A DNA stretch of 64,000 nucleotides from Tilletia caries (Eukaryota; Basidiomycota; Exobasidiomycetes; Tilletiales; Tilletiaceae), in assembly GCA_032718865.1 (NCBI GenBank), contig JALUTQ010000039.1:992001-1056000 (forward strand). Reading direction: 5' to 3'. Positions 1-64,000 of this stretch are shown here, piece by piece. Made by a program: the position numbers and the translations under genes. The notes below the pieces were generated by a model that saw only the letters and a list, made by a program, of their open reading frames with translations, made no database searches and was not told the DNA's origin. Numbering within the stretch: the stretch's first letter is position 1; each line of letters starts with the position of its first letter.

Positions 1-78
1 CGAGCGGCCTGCTCCTGCCCCTCCGTCGTACCCAAGGCCGCGTCCGCGTTGAAGGCCTCCTTTTCAAGCACGGGCGAG

Positions 79-1311
79 TCAGTGGCGGACGAGGACCTTC
101 GCCGTGCATGTTGAGGGCAGGTGCTGCTCCATGAAGCTGCCAACATCGTGGATGAAGCCGGAGACGACAATGAGGGGACGGGTCTTGGCCTCAGCCTGGT
201 AGTCGGACCATGAGATGACGGGAAGGTGGTTGGCGGAAGTGGGCCAGGTGATGTCGCGGTTGCCTTCGTGCAGCTTCTGGAGCTCCATTGCGAGACGACC
301 CTTGCGGACTTCGTTGTCGGGGAACACGTGAAGGTGCGAGGCCAGTCCGAGGAACGACATGGTGGCGATGGACCACTTGGTAGGGTCGGACTGGTACCAC
401 TTGGTGGCATTCCTGTAGTCCATGGGGAACTGGTGGTGGAAGTTGTGGTAACACTCGCCGACGGTGACAAGGGCGGTGATGAAGTGGTCGCGAGGAGTCA
501 TCTTGTTGTCGAAGGATGCCTCACCCGGCCAGTGCGCGAGTGAGTTGACGCAGAAGGTTGAGTGGTGAACAAACACGAGATGGACGACGGCGGCGTAGTA
601 GAAGCCACCGCGCGTCATTCCAGCCGAGACCAGCAACGACGGTGGGGAAGACGAAGCCTATGAGAATGATGAGGGGAAGGTAGAAGCGGTGCTGGAACTT
701 GATGACAGGGTTCTTGCGGAGGTCGCTGATGTCAGCAACACCGGGGTTGCGACGGGCTTGATGATCATCCAACCGATGTGGGACCACAGAAGACCGTTGT
801 GGGCTCCGTACGGGTCGAGGTTGGTGTCGGTGTAACGGTGGTGCGCGCGGTGACCACGAGCCCACCAGTGGATGGAGCCCTCAACTGCGCCAGTGCCCAT
901 GAATGCGAGGAAGTAGTCAAGAGGAGTCGAGGCGTTGTATGCGCGGTGTGCCCACAGTCTGTGGTAACCGGCGGTGATGCCAAGACCAGTGAGGAAATAG
1001 TATACGAAGGACCACTAGAAGGTCGTAGCCTGCAATGGTGTTGTCCAGATACCGTAGGCGGCGAGGATTGGTGTTGTGAAGAGGACAATTGTGGAAACAT
1101 ATTGTAGCTCATTGAAGATGTTGGAGAGGCGGAAGGGTGGCAAGTCGTCGGGCTTCTGAAGCATGCGCTGAATGTAATTGTCTGACAGGCCGTCGTCGGC
1201 GTGGCCGGACTTGGGTGCCTTGACAGGAGCGGCACGCTTGGTCTGTGTGCTCTCGTCCTCTGTCTGGGGAGGAGTGGCGATTGGTGCCAGACGCGAGTCA
1301 GTGGCCGACAT
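79..1311 (-). pseudogene. Delta-9 acyl-CoA desaturase (OLE1-like), frame-broken copy
   Basis: Membrane stearoyl-CoA desaturase family, ER fatty-acid desaturation. The chosen ATG at 1311 begins MSATDSRLAP. All three histidine boxes are present (HRLWAH, HRAHH, HNFHH), as are the hydrophobic segments. Three lesions are visible: an in-frame TAG at 1015-1017 just before WSFVYYF; a frame change near 754-756, where CCC stands where CCCC would restore [10 protein letters not shown]; and a second frame change near 609-614, where two bases appear missing, returning to the first frame. The C-terminal cytochrome b5 domain starts (FIHDVGSFMEQH) but the expected HPGG does not follow, and a TGA ends the frame at 79-81. 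Family members normally have roughly 90 more residues here. The protein is recognisable throughout, so decay looks recent. The single-base lesions could be assembly error; the TAG and the lost b5 tail are harder to explain that way. The family call is secure, the pseudogene status less so. Confidence 0.8.
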
Positions 1312-2157
1312 GATTGTGGATGTGCTGTGATGAGGTCGGTAAGGATGTGTGGGTATGAGAGGTCGTAAGAGAGATGTGTGGGTGTGTGGGTGGCGGTGCA
1401 ATTTGGCGAGCGCTCCGCGAGCAGAGTTGCGGACGTGAAGCGCCGTCTCCAACCCTTGGCAACCCTCGCAGTCCCCAACGAGGGGGTCCCGCTGGGTGGT
1501 TGACCAAGGGAGGAGAGAGGGAGGGGGAGGTAGGTGGTCGAGCCACAAGTTGAAGACGGGCCCGTCGCAGTGACGATGGTGAGAAGGGCCTGGTCGACGC
1601 CGAACGCCTCCTCCGCCTCGTCCTCCGCCACAGCCAATTCCACACCCAACTTCCTCCCTTCGTCCGTCTGGCGCAGTTCGGACGAGAAGCGGCGTTATGA
1701 AGACGCGGCCGCTGTGGTTGGTTCGGTTCGGGGAGGTGAGGGTTGTCTTGGGGCTGTTGACATCAGGGAACCTGTTTTTGAGTTGTTTGGAGATGATCAG
1801 CGAGAGAAACCCAGATTGCAGATGTTACAGAGCAACTCACCTGCAAAGATTCAGCTTGACGAACAACACAGAAAGAGGTTTGCCGACGGTGCTTCCGGAC
1901 ACCGTTTGTCGCGGTCGACAGTGCTTCCGGGCACCGTTTGTCGCCCCGACCAACAACTCCGGGCATCCCTTGCGCGAACGCATCCCGTGTAATCCCACTA
2001 GGGGTTCGACACGGGCGGCTGACCTCAGAGCTGAGGCCGGGGACGGGGAAGAACTGTAGAATGGAAGTCCAAAAGCAAACGGACTTCCTGTTGAACCAAG
2101 GAGGCGGTCAGCAATGAGAATGATAGAGAACGAAGAGGAATGGTGGGAGGTACTCAC
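1312..2157. other. Gene-free stretch between desaturase and kinase relic
   Basis: I see no gene here. It contains the presumed desaturase upstream region and a 32-bp imperfect tandem repeat (two units) at 1888-1950 built around the words TGCTTCCGG and CACCGTTTGTCGC. The sequence beyond the kinase splice donor was read for a HRDLK catalytic loop and none was found. Confidence 0.5.
1888..1950. repeat. Two-unit 32-bp tandem repeat
   Basis: Two adjacent copies, 1888-1919 and 1920-1950, differ at a few positions. Each contains TGCTTCCGG(A/G)CACCGTTTG. They lie just where the kinase relic loses its coding similarity. No function is apparent. Confidence 0.75.
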
Positions 2158-2728
2158 TGTGTAGAAGTCCGTAAGATGCGCCGCGCGTGCTGAGGTTGAG
2201 ATGGGTGTCAACTGTGACTGCGAGACAGAGCTGTCCGAAGAGACGGCGTGCTTCGGCGTCGGGTAAGGTTCCCCGCTCGACGAGGTAGTCGTACAACTCG
2301 CCCCCCGCGCAGAGTTTGGACACCATCCAGATGGAAGAGTCGGTCGCGAGGACCTCGTAGAGCTGGGTGACGTGTGGGTGGTGCAGCTTGCGGTGATGGT
2401 GGATCTCCCTGGTGAGCGCGGCGGCTGCGTGGGAGGAGTGTGACTTGGGGATCTGCTTGATGGCGACGCGGGTGTTGGTAAGTCGATATGTGGCCAGACT
2501 GACTTTGCCGAAGGTGCCCTCTGCGATCGGCCTTCCGAGGGTGTAGTTCCCGACGGTCTTGAGTGCTGAGGAGGCGTGGAGCTCCTGTCCGAGGTCTTCG
2601 TATGCGCTTGCGCGGGCGGCCTTCTGCCGTGCGGACATGTTGGCGGCTGATGCTGTGGAGGAGGAGGATGGGCCGACGCCTGTGTAGGCTGTGCTGCCAT
2701 TGATGCCGCTCCCGCTGTTCATCCCCAT
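2158..2728 (-). pseudogene. Ser/Thr protein kinase N-lobe, truncated (CAMKL-like)
   Basis: From ATG 2728 the frame runs through a Ser/Ala-rich head into a kinase N-lobe: VGNYTLGRPIAEGTFGKV is the glycine-rich loop, RVAIKQIPK carries the ATP-binding lysine, TREIHHHRKLHHPH is helix C with its glutamate, and GGELYDYL follows the hinge. This resembles AMPK-related (CAMKL) kinases. At 2157 a GTGAGT donor interrupts the frame just where the HRDLKxxN catalytic loop should begin. Nothing in the next kilobase on this strand supplies HRD, DFG or the C-lobe, so only about half a kinase domain remains. It could be a truncated gene, or the rest may have been moved away by rearrangement. The subfamily is uncertain. 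Confidence 0.6.
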
Positions 2729-3227
2729 CGCTGGTGGCACTGTCGAAGAGCTGACAGTAAGCAGCCCAGCCGAGGTCGAGGAGGCTTAGTCGTGTCTGAT
2801 GGCGAAGAAGGCATCGGCGAGGAGCAGAAGCCGGGACTCGACGGGAGACTGGTGCTTGGGGGGACGGGTGCTTGAAGCCTTGAAGCTGCAGCTGCTCTGG
2901 TTGGGAGTGGACAGGTTGACGGCTGTCTGGCTGGTGGGTGTTGAGCAGCGGGTCGACAGCGTGAAGAGGTGAGTGTTTCAGCAGCGTACCCGCAGCGCCT
3001 CATTTTTTACTGAGACGCACCGGCGCAGTCGATCCAGTCATTCTCTCTCTCTCTCTCTTGAAACATCCTCTCTTTGTACATCGTTTGAAGATTGAAACGC
3101 GAGTGTGTTCATTGGAAGGGTTGTGTCGAAAGAGGAAAGAACACCACAGCAAAGGACCAGGAGAGAATCCGATAGGGTCAAGTTCGGTCGCCGCGAATGA
3201 GGAACAGTGGAGAAGAATCCGATAGGA

Positions 3228-3734
3228 TCAAGCGCGGTCGCCGCGAATGCGTCGGGCGAGCTTCATGTCCTTGGGCATGACGGTCACGCGCTTGGCGTGG
3301 ATGGCGGCCAAGTTGGTGTCCTCGAACAGGCGAACGAGGAAGGCCTCCGAAGCCTCCTGCAGCGCGCCGATAGCCGCCGACTGAAATCGAAGGTCAGTCT
3401 TGAAGTCCTGCGCGATCTCCTTCACGAGACGCTGGAAGGGGAGCTTGCGAATGCACAGCTCCGTGCTCTTTTGAAAGCGCCGGATCTCGCGTAACGCGAC
3501 CGTGCCCGGTTTGTACCGATGGGGACTCTTGACTGTGAGATGGACGCATCGTCAACACCAAGGAAGAAGACCGGCAGGGAAGGACAACTCACCTCCGGCA
3601 ATTCCCTTTCCGGGTTGAGTTGGGTTGGTAAGGGCCGCAGGGTTGGTAAGGGCCGCAACCTTCTTCGTCGAGAGGACAGCCCGAGGGGCTTTGCCGCCGG
3701 TCGAGCGTCGCGCCGTTTGCTTGGTACGAGCCAT
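3228..3734 (-). CDS. Histone H3 variant with a rewritten N-terminal tail
   Basis: Two exons (3734-3593 and 3532-3228) joined across a 60-nt GTGAGT...CAG intron give about 148 residues against 135 for canonical H3. The histone-fold half is close to canonical: [48 protein letters not shown] and LARRIRG at the end. The loop between the first helices has no insertion and keeps DLRFQS, which argues against CENP-A. The tail begins [18 protein letters not shown], so position 9 is Arg instead of Lys. After residue 17 the usual KQLATKAARKS block is gone, replaced by Ala/Thr/Asn/Pro-rich sequence containing an 18-bp tandem duplication (AALTNP twice). K4, K14 and a K36 equivalent (GVKSPHR) remain; K18 and K27 are not recognisable. 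It may be a replacement variant or a decaying copy. It is intact as read. Confidence 0.85.
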
Positions 3735-4209
3735 ATCAATAATGAGGGAGTGTAGGAGTAGGAGTCAAGTGAGGATGAAGGAGCTGTGAGGAGGGGAAAC
3801 TCAGATGGAGGATGCCCCATCGAGGCTCCTCTTATAGGCGGCAGTCGCACTGCAACGAAGACAAGGAGCAAGAGGCGAAGCTGGGGTGAGTCTCTTTCGG
3901 GTAAAAACGAGTAAAGCAGGGTCCACTCACTTGGCAGCAAGATGTCACGCCACCCGAGTCGAAACTCGGGTCTAGGAGGGTAGTATCAAGTATAGTCGGG
4001 TTTATGGAATCGTATTTCCTGTGTACGAAATGTGAAGGGAAAAGGAGGGGTGCGTCAGTGCCTGAGTGCGCGCTTCCATACTCGCGGTACCCAACGAACC
4101 AAGAGTGGCGATTGGGCTGGATGTTTCGCCATGTCATTGCGCCTCCTCCGCCTCCTTCTTCTCCGACCGCCGCTGCTGACGCCGAAGCTGAACTTGCTCC
4201 TCCTCCACA

Positions 4210-5385
4210 CGCTTAGCCCGCCCAAGGTCCCCCACCTCCCCCACCTCGCCCTCCATGCCTCATTCCGAATCCGCTCCGCACCCGCCTCAGCAACCTGCCA
4301 GACCGTCAACAATGGGTTGGTCGTCGTGATCACCGGGAACACACTCGCATCCATCACCCGCACATTGGCAGCCCCGGCCCCCAGACCCGCGTGTGCCGGT
4401 CCCCCACCACGGCCAGAGGGTCCGTCGTGGGGGTGCCCATCTTGCAGGTGCCGCATGGATGGTACACGGTGTGGGCGACGCTGCGGGAGTAGGCGGAGAG
4501 GTCCGCGTCGGACTGGAGTTGAATTTGAGGGCCGGGTGCGACTTCGCAGAGCAGGTGGCGAGCGTAGCAGGGCTGCGCTCGCCCACCTGGCTATCTTGCG
4601 TGCAATCTTGATCACCTACACAAGCTACAGGAAACAAACAATCACTCATCCTATTGTCAGCAAGGCGATTACATGAAAAGGAAGTCCGACTCATCAGACT
4701 CACAATGTGGGCACCGTACCTTGCTCGTCTTCAAGGAAGGCAATCCAACAAGGGCTTATCCTGCCCGTCTGCGCCTGCGCTTTGCAGACTAAGCTTGCTT
4801 CGACCCTGGCTACGGGTGATGTGATGTGAAGCGTCACACAGCTGGCATGTGCTGGTACATCGAAGCCGAGTCTGCCTGGGTGCTTGGCCCAAGGGACCTG
4901 GTTGATGTGTGCCTACCATACCAAAGGAGCGAAAGCAGAGAGTGTCAGTTTCTTCCCAGCGCCGCGAGCGAGGACGGTTCAAACGCACCATCAAGTCCGG
5001 TCCCAGGTGCGAGGTCGGTTCGTTAGGCCAGTGCTCCGATCTAGACTCGCCCGCCCGAGGCAAGATCCGCAAGAAGAGACCCGCATCGCTCGACATGACC
5101 GTCTCCGCCGGCGTATCCCAAGTGTATCCCAAGTCTCCCACATGATGATCGACTCCGGATGTTCCTGCAAGTTATCGCCCACGCCGGGCACGTCGATGTG
5201 GACTCGTAGCCCTAGCTGCTCTAGCTCCGCTCGCGGACCGATGCCGCAGAGTAGTAGAAGGCGCGGAGTGTCGATGGGGCGCAGAGGATCACGTCCTGTT
5301 TGGGGCGGAGGCGCAGAGTGTCGTGGGGCGCAGAGAGCGCAGAAGATCACGTCCTGTTTGGGGCGGAGGCGCGGAGTGTAGGAAG
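4210..5385 (-). pseudogene. GMC oxidoreductase (choline dehydrogenase/alcohol oxidase-like) relic
   Basis: FAD-dependent GMC family, C-terminal two thirds only. Visible blocks in order on the minus strand: IDTPRLLLLCGIGPRAEL and DVPGVGDNLQEHPE (end of the FAD/substrate domain), TPAETVMSSDAGLF, VTLHITSPVAR, KPLLD, then VAHTVYHPCGTCKMGT and NVRVMDASVFPVITTTNP, which carries the catalytic-histidine neighbourhood and the C-terminal signature. These blocks lie in different frames. One frame break is an 11-nt tandem duplication (CTTGGGATAC repeated) near 5110-5135; others fall near 4410, 4790 and 5275. The N-terminal GxGxxG FAD loop is not seen upstream. The gene is not translatable as it stands. 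Confidence 0.7.
5261..5378. repeat. 50-58 bp tandem duplication inside the GMC relic
   Basis: Units 5261-5310 and 5311-5368 plus a 10-nt stub share GATCACGTCCTGTTTGGGGC and GCG(C/G)(A/G)GAGTGTCG. They duplicate the segment encoding the VILCA...IDTPR region of the oxidoreductase and contribute to its broken frame. Confidence 0.8.
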
Positions 5386-6049
5386 AAGGGTCAGCCGTCA
5401 GTGAGAGGAAAGGCCACAGTATGTCAGAACAAGCACGCACCGGTACACAGATGCGCAAGCTCGACTCTCTCTCTCGAGATCGCCCCAAGGAAGAGAGAGG
5501 TGGCTATGAGTATGTGTCGGTGTGTGCATTCGTTGGCGTGTGTGGTGGTGGTCACGAATGAAGATCCGACGTCCAAGTCAAAAGGGGAGCACTTCGCTGT
5601 TCCATACGTAACCCACATCCTCAACCTTGACCACCACCATCGACGTAACGTAACGCACACGGTACACACGGTAACACCAACCCCACCCAACCTGATCCCA
5701 GCCAGAACCCAGCGCCCAGCACGTTACCCGAGCCGTCGAGTATCCGACTCCATCTCCGACTCTGGCCCGCGTATCCCTCAACTCCTCAACCGTCCCCCGC
5801 CCTTCGCCATCGCCGAATCGTAGGCGACACACCTAGCTCCTCAGCAGCCCCACTGCCGGACAGCGAGGTTGTGTGGTGACGGACACTCGATAACCCTTCA
5901 TCAACATCTCTCAAGGCCCCCCCTTCCAACCCAACGAGGAACCGCGCGTCACACTAAACGACATGTGAGTGACCCTGCCCTAACTATGACACACTTTGAT
6001 GCAGAATGTTGTTCGAACCTGACGCTGTCCATCTTCCCCCAGTCCAAGA

Positions 6050-6994
6050 ATGGCGGACACAGAACAGGAATTGGAATGCAGTGCGACACAAGGTGGAACG
6101 GTCACTGTGCGCGATCCAGCAAACGGACTCGCCCTGTCTGCTTCTCAAGGAGGCACGATTCGCGTCCACCAGGACACCCCACCCCCCGGACGGATGACAC
6201 GCAGTCGCAGCCGCCTGCAAAGGACGGTCCAAGTCGACGACTGGGGCGCCCTGGGAACCTGTACATTGACCCAAGGAGGGTCATCGTACTGGAGGGTGGA
6301 CCCATCCAAGCCGGGAGTGATTCATCGCGCGGACGGAACACTTGAGGTGGAACCTTCCGACGACGAGGACACAGAGGAGGAGGGAGGGATCCATCGCGCG
6401 AACAGAACACTGACGTTGGAACTTTCCGACGACGAGGACACGGACACCAACGAGCAGGATGACCAACCAGCCGCCGCAGCCCACCCCCATCGTAGCCCTC
6501 ACTCGGAACCCACGCTCACCCTCACCCCGACCGATGCTCCGACCGCAACCCCTGCGGAAGACACTGCACCCAAGGACCACGAAGACGCGACAGCAGACGC
6601 TACGACGGAAGCCACAGCCAACACGACCGTCGAGGACAACACAGCCGTCGTTGTCCCAAAGACGACTATGTCGAACGCGGCCAGGCTCGCGGTCGAATCT
6701 GGCACGAATAAGTGGAGGGAATGGGCATATGAAGGGGTGTTTGAGTACGTGAACCGGACCTGCCGAGGGGAGGCACTGACAGACAAGGAGATGATGGAGG
6801 AGGCAACCAAAGCCGCGACGCCCCGCCGGAGCTCGCACTCCGACACCACGCCCAACCCATCCCGCGCAGAACGTCTAGGACACCTCCGCGAACGATGGCG
6901 ATGTTCGCTATGCGCCAAAGTCATCCACGCGCAGGTCGGAGTAACCACTAACCTGCGGAAGGGTAAGCATAAGTGCGAACCTCGCGGGCGATAG
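6050..6994 (+). CDS. Orphan 314-aa protein with C-terminal Cys/His cluster
   Basis: Uninterrupted frame from ATG 6050 to TAG 6994. I do not recognise the family. The N-terminal third has three copies of a short motif, (A/L)TQGGT or ASQGGT followed by V/I-R/V, and a duplicated acidic unit, IHRA(D/N)xTLxxExSDDEDT, at roughly residues 85-130. A Thr/Ala/Pro-rich linker follows. The last 100 residues look folded (WREWAYEGVFEYVNRTC) and end in WRCSLCAKVIHAQ...NLRKGKHKCE. This CxxC...HxC pattern resembles a C2HC or BED-like zinc finger of the sort often seen in transposon-derived proteins. No transposase or terminal repeats were found around it, and a DNA-binding role is only a guess. Lack of introns is unusual for this window. 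Confidence 0.6.
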   Translation: MADTEQELECSATQGGTVTVRDPANGLALSASQGGTIRVHQDTPPPGRMTRSRSRLQRTVQVDDWGALGTCTLTQGGSSYWRVDPSKPGVIHRADGTLEVEPSDDEDTEEEGGIHRANRTLTLELSDDEDTDTNEQDDQPAAAAHPHRSPHSEPTLTLTPTDAPTATPAEDTAPKDHEDATADATTEATANTTVEDNTAVVVPKTTMSNAARLAVESGTNKWREWAYEGVFEYVNRTCRGEALTDKEMMEEATKAATPRRSSHSDTTPNPSRAERLGHLRERWRCSLCAKVIHAQVGVTTNLRKGKHKCEPRGR

Positions 6995-8039
6995 CCCTCC
7001 ACGATGAAGTAACCCTCACTCTCGGAATACAATCAACCCTTGATAACCCATCACCACATCTCTCCTGACAGACTGACGGACTGAACGATCCTGCGCTCGC
7101 TACTGTAGGACTTGCGGAAGGTAAACGTCGCATCAAGATAGAGGTTGTTGCAATAGGTAGCGGTCATCGCATTGTCTCGCTGAGACACCCGACCCTTGGG
7201 GCTCAGTAGTAGTAATCCTAGAACAACACATCAACCATCTTACTACGTCACCGATTCAGCACCTTGTTTTAGGCAAAAAGTAAGGGGTAGAAATCCGTAT
7301 AGATTTAGCATATCCCTAAAAACCCCGGATAAGCGGTCGATTTTAGGGATTGTCTAAAAAAGATCTAAAACGCTGTTGTAGGTCGGAATTTAATGCATCT
7401 AAAACGCCACCGAAGGTGGCAGTGATGCCTGATGGGATTGCCGGGTAATCCAACACGCAGGCTCTCCAGGCGAATGATTGAGCGATGCAGGCTGCTGTGG
7501 CCTGTGTCCCACACACAAGGGAAAAGAAGCGCCCGAGCGCTACGTCATGGTCCGTGGAAGGAGGGCTGTGTCAGAACCCCAGCGAAACACCATGCATGGG
7601 TTTGGAACTTGGAGGTTTGGACTTTGGAAACGTCTCGGTCGGACTCCACAACAAGAGGAGCATGCTCTTAATTTGTGCATGGCGATTCATTGCGCCCCCG
7701 GCCACCGCCGCGCGAGTGAAACTACCCTAGGAGGGTCCGGTAAGACGTCCGGGGGTGGTCTCTCCAAAAATGCTCCTCCAAGGCGTATCTGCGCTCCATT
7801 TTTAAAGGGTCTGGGCAAAATGCTCCCAGGACCCTCTTCGCCCAAAACGTCCCAGGAGCATCCTGGCGCCAACACTCTGGGGGCCATCCTGTCAATACTA
7901 TTCGTGAACGATCTCTCACTTATATGATCTCAGGAGCATCCCACAGGCCACTGACACCAGTAACAAATATGAATAGAAAGCGAAATTGGATTGCGATAGT
8001 GAGCCATAGCATACAGGCACTAGGCAGGGAAAAGAGAGG
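6995..8039. other. Gene-free stretch, AT-richer, no recognised content
   Basis: No convincing gene. 7260-7410 is locally AT-rich with repeated CTAAAA words. 7730-7900 contains several related decamers around CAAAATGCTCC and CCAGGAGCATCC. It could be remnant repeat DNA; no terminal repeats or target-site duplications were found. Confidence 0.4.
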
Positions 8040-9334
8040 TCAGTCGACCGAGACGCCTCCGCCCTCAAGTAAATACCCTCCCAGCCCCCGTGTCTTGAAC
8101 CGCCCACCGTAGACCGTCGCGCTTCTGAAAAGGAGGATTGAAAGTATCAGCAAGAAGCGAAAGTTGGCACTTGGGACTTTGGGAGGGAAAAACTCACTGA
8201 CTGGGGCTTGATGATTGAAGAAACCGCAATCCGACTCTGAAGAGGTAAGTCATACTCACCTTCGAACAGGTAGTACGCTAGAAAGGCGAGAAGCGCAAAG
8301 TAGTCAGTGTGCATGCGCTCGTCAGATGTCGACGTCCGACGAAGACAAGCTACTCACACTATCCTCGCAACCGGCGCGCATCGCCTACTCCCATATAGGG
8401 GCTGCCAAGGAGGGAAGGAGGAAAGGGACAAAGAAGTCAGACTGGAGCAGATGCTAGAGAGGAACACGAAGCAGAGGCAAGAACGAACCAACGCGGACTG
8501 ATAAAAGGGCGATGTTGAGCTGCAGAGGGAGATCAGAGAGGGGATTGACACGAGAGGAAGAATAGGGCCTATAGGAGAGGATGGGGAATATGTTGGTCAG
8601 CGGTGCGAGCGGAAGATAGAGACAGCGGCCTGTATGCTCACGATTAGCGTCTGATATCTGCCGCGAATGAGGTTCGGAAGCTGTGAGACAGTGAGTGAGT
8701 GAAGAGGATGAACAAGAAGTCAGACCAGGGCAAGAATGGGAGAAGATCAAGAAGCAAAGACATACCATGCATCTGGTAGTATAGTTGCTGCTCTGCTGCT
8801 GTGGGGATGATGATGTCGATGACAAGCGCGAAAGAATGCAGAAGAGGGGATGAAGAAGCACTCACTGTGACCTTGCTGCTGTTGTGCGGAAGTGGCGTGT
8901 GTGAGGATGTGGTGGTGGAGAAGAAGGAGACGTCGGTTCAGACTTTCAGAGGGGGAAAGGGGCGAGGCAGAGAGGTCAGTGCGAATGAAGAATTAATGAG
9001 GGGCTCGAGCGCATCGGAAGCGCCGAACTGGCGGAGCTTGGGCCATGCTGGTGCAGGATGCCGGATGCGGTGGACGAGGAAGATCGTGTGAGGACGGCCG
9101 ATGGAGAGGAGAAGGCCAGGCACAGTGCTGCTGCTGCTGTGCGCTGGCGATGCGAGACGAGGCAGTAAGTCCCAGGGTGGTTGTCATGCTGATTTGCTCC
9201 GGGGACAGTCGACTCACCGATGCTGCTGGGAAGGCTTTGTATGCTGGGCCATCCAGGGACCATGAGGATGCTCCCAGGATGATTTGCCTCCACAACGGTC
9301 CAAGGATGATCGGCAGAAAACGTTCAAAATACAT
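8040..9334 (-). CDS. Possible mini-exon gene for a small hydrophobic protein (tentative)
   Basis: The minus strand shows a chain of candidate short exons bounded by GTGAGT-type donors and CAG/TAG acceptors. A first exon from ATG 9334 (MYFERFLPIILGPLWRQ) is hydrophobic. A later exon reads YFALLAFLAYYLFEG before a GTGAGT at about 8252, the next reads SRIAVSSIIKPQ, and the last, ending at a TGA at 8040, reads VYGGRFKTRGLGGYLLEGG. The middle exons cannot be joined with confidence by eye, so the reading frame is unproven. I do not recognise the protein. It may be a small membrane protein or a non-coding spliced transcript. Confidence 0.3.
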
Positions 9335-10028
9335 TGTTGTGACTCAATTCTCAGACTCATCCCCAGACGCTCCGGCCAAACCATCCTCAGACTGCCTACA
9401 CCTCCAAATCACCCATGGGCCAGTTCACTCGTTTGGCGGTGGCTCCCGGCGTCGTGCGCAGCTTATTATTGAGGCGGGGCGTACCGCGCGCCCGGGGCGT
9501 CGAATGGAATGGTCCTCGACGTTTTTAGATTCACACACGCCCGCTCCTCGAGTAACCATCACGCCCTTTCTGGGAGCAGTCTGGATCGTCACTCGTTATA
9601 TGTTCGTCGGGAGCGAGAAAGGAAGTTCATACAATGCGAAGGAAGAGAGGGTCGGCTGGCGGACTGTTCTGGCACAGAAGCCAGAAGCCAGGAGACTAAC
9701 ACCGACTGAACGTCAGCGTGGTGCAGATGGCGGGTGGGAACAGGACCGTGCTGGTGAGAAGGAACCTGGAACGCTGCCGCCTATGAAGGGAGAGGGAGCG
9801 AAAAGATACAAGTCGAAGGCGAAGGCGAGAAAGGAGATGATGGCAGGTCGAGGCGAGATAAAGGTCCGTATTTTTCGCGCCTTTTGTCAGCTTAGACCAA
9901 GGAGGAGACGCCAGCCAGCGTAGCATCGTGGTCGAGATGGCGGGCGAGTCGAAGAGCAGCCAGTGCATGTGATACGCCGTCGTTCGAGCCCACAAACAAC
10001 TGGAAGTCTCGATTGGGGAAGAACGGGA
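9335..10028. other. Intergenic, nothing recognised
   Basis: Open frames exist on both strands but none has splice structure, motifs or composition that support a gene. A downstream frame at about 9912-10116 (FPNRDFQLFVG...) continues from the last intron acceptor of the neighbouring gene and could be an alternative 3' exon for it. Confidence 0.4.
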
Positions 10029-11048
10029 TCACGAGCTGGGCCGGGGCATCTCGGAAGAGAGCGCAGAGTGTGTCCGGGCTCCCGTCTGGCTCGCGAACAG
10101 CGATGTTGGCTTGGCCCTGGGTAAATGTGACAACAGTACGTCAGTGATAGAGCTCGAAATTACGCCTGGCATACAGAACTACCTACTTGGTGAAGTGCTT
10201 CTTCTTGACGAGGTTCAGCTTCGACGTGCAGGGAGAAACCATCTTGTCCGTCGGTGAGTTGAAGTTTTGAGCGACTGCCGCTCGTGCAGCAAGGGGTGCG
10301 ATAGCCTGAAAGCATGTAGATAATCAGTGTTAATGTTCAAATTCGACATCTGTATCGACCCTTCCCACTCATGCGTAAGGCGCATGAAGGGAGTGGCAGG
10401 ACAAGATGGGAACTCACCTTCTTGTGTCCCTCCTCCTCAGTGATGCTCGTAACCAGACCGTCGTTCGCGCGTCTCCGAACAACGACAAGACTTTGGAGTG
10501 CAGTCACAGCATCTGAGGTGCTCTGCTCAGGCATCGCAGGCATGGCATGGTCCAGCACGATCGTTGTTGAACTTGAGAACATCTCGGGTGTGGTCAGAAT
10601 CCGTTGTTGAAGTTGCTTTGAAGGGTTGCGCTAGGTGCGACAGAGTAGCAAGGGGCAGGTTTCGATCAGCAAGCCGAATCCTAAGAAGGAGAAGGTAATG
10701 GACGAGAGGTCTACTCACTTGCTGGAAATGGGCGAATAGCTCTCGGAACGCGGCGAGGCCGATAGCAACAGTGCCGTTCGGACGGGTGTAAGTAACCTCT
10801 TCCGAGAAGACGGACCAGGTGGACTCGGTCGGCTCGGCAGTCCAGATCTTCATACCAGGCAAGGAAAACGAAGTCAGCCAAGAAGTCGGTGTCAAAGGTC
10901 AAAGGCTACATCGCATGTAGGGACTCACATCGTAGATCGCTTTGATGATGGCAAGCTCGTCGGGACGCGCGTCTCGCTCTGGAAGGGCCATACTGTGCTC
11001 TGGCAAAAGGCCGACTGCGTTGTACTTGGTGTTGGAAAGGTGCAGCAT
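10029..11048 (-). CDS. NTF2-like domain protein with Spo12-like C-terminus
   Basis: Five exons read as 11048-10929, 10857-10729, 10630-10418, 10305-10187 and 10116-10029, about 222 residues. Exons 1-3 (MLHLSNTKYNAVGLLPEHS, IWTAEPTESTWSVFSEEVTY, RANDGLVTSITEEE) follow the layout of fungal SnoaL/NTF2-like proteins: helix, then the Y-x-x-PTEST strand, then a late beta strand ending in TEEExHK. Exon 4 continues in phase but carries SPTDKMVSPCTSKLN and KKKHFTK, which resembles the conserved C-terminal motif of Spo12-family mitotic-exit proteins. If exon 4 is not spliced onward, translation stops at 10183-10185; splicing at AA|GTAGGT gives the tail KAKPTSLFASQ to a stop at 10029. Whether this is one fused gene or two overlapping genes is open. 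Confidence 0.55.
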
Positions 11049-11687
11049 TGTCGATCTGTTCTTACTGGAGTTCTCTGGGAAAGCGGAAGAGTGTTTGGGG
11101 GAACAGAGTTTGACGGCGAGACTGCAGGCAGGAATGTGAAGGCGTTGTGAGTGCTGCGAAGAGACGTGTGCACTTATTTATGTGCGTTGAGAGGCCATAC
11201 TCACTTGCTGTGTCTGTTGGAAAAAGGAATAGATGTTCAAAGTTTTGTGCTGTGCTGTCTTGTTCTGTGGAATATTCGTGGTGAGACAACAACGTCGAAG
11301 AGGACCGAGCTGGAAGGAGTTGAGCTGCGTGCGGACGGTTGGCGGGTTGAGTGTGTGAATGGATGAGGTGCTGATCGACGACGGCTCAGACGATTCTTGT
11401 TCTCGACTTGGGGAGTTGGACTTGGGTGTTGGTGTTGGTGTTGGTGTTGGTGTTGGAGGTTGCGCTTGTTTCTGTGTGTTGCTCAAAATTGTGTGTTGAT
11501 CTCATCAATATTTGATGACGCGCCTGGACGGGACGCGCCGTGGGTCACGTGAGGATCGCCTGCACCGACGCCAGTCCAACACCTCCGAGAGCCTCCAGAG
11601 CTCCAAGGTCGACAGCAAGGGCCGAGCGGAGCACAACTCGACACGCTTCACCTTGACCTGACTCTAAACACATCCTCGCGCGTCGCC
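11049..11687. promoter_or_regulatory. Divergent upstream region between NTF2-like gene and NEDD8
   Basis: Shared 639-bp intergenic region of two divergently read genes. It contains a (GGTGTT)n hexanucleotide microsatellite at 11424-11457 and a possible 5'-UTR intron of the minus-strand gene (donor GTGAGTATGG near 11205). No recognisable operator. Confidence 0.4.
11424..11457. repeat. (GGTGTT)n microsatellite
   Basis: About five and a half tandem copies of GGTGTT. Confidence 0.9.
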
Positions 11688-12350
11688 ATGCTCGTCAAGA
11701 TCAAGACCCTAACCGGAAAGGGTGAGCTGCACCAGTCGGGCGGGCCGGCGCGGCCGTGTGTCTTCAACGGCCGGCTCCCTGCGCATTCCTGATGCGCATT
11801 ATCAAATCCGCCCTGAGCTAACCATGAGTTATGACTTTGCTGCCTGCACGACAGAGATCGAGCTCGACATCGAGCCCTCGGACAAGGTACGCTTCTAAAT
11901 CTCCGCTCGGACTCGAGGCGCGCGCTGGCGATCATGCCCTTGCTTCAACTGCTGAACATCCCTCTCTTGTTCGCGCAGATCTCACGCATCAAAGAGCGAG
12001 TGGAGGAGAAGGAAGGTATCCCGCCTTCGCAACAACGACTCGTCTTCGGAGGAAAGGCCATGTGAGCTCACAGCGCATCGAACTCAGCACCTCTTGCTTC
12101 ATGATCCGAGCTCTTTGACACTGACGATTCATGCGCTCTGATTCCACTGCCCGCCGGCCCCCTTATCTACCTCTCACCTCCCCTGGCGTACAGGCAAGAT
12201 GAGAAGACGGCCACCGACCTCGGCTTGACGGGCGGTTCGGTATTGCATGTGAGTATACGTGCACATGTCGCGAAGCGTGAGGAAAAGTAGGCTGATACCT
12301 ACTCGTGTCCCAACCAGCTGGTCGTCGCCCTTCGTGGCGGTAGCCTATGA
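11688..12350 (+). CDS. RUB1: NEDD8/Rub1 ubiquitin-like modifier
   Basis: Five exons (11688-11721, 11855-11886, 11980-12061, 12194-12248, 12318-12350) encode a 78-residue protein. It reads [20 protein letters not shown], then [19 protein letters not shown], then [17 protein letters not shown]. Ala before LRGG is the residue that separates NEDD8 (Ala72) from ubiquitin (Arg72). The two residues after GG (Ser-Leu) are a short propeptide expected to be removed by a Yuh1/UCHL3-type hydrolase before conjugation to cullins. All intron boundaries are GT-AG and keep phase. Length and sequence are canonical. Confidence 0.97.
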
Positions 12351-12586
12351 TCTGACAATGCGCAGGATAAGCCCCAGCTAGAAGTCGCATGTGCTGTATG
12401 CCACCTCGCCCACGAAACATCATGAGGTTCCCATTCACTGCTGCAGACACAAAACTTTCCCTCACTTTGCATTCAACCGGTGCAGGTCCCTGGCTGAAAC
12501 GTAAGAAGCGCAAGCCGATCGCAATCCTCATCACTCTGGCCTCAGGACGCAGGTTAGTGTGGAGGACGTATGGACAGATGCAGCAT

Positions 12587-13803
12587 TCATTTCCGTCGTC
12601 TGAACGCAATGGTCGTAGTCGACTGACCAGTTTGGCCACCCTAATGGCACAACACAGCTAGAATGTCAACAAGCCGCCAGGAATGCGTGAGAAGAACGCA
12701 ACGGACTGACTCACGAAGGTGAATGTTGGTGCAGGAACCACTTTCTCCACGTCGAACAGACCTGCTCAAAGGACCACGAATCAGAACTATGCTGGACGCT
12801 TGGGTCGCCCGCTCAGAAGGGAAAGAAACGGAACTCACCTCCTTCCCTCTCTGAGAATCTTCGGATCAGCTCGTCCTTGGTGAAGTTGCATGATGTGATC
12901 AGGAAGATGCCGTCTGGCCTTGTGAGCTTTCCGACCGCTTCCGTATAGAGATCTACGGGGAGAATGTCATTAATGGGTTGCGAGGATAGGGCGATCTGAA
13001 AAAGCAAAGAGGAAGATCAGCATACTGGGACCTTTTCTTCAGCGGGCCGGTCTGCTGGTATGCCTTGCGGGACTGTACTGACTGCGTCAAGCTGAGGACG
13101 AACGGAATTCGATGGTCAGTACGTCGTTAAGAGTAGCAGTCGTCAGGAAAAGGCGTAAACATACCGTGCCCTTATCGCATACAATCGCCCACCCCGTTTC
13201 CCCCGCCAATCGATTGACAGCATCCGCACTCATCAAGTCGACCTGCTCGAACCGGACCTCCTCCGACCCTTCCGCCTTCTCCCGACCAATCCGCTGGGCC
13301 AGAGAGACAGAGGCAGGGCTATAATCGATCCCGAGCATGGAAGCCGGTTCGACATCGACATCCGGTGACTCGTGCAAGGCGAAGAGAAGATGTCCGTTCC
13401 CCATGCCGAGGTCGAGGATGGCTTGTGGACCTTGGAGTAAGACTACGTCGAGTTCTTCGTCTTCGAACGCTCGTTCGAGGTAGGTGGCCATTCGCTCCAC
13501 TGCTTCTTCGCCAAACCTGTTGAGGGAAGAGAGCAGTCAGGGCATAAGTCGCATTTTCCGGCAGCATCAATATCGAAAGAGCTTACCATACTTCGCCCTC
13601 GTCCCGGTGGTCCTCCCAGTTGTTCAATTCTCGTCTGCGAAACGTGAACCAGAAAGACTTCTGTGAGCCAGCCGCAATAGGTTGGCAATTTTATTCCCCT
13701 CGTCCTTCAAGACTCACTCGTACACACCATCCCAATGCGTCTTCGTACCCAACTTCGATTCGGGTAGAGCGTCCGCAGGAACAGAAGCCTCAGCCTTCGA
13801 CAT
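12587..13803 (-). CDS. EFM4: Protein-lysine methyltransferase EFM4 (eEF1A Lys methylation)
   Basis: SAM-dependent class I methyltransferase of the METTL10/EFM4 family, which methylates elongation factor eEF1A in the cytosol. Start MSKAEASVPADALPESKLGT leads to the family N-terminus KTHWDGVYE and NWEDHRDEGEVWFGE. The SAM motif is ILDLGMGNGHLLFAL, followed by LGIDYSP and FEQVDL. The post-motif block reads CDKGT then, across small exons, LDA and IALSSQPIND. LTRPDGIFLITSCNFTKDEL is characteristic of the family. The C-terminus VVPAPTFTF|GGQTGQSTTTIAFRRRK matches the FxFGGxxG strand. At least six introns, one exon being only about 10 nt (LDA). All blocks splice in phase. Confidence 0.9.
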
Positions 13804-13989
13804 CGTTTCCTTTCGCCAAGGTTGACGTCCTCAATTTCTTGCGAAAGGGACGTGGTGGGAGGACAGAAGAAACAAAGACGTTCCGCGGAATTTCGTTCCC
13901 AAGGTTCGCTCAAACGACCCACGACATCGCTCCCCCAGCATCACCACTCAACATCTCTGTGTGATTCTAAACAAAAGCCACGTCCAGTC
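13804..13989. promoter_or_regulatory. Bidirectional promoter, EFM4/LAS1
   Basis: Only 186 bp separate the two start codons of the divergent genes, so promoter elements must be shared. No clear TATA box seen. Confidence 0.5.
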
Positions 13990-14902
13990 ATGAGGGTACC
14001 CCGTCGAACGCCGTACCTGCACTCGCCCGCCTCCGAGCTCAAAGCGGTCCATACGCTCCTCTATTCGCGCAGCCCGGCGGACCGACGAGCAGGCTTGGAA
14101 CGAATCTCGGTCTGGCTCAATCGGTCCGCATGTCCCTACGCTGTCGAAAACACGGCGGCCCTCGTTGAAGCTCAGCTGAGTGAGGCAGACGAAACGGGGA
14201 GAAGACCGGAGAGTATGGCTAGTAGACTTAGTCTGAACATGGCCATCGTCCGGTGAGTTATTGGGAAAACGCGGTTGTCTTTGATGAGAGAGATTCCTCC
14301 CCTTCTTAAATCTTTTTTTTTTTTCCTTCCTCAGGTTCGTCAACTCCCTCGTGGACTCGTATCAGACTGGGATGTTCGCCGCACCTGTCAAGACGATAGC
14401 CATGCGAGTCAATCTCCCGCTCTGGTTGGTCGAGCTCCGACATGCTGGCACACACGATGAGCTTCCTTCTCTCGAATCCCTCAGAACTGCGAGCGACCTC
14501 GTAAGTAAAGTTTTCCAGTTTCGACACTGAACGCAAGGCTGACCTCGCCTGAACACTGGCATGCAGGCTCTACAATGGCTCGACGCCAATTTCTGGATGC
14601 CTTCCATCGGTGAGGCCGACAAAGTATCCAACGATGATGTTCGGCCAGGATCGCAAGACGACATTCTCGACGGCTTCCCCGAGCCCACCAAGTCCACAGG
14701 CTTCGAGAGCGACCTGGACGTGATGCGAAGAAGAATTGAAGAAGCCGAGAGGCTCAAGCTCCGGAATCGCGCTGAGCTGGCGCGCGAAAAGGCTTCTGCA
14801 GCCTCGGACCCTCTGCCATCTGGCTGGAGGATAGCCTCCAGCGACTGGACCCCTACTCCCATCGGACTTCTCAACGGCAGAATACCTGAGCTTGACCTCT
14901 AG
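13990..14902 (+). CDS. LAS1: LAS1 pre-rRNA processing endoribonuclease, short form
   Basis: Three exons (13990-14252, 14335-14500, 14567-14902) give 254 residues. Las1 is the HEPN nuclease that cuts ITS2 during 60S ribosome assembly, working with Grc3. Exon 1 starts MRVPRRTPYLHSPASELKAV and includes RRAGLERISVWLNR; exon 2 has LSLNMAIVR|FVNSLVDSYQ and LPLWLVELRHAGTHDELPSL, whose RHxxTH is the HEPN catalytic signature (R-x4-6-H). Exon 3 continues ALQWLDANFW and ends with WTPTPIGLLNGRIPELDL, a C-terminal motif known in Las1 proteins. It lacks the long middle region of the yeast protein (about 500 aa). The catalytic residues are intact. Confidence 0.92.
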
Positions 14903-15042
14903 ATCCAAAGCAAATACACGAAGACTCCCCAATAGACAGAGATTCAAACTAAGCAAAGCAGAGATATTGTGTTCGATTCCTGCAAAGTGTGGGTGAGATA
15001 CGCAGGGACAGGACGAAGTTCTAATGCACAGGAATCAGCTTA

Positions 15043-17021
15043 TTAGATGTCGCCCTTGAGAGAACTTCGACCAGCGCGGAGGATTTCGTCGACGGCCAAA
15101 AGGTTGGTCGCAATGACGGAGCTACGTGGTGTTGAACATGGGATGAGTCAGTGAACGCGCGTGCAAGATGAACGATCTGGCGTAAAAAACTCACCAACTG
15201 TGAATCATGTGTCGCTTGACCCGGTAGTTATCCCAGATACCCTCGCCAACAACGTCCATCGGCTCGCCCGTCTTGAGGTCCAGACCAACGACGTGCCCCT
15301 CACTCTGCTCGTCCTGCAGGTTGACAATGGCATCCTGTACGTCGAATCCACCGTTGGCAGCCAGCGTCTTGGGCAAGATCAAAAGAGCCTCGGCAAACGC
15401 TAGCACACCGAGCTTGGCTCGGCCTTTCGCTGTCTTGGCCGTGTTCTCAACAAGGTGCGCTGCCACCGAAATCTCAAAGGCACCGCCACCTGGAATGAGC
15501 GACTGGTCTTCGAGAGCATTCTTGACACTTCGCAGACCGTCACGGACAGCATCTTGGATCTGGGCAATCGTGTGCGCATTCGGCCCTGGTTGATGGAGGG
15601 AAATTACGTCAATGGCGCAATCGCAGTCAGAATGTTGAAAGATGAAACTTACCCTTGATCAAGATTGTGACACTCTTAGGGTCTCTGAGCTCCTCCACAA
15701 ATGTGAACTTCTCCTCTCCCAGCGTATGCTCATAGACGAGACCAGCATACCCCAAAACGTCCGGCGACAAGTCATCGACAGAGTTTTGGGAGATACCGCC
15801 ACAGCACAGTTGCAGACGCTCCATGTTTCTCCGCTTTGCGCGTCGGAGGGCAAGGATGCCGTTCTTGGCGAGCACATCGAGGGAAAGGGGGTCAATGCCC
15901 TTCTGGTTGAAGATGACGAACTTCTTGGGCTTCTCGGTTGAGCCCTCGGTCGGTGCATCGCATACTGCATTCTTGAGCTCGACGATCTTCTTGAGCTTTG
16001 CGTCTACGAATCGACGCTCGGACTCGACCAGTTTCTCCCGTTGCTCCGCAGAGGAGTAGAAGAAGCCAGAGTTGATCTCGCTGCGCGCACCGCGTATAGT
16101 TGTGTCAGCTGATAAATAAACGTAACTGGAGGTGACGATCATACTCACGTCTTCTCGTATTCCAAGCTGACGTTCAATGTCAGAACGAAGGCATTCTCCA
16201 CTCTCTTTGGCATGTCCGCGTGCCGTCCGCCATGGTCCATCACGAGGCCCTTTACGAGCTGCGTGTCCGTCTCCGTCTTGTGCTGCATCTTCATGATCTC
16301 AATCATGTGAAGATCGATAGGGTCCTTGATCTCCCATTCGTTCACAGCTTCCGAGCTGCCGTCAGCCTTGGGTGCAGGGACATCGATCTTGGTCGATGTT
16401 GATGGTCGGATCGCAAGGACGGCGTCAACGATATCAGAGGCGAGCTGTGTGGCGAGCTTGGGGTGGAGCTTCGTGGCGAGCGAAGTGTGTGCGACCTTAA
16501 CGAGAATGACGCGGTCGAGCTCGGGTGTTTGCTTGAACTCCTCGAGGAACTGCATGACAACACAATGGAAAGGCTCGTGAGCTCAGTGAGGCAAAGAGGG
16601 AAGTCCGCCAGCGCTCCAGACTTACTTTCAAGGTAGCGGCCTTGGCAATTTCAAATCCTTCTGAGATGACGCGCGGGTGCACGCCCTCACCGATGTAACG
16701 ATCCGCCTGCTTGAGAAGCTCACCGACGAGCAGGACGACGGACGTGGTGCCGTCACCGCACTGCTCATCCTGCGCAACCGCCGTACGTGCAATCATGGCA
16801 GCAGTTGGGTTGGTGATCTGCATCTCGGACAAGAGAACCTTGCCATCCTTGGTCATGCGCAGACTGCCACTGCCGTCGACGAGGAGCTTGAGCTGGCCGC
16901 GAGGACCGTAACTTGGCTTGAGCACGCCGGCGAGACCGACCGCTCCGGCGGTGTTGACCTGGAGCGCCTGCGACCGCCGCACCGACTCCGCGCGTCCGTT
17001 GAGAAGCTCGACGGCTGACAT
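15043..17021 (-). CDS. CCT6: T-complex protein 1 subunit zeta (CCT6)
   Basis: Five exons (17021-16626, 16549-16149, 16080-15653, 15585-15195, 15121-15043) encode a full-length group II chaperonin subunit of the cytosolic TRiC/CCT ring that folds actin and tubulin. ATP-site motifs are present: [38 protein letters not shown], and GGGAFE late in the protein. The zeta assignment rests on [39 protein letters not shown] and [15 protein letters not shown], plus the ending [21 protein letters not shown]. Every exon junction restores the reading phase. No oddities. It converges on LAS1 (141 bp between stops) and diverges from BUB3. Confidence 0.96.
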
Positions 17022-17319
17022 TGTTCTGAGTGTGGTGTGGGTGCGATTCGTTCGAACTGCTGGACGTCAAGAAGAATTGAAAGGTGGCCTTGCGCACTCA
17101 CTTCTCCTCTGCGCGGTCGAACTTCCTTGGGGTCAGAGCGGGTCTCGGCCGAAAGAACGGAAACACCAAAGTCACGTGACAAGATTGATCAACGCGACGC
17201 GAGAACAACACTTCCGAACGCGTCTCCACTCTCCTGACTGGAGACTGGAGAGCAACACTACTTCAAGTTGACCACCATCATCTCGTAGGAACCCCTCGTA
17301 CAACCTGAAGGCAGCAGTA
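17022..17319. promoter_or_regulatory. Bidirectional promoter, CCT6/BUB3
   Basis: A 298-bp divergent intergenic region drives both genes. No element recognised. Confidence 0.45.
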
Positions 17320-18799
17320 ATGGAACTGGAACTACCCTCGCTACCTTCGCAGCCAGTCAGTGCGCTCGCTTTCAGTCCAGACGACACCAAATCCGAAGGC
17401 TCAGAGCGGTTACTCGTCGCAAGCTGGGACAGCGTGAGTCTCTTGAACCCGGTTTTTACAGACTACCCACTGCTGACTGTCTTGTCATCTGCTTCTCCAG
17501 AATATCAATCTGTATGATCTGAAGGGCGCAAAAACACAAGACGACGTCCGCTTACTACACACGTTCGCCCACGAGGCGCCCGTGCTGGATGTATGCTGGG
17601 TTGGAAATGACGTTGCCGCGAGTGGAAGCGTAGACAGAAGAGTTCGCCTGTGAGTGAGCATGATGGATTTTGCGCTGCTCTCAGCGGCTTTTGACCCCCG
17701 TCTCCGCCAACTTTTTCCAGTCTCGATTTAAGGAACGGTACCAGCGAAATCATTGGGAAACACGACATGCCAATTTCAAGAATACGGTATAGTCAAGAGA
17801 GCAGTAAGTACGAGCGATGGCCTTTCTTCGCATATGTGTTTCCGCAGCTAATGATCTTACCTGTCTATAGATCTCTTGATATCAGGAAGTTGGGACCGCA
17901 GCCTCAAAATCTGGGATCCACTTTCTCGCAGATTACTCCAGACTCTCGAACTCGGAGAAAAGGTCCTCGCCATGGACATCTCTCCCCCTTATTCCTCTTC
18001 ATTGGCCGAAATCGACCCTACTCCTCGGCTCGTAGTCGGTCTGACAAATAGGAAAGTCACGATATACAACCTCGACAAGTGGGCCAGGGCTGCTGCTAAA
18101 GTCATGGCTGGACAAGAGACCACCGAGGAGGAGTGGGCACCGGAGGAGAGCCGAGACAGCGGCTTGAAGTTCATTCTCAAAGATATACGGTGTCTTCCAA
18201 ACGGCAGTGGTGAGCATCTCTCCCTTTGATACGATTGCTCTAAATTGCCAGGGGCTGATCTCCTTTCACAAATTGTGTACCTCAGGCTTTGCAATGTCCT
18301 CTGTCGAAGGACGCGTCTCCGTCGACTTCTTCAGCTCCGCCGAAATCACCGCCAAGACGTACGCCTTCAAGTGCCATCGTCAGCCAGGCGACGACGGCAT
18401 CGACACCGTATACCCCATAAATGCCCTCGCGTTCCACCCGCGCCATGGATCTTTCGCCACCCTCGGCGGAGACGCCATGGTCCACATCTGGGACCCGGTG
18501 GCCAAGAAACGGATACGGGTGTATCCTCAGTTCCCGGCGGCGCTGAGCGCGGCGGCTTTCAGTGCGGATGGCAAATGGTTCGCGATTGCAAGTGGGGCGC
18601 AGGGCATTGATGATGATGGGAATGGTGATTTGGAGTCAGCAACGGTCATCTCGGGCCCAGTCTCCGTGGTGGTGCGGCGCGTCGGGGACGAGACCAAGGT
18701 GAGTTATGAGCACACTTCCTTTGCACGTCCCTTGATCCGCATTGCTGACTATTGGAATTCCTTCTACAGCCTAAGTCTAGCAAAGTCAAGAAGGGTTGA
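17320..18799 (+). CDS. BUB3: Spindle checkpoint WD40 protein BUB3
   Basis: Six exons (17320-17433, 17501-17649, 17721-17803, 17871-18209, 18295-18698, 18770-18799). Bub3 is a seven-bladed WD40 protein that brings Bub1 and Mad3/BubR1 to phosphorylated Knl1 at kinetochores. Diagnostic segments: MELELPSLPSQPVSALAFSP, LVASWDS|NINLYDL, VLDVCWVGNDVAASGSVDRR, LLISGSWDRSLKIWDPLS, CLPNGS|GFAMSSVEGRVSV, KTYAFKCHR and YPINALAFHPRHGSFATLGG. The ending PKSSKVKKG is short and basic, as usual. A loop with AKVMAGQETTEEEWAPEESR is somewhat longer than in yeast. Converges on BRF1. Confidence 0.95.
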
Positions 18800-19058
18800 A
18801 AACCACGGAATTTTTGCAGAGTCGAGTCCTATCAATGCTTTGTCAAGGTGTGCAGTGCATGTTCGCCTGCTGTGTATTAATGCAATTCAAAGCTCGTGCA
18901 GTGTAGATTACAATCTTTGTACAGTTGTGCGTTGACAAGCGGGAGTGACATTGTTCAACTTCGCCGTGGCATCGCGAGGGCGGCGAGGTGAAAGCAGGAC
19001 AAAATGGCGAAGGGATCTTCCGCTAACGGAGCTTGGTATCGTGGGAAGGGCCCAGATT

Positions 19059-21907
19059 TTACCACTCGTCTGCATACCCGCCCCCACCGTCCTCTTGCTG
19101 GAAGTTGCCCCTGACCATCCGACTAAACTCCGCCGCCATCGGATCAGCCGGGTCGCCACCGTCCGTGGTCGCGCCGTCGGTGTCGGCCCCGCTGCTCCTG
19201 CCCGACCGTGAGCGTCCCTGCGAGCGGCCACCTTTCCGCTTCGAGGACCCGGGCGCGGCGATATCAGCCACACCCCCGGACCTGTCGACCGCCACTCCGT
19301 CAACCTCGTAAATGGGCTCGTCGTCCTCATCCTCATCCTCATCCTCATCCCCATCCTCGCCCACAGCTTCCTCCTGACGACGCCGAGACGAGGAGCCGGA
19401 ACGTTCCTTGCCTTTCTTCTTCGAAGCAGACGGCTTTTGGTCGAACATCGAGTTGAGAATGTCGTAGTTCAGTTTGCGAGAGAATTTCTTGTTTTGCTGC
19501 ATCATCTTCTGGGTCGCCTCCGCGGCAGTGGCACCCATCGGAGTAGACGAGTCGCGTGGTTTGCGTTTCCGTTGCTGGAGGGGGGTTTCAAAATGCACGT
19601 GTCAGAGCAAGGGGATCAGAGCGACGTCGTCTTCGAGATCAAGACTTCTCACCTCTCGTTTTGCGGCTGGAAGGCCTTGCTTCTCCAACAGCTCGATTTT
19701 CAGCTGTTTGTTCAGTTCCCGTTCCAAGTAGTCCCTGTTGAACTCGACCCAAACCCGCTCCTTGATCTTGACCTCGGCGTCCGTGGCAATGTACATGTCT
19801 AGCTCCTCCTCGTCTAATCCCACAAGCTCTTCTTCTGGCATGATGGGCGCGCTCATGCTTCGTTTGCGTACGCGAGGGAAGTAAATGCGAGTTGGATCCA
19901 GATCCTCGACGGATGAATCACTAGCGATGGAGTCGTGGTCGTCTTCGTCTGCCCGTTCGTCCGTGCCGCGCGTTTCGCCTTCTTGCCTTGGTCCAGTGCC
20001 AGAACGCGGTTGCGCATCACCGTCGCGAGGCTCATCGTTCCCTTCATCGTCATCTGTAGCGTTTGCTTCAGCATTCGTTTCTACTCGTCCTTCGGCCGAT
20101 TCAACTGCTTGGACCTCCCGCCGTGCCTCCGAATCACGCTCCTTAGAAGTCGAGGGCCGAGCCGCGTCGGCTTCACCTGTCGACCTTAATCGCGGATCGA
20201 TGTCGTCCATCGTTATTTCCTTTGGAACGGAAGAAGGCAATGCCCTGGCCCTCGCGATACGCGCCGACTCCTCAGCCTCTACTTCGTCCGCAGTCTGTCG
20301 CAGCTCGGGGCGCTTTAGCAGCTCGGCGACGTCATCCTCTGCGAGTCGATCGAACTCGGCTTCCATTTCTATTTGCCGTTGTCGTGCTTGAGCCTGCTCA
20401 AATGTTTCTGGCTCTTCCAGGTCCGAGTTGTTGCCAGTATCTTCGGCTCGAGGAAGGGCTCCCGAGCGTGGTCCGTTCTGAGATTGTTGCTCCTCGTCAT
20501 CCTCCCCATCTGCATCCTCTTCACCGTCCTCGTCGTCGGCATCCTCGGCGTTATCGCTGGCCTTCCCTTTGCCCTTGCGAGTTTGTTTGCGTTGACGGCC
20601 ACTCCCGGTGCCTTCGACGTCGTCTTGCTCATTCTCCTGGTCACCTTCTTCGTCAATGACCTCTCGTTTGCGTTTCTTCTCCTTCTTCTCCTTCTTGACC
20701 TTCTTGCTCTTTACAGTTTCCAGAGGTTCGTAGAATGCCGGGGGATCCTGAGCATTTTCGAGCCAAAGACTGCGGAAGTCGGCAACGGAGAGCTTGCTGG
20801 AGTCCGTTTTTGCAAACTCGTCGAGTCGTTTGCGCAATGTGACGTCTGCGATGCGTGCTACCTGGACGACTTCGGCGATGGAGCGTCGGAAGTGGTTCAT
20901 TCGAGCTGCGAGGATGAGAGCGGCTGCGCAGATGCCGGCTGGCCTGCGGCCTTGTACCATCCAATCTGCAGTGAAGCGTTTGATGAGGCGCAGGGCATCA
21001 GAGGTTACTTTGGGCGCGTCGTCGCCGAAGTCCAGCATGATGGCGAAACGTTGAATGTAGATGGAAGGATCAACAATTGTCGAAGCACCATCTACGCCCC
21101 GAGGTGGCTTCATATGAATCATGCGTGTGAGCTTAAGGTAGCTTCTGCCCAGGGTAAAGACGTTTTCCTGGAGAAGAAGGGATGCATTTAGTGGGGTCAG
21201 CGCATGAAGTCTCAAGGTAGGTAGGCGAAAGTCGGACTCACGCCTATGGAGTCAGCAAAGTCAATGAGCATGAGTGGTCTGTTCTCGTACCGGCAGGCCA
21301 GGTACAGACAAGAGGCGACAGTAATGTCGGATTTGCGACCGAGTACAAAGTTGGAGGGGTCAGAATGTTCTCTGAGCCATTCGCCTCCTCCGACCATGGC
21401 AAGAGTGAAGACGCGATGCGCCATGAGGATCACACTTTCGGACAAGTTCCAAATTCCGGCCATCTTGCGAATGTTTTGAAGGGCTGTGAGGGGAAGCAGA
21501 GGAGAGTGAGCCGGGGCGGACCAAGGGCCAGCAAGAGCGAGACGCATACAGCCAGACATACCATTGGAAAGGGTTTGCTGGCGCGATTCCCCGGCACTAC
21601 TGCCTCGGAATCCGCCTGGTCCTGCGATACGAGCGCCGGCTGTTGGCCCAAAGTAGATATCACGGAGAGAAGGTCATCAGCTACGCCTAGGAAGAGGTCA
21701 AGCACAAGTGGGAAGGAAGCACGTACCTTGACCGGCGGCGACATAGCTACCCTGAACGGTGGCCGCGCCTGAGGACGTTTCTCCGAAGGTGACCTCGGAC
21801 ACGATCTGGGACTGTTCCAAGACGGAACCACAGTCACCACAGGCAACAGTGTCGCCATCGTGGACGATGTTGTTGGACTGGCACTCCCTGCACTGAAGCC
21901 GTCCCAT
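19059..21907 (-). CDS. BRF1: TFIIIB subunit BRF1 (TFIIB-related factor)
   Basis: Five exons (21907-21727, 21639-21562, 21483-21242, 21167-19653, 19574-19059). Brf1 joins TBP and Bdp1 on Pol III promoters. The N-terminal zinc ribbon is MGRLQCRECQSNNIVHDGD with VACGDCGSVLEQSQIVSEV (four Cys). Two cyclin folds follow: ALQNIRKMAG...LGRKSDITVASCLYLACR, then KRFTADWMVQGRRPAGICAA. A long Asp/Glu/Lys-rich linker (about residues 300-560) is followed by the Brf1-specific block (DLDPTRIYFPRVRKRS, VWVEFNRDYLERELNKQ) and a homology II-like region (RKLNYDILNSMFDQKPSASKKK). The C-terminal acidic repeat GDEDEDEDEDDEP comes from a (GATGAG)n-like run at 19321-19357. Intact. Confidence 0.95.
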
Positions 21908-22303
21908 CGCAGCCGCGCGGTCGAGTGGAGTTTTTGAGAGCGGGTACTAAATGTGTGCGGGCGCGCTCACGTTCGACGCGTCTGCCCAAGAAGAGAGTCT
22001 GTCTTTTCTGTTTCCTCTCCCAGTAGTAAAGGGAAGCGGCCTTCCTTGCTGAATGAATGCGTTCAGTCAAGTCAAGTGGAAGTGAGAGTGAGCCGGACAG
22101 CATGATGGTCCCGCCCGCCATCGGGGCCCCTAGTCTGATCACACCAGACCGTCGCACGCACGTGATGACAAGGACAGGATCCCGTGGAGACGGTCTGGGG
22201 ACATTCGACGCGATTTACTTAGTAGGTGGCCCATACAGAACTGAAAGTTGTCGCAGACACTGCTCCAGTCTCAGTGAAAATTAATATGGATCCCCCGTGT
22301 ATC

Positions 22304-22434
22304 CTTTCCTTGACACACGCACGATACACATTGGACACAAAAATCAGGTTTCAACCACGGAGGATCCACAGGTTTTGTGTGTCCTGTGTGAATGTGATAC
22401 ACAGCTGTGGATCGCGATACACAGGACACACACG
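22304..22434. repeat. GATACACA/GGACACA-rich repeat
   Basis: Short words GATACACA, GGACACA, ACACACG and TGTGTGTCC recur in both orientations across 130 bp and continue past the Mutator insertion into 27208-27261 (AGTACACGG, AATACACG). Part of the presumed old element. Confidence 0.6.
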
Positions 22435-22519
22435 CGTGTGCATGAAGAGCCTAGTTCAACCTGACGAGAATCCTGGCACGTGATCGCTTGACCGTGGCCA
22501 ACTTCGTTACGACGGTCTC

Positions 22520-23104
22520 ATGGAAGTCTTACATCCTGCTCCGGCTCCCAACGCGTCCACCACACCCAACTGGCCAACTCCGCCTCTCCAAACACTCCTT
22601 CTGCGGTATGTTACGCGTCTGCTTGAGCTCAGTGCCTCGCATATCACTGCAAGCTACACAATGCTGATCCTATCACTCTTTCTCTCTCCAGCGCTACAAG
22701 TTTCTTCGGGACTCTGCTTGCTCTCTTCTTCCGGTGTTCCCTGTGGGCTGTGCACCTCGTTGGCCATCTGTGAGCATCTCTTAGTCTCGTCTCCATGCGC
22801 ACGTCGTTGTTTGCTGATCAATACCCTTTTTCTATTCATTTCACGTAGCCATTGCAGCTCTGGGCCGATGCTCCTGGTCCTTTGCGCGTCCGGCCCCTGC
22901 TGCCTGGTCCTTTGCGCGTCCGGCCCCTGCTACCTCGACCCTCGCGCATCTCCGCCGCCGTCGCGTCGCGCTCCTTCGCTCGCGCGTCCGCGCCGGCCGT
23001 CGTTCCTTGGTCGGTCCCCTCGTGCCGCCATCGCGTTCTCTCGCGCCGCTGTCCGCCGCGTCGGTCACCCCGCCCCCCGGGTCTCCCTCCCTTTAACATG
23101 GTGA
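22520..23104 (+). CDS. MULE passenger gene, small hydrophobic protein (copy 1)
   Basis: Lies at the end of the MULE opposite to the transposase start and is read towards it. ATG 22520 begins MEVLHPAPAPNASTTPNWP. A GTATGT donor after 22605 and a CAG acceptor before 22692 join in phase to ATSFFGTLLALFFRCSLW, a membrane-like segment ending before GTGAGC at 22770. A third exon after TTTCACGTAG starts at about 22850 and holds a 30-bp tandem duplication (CCTTTGCGCGTCCGGCCCCTGC units). Further GTGAGT/CAG pairs at 23110, 23240 and 23370 suggest more small exons. The family is unknown. The same structure is kept in copy 2, so it belongs to the element. Confidence 0.4.
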   Translation: MEVLHPAPAPNASTTPNWPTPPLQTLLLRYVTRLLELSASHITASYTMLILSLFLSPALQVSSGLCLLSSSGVPCGLCTSLAICEHLLVSSPCARRCLLINTLFLFISRSHCSSGPMLLVLCASGPCCLVLCASGPCYLDPRASPPPSRRAPSLARPRRPSFLGRSPRAAIAFSRAAVRRVGHPAPRVSLPLTW

Positions 23105-23618
23105 CTTGTGAGCAGACTCTCCCTCTCTCTTCTGCTCTTTGCTATCGCTATCCAACTTGATTCAAGATACTTTTTCCCTCCTCAGTCCTCGTCCTCTTCG
23201 GCCGACAGTCTCTGCGCGCAAAAGTCTGTGCGCTTTGTGAGTGGTCTAGCTACACCTTTCTCTTCCCTGGAAGCTGCGCAATTGCTGACACCTTCTTCGT
23301 TCTTCTTCACAGTCGGTTCAGTCACGTCAAATTCTGCTTTTTGCATCCGGCTCGCAGTCATTGTGATTTGTGAGTTATACACTTTCTTCCCACCAGCGGC
23401 TACTCTCTATTGTATCTCAACTGTCTCGCTCGCGCCTCCGCCCCCCGCTCACCCCCGTCTCCCGCGCCGCCTCCTCGTCGTCCCTGTGTCCCCGTCGCGT
23501 CTGCGGTCCCTCGCGCCGCCGTGCCATCGCGTCGTCGCGTCCATTGCCGATCCCGGACTCTCCCCTTCACCTCGTTCTCCTTGCCTGCCATCGACCGATC
23601 GACATACCTTCCTCACAG

Positions 23619-24418
23619 TAAGGATGGGCGCGGAGTAAGCCCCGGAGTGGGTTTCCCGGAGTTCCCCGACTAGTCGGGGCCTCACTCCGGGGGAGTACGG
23701 AGTACGGAGTACATTTTCGAGGATTTACTCCCGCTGATTGGATTCTGCAGAAGTACGGAGCGCAAGCCTGTCATGTCCCCGGAGTACGGAGTACGGCAAG
23801 GCCTGGAGCTAACTTTTCGCCGGAGTACGGAGTGACTAGCTCGAATGCCAGACGGAGTGCGGAGTTCCCCCGAAACTCCGGGGCGCTCCGGGGCCTTGCC
23901 TTTTTCAAAATCAGGTCGCAATTTTGAAAATTTCAGTCAGAAATGGGCATATTTTGCTCTGATTTTCCAAAAAAAATCTGACAAAAATTCCTTTTTCGGA
24001 TTTCTCATTTGGGGTTCATATTGTGTGTTGTTGAGCTCTACGACCGCCAACGATGATTCTGCCAAACAAAAAAAACATGGATGGAAGAGCGGCAATCAAT
24101 GTAAGGATCCACATTTCTCAAGTTTTTGTAGGACCTCTGCGAACTTTCCCCGGAGTACGGAGTTTCGGGGGGAGTAGTCGCGCTCCGTCACCCCGGAGTA
24201 TGGAGTGGACTTTGAAATTTTTACTAAATTTAGCCGGAGTACGGAGCTGGCGCAATGAGATGGGGGGATTTTGTGCGGAGTACGGAGTGGAGTTGGGGCG
24301 ACTGCCTAAAAATGAGCGGAGTACGGAGCGCGAAAAAGCATGTCAAAATTAGCCGGAGTCAGCCGGAGTAGGGGCCCCGGAGTACGGAGCACTCCGGGGC
24401 CCTCCGCGCCCATCCTTA
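23619..24418. mobile_element. hAT-type non-autonomous element (MITE) nested in MULE copy 1
   Basis: An 800-bp insertion absent from MULE copy 2, flanked by the 8-bp duplication CCTCACAG (23611-23618 and 24419-24426). The ends are a perfect 17-bp inverted repeat, TAAGGATGGGCGCGGAG. An 8-bp TSD and TA(A/G)NG termini fit the hAT superfamily. It has no transposase. The interior has about eleven dispersed copies of GGAGTACGGAG or close variants, typical of hAT subterminal transposase-binding repeats but unusually dense. Confidence 0.9.
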
Positions 24419-24634
24419 CCTCACAGGATCAAGATCCCGGTTATCAGCGGACACGTTTCTGAGGTAAACTATCTATGATCAAGACTGACGAGTGATTGAG
24501 ACAAGTACAAGGTCTGACCAGTTTTGATGTCCTTCACATCATCCTTATGAAAACGGAACCACATCATCTCGTGTTCTATTACCGCGGACGAGCATCAGGA
24601 GCGGAACCAAGACCCCCGCTGCCTCTGATGTACA

Positions 24635-27032
24635 TCACAGCCGATGCTGACCTCTGGTCCATGTTCGTGGCAAATGCATCGCCCTGTCGCGTGCCCTCGC
24701 CTCCCCCAGTAACTGATCATTCCTTCTGTTGCTCTGCAGAACGTGGTCAATGAATGCATCGCCTCCATACTGCTCCTCTCGTTCCACAAGACGAAGCATA
24801 CCGGTGAGAATGTCCTTGGCCTTCGTAAATTGTGCTGTTCTTGTGAGCTGATCGCCGTCCTCGTCGTCTTCACTCTGTCCAAGCCCTTCTCCTTCGCCCA
24901 ACGCATCGCCTTCGGCGTCCAGATCGATCCCGCCCTCTTCATCGTCTGTATGCTCGACCGCCTCGTCCGAATGTCCCTGTGGCTGGACCTCCTGATCGGT
25001 GCGCAGAGGTTTGAGAGAGGGACTGGTCCAGAACGGCGTGGTGCGATTCCGTTGCATGGTGTGAAGAGCAGGCTTGTTCACTGGCTCTACGGCGCTGACC
25101 AGATGCTTGCAGAGAAGGAAACGGCTGCCCAAGAACGATGGACAGGCGCATGTCCAGGTGCGTGCGCTTGTGCTGTACGTTGTGCGGGCCTCTTCACTGA
25201 CTTCTCTTTCCTCCAACTCCTTCCATATCTTGACGAACGCCTTCTTCCAGGCCGGTCGAGTGTGTCGGGTCGATCCCGAGAGCAACGCCTTGACGCGAGC
25301 AAGCGCGTGCGGTACTACCTTGGTACGAAGGATGTACGCGACGAGATCGATTCTTGGCCGTGCAAAACGATGTAAGTAGTCGTGTTTGACGAGCCTCCAG
25401 TGCGATTCGAGTATCATCGTCGTCTTTAACACCGGAATCGTATCACCTGCAGATCGAGCCCACAACTTCCACTTCCCCGGCTCATACCACCTCGCCCACA
25501 TGTACGCCCATACTCGGCCCCAGTTCCGCGACCTGCAAAACTGGTACATCTCAGTGGCAGCCTGCCGATATATTTGGTCAGCGCTGAGACAGAGACCGCC
25601 GAGAGCCGGAATCAGTGGGTGTCGATTGTAGTGATTGCTTAGAAGATCGATGACTGAATCCGAGTCTTCTTTGGTGCATTCCAGCCTGGCCTTCCCGTCC
25701 CATAGTGTTGTTCTGGTGGGACATGTGCAGGCCATTTCCTCGTGTCGCTTCTCGGATGGAGTAGCCCAGCAGAGCTCCAGGTCGGGAATGATTCTGGCGG
25801 CGTCTTCGGGGCGATACGTGGCATTTCCCCGCGCCTTTGAGTCAGAAAGATGCTGACGGACGGCGCGACGGACGTGCCAGTAGCAAAGCTGGACGTTTGC
25901 TGATGGAAACACCTGCCCAATTGCATTGATTTCTGCTTGCTCCTTGTCGCATCCAACGAAGAGAGGATTGATGCCCGCTTCTTTTACTGCGCGAAGAACC
26001 TTGGAAATGAGATGTGTCCGTGGTCGATCTCCGTCCAGTCCCTTAGAATTCAAAAAACAGTATGCCAATGGCACGCCAGTCCCATCCAGCTCTGCCATTA
26101 CCGCTAGAAGATCGTATCCTTGATGGTTTGTTCCGTAAGTTGAATCCAAAGCAATCTCTTTCGTTGTGCTCCGCACCAGCTGGATCGCCTCTTGAGCCAA
26201 CAAAAGCATTCCGCACGGTTCGTCCTGCCAAAGAAGAGTCTCGCTAGTGACGAGTGGACCAAGGTCGTTAACGGCCAAGAGGATCGAGACAAAGGGGTCG
26301 TCATCGAGCAGCCACAGATCCGCGCTTGCATTCCGCCACCAGTAGTAGACTTGTCCTTGGGTAATATTCGTGGCCTCTTGGCGAAGTGAGGGGTGACTGC
26401 GTAGATCCTGGTAAATCTGGAGAGGGGTAGAGTCCAATCGAGACTCGATGTACTCCAGCACCGCAGACGGCACACCACGATCGTCATACGGACGATGATG
26501 TATGTGATTCATGTTGATTATGACCAGGTCCGCATTTGGCTTGACGGAAATTTGCAGAGAACTTTTTGCAGGGAATCGAGGCCACGTAGGCGGATGACAC
26601 GCGACGATTGCTTGACCGTGACTTCTGAAGGTGACAAACGTCCTGACAGCATGTGTAGTGATGGGAGAAGCCTTCATCCGTAATCCTTGTCCGCAACAGA
26701 CGAAACCGGAATCCCGACAATCTCCAGACCTCTTTGACCAGAACGTTGGCTGCGGCTTTCGTATCGTCGACGTCGTTGGTGCAGAGGAGCGCTTCCTCGA
26801 CAGGGACCTCCGAGATCTTCAGGCAAGCGTCTATGTCCACATTGCCCTCCGTCTTGTGTCTTGAGAGAGCAGCTGTGACCGTGGCCCAGGTGGTATCGGC
26901 GGCGGCTCTTTTCAGCTTCTTGTCGCACGTTTTGCGTCTTGAACCATCCCGCTTCAAGGGAAACCTGTCGATGGAATGAGACTGGTTGCAGCTAGTGCAA
27001 AACTGCGTGGCGAATGCTTGTGATGAGGACAT
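24635..27032 (-). pseudogene. MULE transposase with SWIM zinc finger, copy 1 (one frame break)
   Basis: MULE-domain DDE transposase of about 800 residues. The first ATG in frame is 27032 (MSSSQAFATQFCTSCNQSHS). The N-terminus has CTSCNQ...KRDGSRRKTCDKK, a possible zinc cluster. Catalytic blocks: EIALDSTYGTNHQGYDLLAV (first Asp), PLFVGCDKEQAEI with QLCYWHVRRAV (second Asp plus CxWH), and TTMILESHWRLVKHDY (Glu). The SWIM finger is CACPSFLGSRFLLCKHLV. The C-terminal 150 residues are acidic. At 26563-26567 a run of five T (A on the coding strand) replaces the four in copy 2 and shifts the frame between the N-terminal 150 residues and the catalytic part. If the extra base is an assembly error, the gene is intact. 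Confidence 0.85.
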
Positions 27033-27632
27033 TTGCGATGGATGGGGAACTGTAGCAAGAGGAATGGTGCTGCTCTGATTGCTCAACGTCGTCCCGTCTG
27101 CCCATACTGACGAGACTCTCTCTAAAGTCTGACCAGTTTCGTTGCATATAGAATACCATCACGTGCCAGGATTCTTGTCAGGTTGAGCTAGGGACGTTCG
27201 TGTGCATCATGATCCACAGCCAGTACACGGCCATGTGTCGCAAATACACGACCGTGATTCCTAAGAGCCTGTACTGCTGCAATTCTGAGCCTGATCTGCC
27301 ATATGAAAACGGAGACCATGATTCGTCACGGATCAGCTCCACATCAGAATCAGCATGGTCTGTACTGCTGGCCTTTTCTGATCCATTTCTCAACCCTCGA
27401 CGGCTCACGAAGTTGGCTCACGTCTAATAGAAAATGAATCGACCTCCGGAGGTCGATCCAGTCTGATCTGATCCAGCCATGTGATCAAGCAGAAAGCGCG
27501 CACGGCGCTATCAGGACGCGTCGCGCTGTCGCGTCGTTGCTGCTTCATGACCACCATCTCCTTCCAGACGTCCCCTCTCCCTTCCTCTCACCTCCGAGTT
27601 CCGACACGCACAGGCATTGAAAGTAAACAGGT

Positions 27633-28921
27633 ATGATGTCGTCCACTTTGCCCCTCGCCCCGCCCCCTCCCTTTTCAGGGGACAACTCCGTCTCCAGCGA
27701 GTTAACGGCTGCTTCGTCTGCGGACAGCGCGCCGCCAACTGCTCAGGGAATTGGGCCTGCACCGGATCCTGAGGGTGGTGCAGCTCCTAGCACCGACGGT
27801 CCTGCCCCGTCAGCTCCCGCAGCTGCTGTTGCGACTGGTCCGTGCCAGTGGAGCTCGACGGACTCTGAGCTAATGCTCACCGTGCTCGAAGAGGCTGCGA
27901 TGCAGAAGCTGCAGAGCGGCGGAGGCTTCAAGGTCAGTGTTAATGTGATTATACGCGTGCGTTGGTTGCCTTGTCACTGACAGATCCACATCTTTCTTGG
28001 TGCAGCCCGAAGTTTGGCGGAAGGCTTCGGACAAGCTCGCGGCAACGTGGGTCAAGGGCGGCACAAAGGGCCCTGAGCAGGTCAAGACGCACTTTCGTGG
28101 TGTGAGTAGTCAACGCGTGCGTGCGTGCGTGACTGTTATGCGGCACAAACTGACCTGTCTGCTTTTTGTATCTTCCCGTTCGTTAGCTGAAGAAGATGTG
28201 GGCGGAGGTCCACGAGCTACTCAACATGAGTGGATTTGGTTGGGACGAGAAGCAAAAGCGGGCGACTGCTTTGGATAGCGTGTGGGATGATCTGCTTGCG
28301 GTGAGTAGTGCCAGACTTGCGCAGTGCGCTGCATGGCATTTCCAGGCACTGCTCTGAAGCTACATTCCTTCATCGTCTTCACAGAATAAGCCCAAGTTCA
28401 AAAAATGGAAGAACCGTACATTTGAGTACTACGATCGTATGACAGCTCTGTGCGCAAAGTGCACGGCCACGGGTTCTTACGCTCGTGACGCAGGCGGCAA
28501 AGACAGCGAGGAGAGTGGAGAGGACAAGAGTGAGGATGGAGACAGTTCGGACGATGATGTGAGCTCTCTGCATGCTTTGGTGACATCGCGCTCGTTCTGA
28601 CCACTGTCCCCTTTGCTTTATGCGTTCCAGGACCGCGTCCTGCCCACGCGCAAGCGCAAGCGCCCGTCGGCTGTGAGCGCCATGGGTCAGATTGCAGAGG
28701 CGCTAAAGGCCATGGCTGGGCCGGCGGACGACGAGGACGAAGTCGGCGTCGTCATGGAGGAGCTGCTCGAGCTCGACGGCGACAACTTTGACGTCGACGA
28801 GCTCGCGACGCTCGGCCTCGCTTTGGCGGAGAAGCCCAAGCTCATCGTGATGTACCGCGCCCTCAAGGAGCGGGACGCGATGCGCCTGGCCTTTGTCCGC
28901 AAGATCCTCGCGGCAAACTGA
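27633..28921 (+). CDS. Harbinger Myb/SANT-like DNA-binding protein
   Basis: Five exons (27633-27932, 28006-28101, 28187-28300, 28385-28558, 28631-28921), 324 residues, first ATG 27633 (a second ATG follows directly). After a Pro/Ala-rich head, CQWSSTDSELMLTVLEEAAM opens a Myb/SANT-like (Myb_DNA-bind_3 type) domain that continues with PEVWRKASDKLAATW, KTHFRG, MSGFGWDEKQKR and KPKFKKWKNRTFEYYDRM. An acidic Ser/Asp segment follows, then a basic patch (PTRKRKRP) and a helical C-terminus. In Harbinger elements this partner brings the transposase to the ends and into the nucleus. All exon joins keep phase. Confidence 0.85.
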
Positions 28922-29076
28922 TTCTGCTGCTGTACAATCTTACTTCTCCATCTCTGCACTATCATGCCCCATCTACCTGTTTCTTCATGCTGTCATGTCT
29001 TTCAATTTCATCCTCTCTTTATCCTCGTCATGCTCTGGGACTGAAGACAGCTGCTGCATTGCGTTGCTTCCGAGGC

Positions 29077-30387
29077 TCAGGGCTTGTACTTCTTCCACAT
29101 CTTCTTAGAAATGCGATCTCGCGCTGCCGCCGCCGCTTCCGCGTCAGCGGGTGGGGCGTGAGGCTCTGGATCCTCGCCTGCGCCGCTGGCGTCGTCGTTG
29201 ACCAGGTCGGGCTCGATGTCGGCGGCGGGGTCGAGGCGCCTGATCAGGTTATGGACGACGGCCAGGGCAGGGAAGAGGTCTGCTTGCACCTGGAGGTCGT
29301 AGTGGCAGCCGGTGGTGAGGATCTTAAAGCGGGCTTGCAGCACGCCGAAGATGCGCTCGATGACGCTTCTGGCCCCGGCGTGACGTCGATTGTACAGTTC
29401 TTTGGCATTGCGAGGGCTGGAGAAAGAGCACGTAAAGTGGGTCAGCATAGGTCCACGCTGGGCACAGTGTGCCATGAAGGCGCGTCATTCACTTCTTTGT
29501 GCCTGCAGAATATTCTTTGAGGTGGTAGCGCACCCCGCGGTACGGGATCAGGAGGTGAGGACTGAGGGGAAAGCCAGAGTCGCCCAGCAGCATCTTGCCC
29601 GCCGGCAGTCGTAGCCCATTTTCCAGCGCTTTCTGCCATAGGCCACTGTCCGCCGCGCTGCCTTCCCACCCGCTGAGGATGTAAGTAAAGCACATGTCAA
29701 AATCACATACCGCCAAGACGTTGAACGACGTCTTGCCTTTGCGATTCCAAAACGACTCCCTGAGCGCTGCGGGTGCGTGAGCGGGGACGTGAGAGCCTTC
29801 GATGGCCCCGATCACCTTCTTGAAGAAAGGATTGAGGCCGGGATCGTCCGTAATGCGGGCAGGAACAGGTGCGGACGGCGGCGGGAGATAGACGTGACGA
29901 CGGTAAACCTTTGCCTTCATGAGAGCCCGAAGGACTGCTTTGAAGGCTCTGAGGGACAACAGGACATTTTTCATCAGTGTAGGGACGCGATTGAGCAGCC
30001 TACCCTAGCCTCGCTGACTCACAGTCCAATCGTTGTCGGTGTGTGACCGAAGACGCCCGCCGCTTGTCGTGTCGATGCTGCGACGCGACTCACGTACAGA
30101 AAAATTGCAAGCTTCTCTCGTGCGCTGATGTCTTTGCCACCTTTAAGCCCGCCGTCTTCCGTCAGATTCCTCTTCAGCGCGTCAAACGTGTTGGGGCTCA
30201 TACCCAGCATGTCCCTACAAATAGTGCCCTGACCACGCAGCCAATGCCTAACGACCCTGAACCCCTTGCCTCGAGTGCCGCCGTGCCCCTCATCCTTCGC
30301 CGCGAAGCGCGCAGCGTAGAGAGACACTGCAATGCCGATCAAAATTATGGCCTTGTGCCGTGAAGATCGTTGTTTAAACCTGGACAT
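29077..30387 (-). CDS. PIF/Harbinger DDE transposase
   Basis: Three exons (30387-30023, about 29948-29493, 29416-29077) from MSRFKQRSSRHKAIILIG to KKMWKKYKP. The N-terminus contains a helix-turn-helix-like region (FDALKRNL, SAREKLAIFLYVSR, QAAGVFGHTPTTIG). Catalytic segments: VIGAIEGSHVPA (normally GAIDGTH), LLGDSGFPLSP (second Asp), and HAGARSVIERIFGVLQARF (Glu). The first position is Glu rather than Asp, which would be expected to weaken or abolish catalysis. Otherwise the frame is open. It converges on the Myb/SANT gene. Confidence 0.85.
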
Positions 30388-31496
30388 TTACGATTACGTC
30401 TGCCAGGGGCCCAGGGCGGAAGATAGGTGGAGTCAGTCAAGGAACGGACGCGAACCCATCACCTGAGGCCTGAACATAACGTACTCGTGTAGCTGCAGTA
30501 GCTGTAAAAAGAGAGAGGGTGAGACATGGTCAGTACTTCATTGTCTGATGCTCAGCAGTGACGAGCCGCTGGCTACGAACCTCCTGTGTTGAGCTGTGGA
30601 AGATAGAAGGAGATCGTGTCAGCTATGCCATCGTACCACATCATCTGCTTGAATCCTATGATCACGCACCTTGAAAGCGTTGTGATAAGGTCTAGGCCCT
30701 AGGGAGGAGGAGAGACAGGAAGGTCAGCTTGCCTTGGCTGTGAATGGCCTGCAGACAGCAATTCATTCACTCACCTGGCCCTCGCGTCGGTCTTGAGGCG
30801 TTGAGGACGAGGAGCGCAATGTTGAGACGTGAAGAGCTCTGTAGAGTAGCAAAAAAAGGAAAGGAGAAGGTAGAACGTCAGCGCGTTGTCTGTTGTGTGT
30901 GCAGACAGAATGGCAGCATAGATCTTACCTTTGACGAGCAGAGGCGAGGGCGCCGGCGGGAGCAGGAGGGGCGGGACGGGTGCGCCGCGCGTGCAAGGGC
31001 TTGAGGATAGCAGTAGGCTGGAGAGTAGAGCAGAGCAGAGCAATGTCAGCGAGTATGCATGTGCAGGCGGCATCAGGACAACGACTACCCACGGGCGGCA
31101 CCGTCCGAAGGCACGAGAGAGGACAGGCACCGACGCGCGCAAGACAGATGCCTTGAAGAGCTGTTGGGGAAAGAGAAGCTGCTCAGTAAGGCGTGTGAGG
31201 ATTGAGGGAATGAAACGGAGCACTCACTTTTGTGCTGTGTCGACGTGTTGAATGATGGCCGTGGAGGAAGAGAGCAGCGATGCGTCGCGTCTGAGAGAGA
31301 TGATGTGATGAAGCTCTCAACGTGGCCGAATCGGATAAGATTTGGTCAGCAGTACAACTCTTCCCTTTCTGTGGCTCTGATTCTTCCCACTTATCTGCTC
31401 TCTCGATCAGCCGCCAGGATCAGGCGCGAAAATTGACAGGGTGAGTGGACAGAGCGGCTCAGATTGTCGAATCAGGGTTGACATCAGTACAGGCTC
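30388..31496 (-). other. Spliced leader region of the Harbinger transposase
   Basis: Upstream of the transposase ATG the minus strand shows a series of very short exon-like blocks separated by GTGAGT, GTAAGA or GTGCGT donors and CAG/TAG acceptors, for example GGCCTAGACC...TTTCAAG before GTGCGTG and CTCAACACAGGAG. No long frame joins them. It looks like a multi-intron 5' leader, or a small gene of unknown product. Confidence 0.35.
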
Positions 31497-31499
31497 TAA

Positions 31500-31872
31500 C
31501 CATTCCGAAATTACCCGTTCTGTACGGGGAGTCCCGTGGGTGACCCGTTGGAATGAACGTGCTGAGACCGTTCAAAGGCCGTTTTATTGGTTGAAAAATC
31601 GCAAAACGAAAAAAACAATTTGAGTGTTACCGGGTTTGAACCCCGGTGTGCTGAATCGCTTTCAACCGTGGTTCCACTGTACTAAACAGCTTTTAACCGT
31701 GCAAACTTTTCAATAATCAACACCATATCCCATTCCACAGTTCCAGATTGCTCCCAGTTTCAAACAGGCGCTCATCAGACGGCGATGCCTGTTGCCCCCG
31801 GGAGAGTGCCGTCCCATACTCGGGAGATCTTAGCACGTAGTTCAATCCAAAAAAACAAGCGCAGAAATGCGC
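31500..31872. other. Spacer between Harbinger and LTR elements
   Basis: No gene. It contains an inverted pair CATTCC/GGAATG around 31501-31555 and a short hairpin CCGGG-TTTGAAC-CCCGG at 31632-31648. Presumably part of the old element or its flanking repeat. Confidence 0.4.
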
Positions 31873-31877
31873 GGGTG

Positions 31878-32133
31878 TGTACTAGATAGACTAGCAGTGC
31901 GAAGCAATATGCAACAAGTGAAGAGTGAGTAATTGACAAGGAGAAAGAACTAAGTACAAGGATGAGCTCGGGAAGGGAAAAGATGAGGAGGAGAGAGAAT
32001 AGCGTGGGAAATGTGGAGGTACTGGTGTTGCTATGCGGAGGAGTGCGAGTGTGAGAAAAGGAAAGGAAACGAAGAGGAAGAGGAAGAGAACAGATAAGAT
32101 AAGATAAGAGCCACATGGACCTCGTCTAGCACA
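31878..32133 (-). repeat. LTR (3' LTR in element orientation)
   Basis: 256 bp, begins TGTACTAG and ends CTAGCACA on the plus strand. Identical to 34244-34499. The 8-bp ends are imperfect inverted copies of each other, as usual for LTRs. Confidence 0.88.
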
Positions 32134-32192
32134 TCCCCACCGACAAAAGACGACTGTCCCGAGTCGTGGTTGAGGAATGCACCGGATGCGGC

Positions 32193-33935
32193 TCAATGGA
32201 TAGGGAAGAAAAGAGGCGCAAACGAGGGCTGGCTGAAGAGGCTTCGAAGTATCTGCGCGTGGTGTGTGAATGGGCGATAGAGCTGAGGATGGGCGAGGCA
32301 CGGATTCGACGTCCATAGCCATGACACACAAGGCCTGAAGGAAAACAAAGTCGGAAGGTGATGAGGTGAAGAGCTAAGTGGCGGGGGAGGAGCGAAGACC
32401 GACGGAGCAGCGCTACAGTCGCCATAGTGATTGTATGGAAGAGCTGAGACCGTACGATCGACATCCAAAGCAAGGGAGCCAGGAGTGCGCATGGATGATA
32501 CGGAGGCGGTAGTCGGCGGAGCTGAGTCTTCATGTATCCATTGTCGCGCAATTCTCCAAGCCTCTGCGACGCGAGCAAGAGCATGATTCGGAGAAGAGGG
32601 CCGATATGGAGAGCTGATCGCTGTTGGGGCAGCCACATGCACGGGCGGATGAGAAGGAACTTGTGTGGCGGTAAGAGCAGCCGACGCTGCATCCATAACC
32701 TCCTGTCGCAATAGCAGCCACGCTGATCGGATGCGAGCCAGCGCACAGTCGACGGATCCAAGCCTCGCCTCGCTGTGACAGGTACGCGTCGGAGCTTCTG
32801 ATGTGGGGGCAGGAGATGATAGGGTCGGTGCAGACGTCACTTGCGATGACGAAGGTTTCGCGTTCTCACTGCCATGATTGCCAGGCGCGGCTGAGGGACT
32901 CGGTGCGGTTGAATGCGATGACGAGGGCGCGAGTACCGAAGTCGATACCGAGGTGGAGGAGACCAAAGAGCCGGACACCGTTTCGGCAGAAGCAAGTTGG
33001 GTCGCGTCCTGAAGAATGCCCTCATGGTCTGCTTTGGTGCGCGGACGCAATGGATCGATGACTTCGCCAGAAGAAGCGCAGTCCGGAGGCGGTAAACCAA
33101 GGACCGTCGACGAGTGTGTTGTTGAGATGATGCATGGTGGAGAAGAGAATTTGGGCGTTGCGGCGGTAGCCGAAGCGAGGCAAGCAGGTGGTGGATCGTA
33201 CGCATGGGAATGTTGTGCGATCAGTTCCGCGTAAGAACGAGACACGACGGGACGACACTCGGTCGCAGAGCTGGTGGTATGGTCTATTGCGGACGACGAG
33301 GAGGTGCTGATGCCGGGGATGCTCGTATGAGATGGGAGAAGCGAGTCGGAGACCGGTACTGGAGTAGTGGGAGAAGCTGGAGACTGCAGTACCGAAGTTG
33401 GTACCGAGGTTGGTACCCGACTCGCCGAAAGCGTCCCGGCTTTGTCACGGCTCGCTGACTGTCGGCTGGGTCGATCCTGCGCCTTGTCTTCCCGAAGGTC
33501 TTTGAGGAGCTTGCGTACACCGGGCCAATTCGTGGTCGTGGGTGCTGGAGGAGGAAAAGAGATGCGAACGCGAACAGCGCACTCCGTTTCGAAGCGACGA
33601 CCGTCCTTGAAGTATTTGCCAAAGCGCAGCTTGTCGCCATCCGAGAGCGCATGTACACGGTCGCCGAGCAGCCGTCCGTCGATGCACACCGAGTCAGAAT
33701 GCCAGGGGACGGACTTGAGCGTAAAGGAGGAACCATCGTAACGAATGAAAGCCTGGTCGATCACCAAGGCAAAAGAGGGAAGAATGGCGTTGTCCGCAGC
33801 GGGAGCGGGGAGGAAGTTCAAGCCGGGGACGTGGCCATCGAGTTCGAGGGTGGAAGGACGGTCAAAAAAAATGAAGGTCTTGGGGGCAAACGACTCGCCA
33901 GAGCCGGTAGACGAGAGACGAAGCTCGGCGTGCAT
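32193..33935 (-). CDS. FHA-like domain protein inside the LTR element
   Basis: 580 residues from ATG 33935, no introns in a window where most genes have several. Residues about 60-135 resemble a forkhead-associated phosphopeptide-binding domain: SFALVIDQAFIRYDGSSFTL, then HSDSVCIDGRLLGDRVHALS, then DGDKLRFGKYFKDG and CAVRVRISF. This is closest in feel to the SLMAP/Far10-type FHA with its L-x-DGD-x-L-x-F/L-G and VRVRI strand. The usual GR and SRxH recognition residues are not evident, so ligand binding is doubtful. The remaining 440 residues are Ser/Thr/Pro-rich with two related segments, LARIRSAWLLLRQ and LARVAEAWRIARQ. Absence of introns and LTR flanks suggest a captured, reverse-transcribed host gene. 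The FHA call is moderate. Confidence 0.65.
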   Translation of the reverse strand: MHAELRLSSTGSGESFAPKTFIFFDRPSTLELDGHVPGLNFLPAPAADNAILPSFALVIDQAFIRYDGSSFTLKSVPWHSDSVCIDGRLLGDRVHALSDGDKLRFGKYFKDGRRFETECAVRVRISFPPPAPTTTNWPGVRKLLKDLREDKAQDRPSRQSASRDKAGTLSASRVPTSVPTSVLQSPASPTTPVPVSDSLLPSHTSIPGISTSSSSAIDHTTSSATECRPVVSRSYAELIAQHSHAYDPPPACLASATAATPKFSSPPCIISTTHSSTVLGLPPPDCASSGEVIDPLRPRTKADHEGILQDATQLASAETVSGSLVSSTSVSTSVLAPSSSHSTAPSPSAAPGNHGSENAKPSSSQVTSAPTLSSPAPTSEAPTRTCHSEARLGSVDCALARIRSAWLLLRQEVMDAASAALTATQVPSHPPVHVAAPTAISSPYRPSSPNHALARVAEAWRIARQWIHEDSAPPTTASVSSMRTPGSLALDVDRTVSALPYNHYGDCSAAPSVFAPPPPLSSSPHHLPTLFSFRPCVSWLWTSNPCLAHPQLYRPFTHHAQILRSLFSQPSFAPLFFPIH

Positions 33936-34243
33936 GTTGCGGGCGGGATGGCTTGTAGTTGGGGAGGGCCGGACACGAGAGCACTGGAGGAGAGCTGTGG
34001 AGATCTTGGGGCGGAGGGAAGGTTCGACCTCGACGCACGCGCAGCGGAACAGCAGCGAAAGCGCGAGCAGAAGGGCGAGGTGTTCGTGTGACCTGAGAAG
34101 AAAATAAGGTGAAGGTCGAAGGAGGTCAAGAAAGGGACGATGACAGCGGTGAGAAGGTGGGAGGGTAAGGGAGAAGGGTGGTGTCTTGCGGGTCGCTCGG
34201 CCTGCGTACTTCGCTCAGCGGAGCAGATCTACTCTCATCACCA

Positions 34244-34499
34244 TGTACTAGATAGACTAGCAGTGCGAAGCAATATGCAACAAGTGAAGAGTGAGTAATT
34301 GACAAGGAGAAAGAACTAAGTACAAGGATGAGCTCGGGAAGGGAAAAGATGAGGAGGAGAGAGAATAGCGTGGGAAATGTGGAGGTACTGGTGTTGCTAT
34401 GCGGAGGAGTGCGAGTGTGAGAAAAGGAAAGGAAACGAAGAGGAAGAGGAAGAGAACAGATAAGATAAGATAAGAGCCACATGGACCTCGTCTAGCACA
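34244..34499 (-). repeat. LTR (5' LTR in element orientation)
   Basis: 256 bp, identical to 31878-32133. Immediately followed on the minus strand by TGGTGATGAGAG, positioned as a primer-binding site. Confidence 0.88.
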
Positions 34500-34504
34500 G
34501 GGTG

Positions 34505-35435
34505 AGTGGGCTGTGCCACGGCGCTGACTTAGGCAGCTGGAGGCGTTCTTTGCGTGCGAGGTGAAAATGGTCTGTTGTGTCACGTGACAGGTACACGGAT
34601 GTCGCGGTGTGCGGCGTGTCATGCATGTCATTTTCATGAGTGTGCGCCGTGTCACGGCGTGCGCGCACATGAAATGACATGAATGACGGCGTGTGCACGC
34701 ATGAAATGACACGAATGACACGGCTGCATGCGCGGATGCGGAACTGCAACGACATGACCCACAGAAAGTCCACAGGGGATACACAAAAGCAGGTTTGATA
34801 CACGGGGGATCCATTTAAATTTTCACTGAGCTCCAGTGCCCAAATTTTCGACGATCCGTTAAAAAGAGGCCCGTGCGAGCTGTCTGGTGGCCGCTCCGCA
34901 CGACGCAGTCAACACGAAGATTAGCTGCTCCACAGCGACGAACACAATGGCCAGCCGTGACACAACAAAGAAGCCAATGGCAAGGAAAACACCATGGCGC
35001 TGCTCCTTGCCTGCTGAGCTCGCGGCAGCGCTGTCTTTGTGCTGATTTCGTTTGGCGAAAATGGAAGCTGAGAGGAGGAGAAGTGGGCCTTCAGACGGTG
35101 TTGGGTCAAAAAGTTGCAGGCACCTTCCAATTGAATCGGGTCGAATGTCCCCAGACCGCGTACGCGGTATAGTGCTTTAGCTCATTTGAGAGTTACAAGG
35201 TCTGGTGTGACCAGACTATCGGGGCCCCCAACTTTTTTTGGACTTGGGGGTCCTTCCACGTGTTTTCAGCAAATCGGGCGAAAGTGCCTTGAACAGGCCG
35301 CCCAATCCCAAGGGGGTGGGGATATTTCTCGCGACACGGTGTGGACAGAATAGGCATGACCATGAATTTCACTACTCACTTGGGACGAGCGAGCCTCCAG
35401 CATTTATTATACTCCAAAGGAAGCCAGGCGCGGCG
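34505..35435. other. Repeat remnant and upstream region of the Sds3-like gene
   Basis: 34505-34828 belongs to the presumed old element and contains a strong imperfect hairpin (34624-34684) plus a duplicated 19-mer ATGAAATGACA(T/C)GAATGAC spaced 32 bp apart. 34829-35435 is the upstream region of the next gene, with a hairpin around GGCCCCCAA...TTGGGGGTCC at about 35221-35252. No gene seen. Confidence 0.5.
34624..34684. repeat. Long imperfect palindrome
   Basis: The arms read CATGTCATTTTCATG..GTGTGCGCC and, about 10 nt later, the inverse GGCG..GCGCACATGAAATGACATG. About 25-bp arms with two small mismatched positions. Confidence 0.75.
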
Positions 35436-37351
35436 ATGTCGGAAAACAGCAGCAGCACGAGGGACGCAGAGCTCGCGGCGGTCGAGGTCGCAGCCATCCT
35501 CGCCGCCGCTCCCACCGCAGGCGCAGCTCCCGGTACCAGCAGCAGCAGCAGCGGCGGCGGCGGCGATCCATCAACATCACAACAGCAGGGCCGAGCTGGC
35601 GACGACGTCGAGGACGAGGACGATGATGTCGAGATGGGCGACGCTGCGCAGGAATCCCAGCAGGAAGGAGCTGCAGTCGCGAGTACAGCGGCGGCACCCG
35701 CCAACTCAGGCCCGGGCCGCTCTCCATCTCCATCTCCCCTCCCCTCGGATTCCGATGATGATGAGCTCTCCGTGCTCAGCTCCATCAGTGGCACCGAAAA
35801 CGACAGCGATGAGTCCGATGATCAGTCGCCCCCACCTCCAGGCCGCCAGCAAAATGGAAACAATGGGAATCAAGGTCGTCGCTCGACCTGGGCTGATGCA
35901 GAGGACGACAGCGGCAGTTCGGACATCTCAGAGCCGACGGGAGATGACGCCCAGCGCAGAGGCGGGCAGTCCGATGATGAGGACGACGACGACGAGGAAG
36001 ATCCCTATGTGGAGGATTCTGCGCGGATACATCCTGCTGTGGAACGTTCATCACGGTACAAGCCGGCATCCGAGGATGGAGCAAGCGGCAGCGATGACGA
36101 CGCCGACGATGACCGACGAAATGTCGGGCCTTCTGCGGCCGCTGCCGCTGCTGGTGCACAATCCGAAGATCAGCCAGCAAGCGCAACGGTGGTATCCGAT
36201 TCCTCCGACCTCGGCTCTCCTGAGTCCATCGCAGACACCGAACCTCTTCCCTTTGAAGACTCACAGGCCCAGGCGGGCGAAGCTGCACCGGTCGATGACG
36301 ACGAAGACGAGGAAGAGGAGGAGGAAGAGCAGCGGGGTCGAGGAGAGGCACCGACACCTACAGCTGCCTCCCTTGCTGAAGCCGTCAAGGACGATCGGGA
36401 GGAAGTTACGACTGGCTCACCACAGGAAGCCATGGAGTCACTCACACGCATCGAGATTCAGTTTGCAATGCTGCGCGATCGACTCTACGTCGAGCGAATG
36501 GAAGAGGTCTGCCGTGAGACAGAAATGGTTCTCGAAGGTGAGAAATGGGACAAAATTCGGTGCTCTTATCTGGCTTTTCTCCCTACATCGTACTGACATT
36601 TTTCTAATGACCACCCAACCAGGAACGCATCCGGAGCTGATACGATTCACACGCGCCATCGACCAAGTCCGCGAAAGGAGATTGCGTCTTCTCGATCTAG
36701 AGCTCGAAAAGCAAGTGAATCATTATGAGCAGGTTGCCGAAGGCGAAGAACATGTCATATGGAATTCTTACAGAGTGAGTCCTGCAACAAGGTCTACTTC
36801 CATATGGCTTGATCACCGTTCTGAACATTTTGCCCGCACACACACAGTACCAAGCCGCCGATCTGCGACAAGACATGATGGACGAGTCCGCGCGCAAGCG
36901 TCGTCGCCTCGAGCGAGAAAAGCGCCTTATCGACGTACCCCGGCCCGCCCGAAGACACCAAACCTTCGAAACCGAGCTCGTACCCAACCCGGACCGGCAA
37001 TACTCGGCCGCCCTCCGCGCCCGACGGAGGGAGATCGCCATCGCGGACGCGAGCGCAGCGGTCGCCGCTGCTGGATCCAGTCATCCAGACTCGGCACGAC
37101 GGGCGGCGGGCGTTGTGCAGCAGTTGCAGGAGGGCGCGGCGGAGGAGGATGCGAATGATTATGTGGCGTATCCGGAAGTGAAGGGTTTGGACGAGAGCGA
37201 GCTTTGGAGTGACTTAGATAGGATGGGGGTGAGTTGTCTCAAGCTGATGGTTTCGGAGGTGCCCTGCTGGCTTACATGCTGACGACGCCTTTCTGTTCTT
37301 CAGGGCTACTCCGCCAACTGGGCCATGGGAAGCTACGAGCCTGCGAGATGA
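35436..37351 (+). CDS. Sds3-like subunit of the Rpd3/Sin3 histone deacetylase complex
   Basis: Four exons (35436-36537, 36623-36774, 36848-37228, 37304-37351), 560 residues. The first 330 residues are acidic, Ser/Ala/Gly-rich and disordered. The Sds3-like domain follows: MESLTRIEIQFAMLRDRLYV, ERMEEVCRETEMVLE|GTHPEL, then QVRERRLRLLDLELEKQ and EGEEHVIWNSYR, then LRQDMMDESARKRRRLEREK, a long coiled coil that in this family holds the Sin3-Rpd3 complex together. I chose MSENSSSTRD at 35436; an upstream in-frame start is possible but unsupported. The last exon is tiny (GYSANWAMGSYEPAR). The domain could equally be named Dep1-like. Confidence 0.88.
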
Positions 37352-37575
37352 AGAAGATCATGCTATCGCCCGGAGACTGCTTCGAAATGTATACCTCTAT
37401 CTTTTCTGTCATTGTACATGTAAGGTTCCTGGGAAGTGCGTGCAGCGACAAAATGCTTGTCCGCAGTGTAGATATACAGCATGTTCTGGCAACGAATCCA
37501 GATAGACAGGAGACACGCAAGTGAATGAGCCCAAAGTGTTCAGCTAGATTTTGACAGCCACCGACTTGTGTCCTT

Positions 37576-39749
37576 CTACGCCTTGATTCCAGGGCCAAGC
37601 TTGAACGTCGCGTCCGTAGCCGCCTTGACCTCCTCAAGCGTCACACCAGGCATGAGCTCCGTGAGCGTCAAGCCGTCGCCATTCTTCTCGAACCGGTCCA
37701 CATCAAAGACACAAAGGTCAGTGATGATCGTACTGACACATCGCATGCCTGTAAGGGGCAACGATGACTTTTGCACGACTTTGGAGCGGCCGTTCTGCAC
37801 ACAAAAGCCAAAAGGGGAGGGAAGTGATGAGCAAAGTGACGGGGTCGTACAATGTTGTCTCACAATAGACGTCGCGCGTTGGAGGCGAGAGGAAGGGCGA
37901 GAGAGAGATTACAGAACGTACCTTGTCTAGGTGATCGGTCAAGACGACGACCTTGGTCGCGTCGGGCGACGACACGAGGTCCATGGCGCCGCCCATGCCC
38001 TGAGCGCAAAGAAATAGAAAAGCAGAGAAGCGCACTACCGTTCAGTCTCGCCACGACGCATAGAACGAGCGAACCACTCGCAAAATGGAGGAAGAAAGAA
38101 CATACCTTCATCAGCTTGCCCGGGATCATGTAGTTCGCCAAATCCCCACTCGCCGAGACTTGCAACGCCCCCAGCATAGTAACATCCACATGCCCACCCC
38201 GAATCATCCCAAAGCTCTCCGACGAATCAAAAGTAGCCGCACCAGGCCGGAGCGTGATGGTCTCCTTACCAGCATTGACCAGATCCGGGTCGACTTCCTC
38301 TTTACTCGGATAAGGCCCCACACCTAGGATACCGTTCTCGGAGTGGAGGACGACCTCGACTCCCTCGGGGAGGTAGGAGGGTACGAGCGTGGGCATGCCG
38401 ACGCCCAAGTTGACGTAGTCCCCGTCCTTGAGCTCACGAGCGGCGCGGGCACAGATCCGTTCCCTTCGGGCCCGAGCGTCGGATCGCTCCGGTGGGACGG
38501 CGGAGACGGCTCCCTTGTCTGCGGAGGCCTTGTCCTCGCGCAGAGCGAGGACTTCGATGTGCTTCGGTTCCGTCGCTTTTACGATTCTGTTCACGAAGAT
38601 GGAGGGGAGGTGGACGGTGTTGGGATCGAGGGTGCCGGTTGGTACGATCTCCTCGGCCTGTTGAGCCGGCGAAAACGCAAGGTAAGAATGCGATCAAGAG
38701 AGTGTGGAATCGTTTAGAGGGTCTCATGCGCGCGGATACACTCACCTCAATGATGGTCAGCTTTGCATTCTTCGCAAAGACAGGTCCAAAGTTGCTCGCG
38801 CCGTACCTGTAAAAGTGAGCAAGATTCACAGCGTATGATCGGTGAGCATTTAAGGACAATACGACGCGTCCCTCCCTCCAAGGCGAGCAATGAATTCCTC
38901 CCGAAAGTTCCAACCCAGGGGGGCTAGACAAACTCACTTGAACACGCAATTCCCCATCTCATCCGCCTTCCACGCATGCACAATAGCAACATCGCCGTAG
39001 ATCGCCTCCTCCAAGATATAACCCCTCCCCCCAAACTCGCGCGACTCCCTCCCCGTCTGCGACTCGGCCGGCTTCAACTCCTTCTCCCCCTCGGCACGCG
39101 GGTGATAACGCGTAACCAGATCGCCGCTCTGCACGTTCGTCCCGTATCCCGTGGGGGTGTAAAAGGCGGGGATCCCATACGCGCCCGCCCGACAGCGCTC
39201 GACAATACTCCCCTGCGGCGTCAACTGGAGCGCAACTTCACCCGCAAAGTACTGCTGTTCAAAAGCCTTATTCGACCCGATAAAACTAGAGATCATCTTC
39301 CCAATCTGACGCGTGATGAGTAACTTGCCTAGACCCTTCTCGCCCGAGCCGGCATTGTTGGAGACGCAGGTCAGGTTCGTGATCGACGGGTTGCGCGCGA
39401 TGGCGGCGATGAGCGTGTCGGGCGTTCCGCAGAGACCGAAGCCGGAGGAGAGCACGACGGAGCCGGGCTTGATGTCTTTCACCGCTTCGTCGGCGGAGTG
39501 GACCACCTTGGACACCTTGGGCGCGGGGCCGGTGATCACCGTTCGAACGGGAGGGCATCGTCCGGACAGTGCGGTGGGCCGTCGCGCATGGGCGAGCTTG
39601 GTCGCGGGGGCAGGCGCAAAGGTGTGCAGAGTCTTTTGAGAGACCGAGGAGGAGAGCACATTGGGTGCACAGGCAAGGGCAGCGCAGACAGAGCGGCGGT
39701 AGCCACCTGCGGAGGCGCGCGTGAGGAGAGTCGAAGCTGAGGCGAGCAT
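37576..39749 (-). CDS. Succinyl-CoA:3-ketoacid CoA-transferase (SCOT), mitochondrial
   Basis: Five exons (39749-38938, 38806-38746, 38657-38106, 37999-37922, 37794-37576). Moves CoA from succinyl-CoA to acetoacetate in the mitochondrial matrix. The Arg/Ala-rich start ([20 protein letters not shown]) looks like a presequence. The alpha domain contains [19 protein letters not shown] and [14 protein letters not shown], with [17 protein letters not shown] at its end. The beta domain has [20 protein letters not shown] followed by [14 protein letters not shown], whose SENG glutamate is the catalytic nucleophile, then [20 protein letters not shown] and [12 protein letters not shown]. Alpha and beta are fused as in eukaryotic SCOT. 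It converges on the Sds3-like gene (225 bp between stops). Confidence 0.95.
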
Positions 39750-40283
39750 TCTTGAGAGCTTCACACGAGCGGGAGCGGGCTAAAGAAATATCCTGTATGC
39801 GCTGACGGGGCAAAGGAGAACGTGGAAAGGCGGAGTGCAGCAGAGGGGAATCTGGGTAGGACGAAGAGAGCTGAGAAAGACACCCGCCGCCCTCTACTTA
39901 TACCTCGCAGCTAGCCCTCGGGGCGAGCGCGAGTTCGGGTTCGGATTCGGAAGGTCTGGGGGCGCAAGCCGGATATATATTGTTCTTGCGGGGTCGGATA
40001 TTGCGGCCACCGTACCGCAGCCCCGGCGGTTCGGTTAAACATGGGTGCCGTTCCTACTTCCTTCTGTCCGCTTTCTCCGCCCGCCTCTGCCAACCTCGTG
40101 ATTCGTGACGGCGTCGAGGACTGTTCTGAAGAGCAAATGTTGTTCGACATGGTTGCAGTGCGAATGGGGTACAAGTACAGATGAAGTATCATGACGCGAT
40201 GACCCAGAAGGAGGAGGAGAATGGGAGAATACGACGGGCCCTATGTGGGCCAGGGCGAAGGGCCAGTTGTCCTCTCGTCAATG
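39750..40283. promoter_or_regulatory. Upstream region of SCOT
   Basis: 534 bp between the SCOT start and the 3' end of the next minus-strand gene. A TATATATT run lies at 39973-39980. No gene seen. Confidence 0.35.
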
Positions 40284-42416
40284 TCAGAAGCCGTACTGCC
40301 GATCAAGCTCTTCGTCGTCCATCGCGAGATGCTCAGCAAAGAATGGCGGCAAGTCTTGCATCGGAGGGAGCGTCGTCAGGTCCGTGTCGTACATCTGCGA
40401 ATCGCGTCGAGAGGGTTCAGTACGTGGGTGTCGTTTTTTCAGCGTTATGCAGGGACCAAACCGGGACTGACCTCGATGAAGCGCTCATTCACGACTCGTG
40501 AGCGGGTCCCCGCAAAACTGCGGTACTGTGGAAGGAAAGAGAGGTGTATGCAAAGGAAGTTGAAGAAGTCAGTCGCTTAACGGGGGCGGGACATGGTGCA
40601 TTATGAGTATTTGCTCACCTCGACAAGGATACTGGCGAAATCCCACCGTTGCATCCTTCTCAGACACCCCACGAGGACACCGGTCTCCTGAATGCCCGAC
40701 CTGTGCCGAATCAGAGGAAGAAAAGTCATGTTCAGAATCAAGTCCCCAGAAAACGCGAGGGAGAGGAGTTCAAAGCGACTGTATGCGCTTTAATGTCCCT
40801 CGTTCCGGATGATTCCGCACTCACGTATCCATGATCAAGACGGGGTGGTTGTTCTTGTCCAAAATGATCTCAAGCCCATCTTTCACCATCCGTTCGGAGA
40901 TCAGGCCAGCCTGACTGGCGGAGGCAGCAAATAGGCTGCCCGTCACAGTCGGGCCCGTGCCCACCACGGCTCCTGTGCCTCCACTGGCCGCGGGCATCAT
41001 CATCGTCGACCCAATCTGATTGGCCCCACCCTGCGCAGCCGTGATCGGAGTCGCATGATGAGAGCCAAAGGACGTAGGGATGCCGAGCGTGCCTTGATCG
41101 GTCAGTCCGAGTCCAAAACTCCCCGAGCCGAGATTGGGGCCGAGACTGCCGGGAATTGGCGAGAAGGAGGTCGAGGATGAGGAAGACGCGGAGGAAGATA
41201 GGGCGGGGGAGGAAGTCCATGCAGCGGGAGGAGGGTGAGGGGGCAAGACAGAATTGTTGTTGTTGGGTACATGCGCTACGCTGCCGCCAGTCATTGATGA
41301 GGCAGCTGATGAAGGCCTGAGAGGTGGGGCTGGCAAGTGCATTCCGGTGTCCCAGGATGGTCCACCTCCTGAAGAGGCCAGAAAGGAGGAGGACGAGGAA
41401 GAGGAAGATGACGAGGAAGGGAACGCGCCGGGTTCCGGGGTGAAGGTGGAGGAGGCGGCCGAGGATACAGGCGATCGCTGTCCCTGGAGTGAACCAGGAT
41501 GATGAGATGCGGCCCACCCTAGATTTGCCCCACCATTATCCATAGCAGACAATCGCCCTCTCTCCGCTGTCGTGGCCAGGACACCAGGCGCGGACGGCGG
41601 CCCGATCCGACTCCCATCCAACCCCAAATGCACGATTTCGATCCCTCTGTCACGACAATACCTCTGAATCGTTTTGGACGGGCGCTCCCATCCGAGGACG
41701 AGGACGGTGCGGAGATGAAGGGAGTCAAGGAAGGGAGCATAGAGGGCTGCTGCGGACGCCAGGGCGGACAGGTGTCGTGCGCGTGCGCGTGCGCGTGGGT
41801 GGTGATGAGGATGTTGAGGATATTGTGCCGCGGCAGAGGAGGAAGTGGTGGAGTCGACCCGGGAGCGCGGGCGAGAGGGAGGCTGTGAGTGTGGCTGGCC
41901 TGTAGGTTGGGAATGGGAATAAGACGGGTTGGAGGGGATGGGCAAGGCAGGGGAACGAAGGGGCGAAGGGGATGAAGAGGAGGAGGAAGATTGTGTATGC
42001 TTCAGTCCTGTTGCGGTGAGATCGTTTGTTGGGTCCTTGTTGTCGGCCCTAAGGGCGTCATTGGCAGTGGCAGTGGTAGCGGTCGGAGTCGATGCTGTTG
42101 CTGTTGCTGATCCTGTGAGCTGGGCTGTGAGCAGATGTTGCTGCTGTTGCTGTGGCCTGTTGTCGCGTACGGAAGCATTTGCGATATCCTGTGAAGTGGG
42201 GAACGAGGATGAGCATCGGTAGATGTCAGGAGCGACGGTAGCGAATGCGGGCGGCGGGAGGAGGAGGGGCGGTGGAGCCGGAGGGCCTGGCTGGTGATGA
42301 GAGAAGACGGACTCGGTGTCGTCATTGTTGTAGCTTCCACCGGCAGGGCCAGGAGGGGCGATCACGATTGTGGTACTCTCCCCCAAGCCTGGCGCTGCTG
42401 AACCTGGCAATGGCAT
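40284..42416 (-). CDS. OCA-type atypical tyrosine phosphatase-like protein, Ser/Gln-rich insertions
   Basis: Four exons (42416-40825, 40700-40619, 40525-40472, 40394-40284). The family is the Siw14/Oca group of dual-specificity-like phosphatases. Visible blocks: FATVAPDIYRCSSSFPTSQ at the start, LDSLHLRTVLVLGWERPS (strand before the P-loop), MVKDGLEIILDKNNHPVLIM, then DT|SGIQETGVLVGCLRRMQ, DFASILVEYRSFAGTRSR and NERFIEMYD. The catalytic CX5R is not formed: the loop reads MDTSGIQETG with no Cys, as in the Oca members believed to lack activity. Two large low-complexity insertions (Gln/Thr/Ala before LHLRTV, Ser/Pro/Gly after it) enlarge the protein to about 612 residues. It resembles Oca6 most, but the exact paralog is uncertain. 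Confidence 0.75.
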
Positions 42417-42812
42417 CCTTTACCGCGTACGATGCTGGCATTCATTCGCTCGTGGAAGATGTGCGAGCCCATGGGCATGGGATTCCAAAAAGGAGAAGGC
42501 TCCGAGGGCAGGACACGCGGGACACAGTCACGTGAGTGCGTCACCATCAACACCACCAGCCAAATGAGAGACCCTGGAAATCCAGAAGAGGAAGCTCGAC
42601 GTTCGGAACCCTTTCGCTGTCGTTCGGGTGTCCCACTGTCCCAGACTACTCCCAGTCCCCAATCTCCTTGGCGGTGGGCTTCGAAACCTCGCTTGAGGCG
42701 GACGAGATTGAGGAGATATCAAATGAGGAAAGTGCATGCATGCATGCTGAGCCGCGGCGGTGTGACGCGTGATATGCAACCCAGCGTCATCCACAAGCCG
42801 ATGCGAGGCAAA
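42417..42812. other. Intergenic up to MULE copy 2
   Basis: No gene recognised. Likely the promoter of the phosphatase-like gene, interrupted by the MULE insertion whose target duplication starts at 42804. Confidence 0.4.
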
Positions 42813-42978
42813 AACGTCCCTAGCTCAACCTGACAAGAATCCTGGCACGTGATGGTATTCTATATGCAACGAAACTGGTCAGACTTTAGAGAGAGTCTCG
42901 TCAGTATGGGCAGACGGGACGACGTTGAGCAATCAGAGCAGCACCATTCCTCTTGCTACAGTTCCCCATCCATCGCAA

Positions 42979-45434
42979 ATGTCCTCATCACAAGCATTCG
43001 CCACGCAGTTTTGCACTAGCTGCAACCAGTCTCATTCCATCGACAGGTTTCCCTTGAAGCGGGATGGTTCAAGACGCAAAACGTGCGACAAGAAGCTGAA
43101 AAGAGCCGCCGCCGATACCACCTGGGCCACGGTCACAGCTGCTCTCTCAAGACACAAGACGGAGGGCAATGTGGACATAGACGCTTGCCTGAAGATCTCG
43201 GAGGTCCCTGTCGAGGAAGCGCTCCTCTGCACCAACGACGTCGACGATACGAAAGCCGCAGCCAACGTTCTGGTCAAAGAGGTCTGGAGATTGTCGGGAT
43301 TCCGGTTTCGTCTGTTGCGGACAAGGATTACGGATGAAGGCTTCTCCCATCACTACACATGCTGTCAGGACGTTTGTCACCTTCAGAAGTCACGGTCAAG
43401 CAATCGTCGCGTGTCATCCGCCTACGTGGCCTCGATTCCCTGCAAAAGTTCTCTGCAAATTTCCGTCAAGCCAAATGCGGACCTGGTCATAATCAACATG
43501 AATCACATACATCATCGTCCGTATGACGATCGTGGTGTGCCGTCTGCGGTGCTGGAGTACATCGAGTCTCGATTGGACTCTACCCCTCTCCAGATTTACC
43601 AGGATCTACGCAGTCACCCCTCACTTCGCCAAGAGGCCACGAATATTACCCAAGGACAAGTCTACTACTGGTGGCGGAATGCAAGCGCGGATCTGTGGCT
43701 GCTCGATGACGACCCCTTTGTCTCGATCCTCTTGGCCGTTAACGACCTTGGTCCACTCGTCACTAGCGAGACTCTTCTTTGGCAGGACGAACCGTGCGGA
43801 ATGCTTTTTGTTGGCTCAAGAGGCGATCCAGCTGGTGCGGAGCACAACGAAAGAGATTGCTTTGGATTCAACTTACGGAACAAACCATCAAGGATACGAT
43901 CTTCTAGCGGTAATGGCAGAGCTGGATGGGACTGGCGTGCCATTGGCATACTGTTTTTTGAATTCTAAGGGACTGGACGGAGATCGACCACGGACACATC
44001 TCATTTCCAAGGTTCTTCGCGCAGTAAAAGAAGCGGGCATCAATCCTCTCTTCGTTGGATGCGACAAGGAGCAAGCAGAAATCAATGCAATTGGGCAGGT
44101 GTTTCCATCAGCAAACGTCCAGCTTTGCTACTGGCACGTCCGTCGCGCCGTCCGTCAGCATCTTTCTGACTCAAAGGCGCGGGGAAATGCCACGTATCGC
44201 CCCGAAGACGCCGCCAGAATCATTCCCGACCTGGAGCTCTGCTGGGCTATTCCATCCGAGAAGCGACACGAGGAAATGGCCTGCACATGTCCCACCAGAA
44301 CAACACTATGGGACGGGAAGGCCAGGCTGGAATGCACCAAAGAAGACTCGGATTCAGTCATCGATCTTCTAAGCAATCACTACAATCGACACCCACTGAT
44401 TCCGGCTCTCGGCGGTCTCTGTCTCAGCGCTGACCAAATATATCGGCAGGCTGCCACTGAGATGTACCAGTTTTTGCAGGTCGCGGAACTGGGGCCGAGT
44501 ATGGGCGTACATGTGGGCGAGGTGGTATGAGCCGGGGAAGTGGAAGTTGTGGGCTCGATCTGCAGGTGATACGATTCCGGTGTTAAAGACGACGATGATA
44601 CTCGAATCGCACTGGAGGCTCGTCAAACACGACTACTTACATCGTTTTGCACGGCCAAGAATCAATCTCGTCGCGTACATCCTTCGTACCAAGGTAGTAC
44701 CGCACGCGCTTGCTCGCGTCAAGGCGTTGCTCTCGGGCTCGACCCGACACACTCGACCGGCCTGGAAGAAGGCGTTCGTCAAGATATGGAAGGAGTTGGA
44801 GGAAAGAGAAGTCAGTGAAGAGGCCCGCACAACGTACAGCACAAGCGCACGCACCTGGACATGCGCCTGTCCATCGTTCTTGGGCAGCCGTTTCCTTCTC
44901 TGCAAGCATCTGGTCAGCGCCGTAGAGCCAGTGAACAAGCCTGCTCTTCACACCATGCAACGGAATCGCACCACGCCGTTCTGGACCAGTCCCTCTCTCA
45001 AACCTCTGCGCACCGATCAGGAGGTCCAGCCACAGGGACATTCGGACGAGGCGGTCGAGCATACAGACGATGAAGAGGGCGGGATCGATCTGGACGCCGA
45101 AGGCGATGCGTTGGGCGAAGGAGAAGGGCTTGGACAGAGTGAAGACGACGAGGACGGCGATCAGCTCACAAGAACAGCACAATTTACGAAGGCCAAGGAC
45201 ATTCTCACCGGTATGCTTCGTCTTGTGGAACGAGAGGAGCAGTATGGAGGCGATGCATTCATTGACCACGTTCTGCAGAGCAACAGAAGGAATGATCAGT
45301 TACTGGGGGAGGCGAGGGCACGCGACAGGGCGATGCATTTGCCACGAACATGGACCAGAGGTCAGCATCCGGCTGTGATGTACATCAGAGGCAGCGGGGG
45401 TCTTGGTTCCGCTCCTGATGCTCGTCCGCGGTAA
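42979..45434 (+). pseudogene. MULE transposase with SWIM zinc finger, copy 2 (frame breaks)
   Basis: Same protein as in copy 1. Here the N-terminal zinc-like region joins the MULE part in one frame (VASIPCKSSLQISVK), but five T at 43805-43809 against four in copy 1 shift the frame just before the first catalytic block, and five T at 44471-44475 against four shift it again inside the MULE domain. A CC against C difference near 45368 changes the C-terminal end. The catalytic and SWIM segments (LDSTYGTN, CDKEQAEI, ILESHW, CACPSFLGS) are all present across the frames. Confidence 0.85.
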
Positions 45435-45534
45435 TAGAACACGAGATGATGTGGTTCCGTTTTCATAAGGATGATGTGAAGGACATCAAAACTGGTCAGA
45501 CCTTGTACTTGTCTCAATCACTCGTCAGTCTTGA

Positions 45535-46684
45535 TCATAGATAGTTTACCTCAGAAACGTGTCCGCTGATAACCGGGATCTTGATCCTGTGAGGAAGATA
45601 TGTCGATCGGTCGATGGCAGGCAAGGAGAACGAGGTGAAGGGGAGAGTCCGGGATCGGCAATGGACGCGACGACGCGATGGCACGGCGGCGCGAGGGACC
45701 GCAGACGCGACGGGGACACAGGGACGACGAGGAGGCGGCGCGGGAGACGGGGGTGAGCGGGGGGCGGAGGCGCGAGCGAGACAGTTGAGATACAATAGAG
45801 AGTAGCCGCTGGTGGGAAGAAAGTGTATAACTCACAAATCACAATGACTGCGAGCCGGATGCAAAAGCAGAATTTGACGTGACTGAACCGACTGTGAAGA
45901 AGAACGAAGAAGGTGTCAGCAATTGCGCAGCTTCCAGGGAAGAGAAAGGTGTAGCTAGACCACTCACAAAGCGCACAGACTTTTGCGCGCAGAGACTGTC
46001 GGCCGAAGAGGACGAGGACTGAGGAGGGAAAAAGTATCTTGAATCAAGTTGGATAGCGATAGCAAAGAGCAGAAGAGAGAGGGAGAGTCTGCTCACAAGT
46101 CACCATGTTAAAGGGAGGGAGACCCGGGGGGCGGGGTGACCGACGCGGCGGACAGCGGCGCGAGAGAACGCGATGGCGGCACGAGGGGGACCGACCAAGG
46201 AACGACGGCCGGCGCGGACGCGCGAGCGAAGGAGCGCGACGCGACGGCGGCGGAGATGCGCGAGGGTCGAGGTAGCAGGGGCCGGACGCGCAAAGGACCA
46301 GGCAGCAGGGGCCGGACGCGCAAAGGACCAGGAGCATCGGCCCAGAGCTGCAATGGCTACGTGAAATGAATAGAAAAGGGTATTGATCAGCAAACAACGA
46401 CGTGCGCATGGAGACGAGACTAAGAGATGCTCACAGATGGCCAACGAGGTGCACAGCCCACAGGGAACACCGGAAGAAGAGAGCAAGCAGAGTCCCGAAG
46501 AAACTTGTAGCGCTGGAGAGAGAAAGAGTGATAGGATCAGCATTGTGTAGCTTGCAGTGATATGCGAGGCACTGAGCTCAAGCAGACGCGTAACATACCG
46601 CAGAAGGAGTGTTTGGAAAGGCGGAGTTGGCCAGTTGGGTGTGGTGGACGCGTTGGGAGCCGGAGCAGGATGTAAGACTTCCAT
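45535..46684 (-). CDS. MULE passenger gene, copy 2
   Basis: Begins at ATG 46684 with the same MEVLHPAPAPNASTTPNWP exon, the same in-phase hydrophobic exon and the same series of downstream GTGAGT/CAG pairs as copy 1, but uninterrupted by the MITE, so its 3' part shows the ancestral arrangement. A G5 against G4 run near 46183 changes the frame of the basic, Arg/Pro-rich third exon. Product unknown. Confidence 0.4.
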
Positions 46685-47057
46685 GAGACCGTCGTAACGA
46701 AGTTGACCACGGTCAAGCGATCACGTGCCAGGATTCTCGTCAGGTTGAACTAGGCTCTTCCGAGGCAAAGACGCGCGCATCGGAAGAAGTGTCCATGGAA
46801 AAAAAGGGCAAGTGAGAGATTCAGAGGTTGGAAGCGCGCGCTCCTGGTTCGCTTTCGGTGGGAGTGTGGGGCGTGGGTGCTGGCCGCTGGGAGTGGGAGT
46901 ACGGTGCGGCGAATAGAAGGCACTTTGGGATACTGTCACACGCGGGATGGTCTGTGGCAGTCCCGAAATAGGCACAAAGGAGAGCAGGCGCGGCGGTGTG
47001 AGCGAGAGACGCGAGACAGTTTTGGTCTCAACGTTGACTGGGTGCGCGGTGCTGTTA

Positions 47058-47506
47058 CAGTACTCCCTGGTTAATTCGATATTGCTTAAGCCGATATCCT
47101 GGATAATCCGATACGATCCGGCTGGGACAAGCTTGGGACGTATGTAAATATCGGTAATCCTGCCTAAGCCGATATATCGGCTGGGATTGGCCCGATATCG
47201 ATTTAAAAAGGTGCATAACATAGGGGTCACGTGGCATTCAGGTGACTCCGGCCAAAAATTCTGCCTGCAATTTTGGGCTCGACCCAAAACATTTCAAAAA
47301 ACTCGCCATATTTACCGCCTTTTTACAGTCCCAGCACCCAGCGACTTCTTGCCAGTCGCCCCCCACCACTTAATACGTCTTAATCCATTTAGAAAAACGA
47401 AAATGTTTTTTCTGGTAAATTATGCCAACCTGCCTATGCCGATATCCTGGTTAAGCCGATACGAAGTGGACCCCCCCAGCCATATCGAATTAACCAGGGA
47501 GTACTG
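47058..47506. mobile_element. TA-flanked MITE, Tc1/mariner-pogo-like
   Basis: 449 bp flanked by TA on both sides. Terminal inverted repeat of about 25 bp beginning CAGTACTCCCTGGTTAATTC, then GATAT. Subterminal words CCGATAT and GCCGATATCC recur in both orientations. It has no coding capacity. The TA duplication and CAGT ends suggest a pogo/Fot1-type non-autonomous element. Confidence 0.85.
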
Positions 47507-47789
47507 TACGGCCTAGACACGGAACAAAGCATTGTATTTCTGTTATGGCCTGTCAGACTATCATCAGGCGGACGAACGCATCGAGGGGCGGTATTCTTAA
47601 GGCGGTGAGCGGTGAGCACAGGCCGACTCGTCATCGCGTAATGCATAGGCGTTGCGCTACTCGCTAGGGGGGCAGTACAAAAGGAGGACCGCTCTCTTCT
47701 TCCTCTTCCTTCTTCCTGACCACCACCATCCCTTATTTCTCCCTCTCTCTATATTCACACAACACCGCACACATAGTAATAAGCCCAGC

Positions 47790-49105
47790 ATGACCGCAGA
47801 CGCTGCCACCACCACCCAGCAGAAGCTCGCTCAGGTCAAGGACACCGAGGTCTTCGAGGTCGATGCCGTCCTCTTCGACATGGACGGAACCCTCGTAGAC
47901 TCCATTTCCGCCGTCGAGGCAGCATGGGGCGAGGTCGCCTGCGAACTCAACCGAGACCCCGAGGAGGTCATTGCAGCCACCCACGGCAAGCGCGCCATTG
48001 ACAACCTCCGCGCTCTCAAGCCCTGGATTAAGTCCCACGAGATGGACGATGCCGTCGTCGCCTTCGAGGAGACCATTCTCCAGTTCGCCGACTCGGTCCG
48101 AACCCCCTCCGCAGCCAACTCCCGTCGTGGCTCCCGCTCCGCCTCCCAGTCCGCCAGTCGTCGCGCCTCTTCCTCGGCCGGTGTCGCAGGACGCAAGCTC
48201 TCCCAGGGCGGCGGTGTCAACCCCTTCGGTCTCTCCCAGGGTCTCTCCAAGCTCTCCGAGGCTCAGACGTCCGACGTCTTCGAGGACGACGACGCCCAAC
48301 TTGACCAAAAGCTCGAGGACGCTTTCGATGACGAGGAGGAGGCCTTTGACGGCGCCATTCGTATCTTGCCCGGTGTGCGGGAGATGATCGACTCCATCCC
48401 TGACGGCAAGTACGCCGTTGCTACCTCCTCCGCACGGACCTACGCCTACGGTGCCATGGAGCGCGTCGGCATTGTGCCCCCTCCGGTCACCATCACCGCC
48501 GAGCACCCCGAGCTCAAGCGCGGCAAGCCCGTGAGTACTTAAAACACGCGTATATGCGCCTTGAATTTGGCAAAACTGACGCGCGTATGCATACACTCGG
48601 AAAACAGCACCCGGACCCGTTCCTCCTCGCCGCCAAGAAGCTCGGCTTCGACTGCTCCAAGTGTCTCGTCATCGAGGACTCCCCCTCCGGCATCAAGGCC
48701 GCCGTCGCCTCCGGCGGTGTCACCATTGCCGTCTGCACCTCCCACAACTACCACAAGATCAACAACCTCGGCGCCCAGTACATCGTCTGGTCGCTCTCCC
48801 AGGTCAAGATCACCCCGCTCGAGTCCGGCAAGCTGCAAGTCTCCATCGAGCACCCCGAGCACGAGATCGGGAAGATGAACGACGGAGAGGTCTGCCAAGG
48901 GTTGTTACCGGAGGAGGTCGACGCCGCCATTGCCAAGTTCAAGGAGCTCAACCTGGCCAAGCAGAACAAGGCTGCCGGCAAGACTTCATCAGCGGCAGCG
49001 GGCGCAGCAGCAGCGAAAGAGGCTACATCACAAGCGGAGGCTCTCAAGGCTGCCAAGGCTGCCGCCGTCGGTGCCGACAGCGCCGTTCCCGCCACTGCTG
49101 CATGA
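47790..49105 (+). CDS. HAD-family sugar/glycerol phosphatase (GPP/DOG-like)
   Basis: Two exons (47790-48530, 48608-49105), 412 residues. Motif I is AVLFDMDGTLVDSISAVEAA (nucleophile Asp and general acid Asp), motif II YAVATSSARTYAYGAMERVG, motif III lysine with KP|HPDPFLLAAKKLGFD and motif IV CLVIEDSPSGIKAAVASG. This is the pattern of Gpp1/Gpp2 glycerol-3-phosphate and Dog1/2 2-deoxyglucose-6-phosphate phosphatases; substrate is not decidable by eye. Unusually, the cap domain carries an insertion of about 75 Ser/Arg/Asp-rich residues (RRGSRSASQSASRRASSS, FEDDDAQLDQKL), and the C-terminus has a 60-residue Ala/Lys-rich tail. The start MTADAATTTQQ was preferred over an upstream in-frame ATG at 47652. 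Confidence 0.88.
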
Positions 49106-50156
49106 ACAGCTTTTATTGAGGAGGTCCAGTGCGCGAGGATCGCCATCCAGCAGAGGTTCGACGCGTCGAGTCCCTTTTCCTTTGAGCCCGCCTCGCAGCG
49201 TGAGCGGCAGGGCTCACATCACGGGAATACGCGTCGGCATTCTTCCTCCGCATTCCAATCCTCCCCATTCGCTCGCTCTGTTCCGTTGTAATGGTCACCC
49301 GCCCCAACGCGACTCACTCTCCACTTAGACTTCTCTCTCCCCCCTTCTCTCAGCGCTTATACCGTCCCCCTTTCCCTCCCTTCAGGACCTTACTGTCCGG
49401 GAAGAATGGAGCATCCCATCCTGTATCCAATCGCTCTCACGAACCCCCTCTCATGTTCTAGACAACGAATTAGAAACGCTTCTTCACAAACGCTCTTCAC
49501 AAGTCCTGACTTCTGGCGCACACGGGAGAAAGAGAGGTTGATCTGATCGCCCGGCGGGCGGACGCGCCGCTCGACGGGGTGTAAAAGTGAAGTGGAATTG
49601 GGTGAAGTTGGGGAAATGGGGGGTGACTCGAAGCGAAAACATGAAGTGGGAGAACAGGGGGGAGAAGTGTGACAAAGGGAACGCGGGCATGACAGGTGCG
49701 AGTATGACTGCTGAGCGGACGAGAGAAATGGGACATCAAGGAGATGCAAAGGTCGGGAAAAGAGACCGAGGCGGAATGCAAAAACGGAGGAAAAGAGAGG
49801 GGGAGAAGGGAGAGAGGGAGGGAAGGGAAGAAGTAAATCATTAATAGGAAGTCATAGGAAGAGGCAAGACCCTTCTAGGCGGGTTCTTGCGTAAGGATAA
49901 GCGGCCGCCGAACGGACTCGTTCGTTCGTAAAAGGGTTAGAAAGGGGAAAGCGTCCATTGTTCGAGAGAGCTCCTGAACCTTGTAGCAGGAGGAGCTTCG
50001 AAGTCGCAGGTTCCAGACCGCGCGTGGGAGGGAAACGATCGTCCAAAAGAGATCGGCTTTGGTCCAAACGTTGATGGGGTTTGAAGGTTGTTCAAGCAAG
50101 ATGGATAAGAGGCGAGAGAGGGTGCGCGTTCCGCGTCGGCACCGCGTCCTACGAGC
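49106..50156. other. Convergent intergenic region, no gene seen
   Basis: 1.05 kb between two convergent stops. 49590-49840 is purine-rich on the plus strand (GGGA/GAGA words). No motif-bearing frame. Confidence 0.5.
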
Positions 50157-52038
50157 TCATGCATGCACCGAGACGAGCGCTCCATTCGCAACAACCGATT
50201 CCGGCATCGAGCCAATCGGAGCCTGCTTCTCATCCACAAAGCCCGTCTGCTGGAAAGAGGCCGCCGGCTGAGCGGACAGCGCCTGCTTTTCTGAACCCCC
50301 CGCAGCGGCGGCGGCGAGTCGGACCTCATCCATCCGGTCGGTGCCCCGTTTGAAGCTGAGCCCGGCCCGTCGTTCGACGTAGGAGCACGCCATCGACTGG
50401 AGCACGTACTGCGGCACGGTGTAGTACCGCCACGTCGTCCAGCGGAAGAAGAGGCCGACGGATTCTGAGCGTGTCTTGGGGAAGTCCACTGTATGGCAAA
50501 TGCAAAGTCAATATCGCACGTTTCTGCTGGAAAAGTGTTGAAGGGGGGTTGAGAGCTCACCCGTCATCTCCTTGCGCAAGTGATGCAACATGGCAGTATC
50601 GTCCGTCAGGATCGCGTTGACACCCCACCGGGTCGCCTCAACCATCTCATCCTTCCGGTTCACCGTCCACACATACACATTCTTCCCCGCCTTATTCGCC
50701 TCCTTGATGAACGCCTGTCCGTCGGCGGTGACAAGGGCGGCGAACTGCATCGAGAACCCTTGGCAGTCCTTCCAGAAGAAGTTGCGGGCCACCCAGGGGG
50801 AGCACCCGATGTGGGCCCGGGCGAGCTCCGGGACGTGCTCGAGGGCGGCGCGGAGGAAGACGGTGTGCCAGAGACCGAGGATCAGGCGGGGCGCGAGGTC
50901 GGTTTGGTGGTTTGGATATGAGTGGACGACTTCCTTCATCAGCTTGAAGAGGCGGTCGGGGTCGTTGTCAGGCTTGACGTCGATCTGTAGCGAAGGAATC
51001 CCATTCGAAGAAAGTGGACAGTGTGAGATGCGATGTCGACGAGTTCAGTAAAAGACGACATGACAATGCAATGTTTGTTGGACCCCTAATCAGCGGAGAA
51101 CAAGAGACAACGGTTTGCGTACTCACATTCAGCTTGACATGCTTGTTCTCCTCCTTCATCAACAAATCACAAAGATCCTTGAATGTAGGAATCTGCTGTT
51201 TTGGTTCCTTGACCGTCCGAACGTGTTCTATGCAGTCGTGGTAATCTTGATCCCGGATGAAGCCGGTCCCGTTGGTAGTTCGCTCGAGCGAAGGGTCGTG
51301 GAACATGACGATGACATTATCCTTAGTGATGTGGACGTCTGTATGATCGGAAGGTCGGAGAGGTCGCAAGGAACGTATGCGGGTTTGCAACAGATGTGCA
51401 TCAAGTTGTCAGGACTTGCCATCTCGCGCAAGAGCTTTGACGCGAGAGGTTAGGGACGAGAGTGAGAGGCAAAGAGGGCGAGGGAAACTGCGGCCAGATT
51501 TCGCAGCGGGATAGGAAATCCCACTGGAAATAGACCAGCAATTCTGCCCTTGAGAAGCCATATGAGCTCGACCTCCAAAGTCACAAGGACCCGGTGTCAC
51601 TCTCGGCGCATACGTTCGAGGGGAACGAAAGGGAGATAGAGGGGAAGAGGGGGGAAGGGTAGATGCGAGATGGACAAGCACTAACCGCTCTCGAGACCTT
51701 CGGAGCCGTCCCGGATTGCGCGCTCGAAGGAGGCGATGGTGTTTTCAGGAAACACTGCGGATGCCTGAGTTGAAGGCCACGCAGAAACGGACACCTCGAA
51801 TGAGCATTTAGAACAGTTTGCCAGCTTCAAAACATGGTGTTTTGACTCACCCCGCGGTGTCCCCTAATTTACGTTCAAGCACGGAACGAGGAGAAGAAGA
51901 GGTGTAAGTCACAAGCAATGTTGCAATAGTAGAGGCCTTTGAATGATGAGGCGAAGAAGGGAAGAGGGAAACTCACCAGCACTCAGGCATCAGGGGCGAG
52001 CTTCCTTTGAAGCGGAAGGGACGTGTGATGGGCTTCAT
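50157..52038 (-). CDS. Glycerophosphodiester phosphodiesterase (PGC1-like)
   Basis: Six exons (52038-51977, 51863-51851, 51764-51687, 51338-51127, 50984-50561, 50488-50157). GDPD family TIM barrel; fungal Pgc1 is a phosphatidylglycerol phospholipase C. The catalytic start is split over three exons: PEC|WGHRG|ASAVFPENTIASFE, then GSEGLES|DVHITKDNVIVM and FHDPSLERTTNGTG. These give both catalytic His (GHRG and FHDP) and the metal-binding Glu and Asp. Later, HVKLN|IDVKPDND carries another acidic metal ligand, and VYVWTVNRKDEM and GVNAILTDD close the barrel. A hydrophobic segment near the C-terminus (WTTWRYYTVPQYVL) may contact membrane. Exon 2 is only 13 nt. All joins keep phase. Confidence 0.92.
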
Positions 52039-53417
52039 GGCTGTGTTGATAACGGTCACCGCTTAAGAAAATGGGGAGGGGAAGTCCTGTGACTGGCTCG
52101 TCCAGAGCGGGAGATAGATGGGAGGGGAAAGATGGTGGTGGTCAAGACGGACGAGCGCGTGTGCAGGTTGACTCATTCAAGTATTGATCTTGTTCAGGTC
52201 GTGTGAGGAACAGAAAATGAGGTGCAACGCCAGTGGTCGACACTCGACAGGCGGAAAGGGTTCCGGGGGCGGCGCGCTCGGGACACAACTGACCAAGGCA
52301 CTGGAGCAGTCTAAAATCACTGAGCAAAACGGACGGAGAGGCCCTGGTAAAACGTGCTCCTGTCTGCCTCCCACTGCGAACCCAAGAACAAGGCAGAAGA
52401 TGAGAGTGAGAAACGTCCGCTCCTAGGCGCTGAGTTGTGCTCGTTGGGACTTGCGAGCACGTTCTCTGTTTCGGTGGCAAAACATGCCGGAAATAGCCCC
52501 AACTTGCAGCGCGCAGTAACGCACACGCGCAACTCAACAGGACAGCACACAGCATGACAGCACACAGCACATCGTGAACGTGTCCACTACTACATACTCT
52601 CCTGTCAAGGTGGCAAGTTGCGACGTACGCGCCGAGCCTGACTTTCCCAGTCCAATGGTTTTTAATTTTTATTCGACGCGTCGCGTGTGCGCCTGTTCAA
52701 CGCGACGCGAAGTAGACGTCCCGAAAAAAAAAAATCGCCCAACTCGCCTCACGGGTTTCATAGCCCGCTCGACGAAGTCCTTGGTAGCTGCTCCCCCGCG
52801 GCCACCTGTCGGCCAAGCGCTGGCCGTCGGTCGCCAGTCCCAGTCGCCACCAGCAGGCCGCAGAAATGGCCTGCCTCGACACCCACGGGCCACGGCCCCA
52901 CCCCAGGGTCCCCGCTTTATGCACCCCACAGGCGAGAAAGGGGCGCAACGGTTTCAGCTTCCACCGCCGCTGCCGCAGCGCGCCTTAGCGTACGCCCCAC
53001 CCAGCTCCCAGAACGGAAGCCGCTTCCGTCCCTCGCGCTGTGGGTGGTGGCCGCTGACACTGACTCACCAGCGACCTCCTGCTCTGAACGTCCGAAATCT
53101 GAACGCTGAACATCCACGTCCAAAAGAAGATCTCTCGCGCCGCTACTGGCTTCCAAGTTCCATCTGGATATAGAACCTTCCATATGGAAGGCCGAAAGAG
53201 ATGCTATACCGTAAACGGGGAAGGGAGGGTTACAATTGTACGAAGCATCTTGAGGCGAGTCCTTCACGTTACAAGTCATGAGAGAAGTTGGAAGGGGCGG
53301 AAAGCGTTGCCAATGTCGTTTGAAGCGAAAGGGGGACCAAGAAAGTTGGGGACCGAAATGGTAAAGGATATGTACCGAACCGCTCTGAAGTCGAAAGGAA
53401 AAGGGAGAACGGAATAA
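52039..53417. other. Intergenic, no gene seen
   Basis: 1.4 kb. Contains a small tandem repeat ACAGCACACAGCA(T/C) at 52541-52571 and an A-run at 52728-52738. Frames here lack splice structure or motifs. Confidence 0.5.
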
Positions 53418-55614
53418 TCACATCAACGGATGCCGCCCTGCTCCCGCGCCGGATCCCTCGGCCCGTGAGGAAGCAGCCTCGTCCGCCTCGCCGACAGCGC
53501 CAGACAAGTCCTCCGCACTGACGAATCTCGACGACCGTCGACTTCCAGTAGCCCGAGCAAGATGATGATCTGTCGTCTCCGATTGCGGCCCACTGGCAAA
53601 GCCTCCACCGCTTTCTCGCAGAAGCGCGTCCTCCGTATGTGTTGATCGAGCCTCGCCCAAGTTGGCCTGTGAGTTCGACCGGTACCCGTACGAGGAATAC
53701 CCCCCGTTGCCTTCCCTCAACAGCCACGATCCTCGTTTTCGATCAATGTCGCCTCCAGTTTCCGGTGTTCCGGTTTGCGGATCGAACCCCAACCGATCTT
53801 CGTTGACGATCATGTTGGCGAGCGCATCGGTGAACCCGGTCGCTTGCGACCTTCCCGTACCCAAAGACACACGTTGAGCCGCGGGACTGTCTTCCGCCGT
53901 CAGGGCTCTCGCTCCTCCCGCTTCCCTGTCATCAGCATCCATCGTTGTTAGACTCGACCGCCCATCCAATTCTCCTCCCGCAAGGGCGCCACCATGACCG
54001 CCAGCAGCAGGTCCACTCAACGAAGCGTCTCCGCCTCTTGTCGCCTGCACCCCATCAGCACTGTCGACGCCCACGTCATCTCCATCTCCATCGCCCAACT
54101 CCTTCTTGGCTGCCGCCTTTTGCTGCGCAAGCACATCCAACGTCTTGCGTTCCTTGACCTGACGAGCGGTCGCCAACAACCTTAAGAGATCACCGCGGGT
54201 CGGGATCAACAGATCCTGCGGCACAGGCGGCACGGAAAATCTCGGAGACGCAGCAAACGGTCGGACCGCAGAAGACGACGAAGACCAATCCCGGTACACC
54301 GGCACGCTTGCCGTTCCGAACATGAGCTCGGGAAGCTCTTCCTCCTCATCGTCCTTGTCCATATCGAAGCCGAACTCGCTCCTGTCATCTGACAACGGCA
54401 TCTCCAGCCCAGCGCCATCCTGAGCAGACTCCTCCGATTTGAAAAATGCCTCCCTTCGCGCCTCGGCAAAGCTCTTGGCGCTGGCAGCGGTCCGGACACT
54501 GCGCAAACTGGGCTCTCGCCTCGTTTTTCCCTTGTCATCGATCGAGTACTCCTCGTCAACTTCGTCGACCTTGCTCGTTGAGATATGAGCAGGATGGAGC
54601 GAAGGCTTGAGCTGTTTGGCAGAAGGGACGACAGTTTTGGGCGATGGCATCGCGATCAAGACTGTCACATTGACAGCCGCGGGTACTGGCGTTTCATTCA
54701 AAGCAGACATCGCGACGTCATCTCCGGCGGTTCCGTTGATGGCAGCACCCGCATTCGACGGGTTGTTGGTATCGGGCTCGGCGGAGGTTCCGAAGGCAGG
54801 GTTCGTCGTATTGCCTCGGTTTCTTCGCAGTAGCCTTCCGAGGCTTCCCCGTGCTGTTCCGTGAGCGTGGCCAAATTGTGTCTCCCCGTTTGCTTGTGTG
54901 GTCGCCGGGTTTGTCGTCCCCTTGCTCGAATTATCGGCTTTTGACCCATCGGGGGCGAGGGACGTGTAAAGCGGTGTTGGAAGAGACGCCGCAATGGGCT
55001 GTAGCAGGACGATCATGAGAAGGAGCGTGAGAACCCTGCGTAGGAAATGATATGAAATCGCAGGCGAGCAAGGTGCTCACCATGATTCCATCCCAATCAT
55101 GGAACTTTTCATCCTGTGGGCCGCGTGCCGCTTTCAGTCGCTGCAGCTGTTCCAAGTCGGCAATCGTAGCTTCCCAGAGCTTTGGCGGTACGAGATTGTC
55201 TTCAATCTCGCGGGTCGAGCCCAAAAGGCGGCCGCTACCGGTGATGTCTCCAGGCAAGAGTCCCAAGCGACGCAGTCGTCGATTCCGTACAAAGATGCGC
55301 AGAAGGACGAACGCGACGACGAGGACGAAAAGGGCGATTGCTGCGATGGCAAAGGCAAGAAAGGGAGCGGGAACGTTAGTGGTATTCACGAAGCCGTTGC
55401 TTCCTCCCCCGAATCCTCCTCCTGCTCCTGAGCTCGGCGATGTTGTGACGGTGAAGCCGCCGACGGTCGTCGTCTGCTGGCGTGGCTGCAACTCGGAGAC
55501 GCCTGAAGGTGCATCTGTTCGGGCGGCATAGTCGGAGCCTGAGGGTGTGGAGCGAACCTGTGTGTCTGGAGAAGCTTGTGCGTAAGACGTGCGCTGGGAC
55601 TGGCGACCGCGCAT
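53418..55614 (-). CDS. Single-pass membrane protein with long cytoplasmic tail, unknown family
   Basis: Two exons (55614-55081 and 54998-53418) joined in phase by an 83-nt GTGAGC...CTACAG intron at WDGIM|PIAASLPTPLY; an earlier CAG at 55036 would shift the frame. About 704 residues. The N-terminal 100 residues are Ser/Thr/Gly/Gln-rich, then FLAFAIAAIALFVLVVAFVL is one transmembrane helix followed by RNRRLRRLG, so the N-side should face outside. The tail contains DNLVPPKLWEATIADLEQLQ, acidic runs (MDKDDEEEELPELMFG) and a helical segment (TRGDLLRLLATARQVKERK). No enzymatic motif. The outside N-terminus implies a signal sequence, possibly the exon at 56110-56409. Confidence 0.7.
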
Positions 55615-56109
55615 AGTGGGAATTGTCGGAGTTGTGCCAGGTGCAACGTGCGTGCGTGCGGGAGTTACGAGTGGAGGAGGACGGAAAAGCAGGAGGGGGA
55701 GGGGGAGAAGAGAAGGGCAGGGACAGGGAACGATGTTACTAACCAATGATAAATGTCTGCGACAAGGGAAAAGGGGGCGAACCAGGGAAACACACCAGAA
55801 GGAGTGGTATAGTGAGTCAACGTACGTTCGCAAGTGCGACGGCAGATGTAGCAAACGAGTGCCACGTCATTTGCGTGCGGCGCATGGGAGAATGGGGGGG
55901 AGCAAAGGGCGGACCAACGTGAGCATGACCAAATGCAACAGATAAGGTGTTGCGTCCACAGTTCAACCAGAGGAAACGTAGATTCTCCACCGAGATATCC
56001 GTATGAGAACTGAGCCCAAACACTCGTCACCGACGAAGGCAGGTTATCGAGAGTGGGCTGGGTAGGGAGAGGGTGGTTCGGAGGGCAGGAAGAATAGAAA
56101 CCAACTCAC

Positions 56110-56409
56110 AAATACGCTGAGAGCCGTGGTGGGTCGACCATTTGGGTCAAATGGAGCGGCTGAGTTGCTCGGTGACGGCGACGTCGTGTTCGTGTTCTGA
56201 CGTCGATCGTAGACAGCGCGAGGGACGAGATAGGCAGCCGGCGTGGGTTGCCCAGGTTGAAAGGCGAGCTGATCTGGCGCTGTGCCATCTCCTGTGGGAG
56301 CTGCAAGCACATGGGCTGGAGAGGAGAGCAGCAGCGCAAGGCCGGCCGCAGTCAAGGTAACGAAGATGCCTGCGAGAGCAGGCGCACGGTGAGACATCGT
56401 CTTGACCAT
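56110..56409 (-). CDS. Signal-peptide exon, possibly 5' exon of the membrane protein gene
   Basis: ATG 56409 (or 56398, MSHRAPALAG) leads into AGIFVTLTAAGLALLLSSPA and an AxA-like cleavage site at VLAAP, then a Gln/Asn/Ser/Pro-rich stretch (RRQNTNTTSPSPSNSAAPF) and a phase-0 GTGAGT donor at 56109. A phase-0 acceptor CGCCAG exists at 55600, inside the first exon of the downstream gene, and would fuse this signal peptide to SQRTSYAQAS. This would make a type I membrane protein with a 510-nt intron. A small independent secreted-protein gene with an exon near 56011 is the alternative. Confidence 0.45.
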
Positions 56410-56844
56410 CGCGGGACCACCGTTCACGACGACGGCGATGCTGTTGGCTGACAGGTCTGTGTTCCTGGTCCAGCTCTTGCAAGAACGACGGCGACGACTT
56501 GCAGGCGAGATGGGATGACGTTCACGGCGTGGCGCACGGTGCGGAGACGTGAAATGAGAAGACGGCGGCGAGTTCGAACGGGGATTGTTGCTGAAGTTGA
56601 TGAGGTGAGATCTGAGCTGAAGGTGGGACGACATCAGCGGTCATCGTTTCTCCCTTGGCTGTCTGCATGGCAACTGACAGACAACACCCCCGACCTCGTC
56701 AACCACGCTCTCAGAACGATGCACAACAGATCTGGGTAAAATTGATACGTGATAGAACATTAAGACGCAGCAGAAAGGTCCGAATAAGGCAGCTACGGTG
56801 GTATATAAAGAGATTCATATGGTCGGCAGCGATGAGGTTTGAAA

Positions 56845-58779
56845 TCACTTCTTCGCGGCTACCTTGGCGGCTGGAGTTAGCCGTTTGCGCTCCAGAATGA
56901 TCCAGATGGGGAAGGTGAGGCCAAGGATAAGGAACCATACCCAGAGGATTCCGAAGTGGTAGAGAATGAGGACATGCTGTTCGCGTAGCAAATCAGATCG
57001 CGTGTCAGTGACGGGCGGCGAGAGGGAAGCTCGTACACGCTGAAACTCACCTTGCCCGTGTTGAAAATGATGCAGGTGTAAATAGACTTGAGATGGAAGA
57101 ACGGCAGCGCGTATCCATAGCGGTAGAAGTGGGGTTGAAGAGCGGTTGGCAAGACCACGGTCGACACATTCGCAATGATGAGCTGGATGAGACAGAGAGA
57201 ACAGTCCGGGCTAGGTCAGCGACTGATTCATGGGAATACGTTAAAGGCGGTGATGGTGTAAAACTCACGACAATAAGGACTGGGCGAGAGAGAGAAAGGA
57301 ACCCGACTAAGTAAGTCGCGTGTTCACATGATCACTTTAAGGGCGGGAAGAGTGCAATACTTACAGAAGCCGATGAATTGCTGACCCACGAGGCAGAGTG
57401 CGCACTCGATGATGAGACCGAGAACGACCATACCGCACCACGTCGCCGCCGCGAAGGTCATGAATCCTGCGCCGTAGCCAAGCTTCCACCTGTAGACCAT
57501 CAGGACGGAGGATCAAAGACCGTTAAGTACACCACCATATACACGTGCCCGCGATGCGTAAAGCTCGTCCCCACTTACCCGTTGAAGTCCAGCTGGAAGG
57601 GCAGGTTGAGCATCGAGTAGTTAAAGCTCAGGACGAGGTACATCGTGATGGGAATGAGGAACCGCATCGCGATGAGCGAGGAGATCTTGAGCTTGCTCTG
57701 GATCGCTTGGCGCATGCCGAAGTTGCCCAATGTCACGTTGAGTGCAAGGATGACGATGTAGATGAGACTGTCGGTATGGATCGGCAGTGCATAGCGTGAG
57801 CAAAGAATCCCCATCTAACATCAAGATCGGACAAGGCGGTGTGCCTTGCCCAAAGAAAAACTCACCCGACGAAAGTGGGAGCTGTGGCAACGGGCTGGTT
57901 GAATGGCCTCAGATTTTCCGGCGTCGCAACGATCGGATTCGCAATCGTCTGTGGTGCCCGAGCCAGGGCTGAAACTGCTGTCGCATTTCCCGCAATTTGC
58001 GTCAGGTAATCCGCAGCCAATTGACTTGCCAACCTGGAGAATGTCATCGTCAAGAGTTGCTGAGTTGGTGAGAGCACGTAGCCGGGCACGGCAGTGTTGG
58101 ATCGTGCTTCGGAGTAGTACATCATCACTTGGCCCTGCGATGACCAGCTTGCGTCTCCATTCGCTCGAGCAGTGAACAACCGAGCCGTGACATCCTGTGT
58201 GATCTCGACGGCCATCCAAGCCTTCTCGTCCACGGCGACCGCATGCTGAACGTCGGCGGCTGTGGGATACTGGGCCGGATCGATGACCTGCCAGTTCAGG
58301 TGCTTGAACTCATTGTTGAGCTTAGACTCCAGAAGGGCTGAGATTGTTGTATTACCGATCGTTCCGCCTGCAGAGTCTCTGTTGATGATCCAAGCCTCGA
58401 GTTCGCCCGTCTTGGTGTTTGCCTTCCACAGAGAGCCCCAGTAGACCGCCATGACTGGGTTAAGAAGAAACTGCGTTTGAGCAATCGGCCATCGGAAAGC
58501 ATGTACTTGTCAAAGAAAACACTCACTACCCCAGATCAAAAGTATGATCAAGAAGGTCAACTTGGCAATACCGGCCAGGTATGTCTTTCGCTCCTGGGCG
58601 AGTTCGGGAGCCCAGAAGTTGTAGAGCTGCGGATGGCTGTCATCCTCGGTGGACTGGTCGGGTACCGCATTCTTCTCGGGATCAACATTGCTGGATGGCC
58701 GGGACGGTTGGTCGTGCTCGGTACGGTGTGGACTGACAGATTCGGTCCGAGAGCTTCTCTGGTCCTCAGTGGGATTCAT
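56845..58779 (-). CDS. SNG1/DUF3533 multidrug-resistance membrane protein
   Basis: Seven exons (58779-58530, 58454-57866, 57767-57589, 57489-57365, 57279-57269, 57182-57051, 56976-56845). Sng1-type proteins are plasma-membrane proteins linked to drug and nitrosoguanidine resistance and phospholipid asymmetry. The start MNPTEDQRSSRT gives a charged cytosolic head; LTFLIILLIW|VMAVYWGSLW is the first membrane helix. A large extracytoplasmic domain follows (ALLESKLNNEFKHLNWQVID, YYSEARSNTAVPGYVLSP), then four or five helices (LIYIVILALNVTLGNFG, MRFLIPITMYLVLSFNYS, LGYGAGFMTFAAATWCGM) and the signature PHFYRYGYALPFFHLKSIY. Exon 5 is an 11-nt micro-exon that keeps FIGFFLIVLIIAN in phase. The C-terminus is basic (ERKRLTPAAKVAAKK). 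Confidence 0.9.
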
Positions 58780-59614
58780 GTTGGAGATGCTGACAGATTG
58801 CAATCTGAATGTGATGGGAAGAGAATTGACAGGAGAGGATCAGCGGTCAGGAAGTAAAGCGCACCGGGATTGGTGAAATGCGGAGGCCAGAGATGGAGGG
58901 AGGCCGCTGGTCCAGCTCTTTATGTAGTGGTCGCGGAACGAGTCCAACTGTCGAAAGAGCTGCTTACCGCTTACCTTTCGCCCCCACGTCCCGGTCTCTC
59001 CACCGCTGCTTCGGACCTTCGGGCTGAACTCGATGACAACTCACCACAGACTGAGAAGACCTCGGAAGGCGGAAGTGCCAAGTGGAACATGCACAGAGTA
59101 CCATCGGACCGAAGCAGGAAAGAAGTGCTGCTGACGATGAGCCTGGTGAAAATGAGGCGATGAGCAGGGCCATCGGAGTTGGAGCTCACGTCCGGGAGGC
59201 TTGGCTTTTCAGACCAAAGTCCGATACCCCCGATCGGCCATCTTCGGCCGGTTCAAATTCTCACAGACAGACAGAACGTCGCCCAGTCCGCGCTCTACGA
59301 TCCACAACTCCCTTTGTGAATTGTATATGCCTTTGTCTGTCCTTCCTCTGCTGGTCTGCTGGGTGGACGGATGTTCAGGCCGCAGGCGAAGCAAAGTGAC
59401 TCTGATCGTTAGATATTGTCACTGTGAGCTCCGCCCTCTCCCCTCTTCCCTCGCAGGCAGGCTAGAAACGGGCCATCACTACTTCCTTTCCTGCGACCCT
59501 ATGCCGACTAACGACTTTCAGCGCTCGCACACGAAGGCCTGCGGACGTACGCTGGTGCCAAGTCTGCCTTGGTTGAGATGAACCAGAGGCCCGGCCGACG
59601 TCCGATGTCCGACG

Positions 59615-59650
<36 letters not shown>

Positions 59651-61887
59651 CGGCCGTCACCATGTCGGCGCCAGCTTGTGTTCCAAGGCTTATAGTCTCC
59701 GAGCTCAGGTCATGGTTCGCCTTGGATCAGCCACCGCTTTGTTTGCACCTCACCCTGGTCAGGTCATCGTCACGCCGCACGTCTGACAGCACCGCTCGCG
59801 GCCTCGGAAACGGCGCCATCAAAACCGACGACCTCAATAAGAAATTTTCTATCCAACTCGCACTCTTGCCGCCCCTCAACATTCACGCCTACCTTGTCGA
59901 ACCGCAAGTCTCTTGGTAACACTTTGCAGCAGAAATGGTCCCCAAGTCACGAATGACGCGATAAGACAGCGCCTTCGTCGCGAGCGAGAGCGAGAAGCTC
60001 ATGTCTCTCAACTTTGCTTTTCAGGATTAGGACGTTCAAGACGGGCTGACTCTTTCTTTCTCTTGCACCAGCCACCTGCAGGACATTGCCATCTGAACGA
60101 GTTCGCGACAAGCGCACAAGAGGCCAAACGTAGACGCGGCTGCTGTGCAATCCCCTTCGCGGTCGCGCAGCGAATACGTGGCGGTAACAGCCTCAAACGC
60201 CTACACATTCAAGATGCGCTGGACGTCCACTTGAGAGAATGCCAGTACTGATGTCCTCACCTCTTCGCACCCCAGCCCTCAACATGCAGCTTAACAGTCA
60301 ACCAAACGAGAAGGTCAGGCGTGACAGCCATCCAGGTATCATCGATCACCTCGGTTCCGCATCACAAAGGAGGACGGCGAGCAAACGATTCCAACGCAGT
60401 GCGAATATCTCTAATGGACACCGCCTTCGTTCAATACCCCTGGCTCCGCTCCCACTATACTTGCGACACAAGACCGCCCCTTCCTCTCTGGACCTCTTTC
60501 GACCTTGTGGTACGTGCGTACTACGATGAACTCGTTCGGACCCTCCGACACTGCTGAGAAGCGACGTGCGGATGTGACGGTCACCATTGACCACAAGGCA
60601 TCACTTCCACATTGCAAACTCTGCCAGTACATCCATGGCCTTGTCGCCGAGCCTCTCTCCTGGCAGAAGGACCCTCTTTGCTGGAACCTTATCAGCCCGG
60701 CCTATACTGCTTCTTAGCAATTATACGATAGGGTGGTGCCCAGGAAGTAATAGTCGAGACTCGAGACTCGAGAGCCTGAGGACAAAGTGGCATGTGGGAG
60801 GCCATGTGGCGTACGTCCAGGCACAACCAGAAACGGTCCCTGCTGTTCCTCTATAGCGATTTCAAATTCAATTTACCGCCGGTCCGTTCCTGGTTACTCC
60901 GCAGTCCCGCAGTTCCCGCCGGCCCAGGCACACGAAGACAAGTCAGCAACTTCACGCTTCACCGCTTCACCACTCCCGCGCTCGCGGGGGAAGAGCATGC
61001 AACTGCCTGTTTGGGTCTGTTGACCTGCGATCTGACGCTCAAACGCCTGGCACGGCTCGCCGCCCGACACGACACGACGAGGTGAGAAGTGAGCGCATGG
61101 ACGCAAGGTGGTCCAGCAAGCAGCGATCGAGGACGACAGATACGGGATACCGGATGATTCTGTGGTCGCCTCAACGTCTCGTCACTTTGGTCTGCAGTCG
61201 TCTCCGAAACCTCTCAGGGGGCTCCCCTCACCTGACTGTCACGTCCAGCGTCCCACCAACCGCGACTGCCGACTGCCCGCAGCTTGCACCGCCATCGGCA
61301 CTCCGCACTCACGAATGAATCTGCGACTTCAGCGCTTCAGCGTTCAGCAGGGACCGCCAGAAACATGCTGCATGCAGACAAGCTTCCCTATGGCCTGCTT
61401 CTCAAAATGTCTCATCGTCGCTCATCGCGCTCTCGCTGGCAGCTGGACACTCTAACTAGAGCAAGTAAGGTCCATCTTCAAATTGCAAACAATGGTAAGG
61501 ATAAAATCACTCACCAACATCTTGTTTTGGTGTACTCCGCTTTGCTGTGCCTTCGATCCCTCCTCCCTTTCTCGTTATGCAACGTAACCTTGCTCAACGC
61601 CCAACAACTGCTATCATTGGTCAGCTGGAGCTTCAGAGGACTGAACCGACTGCAGGCCCATACTGCTGACAGCTTCCCGAACCTGATGTGTATAAGACTG
61701 GCTCACACTTCATTGCGTCCCTACTCCCCCCTCACTCCTCCCAACCCATCTTCTTGACCAAATCTTTCACGAGCAGATTTCCCTTGGGACTCCTCTCTTC
61801 CACTTCACCAACACGCTTGCTGGACATATCAAGAGGAAAGACATCGACTCGTCCTGCGTGTCCTAGGTCCACAAGTCTACCGACACG
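58780..61887. other. 3.1-kb stretch without recognised genes
   Basis: The largest gene-poor interval outside transposons. It holds a (GAACAC)5 microsatellite at 59621-59650 and a short GAGACTCGA repeat at 60757-60773. Candidate frames (for example 59569-59919 and 60587-60856 on the plus strand) lack motifs or convincing splice chains. It may hide a non-coding transcript or a fast-evolving small gene; I see none I can support. Confidence 0.5.
59621..59650. repeat. (GAACAC)5 microsatellite
   Basis: Five tandem hexamers GAACAC. Confidence 0.9.
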
Positions 61888-63493
61888 ATGCAACTGAAGT
61901 TCGGTGTCCTCGTCTCCGTAGTTGCATTCGCTGCTTCGACACACGCCGCCAAATTCGGCGATCGGTATTGTAAGAGCGGCCTCTGCATCAGCGCGGTCTA
62001 CGATGACCAGGCCATGAATGTGAACTACACGGCCATCTTTACAGGCTCTTCTGTCGGCTGGATCGGAGTCGGCCAAGGCAAGCAGATGCCTGGTGCCAAC
62101 ATGATGGTGAGATTCCACATGAAGGGGCAAAAGGTCCTTGAACTGTGGTTTACTGATCAGCTCTGCACGTTATCTCAACAGGTTGGCTGGCCAATGCCAG
62201 ATGGCAGTGTCGTTCTTTCTCAGCGTACAACGACAGCGCATGTGGAGCCGACGACTCAACAGATCAAGGCTCAGGCATTCGTTCCTCATCTTGATGCCTC
62301 AACAACAAGTACGTTTTCGATACGCTTCCCTGATTCATTTTTGCTTCCTCTTCCGTCTTCATTCCCTTTGCTATCTTAGTACAGTCCGCTGAACGATGAA
62401 AGCTCCCATCCCTGTCTCTCTTATCACAGATTCATCCATGACGGTTCTCAGCTGGTCTTTCCCCGTTCAAGCCGGCTTCGCCTCTTCGAAAACATCTCAC
62501 ATCTGGGCGATGAGCTCTACGTCGCCTAACTCAGCTGATGCCAGCGCCTCGATCGTCAGACACAACCATGATGGGACCATAAATCTGGACCTGACAAAAG
62601 CTCTCAGCACATACGCTCCGGCTCCGGCCTCCGGCACAGGAACGGGCTCGGCACCAGCTTCAGCTACAGCTTCGACGACGAGCAGCGACTCTTCTTCCTC
62701 CTCTTCCGGTTCGGACAGCCAGGACGCTGAGCCAGTGCTACGGGATCTGAGCGATCGATCGGTTCGCTGTGAGTGTTGACGCAAGATCGGAGAGCTGCCT
62801 TCAATCAAGATCTGATGGTTGTAACGTTCGATTTGGTTCACAGTGTACCTTGCCCACATGATTGTGATGGCGATTGCCTGGATGGGCCTAGTGGTACGTT
62901 CGACTTGATGAAGTTTCTCTTACGTTCCTCAGTTGTCCCGTCACTCACATCCTTCTTGCGATCACTTATGGATCTCCTTCTCTCTTCAGCCGGCCGGTAT
63001 CCTCGTCGGCCGCTTCGGACGGACACTCTTCCCAAACTCGTGGTTCAAGGTCCACCGAGCCGTCCAACTCTCCGCAGTCCTTCTGATCATCGCCGGCTTC
63101 GTCCTCGCCTATAACGCCGTCGATTCCGTCGGCGATCCACATTTCGAGGGCACCCACCAACGTGTCGGTCTGCTCATGTTCGTCTTGGTCATCATCCAGG
63201 CGTTCTGGGGACAAATCGGGCACGCCATCTTCCACTCGCGCGGACAACGTTGGGTCAACTTTGGTCACATCTTCTTGGGTGTGGTCCTCTTCTTCGGCCT
63301 ATCACTTTGGCAGGTCCGGACCGGACTTCAGGAGTGGACGTGGAGCCCGCCGAAAAGTGTGGCAAACATCATCTTCCCGGTTTGGTTCGGTGTCATCACG
63401 GCCGCTTGGCTGCTCGGCCTCTTGCTGCTCCCTCGTCCGCAGAAGAAGGCTGACGTTTCCTTGGAGATGGTACCCACCTCCAGATCTCTTTAA
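61888..63493 (+). CDS. DOMON-cytochrome b561 membrane protein
   Basis: Five exons (61888-62106, 62182-62308, 62430-62768, 62844-62893, 62990-63493), about 412 residues. A signal peptide (MQLKFGVLVSVVAFAASTHA) precedes a DOMON haem-binding domain: DQAMNVNYTAIFTGSSVGWI, GVGQGKQMPGANMM with a possible Met ligand, then DGSVVLSQRTTTAHVEP and TVLSWSFPVQAG. A Ser/Thr-rich linker leads to a cytochrome b561 core with its four His ligands: YLAHMIVMAIAW, SWFKVHRAVQLS, GTHQRVGLLMF and WVNFGHIFLGV. Such proteins pass electrons across a membrane, often as ascorbate-dependent ferric reductases; the acceptor here is unknown. It converges on the SNG1-like gene at the window edge. Confidence 0.9.
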
Positions 63494-63624
63494 CTACCTC
63501 TCTCTTTCCTTTTTAATCGTGATTCGCTCCAGCTGATCTCGAATGCCAACGTATCTCGAATTGCATTGCATCGTCACCGCTTCGACTCAATATCATGGGA
63601 CTAAATGTCATAACCAGTGCCCTT

Positions 63625-64000
63625 TCATGACCGAAAAGTCGAGCTAGATTTGACCTGTGCCTTCTCTCGTTCTTGCGCGTAACCCTTTTCTTCCGAGGCT
63701 GTGGTGGGAGGGCGAGATGGATGGGGACGGAGGTCATCGACCCGCATTTCTGCCTTCTCCCGAGCCTTGGCCCCGCGTCGGCGCTCCAGCACGATCCAGA
63801 GAGGATATGTGGCGAGAAGCACGGCAATCCACGCGAACAGGACGCCGAAATGGTAGAGGACGAGGATATGCTGTGGATTGCAAAATGGGTTCAGTGATTT
63901 AGTCAACTTCAGTCCGAAAAGCCCTGGATGCCAGCTGACCTTGCCCGCGTTGAAGACGACGTGGACGTAGATGCTCCTCAGATGGAAGAACGGCATCGCG
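63625..64000 (-). CDS. Second SNG1/DUF3533 protein, C-terminal part (cut by window edge)
   Basis: The exon entering from the right edge ends at 63940 with MPFFHLRSIYVHVVFNAGK, and the last exon (63870-63625) reads HILVLYHFGVLFAWIAVLLA and PLWIVLERRRGAKAREKAEM. These match, at the same intron position, PFFHLKSIY...FNTGK|HVLILYHFG of the gene at 56845-58779. This is a paralog in the same orientation, about 5 kb away, with a longer basic/acidic tail (HPSRPPTTASEEKGYAQE). The N-terminal part lies outside the window. Confidence 0.88.
   Translation of the reverse strand, partial: AMPFFHLRSIYVHVVFNAGKVSWHPGLFGLKLTKSLNPFCNPQHILVLYHFGVLFAWIAVLLATYPLWIVLERRRGAKAREKAEMRVDDLRPHPSRPPTTASEEKGYAQEREKAQVKSSSTFRS

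What the first reader, a model, noticed from the sequence alone, without database searches (positions are those of the whole stretch)
31878..34499. LTR retroelement whose only gene is an intronless FHA-like protein
Seen: two identical 256-bp TG...CA direct repeats, a 5-bp GGGTG duplication outside them, a TGG start next to one LTR and a GGTGGGGA run before the other, both in the orientation that makes the single 580-codon frame sense. No gag/pol motifs. Known: some LTR elements capture host transcripts (maize Bs1 is an example). Inferred: this is a recently moved retroelement that carries a processed FHA-domain gene, possibly a gene-delivery or domesticated unit not described before.
Basis: partly seen in the sequence, partly recalled or inferred. 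Interest (0 to 1): 0.88.

Follow-up and report, generated by a model that had tools for sequence, protein, structure and literature searches.

The report
FHA-gene LTR retroelement family in bunt fungi
A short jumping element of a Tilletia bunt fungus carries, in place of the usual virus-like genes, a single conserved gene for a protein with a signalling-adaptor (FHA-type) domain, and the same gene recurs in many related copies and in other Tilletia species, so it looks like a working part of the element rather than a stray captured gene.

Summary
Window 31878-34499 is a complete, recently inserted LTR element: two identical 256-bp LTRs, 5-bp target duplication GGGTG, a tRNA primer site, a polypurine tract and one 580-codon sense frame; no gag or pol domain was found. 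The genome (a Tilletia) holds a large family of such elements. In the loci read, an FHA-type frame follows the conserved 5' leader in sense at 24 of 24 sites (15 of 15 in loci chosen by LTR alone); 35 of 57 leader places in the genome were not read. Copies have diverged below 30% identity, yet the FHA domain shows purifying selection (dN/dS 0.19-0.36 in five pairs; shifted forward frames 0.92-1.68), and homologues lie in T. controversa, T. laevis and T. indica. Profile, Pfam and fold comparisons say FHA, nearest SLMAP/Far9, with canonical phosphothreonine residues lost. The primer is tRNA-Leu(CAG). Best explanation: a gag/pol-less LTR family, moved in trans probably by Ty3/gypsy helpers, that keeps an FHA-adaptor gene as its only protein. 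Helper, donor gene and protein function remain unproven.

The parts
31873..31877 (.). target-site duplication GGGTG (left)
31878..32133 (-). 3' LTR (in gene sense), 256 bp
   Evidence: identical to the other LTR; 45 matches in own genome
32134..32163 (-). conserved 3' end of the internal region with polypurine tract GTCGGTGGGGA next to the LTR
   Evidence: 40 matches in the genome for an 81-base query across this junction, 40 of 102 candidates scored, some covering the LTR part only
32193..33935 (-). single sense frame, 580 aa: FHA-type domain, Ser/Pro/Thr-rich linker, two short helical motifs
33546..33935 (-). FHA-type domain, residues 1-130
   Evidence: profile to SLMAP/Far9 FHA, fold model, leave-clade-out HMM
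33486..33533 (-). conserved motif TNWPGVRKLL..LR after the FHA domain
33216..33236 (-). SYAELIA motif, recurring as SYGDLV/PYGQLV in other lineages
32697..32756 (-). first helical motif ALARIRSAWLLLRQEV
   Evidence: recurs in other lineages
32535..32594 (-). second helical motif ALARVAEAWRIARQWI
34201..34219 (-). conserved leader motif (GCTGAGCGAAGTACGCAGG), beginning 24 nt after the 5' LTR
   Evidence: 57 places in the genome at up to 2 mismatches, control 0
34231..34243 (-). primer-binding site TGGTGATGAGAGT, complementary to the 3' end of tRNA-Leu(CAG)
   Evidence: tRNA gene L059; 248 genome places of the LTR-PBS 13-mer, control 0
34244..34499 (-). 5' LTR (in gene sense), 256 bp
34500..34504 (.). 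target-site duplication GGGTG (right)

Best explanation
This is one young, intact member of an old family of gag/pol-less LTR retroelements in Tilletia. The family transcript is primed by tRNA-Leu(CAG) and copied and integrated in trans, most likely by Ty3/gypsy-type elements that use the same primer site (anatomy shown; helper inferred). Long before the present copies spread, an ancestral element acquired an FHA domain, probably of the SLMAP/Far9 (STRIPAK) type, with its linker and helical tail (homology shown; capture event and donor inferred). The gene has since been kept by selection as the element's only protein (selection on the FHA domain shown between lineages). I infer that the protein helps the element's own spread: its FHA fold, now without the canonical phosphothreonine residues, serves as an adaptor that docks on a helper-element or host protein, and its helical motifs mediate self- or partner-binding. 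For selection to hold in a trans-mobilised element, the protein should act preferentially on the RNA it is made from.
Against: No expression data. The helper is not identified: the LTR ends of RT-bearing elements share only short stretches (71% over 126 nt at best). Of 57 leader places, 16 have an FHA match and 6 more were read and have it; 35 were not read and may carry something else. L020 scores only 1.4 bits in the leave-clade-out test, below the best shuffle, and the rest of clade E only 19.5-19.9. Single-sequence Pfam gives no FHA above cutoff for the window copy, L013, L017, L055, L056, P0007, P0008 or P0011. The model is of middling confidence (pLDDT 69, pTM 0.59) and no Foldseek hit reaches E 0.001. 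The closest relatives of the window copy in the same genome have broken frames (L009, L010, L011). dN/dS is less clean elsewhere: 0.44 for L014 versus the window, 0.38-0.43 for two full-length pairs, 0.57-0.82 for three very young pairs, and undefined by saturation for two pairs.
Confidence: 0.62

Rival explanations
1. Repeated capture: LTR elements of this group took the FHA gene several times from selected host paralogues, so the purifying selection reflects host genes and the elements merely carry passengers.
For: Lineages are very diverged (16-34% identity to the window FHA for the distant ones). Young pairs show weak constraint (0.57-0.82 on few changes).
Against: The clades of the genome whose 5' end was read share the leader motif at the same distance from the PBS, except L055 and, by eye, L064 and L065; FHA, linker and helical motif recur in the same order in most members. 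The loci of this group that were read have a PBS or leader upstream. The one host SLMAP-type FHA read keeps canonical residues that the elements lack.
Confidence: 0.15
2. Passenger only: a single old capture, now neutral, copied along because the LTRs are mobile; intact frames are recent survivors.
For: Broken frames in L009-L011; no expression evidence; dN/dS of young pairs 0.57-0.82.
Against: dN/dS 0.19-0.36 between lineages with bootstrap upper limits of 0.34-0.55, against 0.92-1.68 in shifted forward frames; frames of 473-580 aa are open in the window copy, L014, L015 (second element), L017, L018, L019, L049, L055 and L056.
Confidence: 0.13
3. The protein serves the host (domesticated or pathogenicity-related), and the LTR element is its vehicle.
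For: Conserved across Tilletia species.
Against: No single-copy host version was seen among the matches (synteny was not tested); the two-LTR copies have LTR pairs 97.8-100% identical, often with target duplications, at scattered places.
Confidence: 0.05
4. The frame is not FHA but an unrelated beta-rich protein, such as a derived Gag.
For: Weak single-sequence Pfam score; middling model.
Against: Relatives pass the Pfam FHA cutoff; an HMM trained on element proteins alone scores the host SLMAP-type FHA at 46.9 bits (best shuffle 4.3); the listed fold rows are FHA proteins.
Confidence: 0.05

Closest known systems
Maize Bs1 (LTR element with transduced host gene segments)
   Same: LTR element with a host-derived coding segment; passages of PMC13317346 seen.
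   Different: As described there, Bs1 holds segments of three host genes, none with a full-length ORF. Here one gene type recurs across a large, diverged family and several species.
TRIM / tandemly arrayed TRIM elements of plants
   Same: Short, lacking gag/pol, probably helper-dependent; tandem arrays sharing LTRs are also seen here (passages of PMC4717578 seen).
   Different: TRIMs have a short internal domain (abstract start of PMC6934838) and gene fragments only in a few (30 elements of seven subfamilies in PMC4717578). Here a selected gene of about 400-580 codons fills the element.
LTR-captured genes of rice and sorghum
   Same: Captured genes in LTR elements, most of those of rice reported under negative selection (passage of PMC13317346).
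   Different: Those are many different genes, with selection read as continued function. Here one gene is tied to one element family.
Replication-defective, gene-carrying retroviruses needing a helper (recalled, no call)
   Same: LTRs, primer site and packaging leader kept, gag/pol replaced by a cellular gene, helper needed.
   Different: Those are sporadic and short-lived; this family is old and diversified, and lives as a genomic retroelement.
SLMAP/Far9 FHA domains of STRIPAK
   Same: Nearest solved FHA relatives by profile and, tied with other FHA domains, by fold.
   Different: The element domain lacks the Arg of 'GR' and the Ser of 'SxxH' in nearly all rows; the window copy lacks the His too.

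Membership tests
LTR retrotransposon (mechanistic class) | long terminal direct repeats TG...CA with target-site duplication | tested here: met
LTR retrotransposon (mechanistic class) | tRNA primer-binding site and polypurine tract in one orientation | tested here: met
LTR retrotransposon (mechanistic class) | own gag and pol (autonomy) | tested here: not met
   Pfam scans of the 580-aa frame and seven other frames of the window copy; no RT match listed inside the element in the capped lists
Non-autonomous partner of Ty3/gypsy | LTR, PBS and PPT shared with an autonomous gypsy element | tested here: inconclusive
   same PBS near RVT_1 matches, LTR ends alike only in short stretches; their PPT and integrase order were not read
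TRIM / LARD | internal region without coding function | tested here: not met
   580-aa frame whose FHA domain is under purifying selection between lineages
FHA domain | FHA sequence profile | tested here: met
   family members over the Pfam cutoff (P0009, P0010, L064; genome places); the window copy itself is below the cutoff but linked by leave-clade-out HMM, 63.1 bits
FHA domain | FHA beta-sandwich fold | tested here: met
FHA domain | phosphothreonine-binding residues (GR, SxxH, N/G; recalled) | tested here: not met
   alignment with host FHA; only the N/D-G turn is kept in the window copy
Processed host gene capture | intron-containing parent gene in the genome | not tested
   host SLMAP-type FHA loci found (C15, C39), but only 271 bases of one were read

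The most novel reading that the evidence does not exclude
A self-standing class of 'satellite' LTR retroelements: gag/pol is entirely replaced by one STRIPAK-derived FHA adaptor that the element evolved for its own use, acting in cis to recruit helper gypsy particles or a host kinase/phosphatase complex to its own RNA, and kept through speciation within a fungal genus.
Probability: 0.35. Interest if true: 0.8.

Novelty: new variant of a known kind. Interest (0 to 1): 0.62.

Why it matters
Elements without gag/pol are normally read as decayed or non-coding parasites. A diversified family whose only gene is a conserved, selected signalling-adaptor domain would show that a helper-dependent retroelement can evolve and keep a protein of its own. 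It also makes testable how trans-mobilised elements gain preference for their own RNA. Practically, the relatives found in Tilletia records are named 'hypothetical protein' or 'unnamed protein product' and could be labelled as element genes.

Tried and rejected
Single-sequence Pfam and PDB searches of the whole 580-aa frame found no FHA (the only Pfam row, Cas_GSU0054 E 0.015, is below its cutoff and taken as chance). Searching for an autonomous partner by matching the 3' junction: by eye, none of the 40 matches lies just downstream of a listed RT. The RT searches scored only 150 of 378 and 150 of 211 candidates, and only 40 of 102, so this is not an absence. LTR pairs 6-7 kb apart for the L056-type LTR (C7:1343617/1349869 and C7:2384810/2391785) have no RT listed inside and were not read. 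The PBS-like 12-mer at window 42292 has no relative of five LTRs tried near it and is taken as chance. Host domestication was considered and not supported. The idea that the LTR is a plain dispersed repeat was rejected from pairs, PBS and target duplications; L021, L022, L024, L025, L026, L028, L057 and L058 hold LTR matches without PBS or leader, probably solo or broken LTRs. Pairs left out of the bootstrap: window/L050 and L049/L050 (saturated), L019/L050 (0.13, near saturation), L014/window (0.44), and the full-length and young pairs. In one search, 154, 51 and 2 of 1000 bootstrap draws were undefined for L014/L055, L019/L049 and window/L019. Literature: 'forkhead-associated' + 'LTR retrotransposon' + 'non-autonomous' 0 papers; 'FHA domain' + 'retrotransposon' + 'TRIM' + 'fungi' 1 paper, on bacterial death domains; 'FHA domain' + 'LTR retrotransposon' 2 papers, on ERVK integrase and on Ty1 regulators; 'Tilletia' + 'FHA domain' 0. 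Searches gave listings only. For two genome papers, PMC9172201 and PMC10849329, I saw passages only; 'FHA' occurs 0 times in either main text. Subscription papers and preprints are not covered.

Full report
What is there. The finding's coordinates hold. Window 31878-34499 (own genome C34:1023878-1026499) is an LTR element with two identical 256-nt LTRs, GGGTG on both outer sides, and one 580-codon frame on the minus strand. The pair is the only ungapped direct repeat of 100 nt or more found in the window. In gene sense the 5' LTR is followed by TGGTGATGAGAGT and the 3' LTR is preceded by GTCGGTGGGGA. Pfam found no gag or pol domain in the 580-aa frame or in seven further frames. Identical LTRs mean a recent insertion.

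Where it is. The first 165 residues of the frame are 98% identical to a hypothetical protein of Tilletia controversa, with relatives in T. indica, and in T. laevis by profile search. The genome searched is 38.1 Mb in 40 contigs; 38.18 Mb is given for T. caries in the abstract start of PMC10684912 (listing). I infer a wheat-bunt Tilletia; the species is not proven. T. indica, of the same genus, stands on plant-pathogen control lists (recalled), so I describe only and refer bench work.

The primer. The 3' end of a tRNA gene at C3:349690-349850 (L059) is complementary to the primer site; ARAGORN reads it as tRNA-Leu(CAG) with a 19-nt intron (a first ARAGORN call with bacterial settings found nothing). 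Two related elements give direct evidence of use. L018 has, after its 3' LTR, TGG plus 42 nt complementary to this tRNA, ending just 3' of the intron site (next to position 37), and then ACTAG, the same five bases that precede its 5' LTR. L019 has a 33-nt tRNA copy between two copies of its LTR end. That the copying stopped at a modified base (m1G37) is my inference from recalled tRNA-Leu modification.

The family. The 256-bp LTR gave 45 matches in the genome (40 of 270 candidates scored), many as spaced pairs. Of 17 insertions with two LTRs examined, 10 have exact 5-bp target duplications: 9, plus L018. L016, L020 and L056 fail; L012, L014, L019 and L052 show none by eye. LTR ends, PBS and PPT are shared in most. 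Just inside the PBS lies a 19-nt leader motif found at 57 places with up to 2 mismatches (reversed-pattern control 0). The 13-mer spanning the LTR end and PBS occurs at 248 places (control 0; only 100 listed); RT-bearing elements use it as well.

The gene belongs to the family. An HMM built from element FHA domains, with the host sequence left out, finds an FHA frame in sense downstream of 24 of 24 leader sites (up to 3 mismatches) in the 31 sources scanned; the reversed proteins gave no hit in 3924 frames. Many of these sequences, or near copies, were in the training set; L023, L051, L052, L053 and L054 were not. In the 20 loci chosen by LTR match alone (L009-L028), 15 of 15 leader sites, in 13 loci, have the FHA frame; the other seven loci have no leader. 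L055 has the FHA frame and PBS without the leader. L027 has a PBS near its end without leader or FHA hit, but only about 500 bases of what follows were held. Of the 57 leader places in the genome, 16 have an FHA match or 42 within 900 nt, and 10 of the 26 N-terminal FHA matches that I listed from those calls lack a listed leader. Six more leader places (in L013, L017, L018, L020, L023, L056) were read and have the frame.

Selection. For the N-terminal 165 codons, dN/dS is 0.29 (bootstrap 0.18-0.45) for window versus L049, 0.36 (0.21-0.55) for window versus L019, 0.19 (0.10-0.34) for L014/L055, 0.33 (0.21-0.47) for L013/L015b and 0.29 (0.15-0.48) for L019/L049. The other forward frames give 0.92-1.68. 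One of the three reverse frames gives 0.36-0.51, as expected where third positions pair with third positions (reason inferred). In one search, L014 versus the window gives 0.44, L019/L050 0.13 near saturation, and two pairs are saturated; full-length frames give 0.43 (window/L049), 0.38 (L013/L015b) and 0.13 (L014/L055, saturated), and three very young pairs 0.57-0.82 on few changes. Against the reading: the closest relatives of the window copy (L009, L010, L011) have broken frames.

The rest of the protein. A linker rich in Ser, Pro and Thr carries repeated TSVLTSVL and SYGDLV-like motifs in many members, and the tail carries a helical motif of the form LALxRVRxAWxxAR. A regular expression for the tail motif found 0.87 per protein in 15 proteins against 0.009 in shuffles; it missed the window copy, P0003 and P0005; in the window copy a looser version is visible twice. 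In the C10 and C7 relatives L064 and L065, which pass the FHA cutoff, a probable coiled coil follows the FHA domain (by eye).

Helper. 150 RVT_1 and 151 RVT_2 matches were counted, with 150 of 378 and 150 of 211 candidates scored. Several RVT_1 matches lie about 3.6 kb downstream of the same PBS (for example C5:2145822 and 2149390); I take them as gypsy-type, without having read their integrase order. Four such LTR ends were read: L060 matches element LTRs at 71% over 126 nt (E 3e-6), L063 at 80-85% over 47-54 nt, L061 and L062 only over 31-34 nt; 120 shuffled queries of L060-L062 gave 0 hits. This supports kinship of the ends and a gypsy-type helper, but names none. The leader motif of the FHA elements is not seen, by eye, in the short stretches after the PBS of these four.

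How it most likely works. Shown: LTR retroelement anatomy, tRNA-Leu priming, an FHA gene in every leader-bearing element read, selection on its FHA domain between lineages. Inferred: mobilisation in trans by gypsy; single ancient capture from an SLMAP/Far9-type gene; function of the protein in the element's own spread as an adaptor; cis preference. The shared leader is a candidate packaging signal (inference).

Compared with the known. Bs1 carries partial segments of three host genes; TRIMs are short with few gene fragments, though they also form tandem arrays (passages of PMC13317346 and PMC4717578). I found no description of an FHA gene in an LTR element in the open library. I call it a new variant of a known kind.

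Noticed in passing
L010 (C4:154186-159954), L050 (C34:817000-821857), C3:556163-565210, C32:812336-821169, C22:647253-653709, C5:436210-441170, C6:83144-87767: Tandem arrays of two to four element units sharing LTRs at regular spacing (about 2.2-3.1 kb). In L010 and L050, which were read, one target duplication flanks the whole array; the other five are inferred from match positions. Similar to tandemly arrayed TRIMs of plants.
   Followed up: partly
L018:5875-5924: Integration of tRNA-Leu(CAG) sequence: TGG plus 42 nt complementary to the primer tRNA between the 3' LTR and the target duplication, ending beside position 37.
   Followed up: partly
L019:4284-4402: LTR end and PBS duplicated with a 33-nt tRNA copy between, a probable trace of reverse transcriptase reading into the tRNA primer.
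   Followed up: partly
L013:3869-4645 and the second unit of L010 (about 774 bases longer than the first): Both elements hold a nearly identical extra stretch (frame ...TTALRRNSAEFRAPHTRSTEEHYE...) in the internal region, perhaps another mobile sequence.
   Followed up: no
window 24635-26677 and 43523-44530: Two frames with MULE transposase domains (Pfam PF10551).
   Followed up: no
window 35238-37158: Sds3-like frames (25.2 and 20.2 bits, below the Pfam cutoff of 25.4) begin about 740 bases beyond the element; effect of the insertion on them is unknown.
   Followed up: no
G000: tRNA-Leu 3'-end sequence occurs exactly at 23 places; several coincide with PBS sites, so more elements may carry long tRNA copies.
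   Followed up: no
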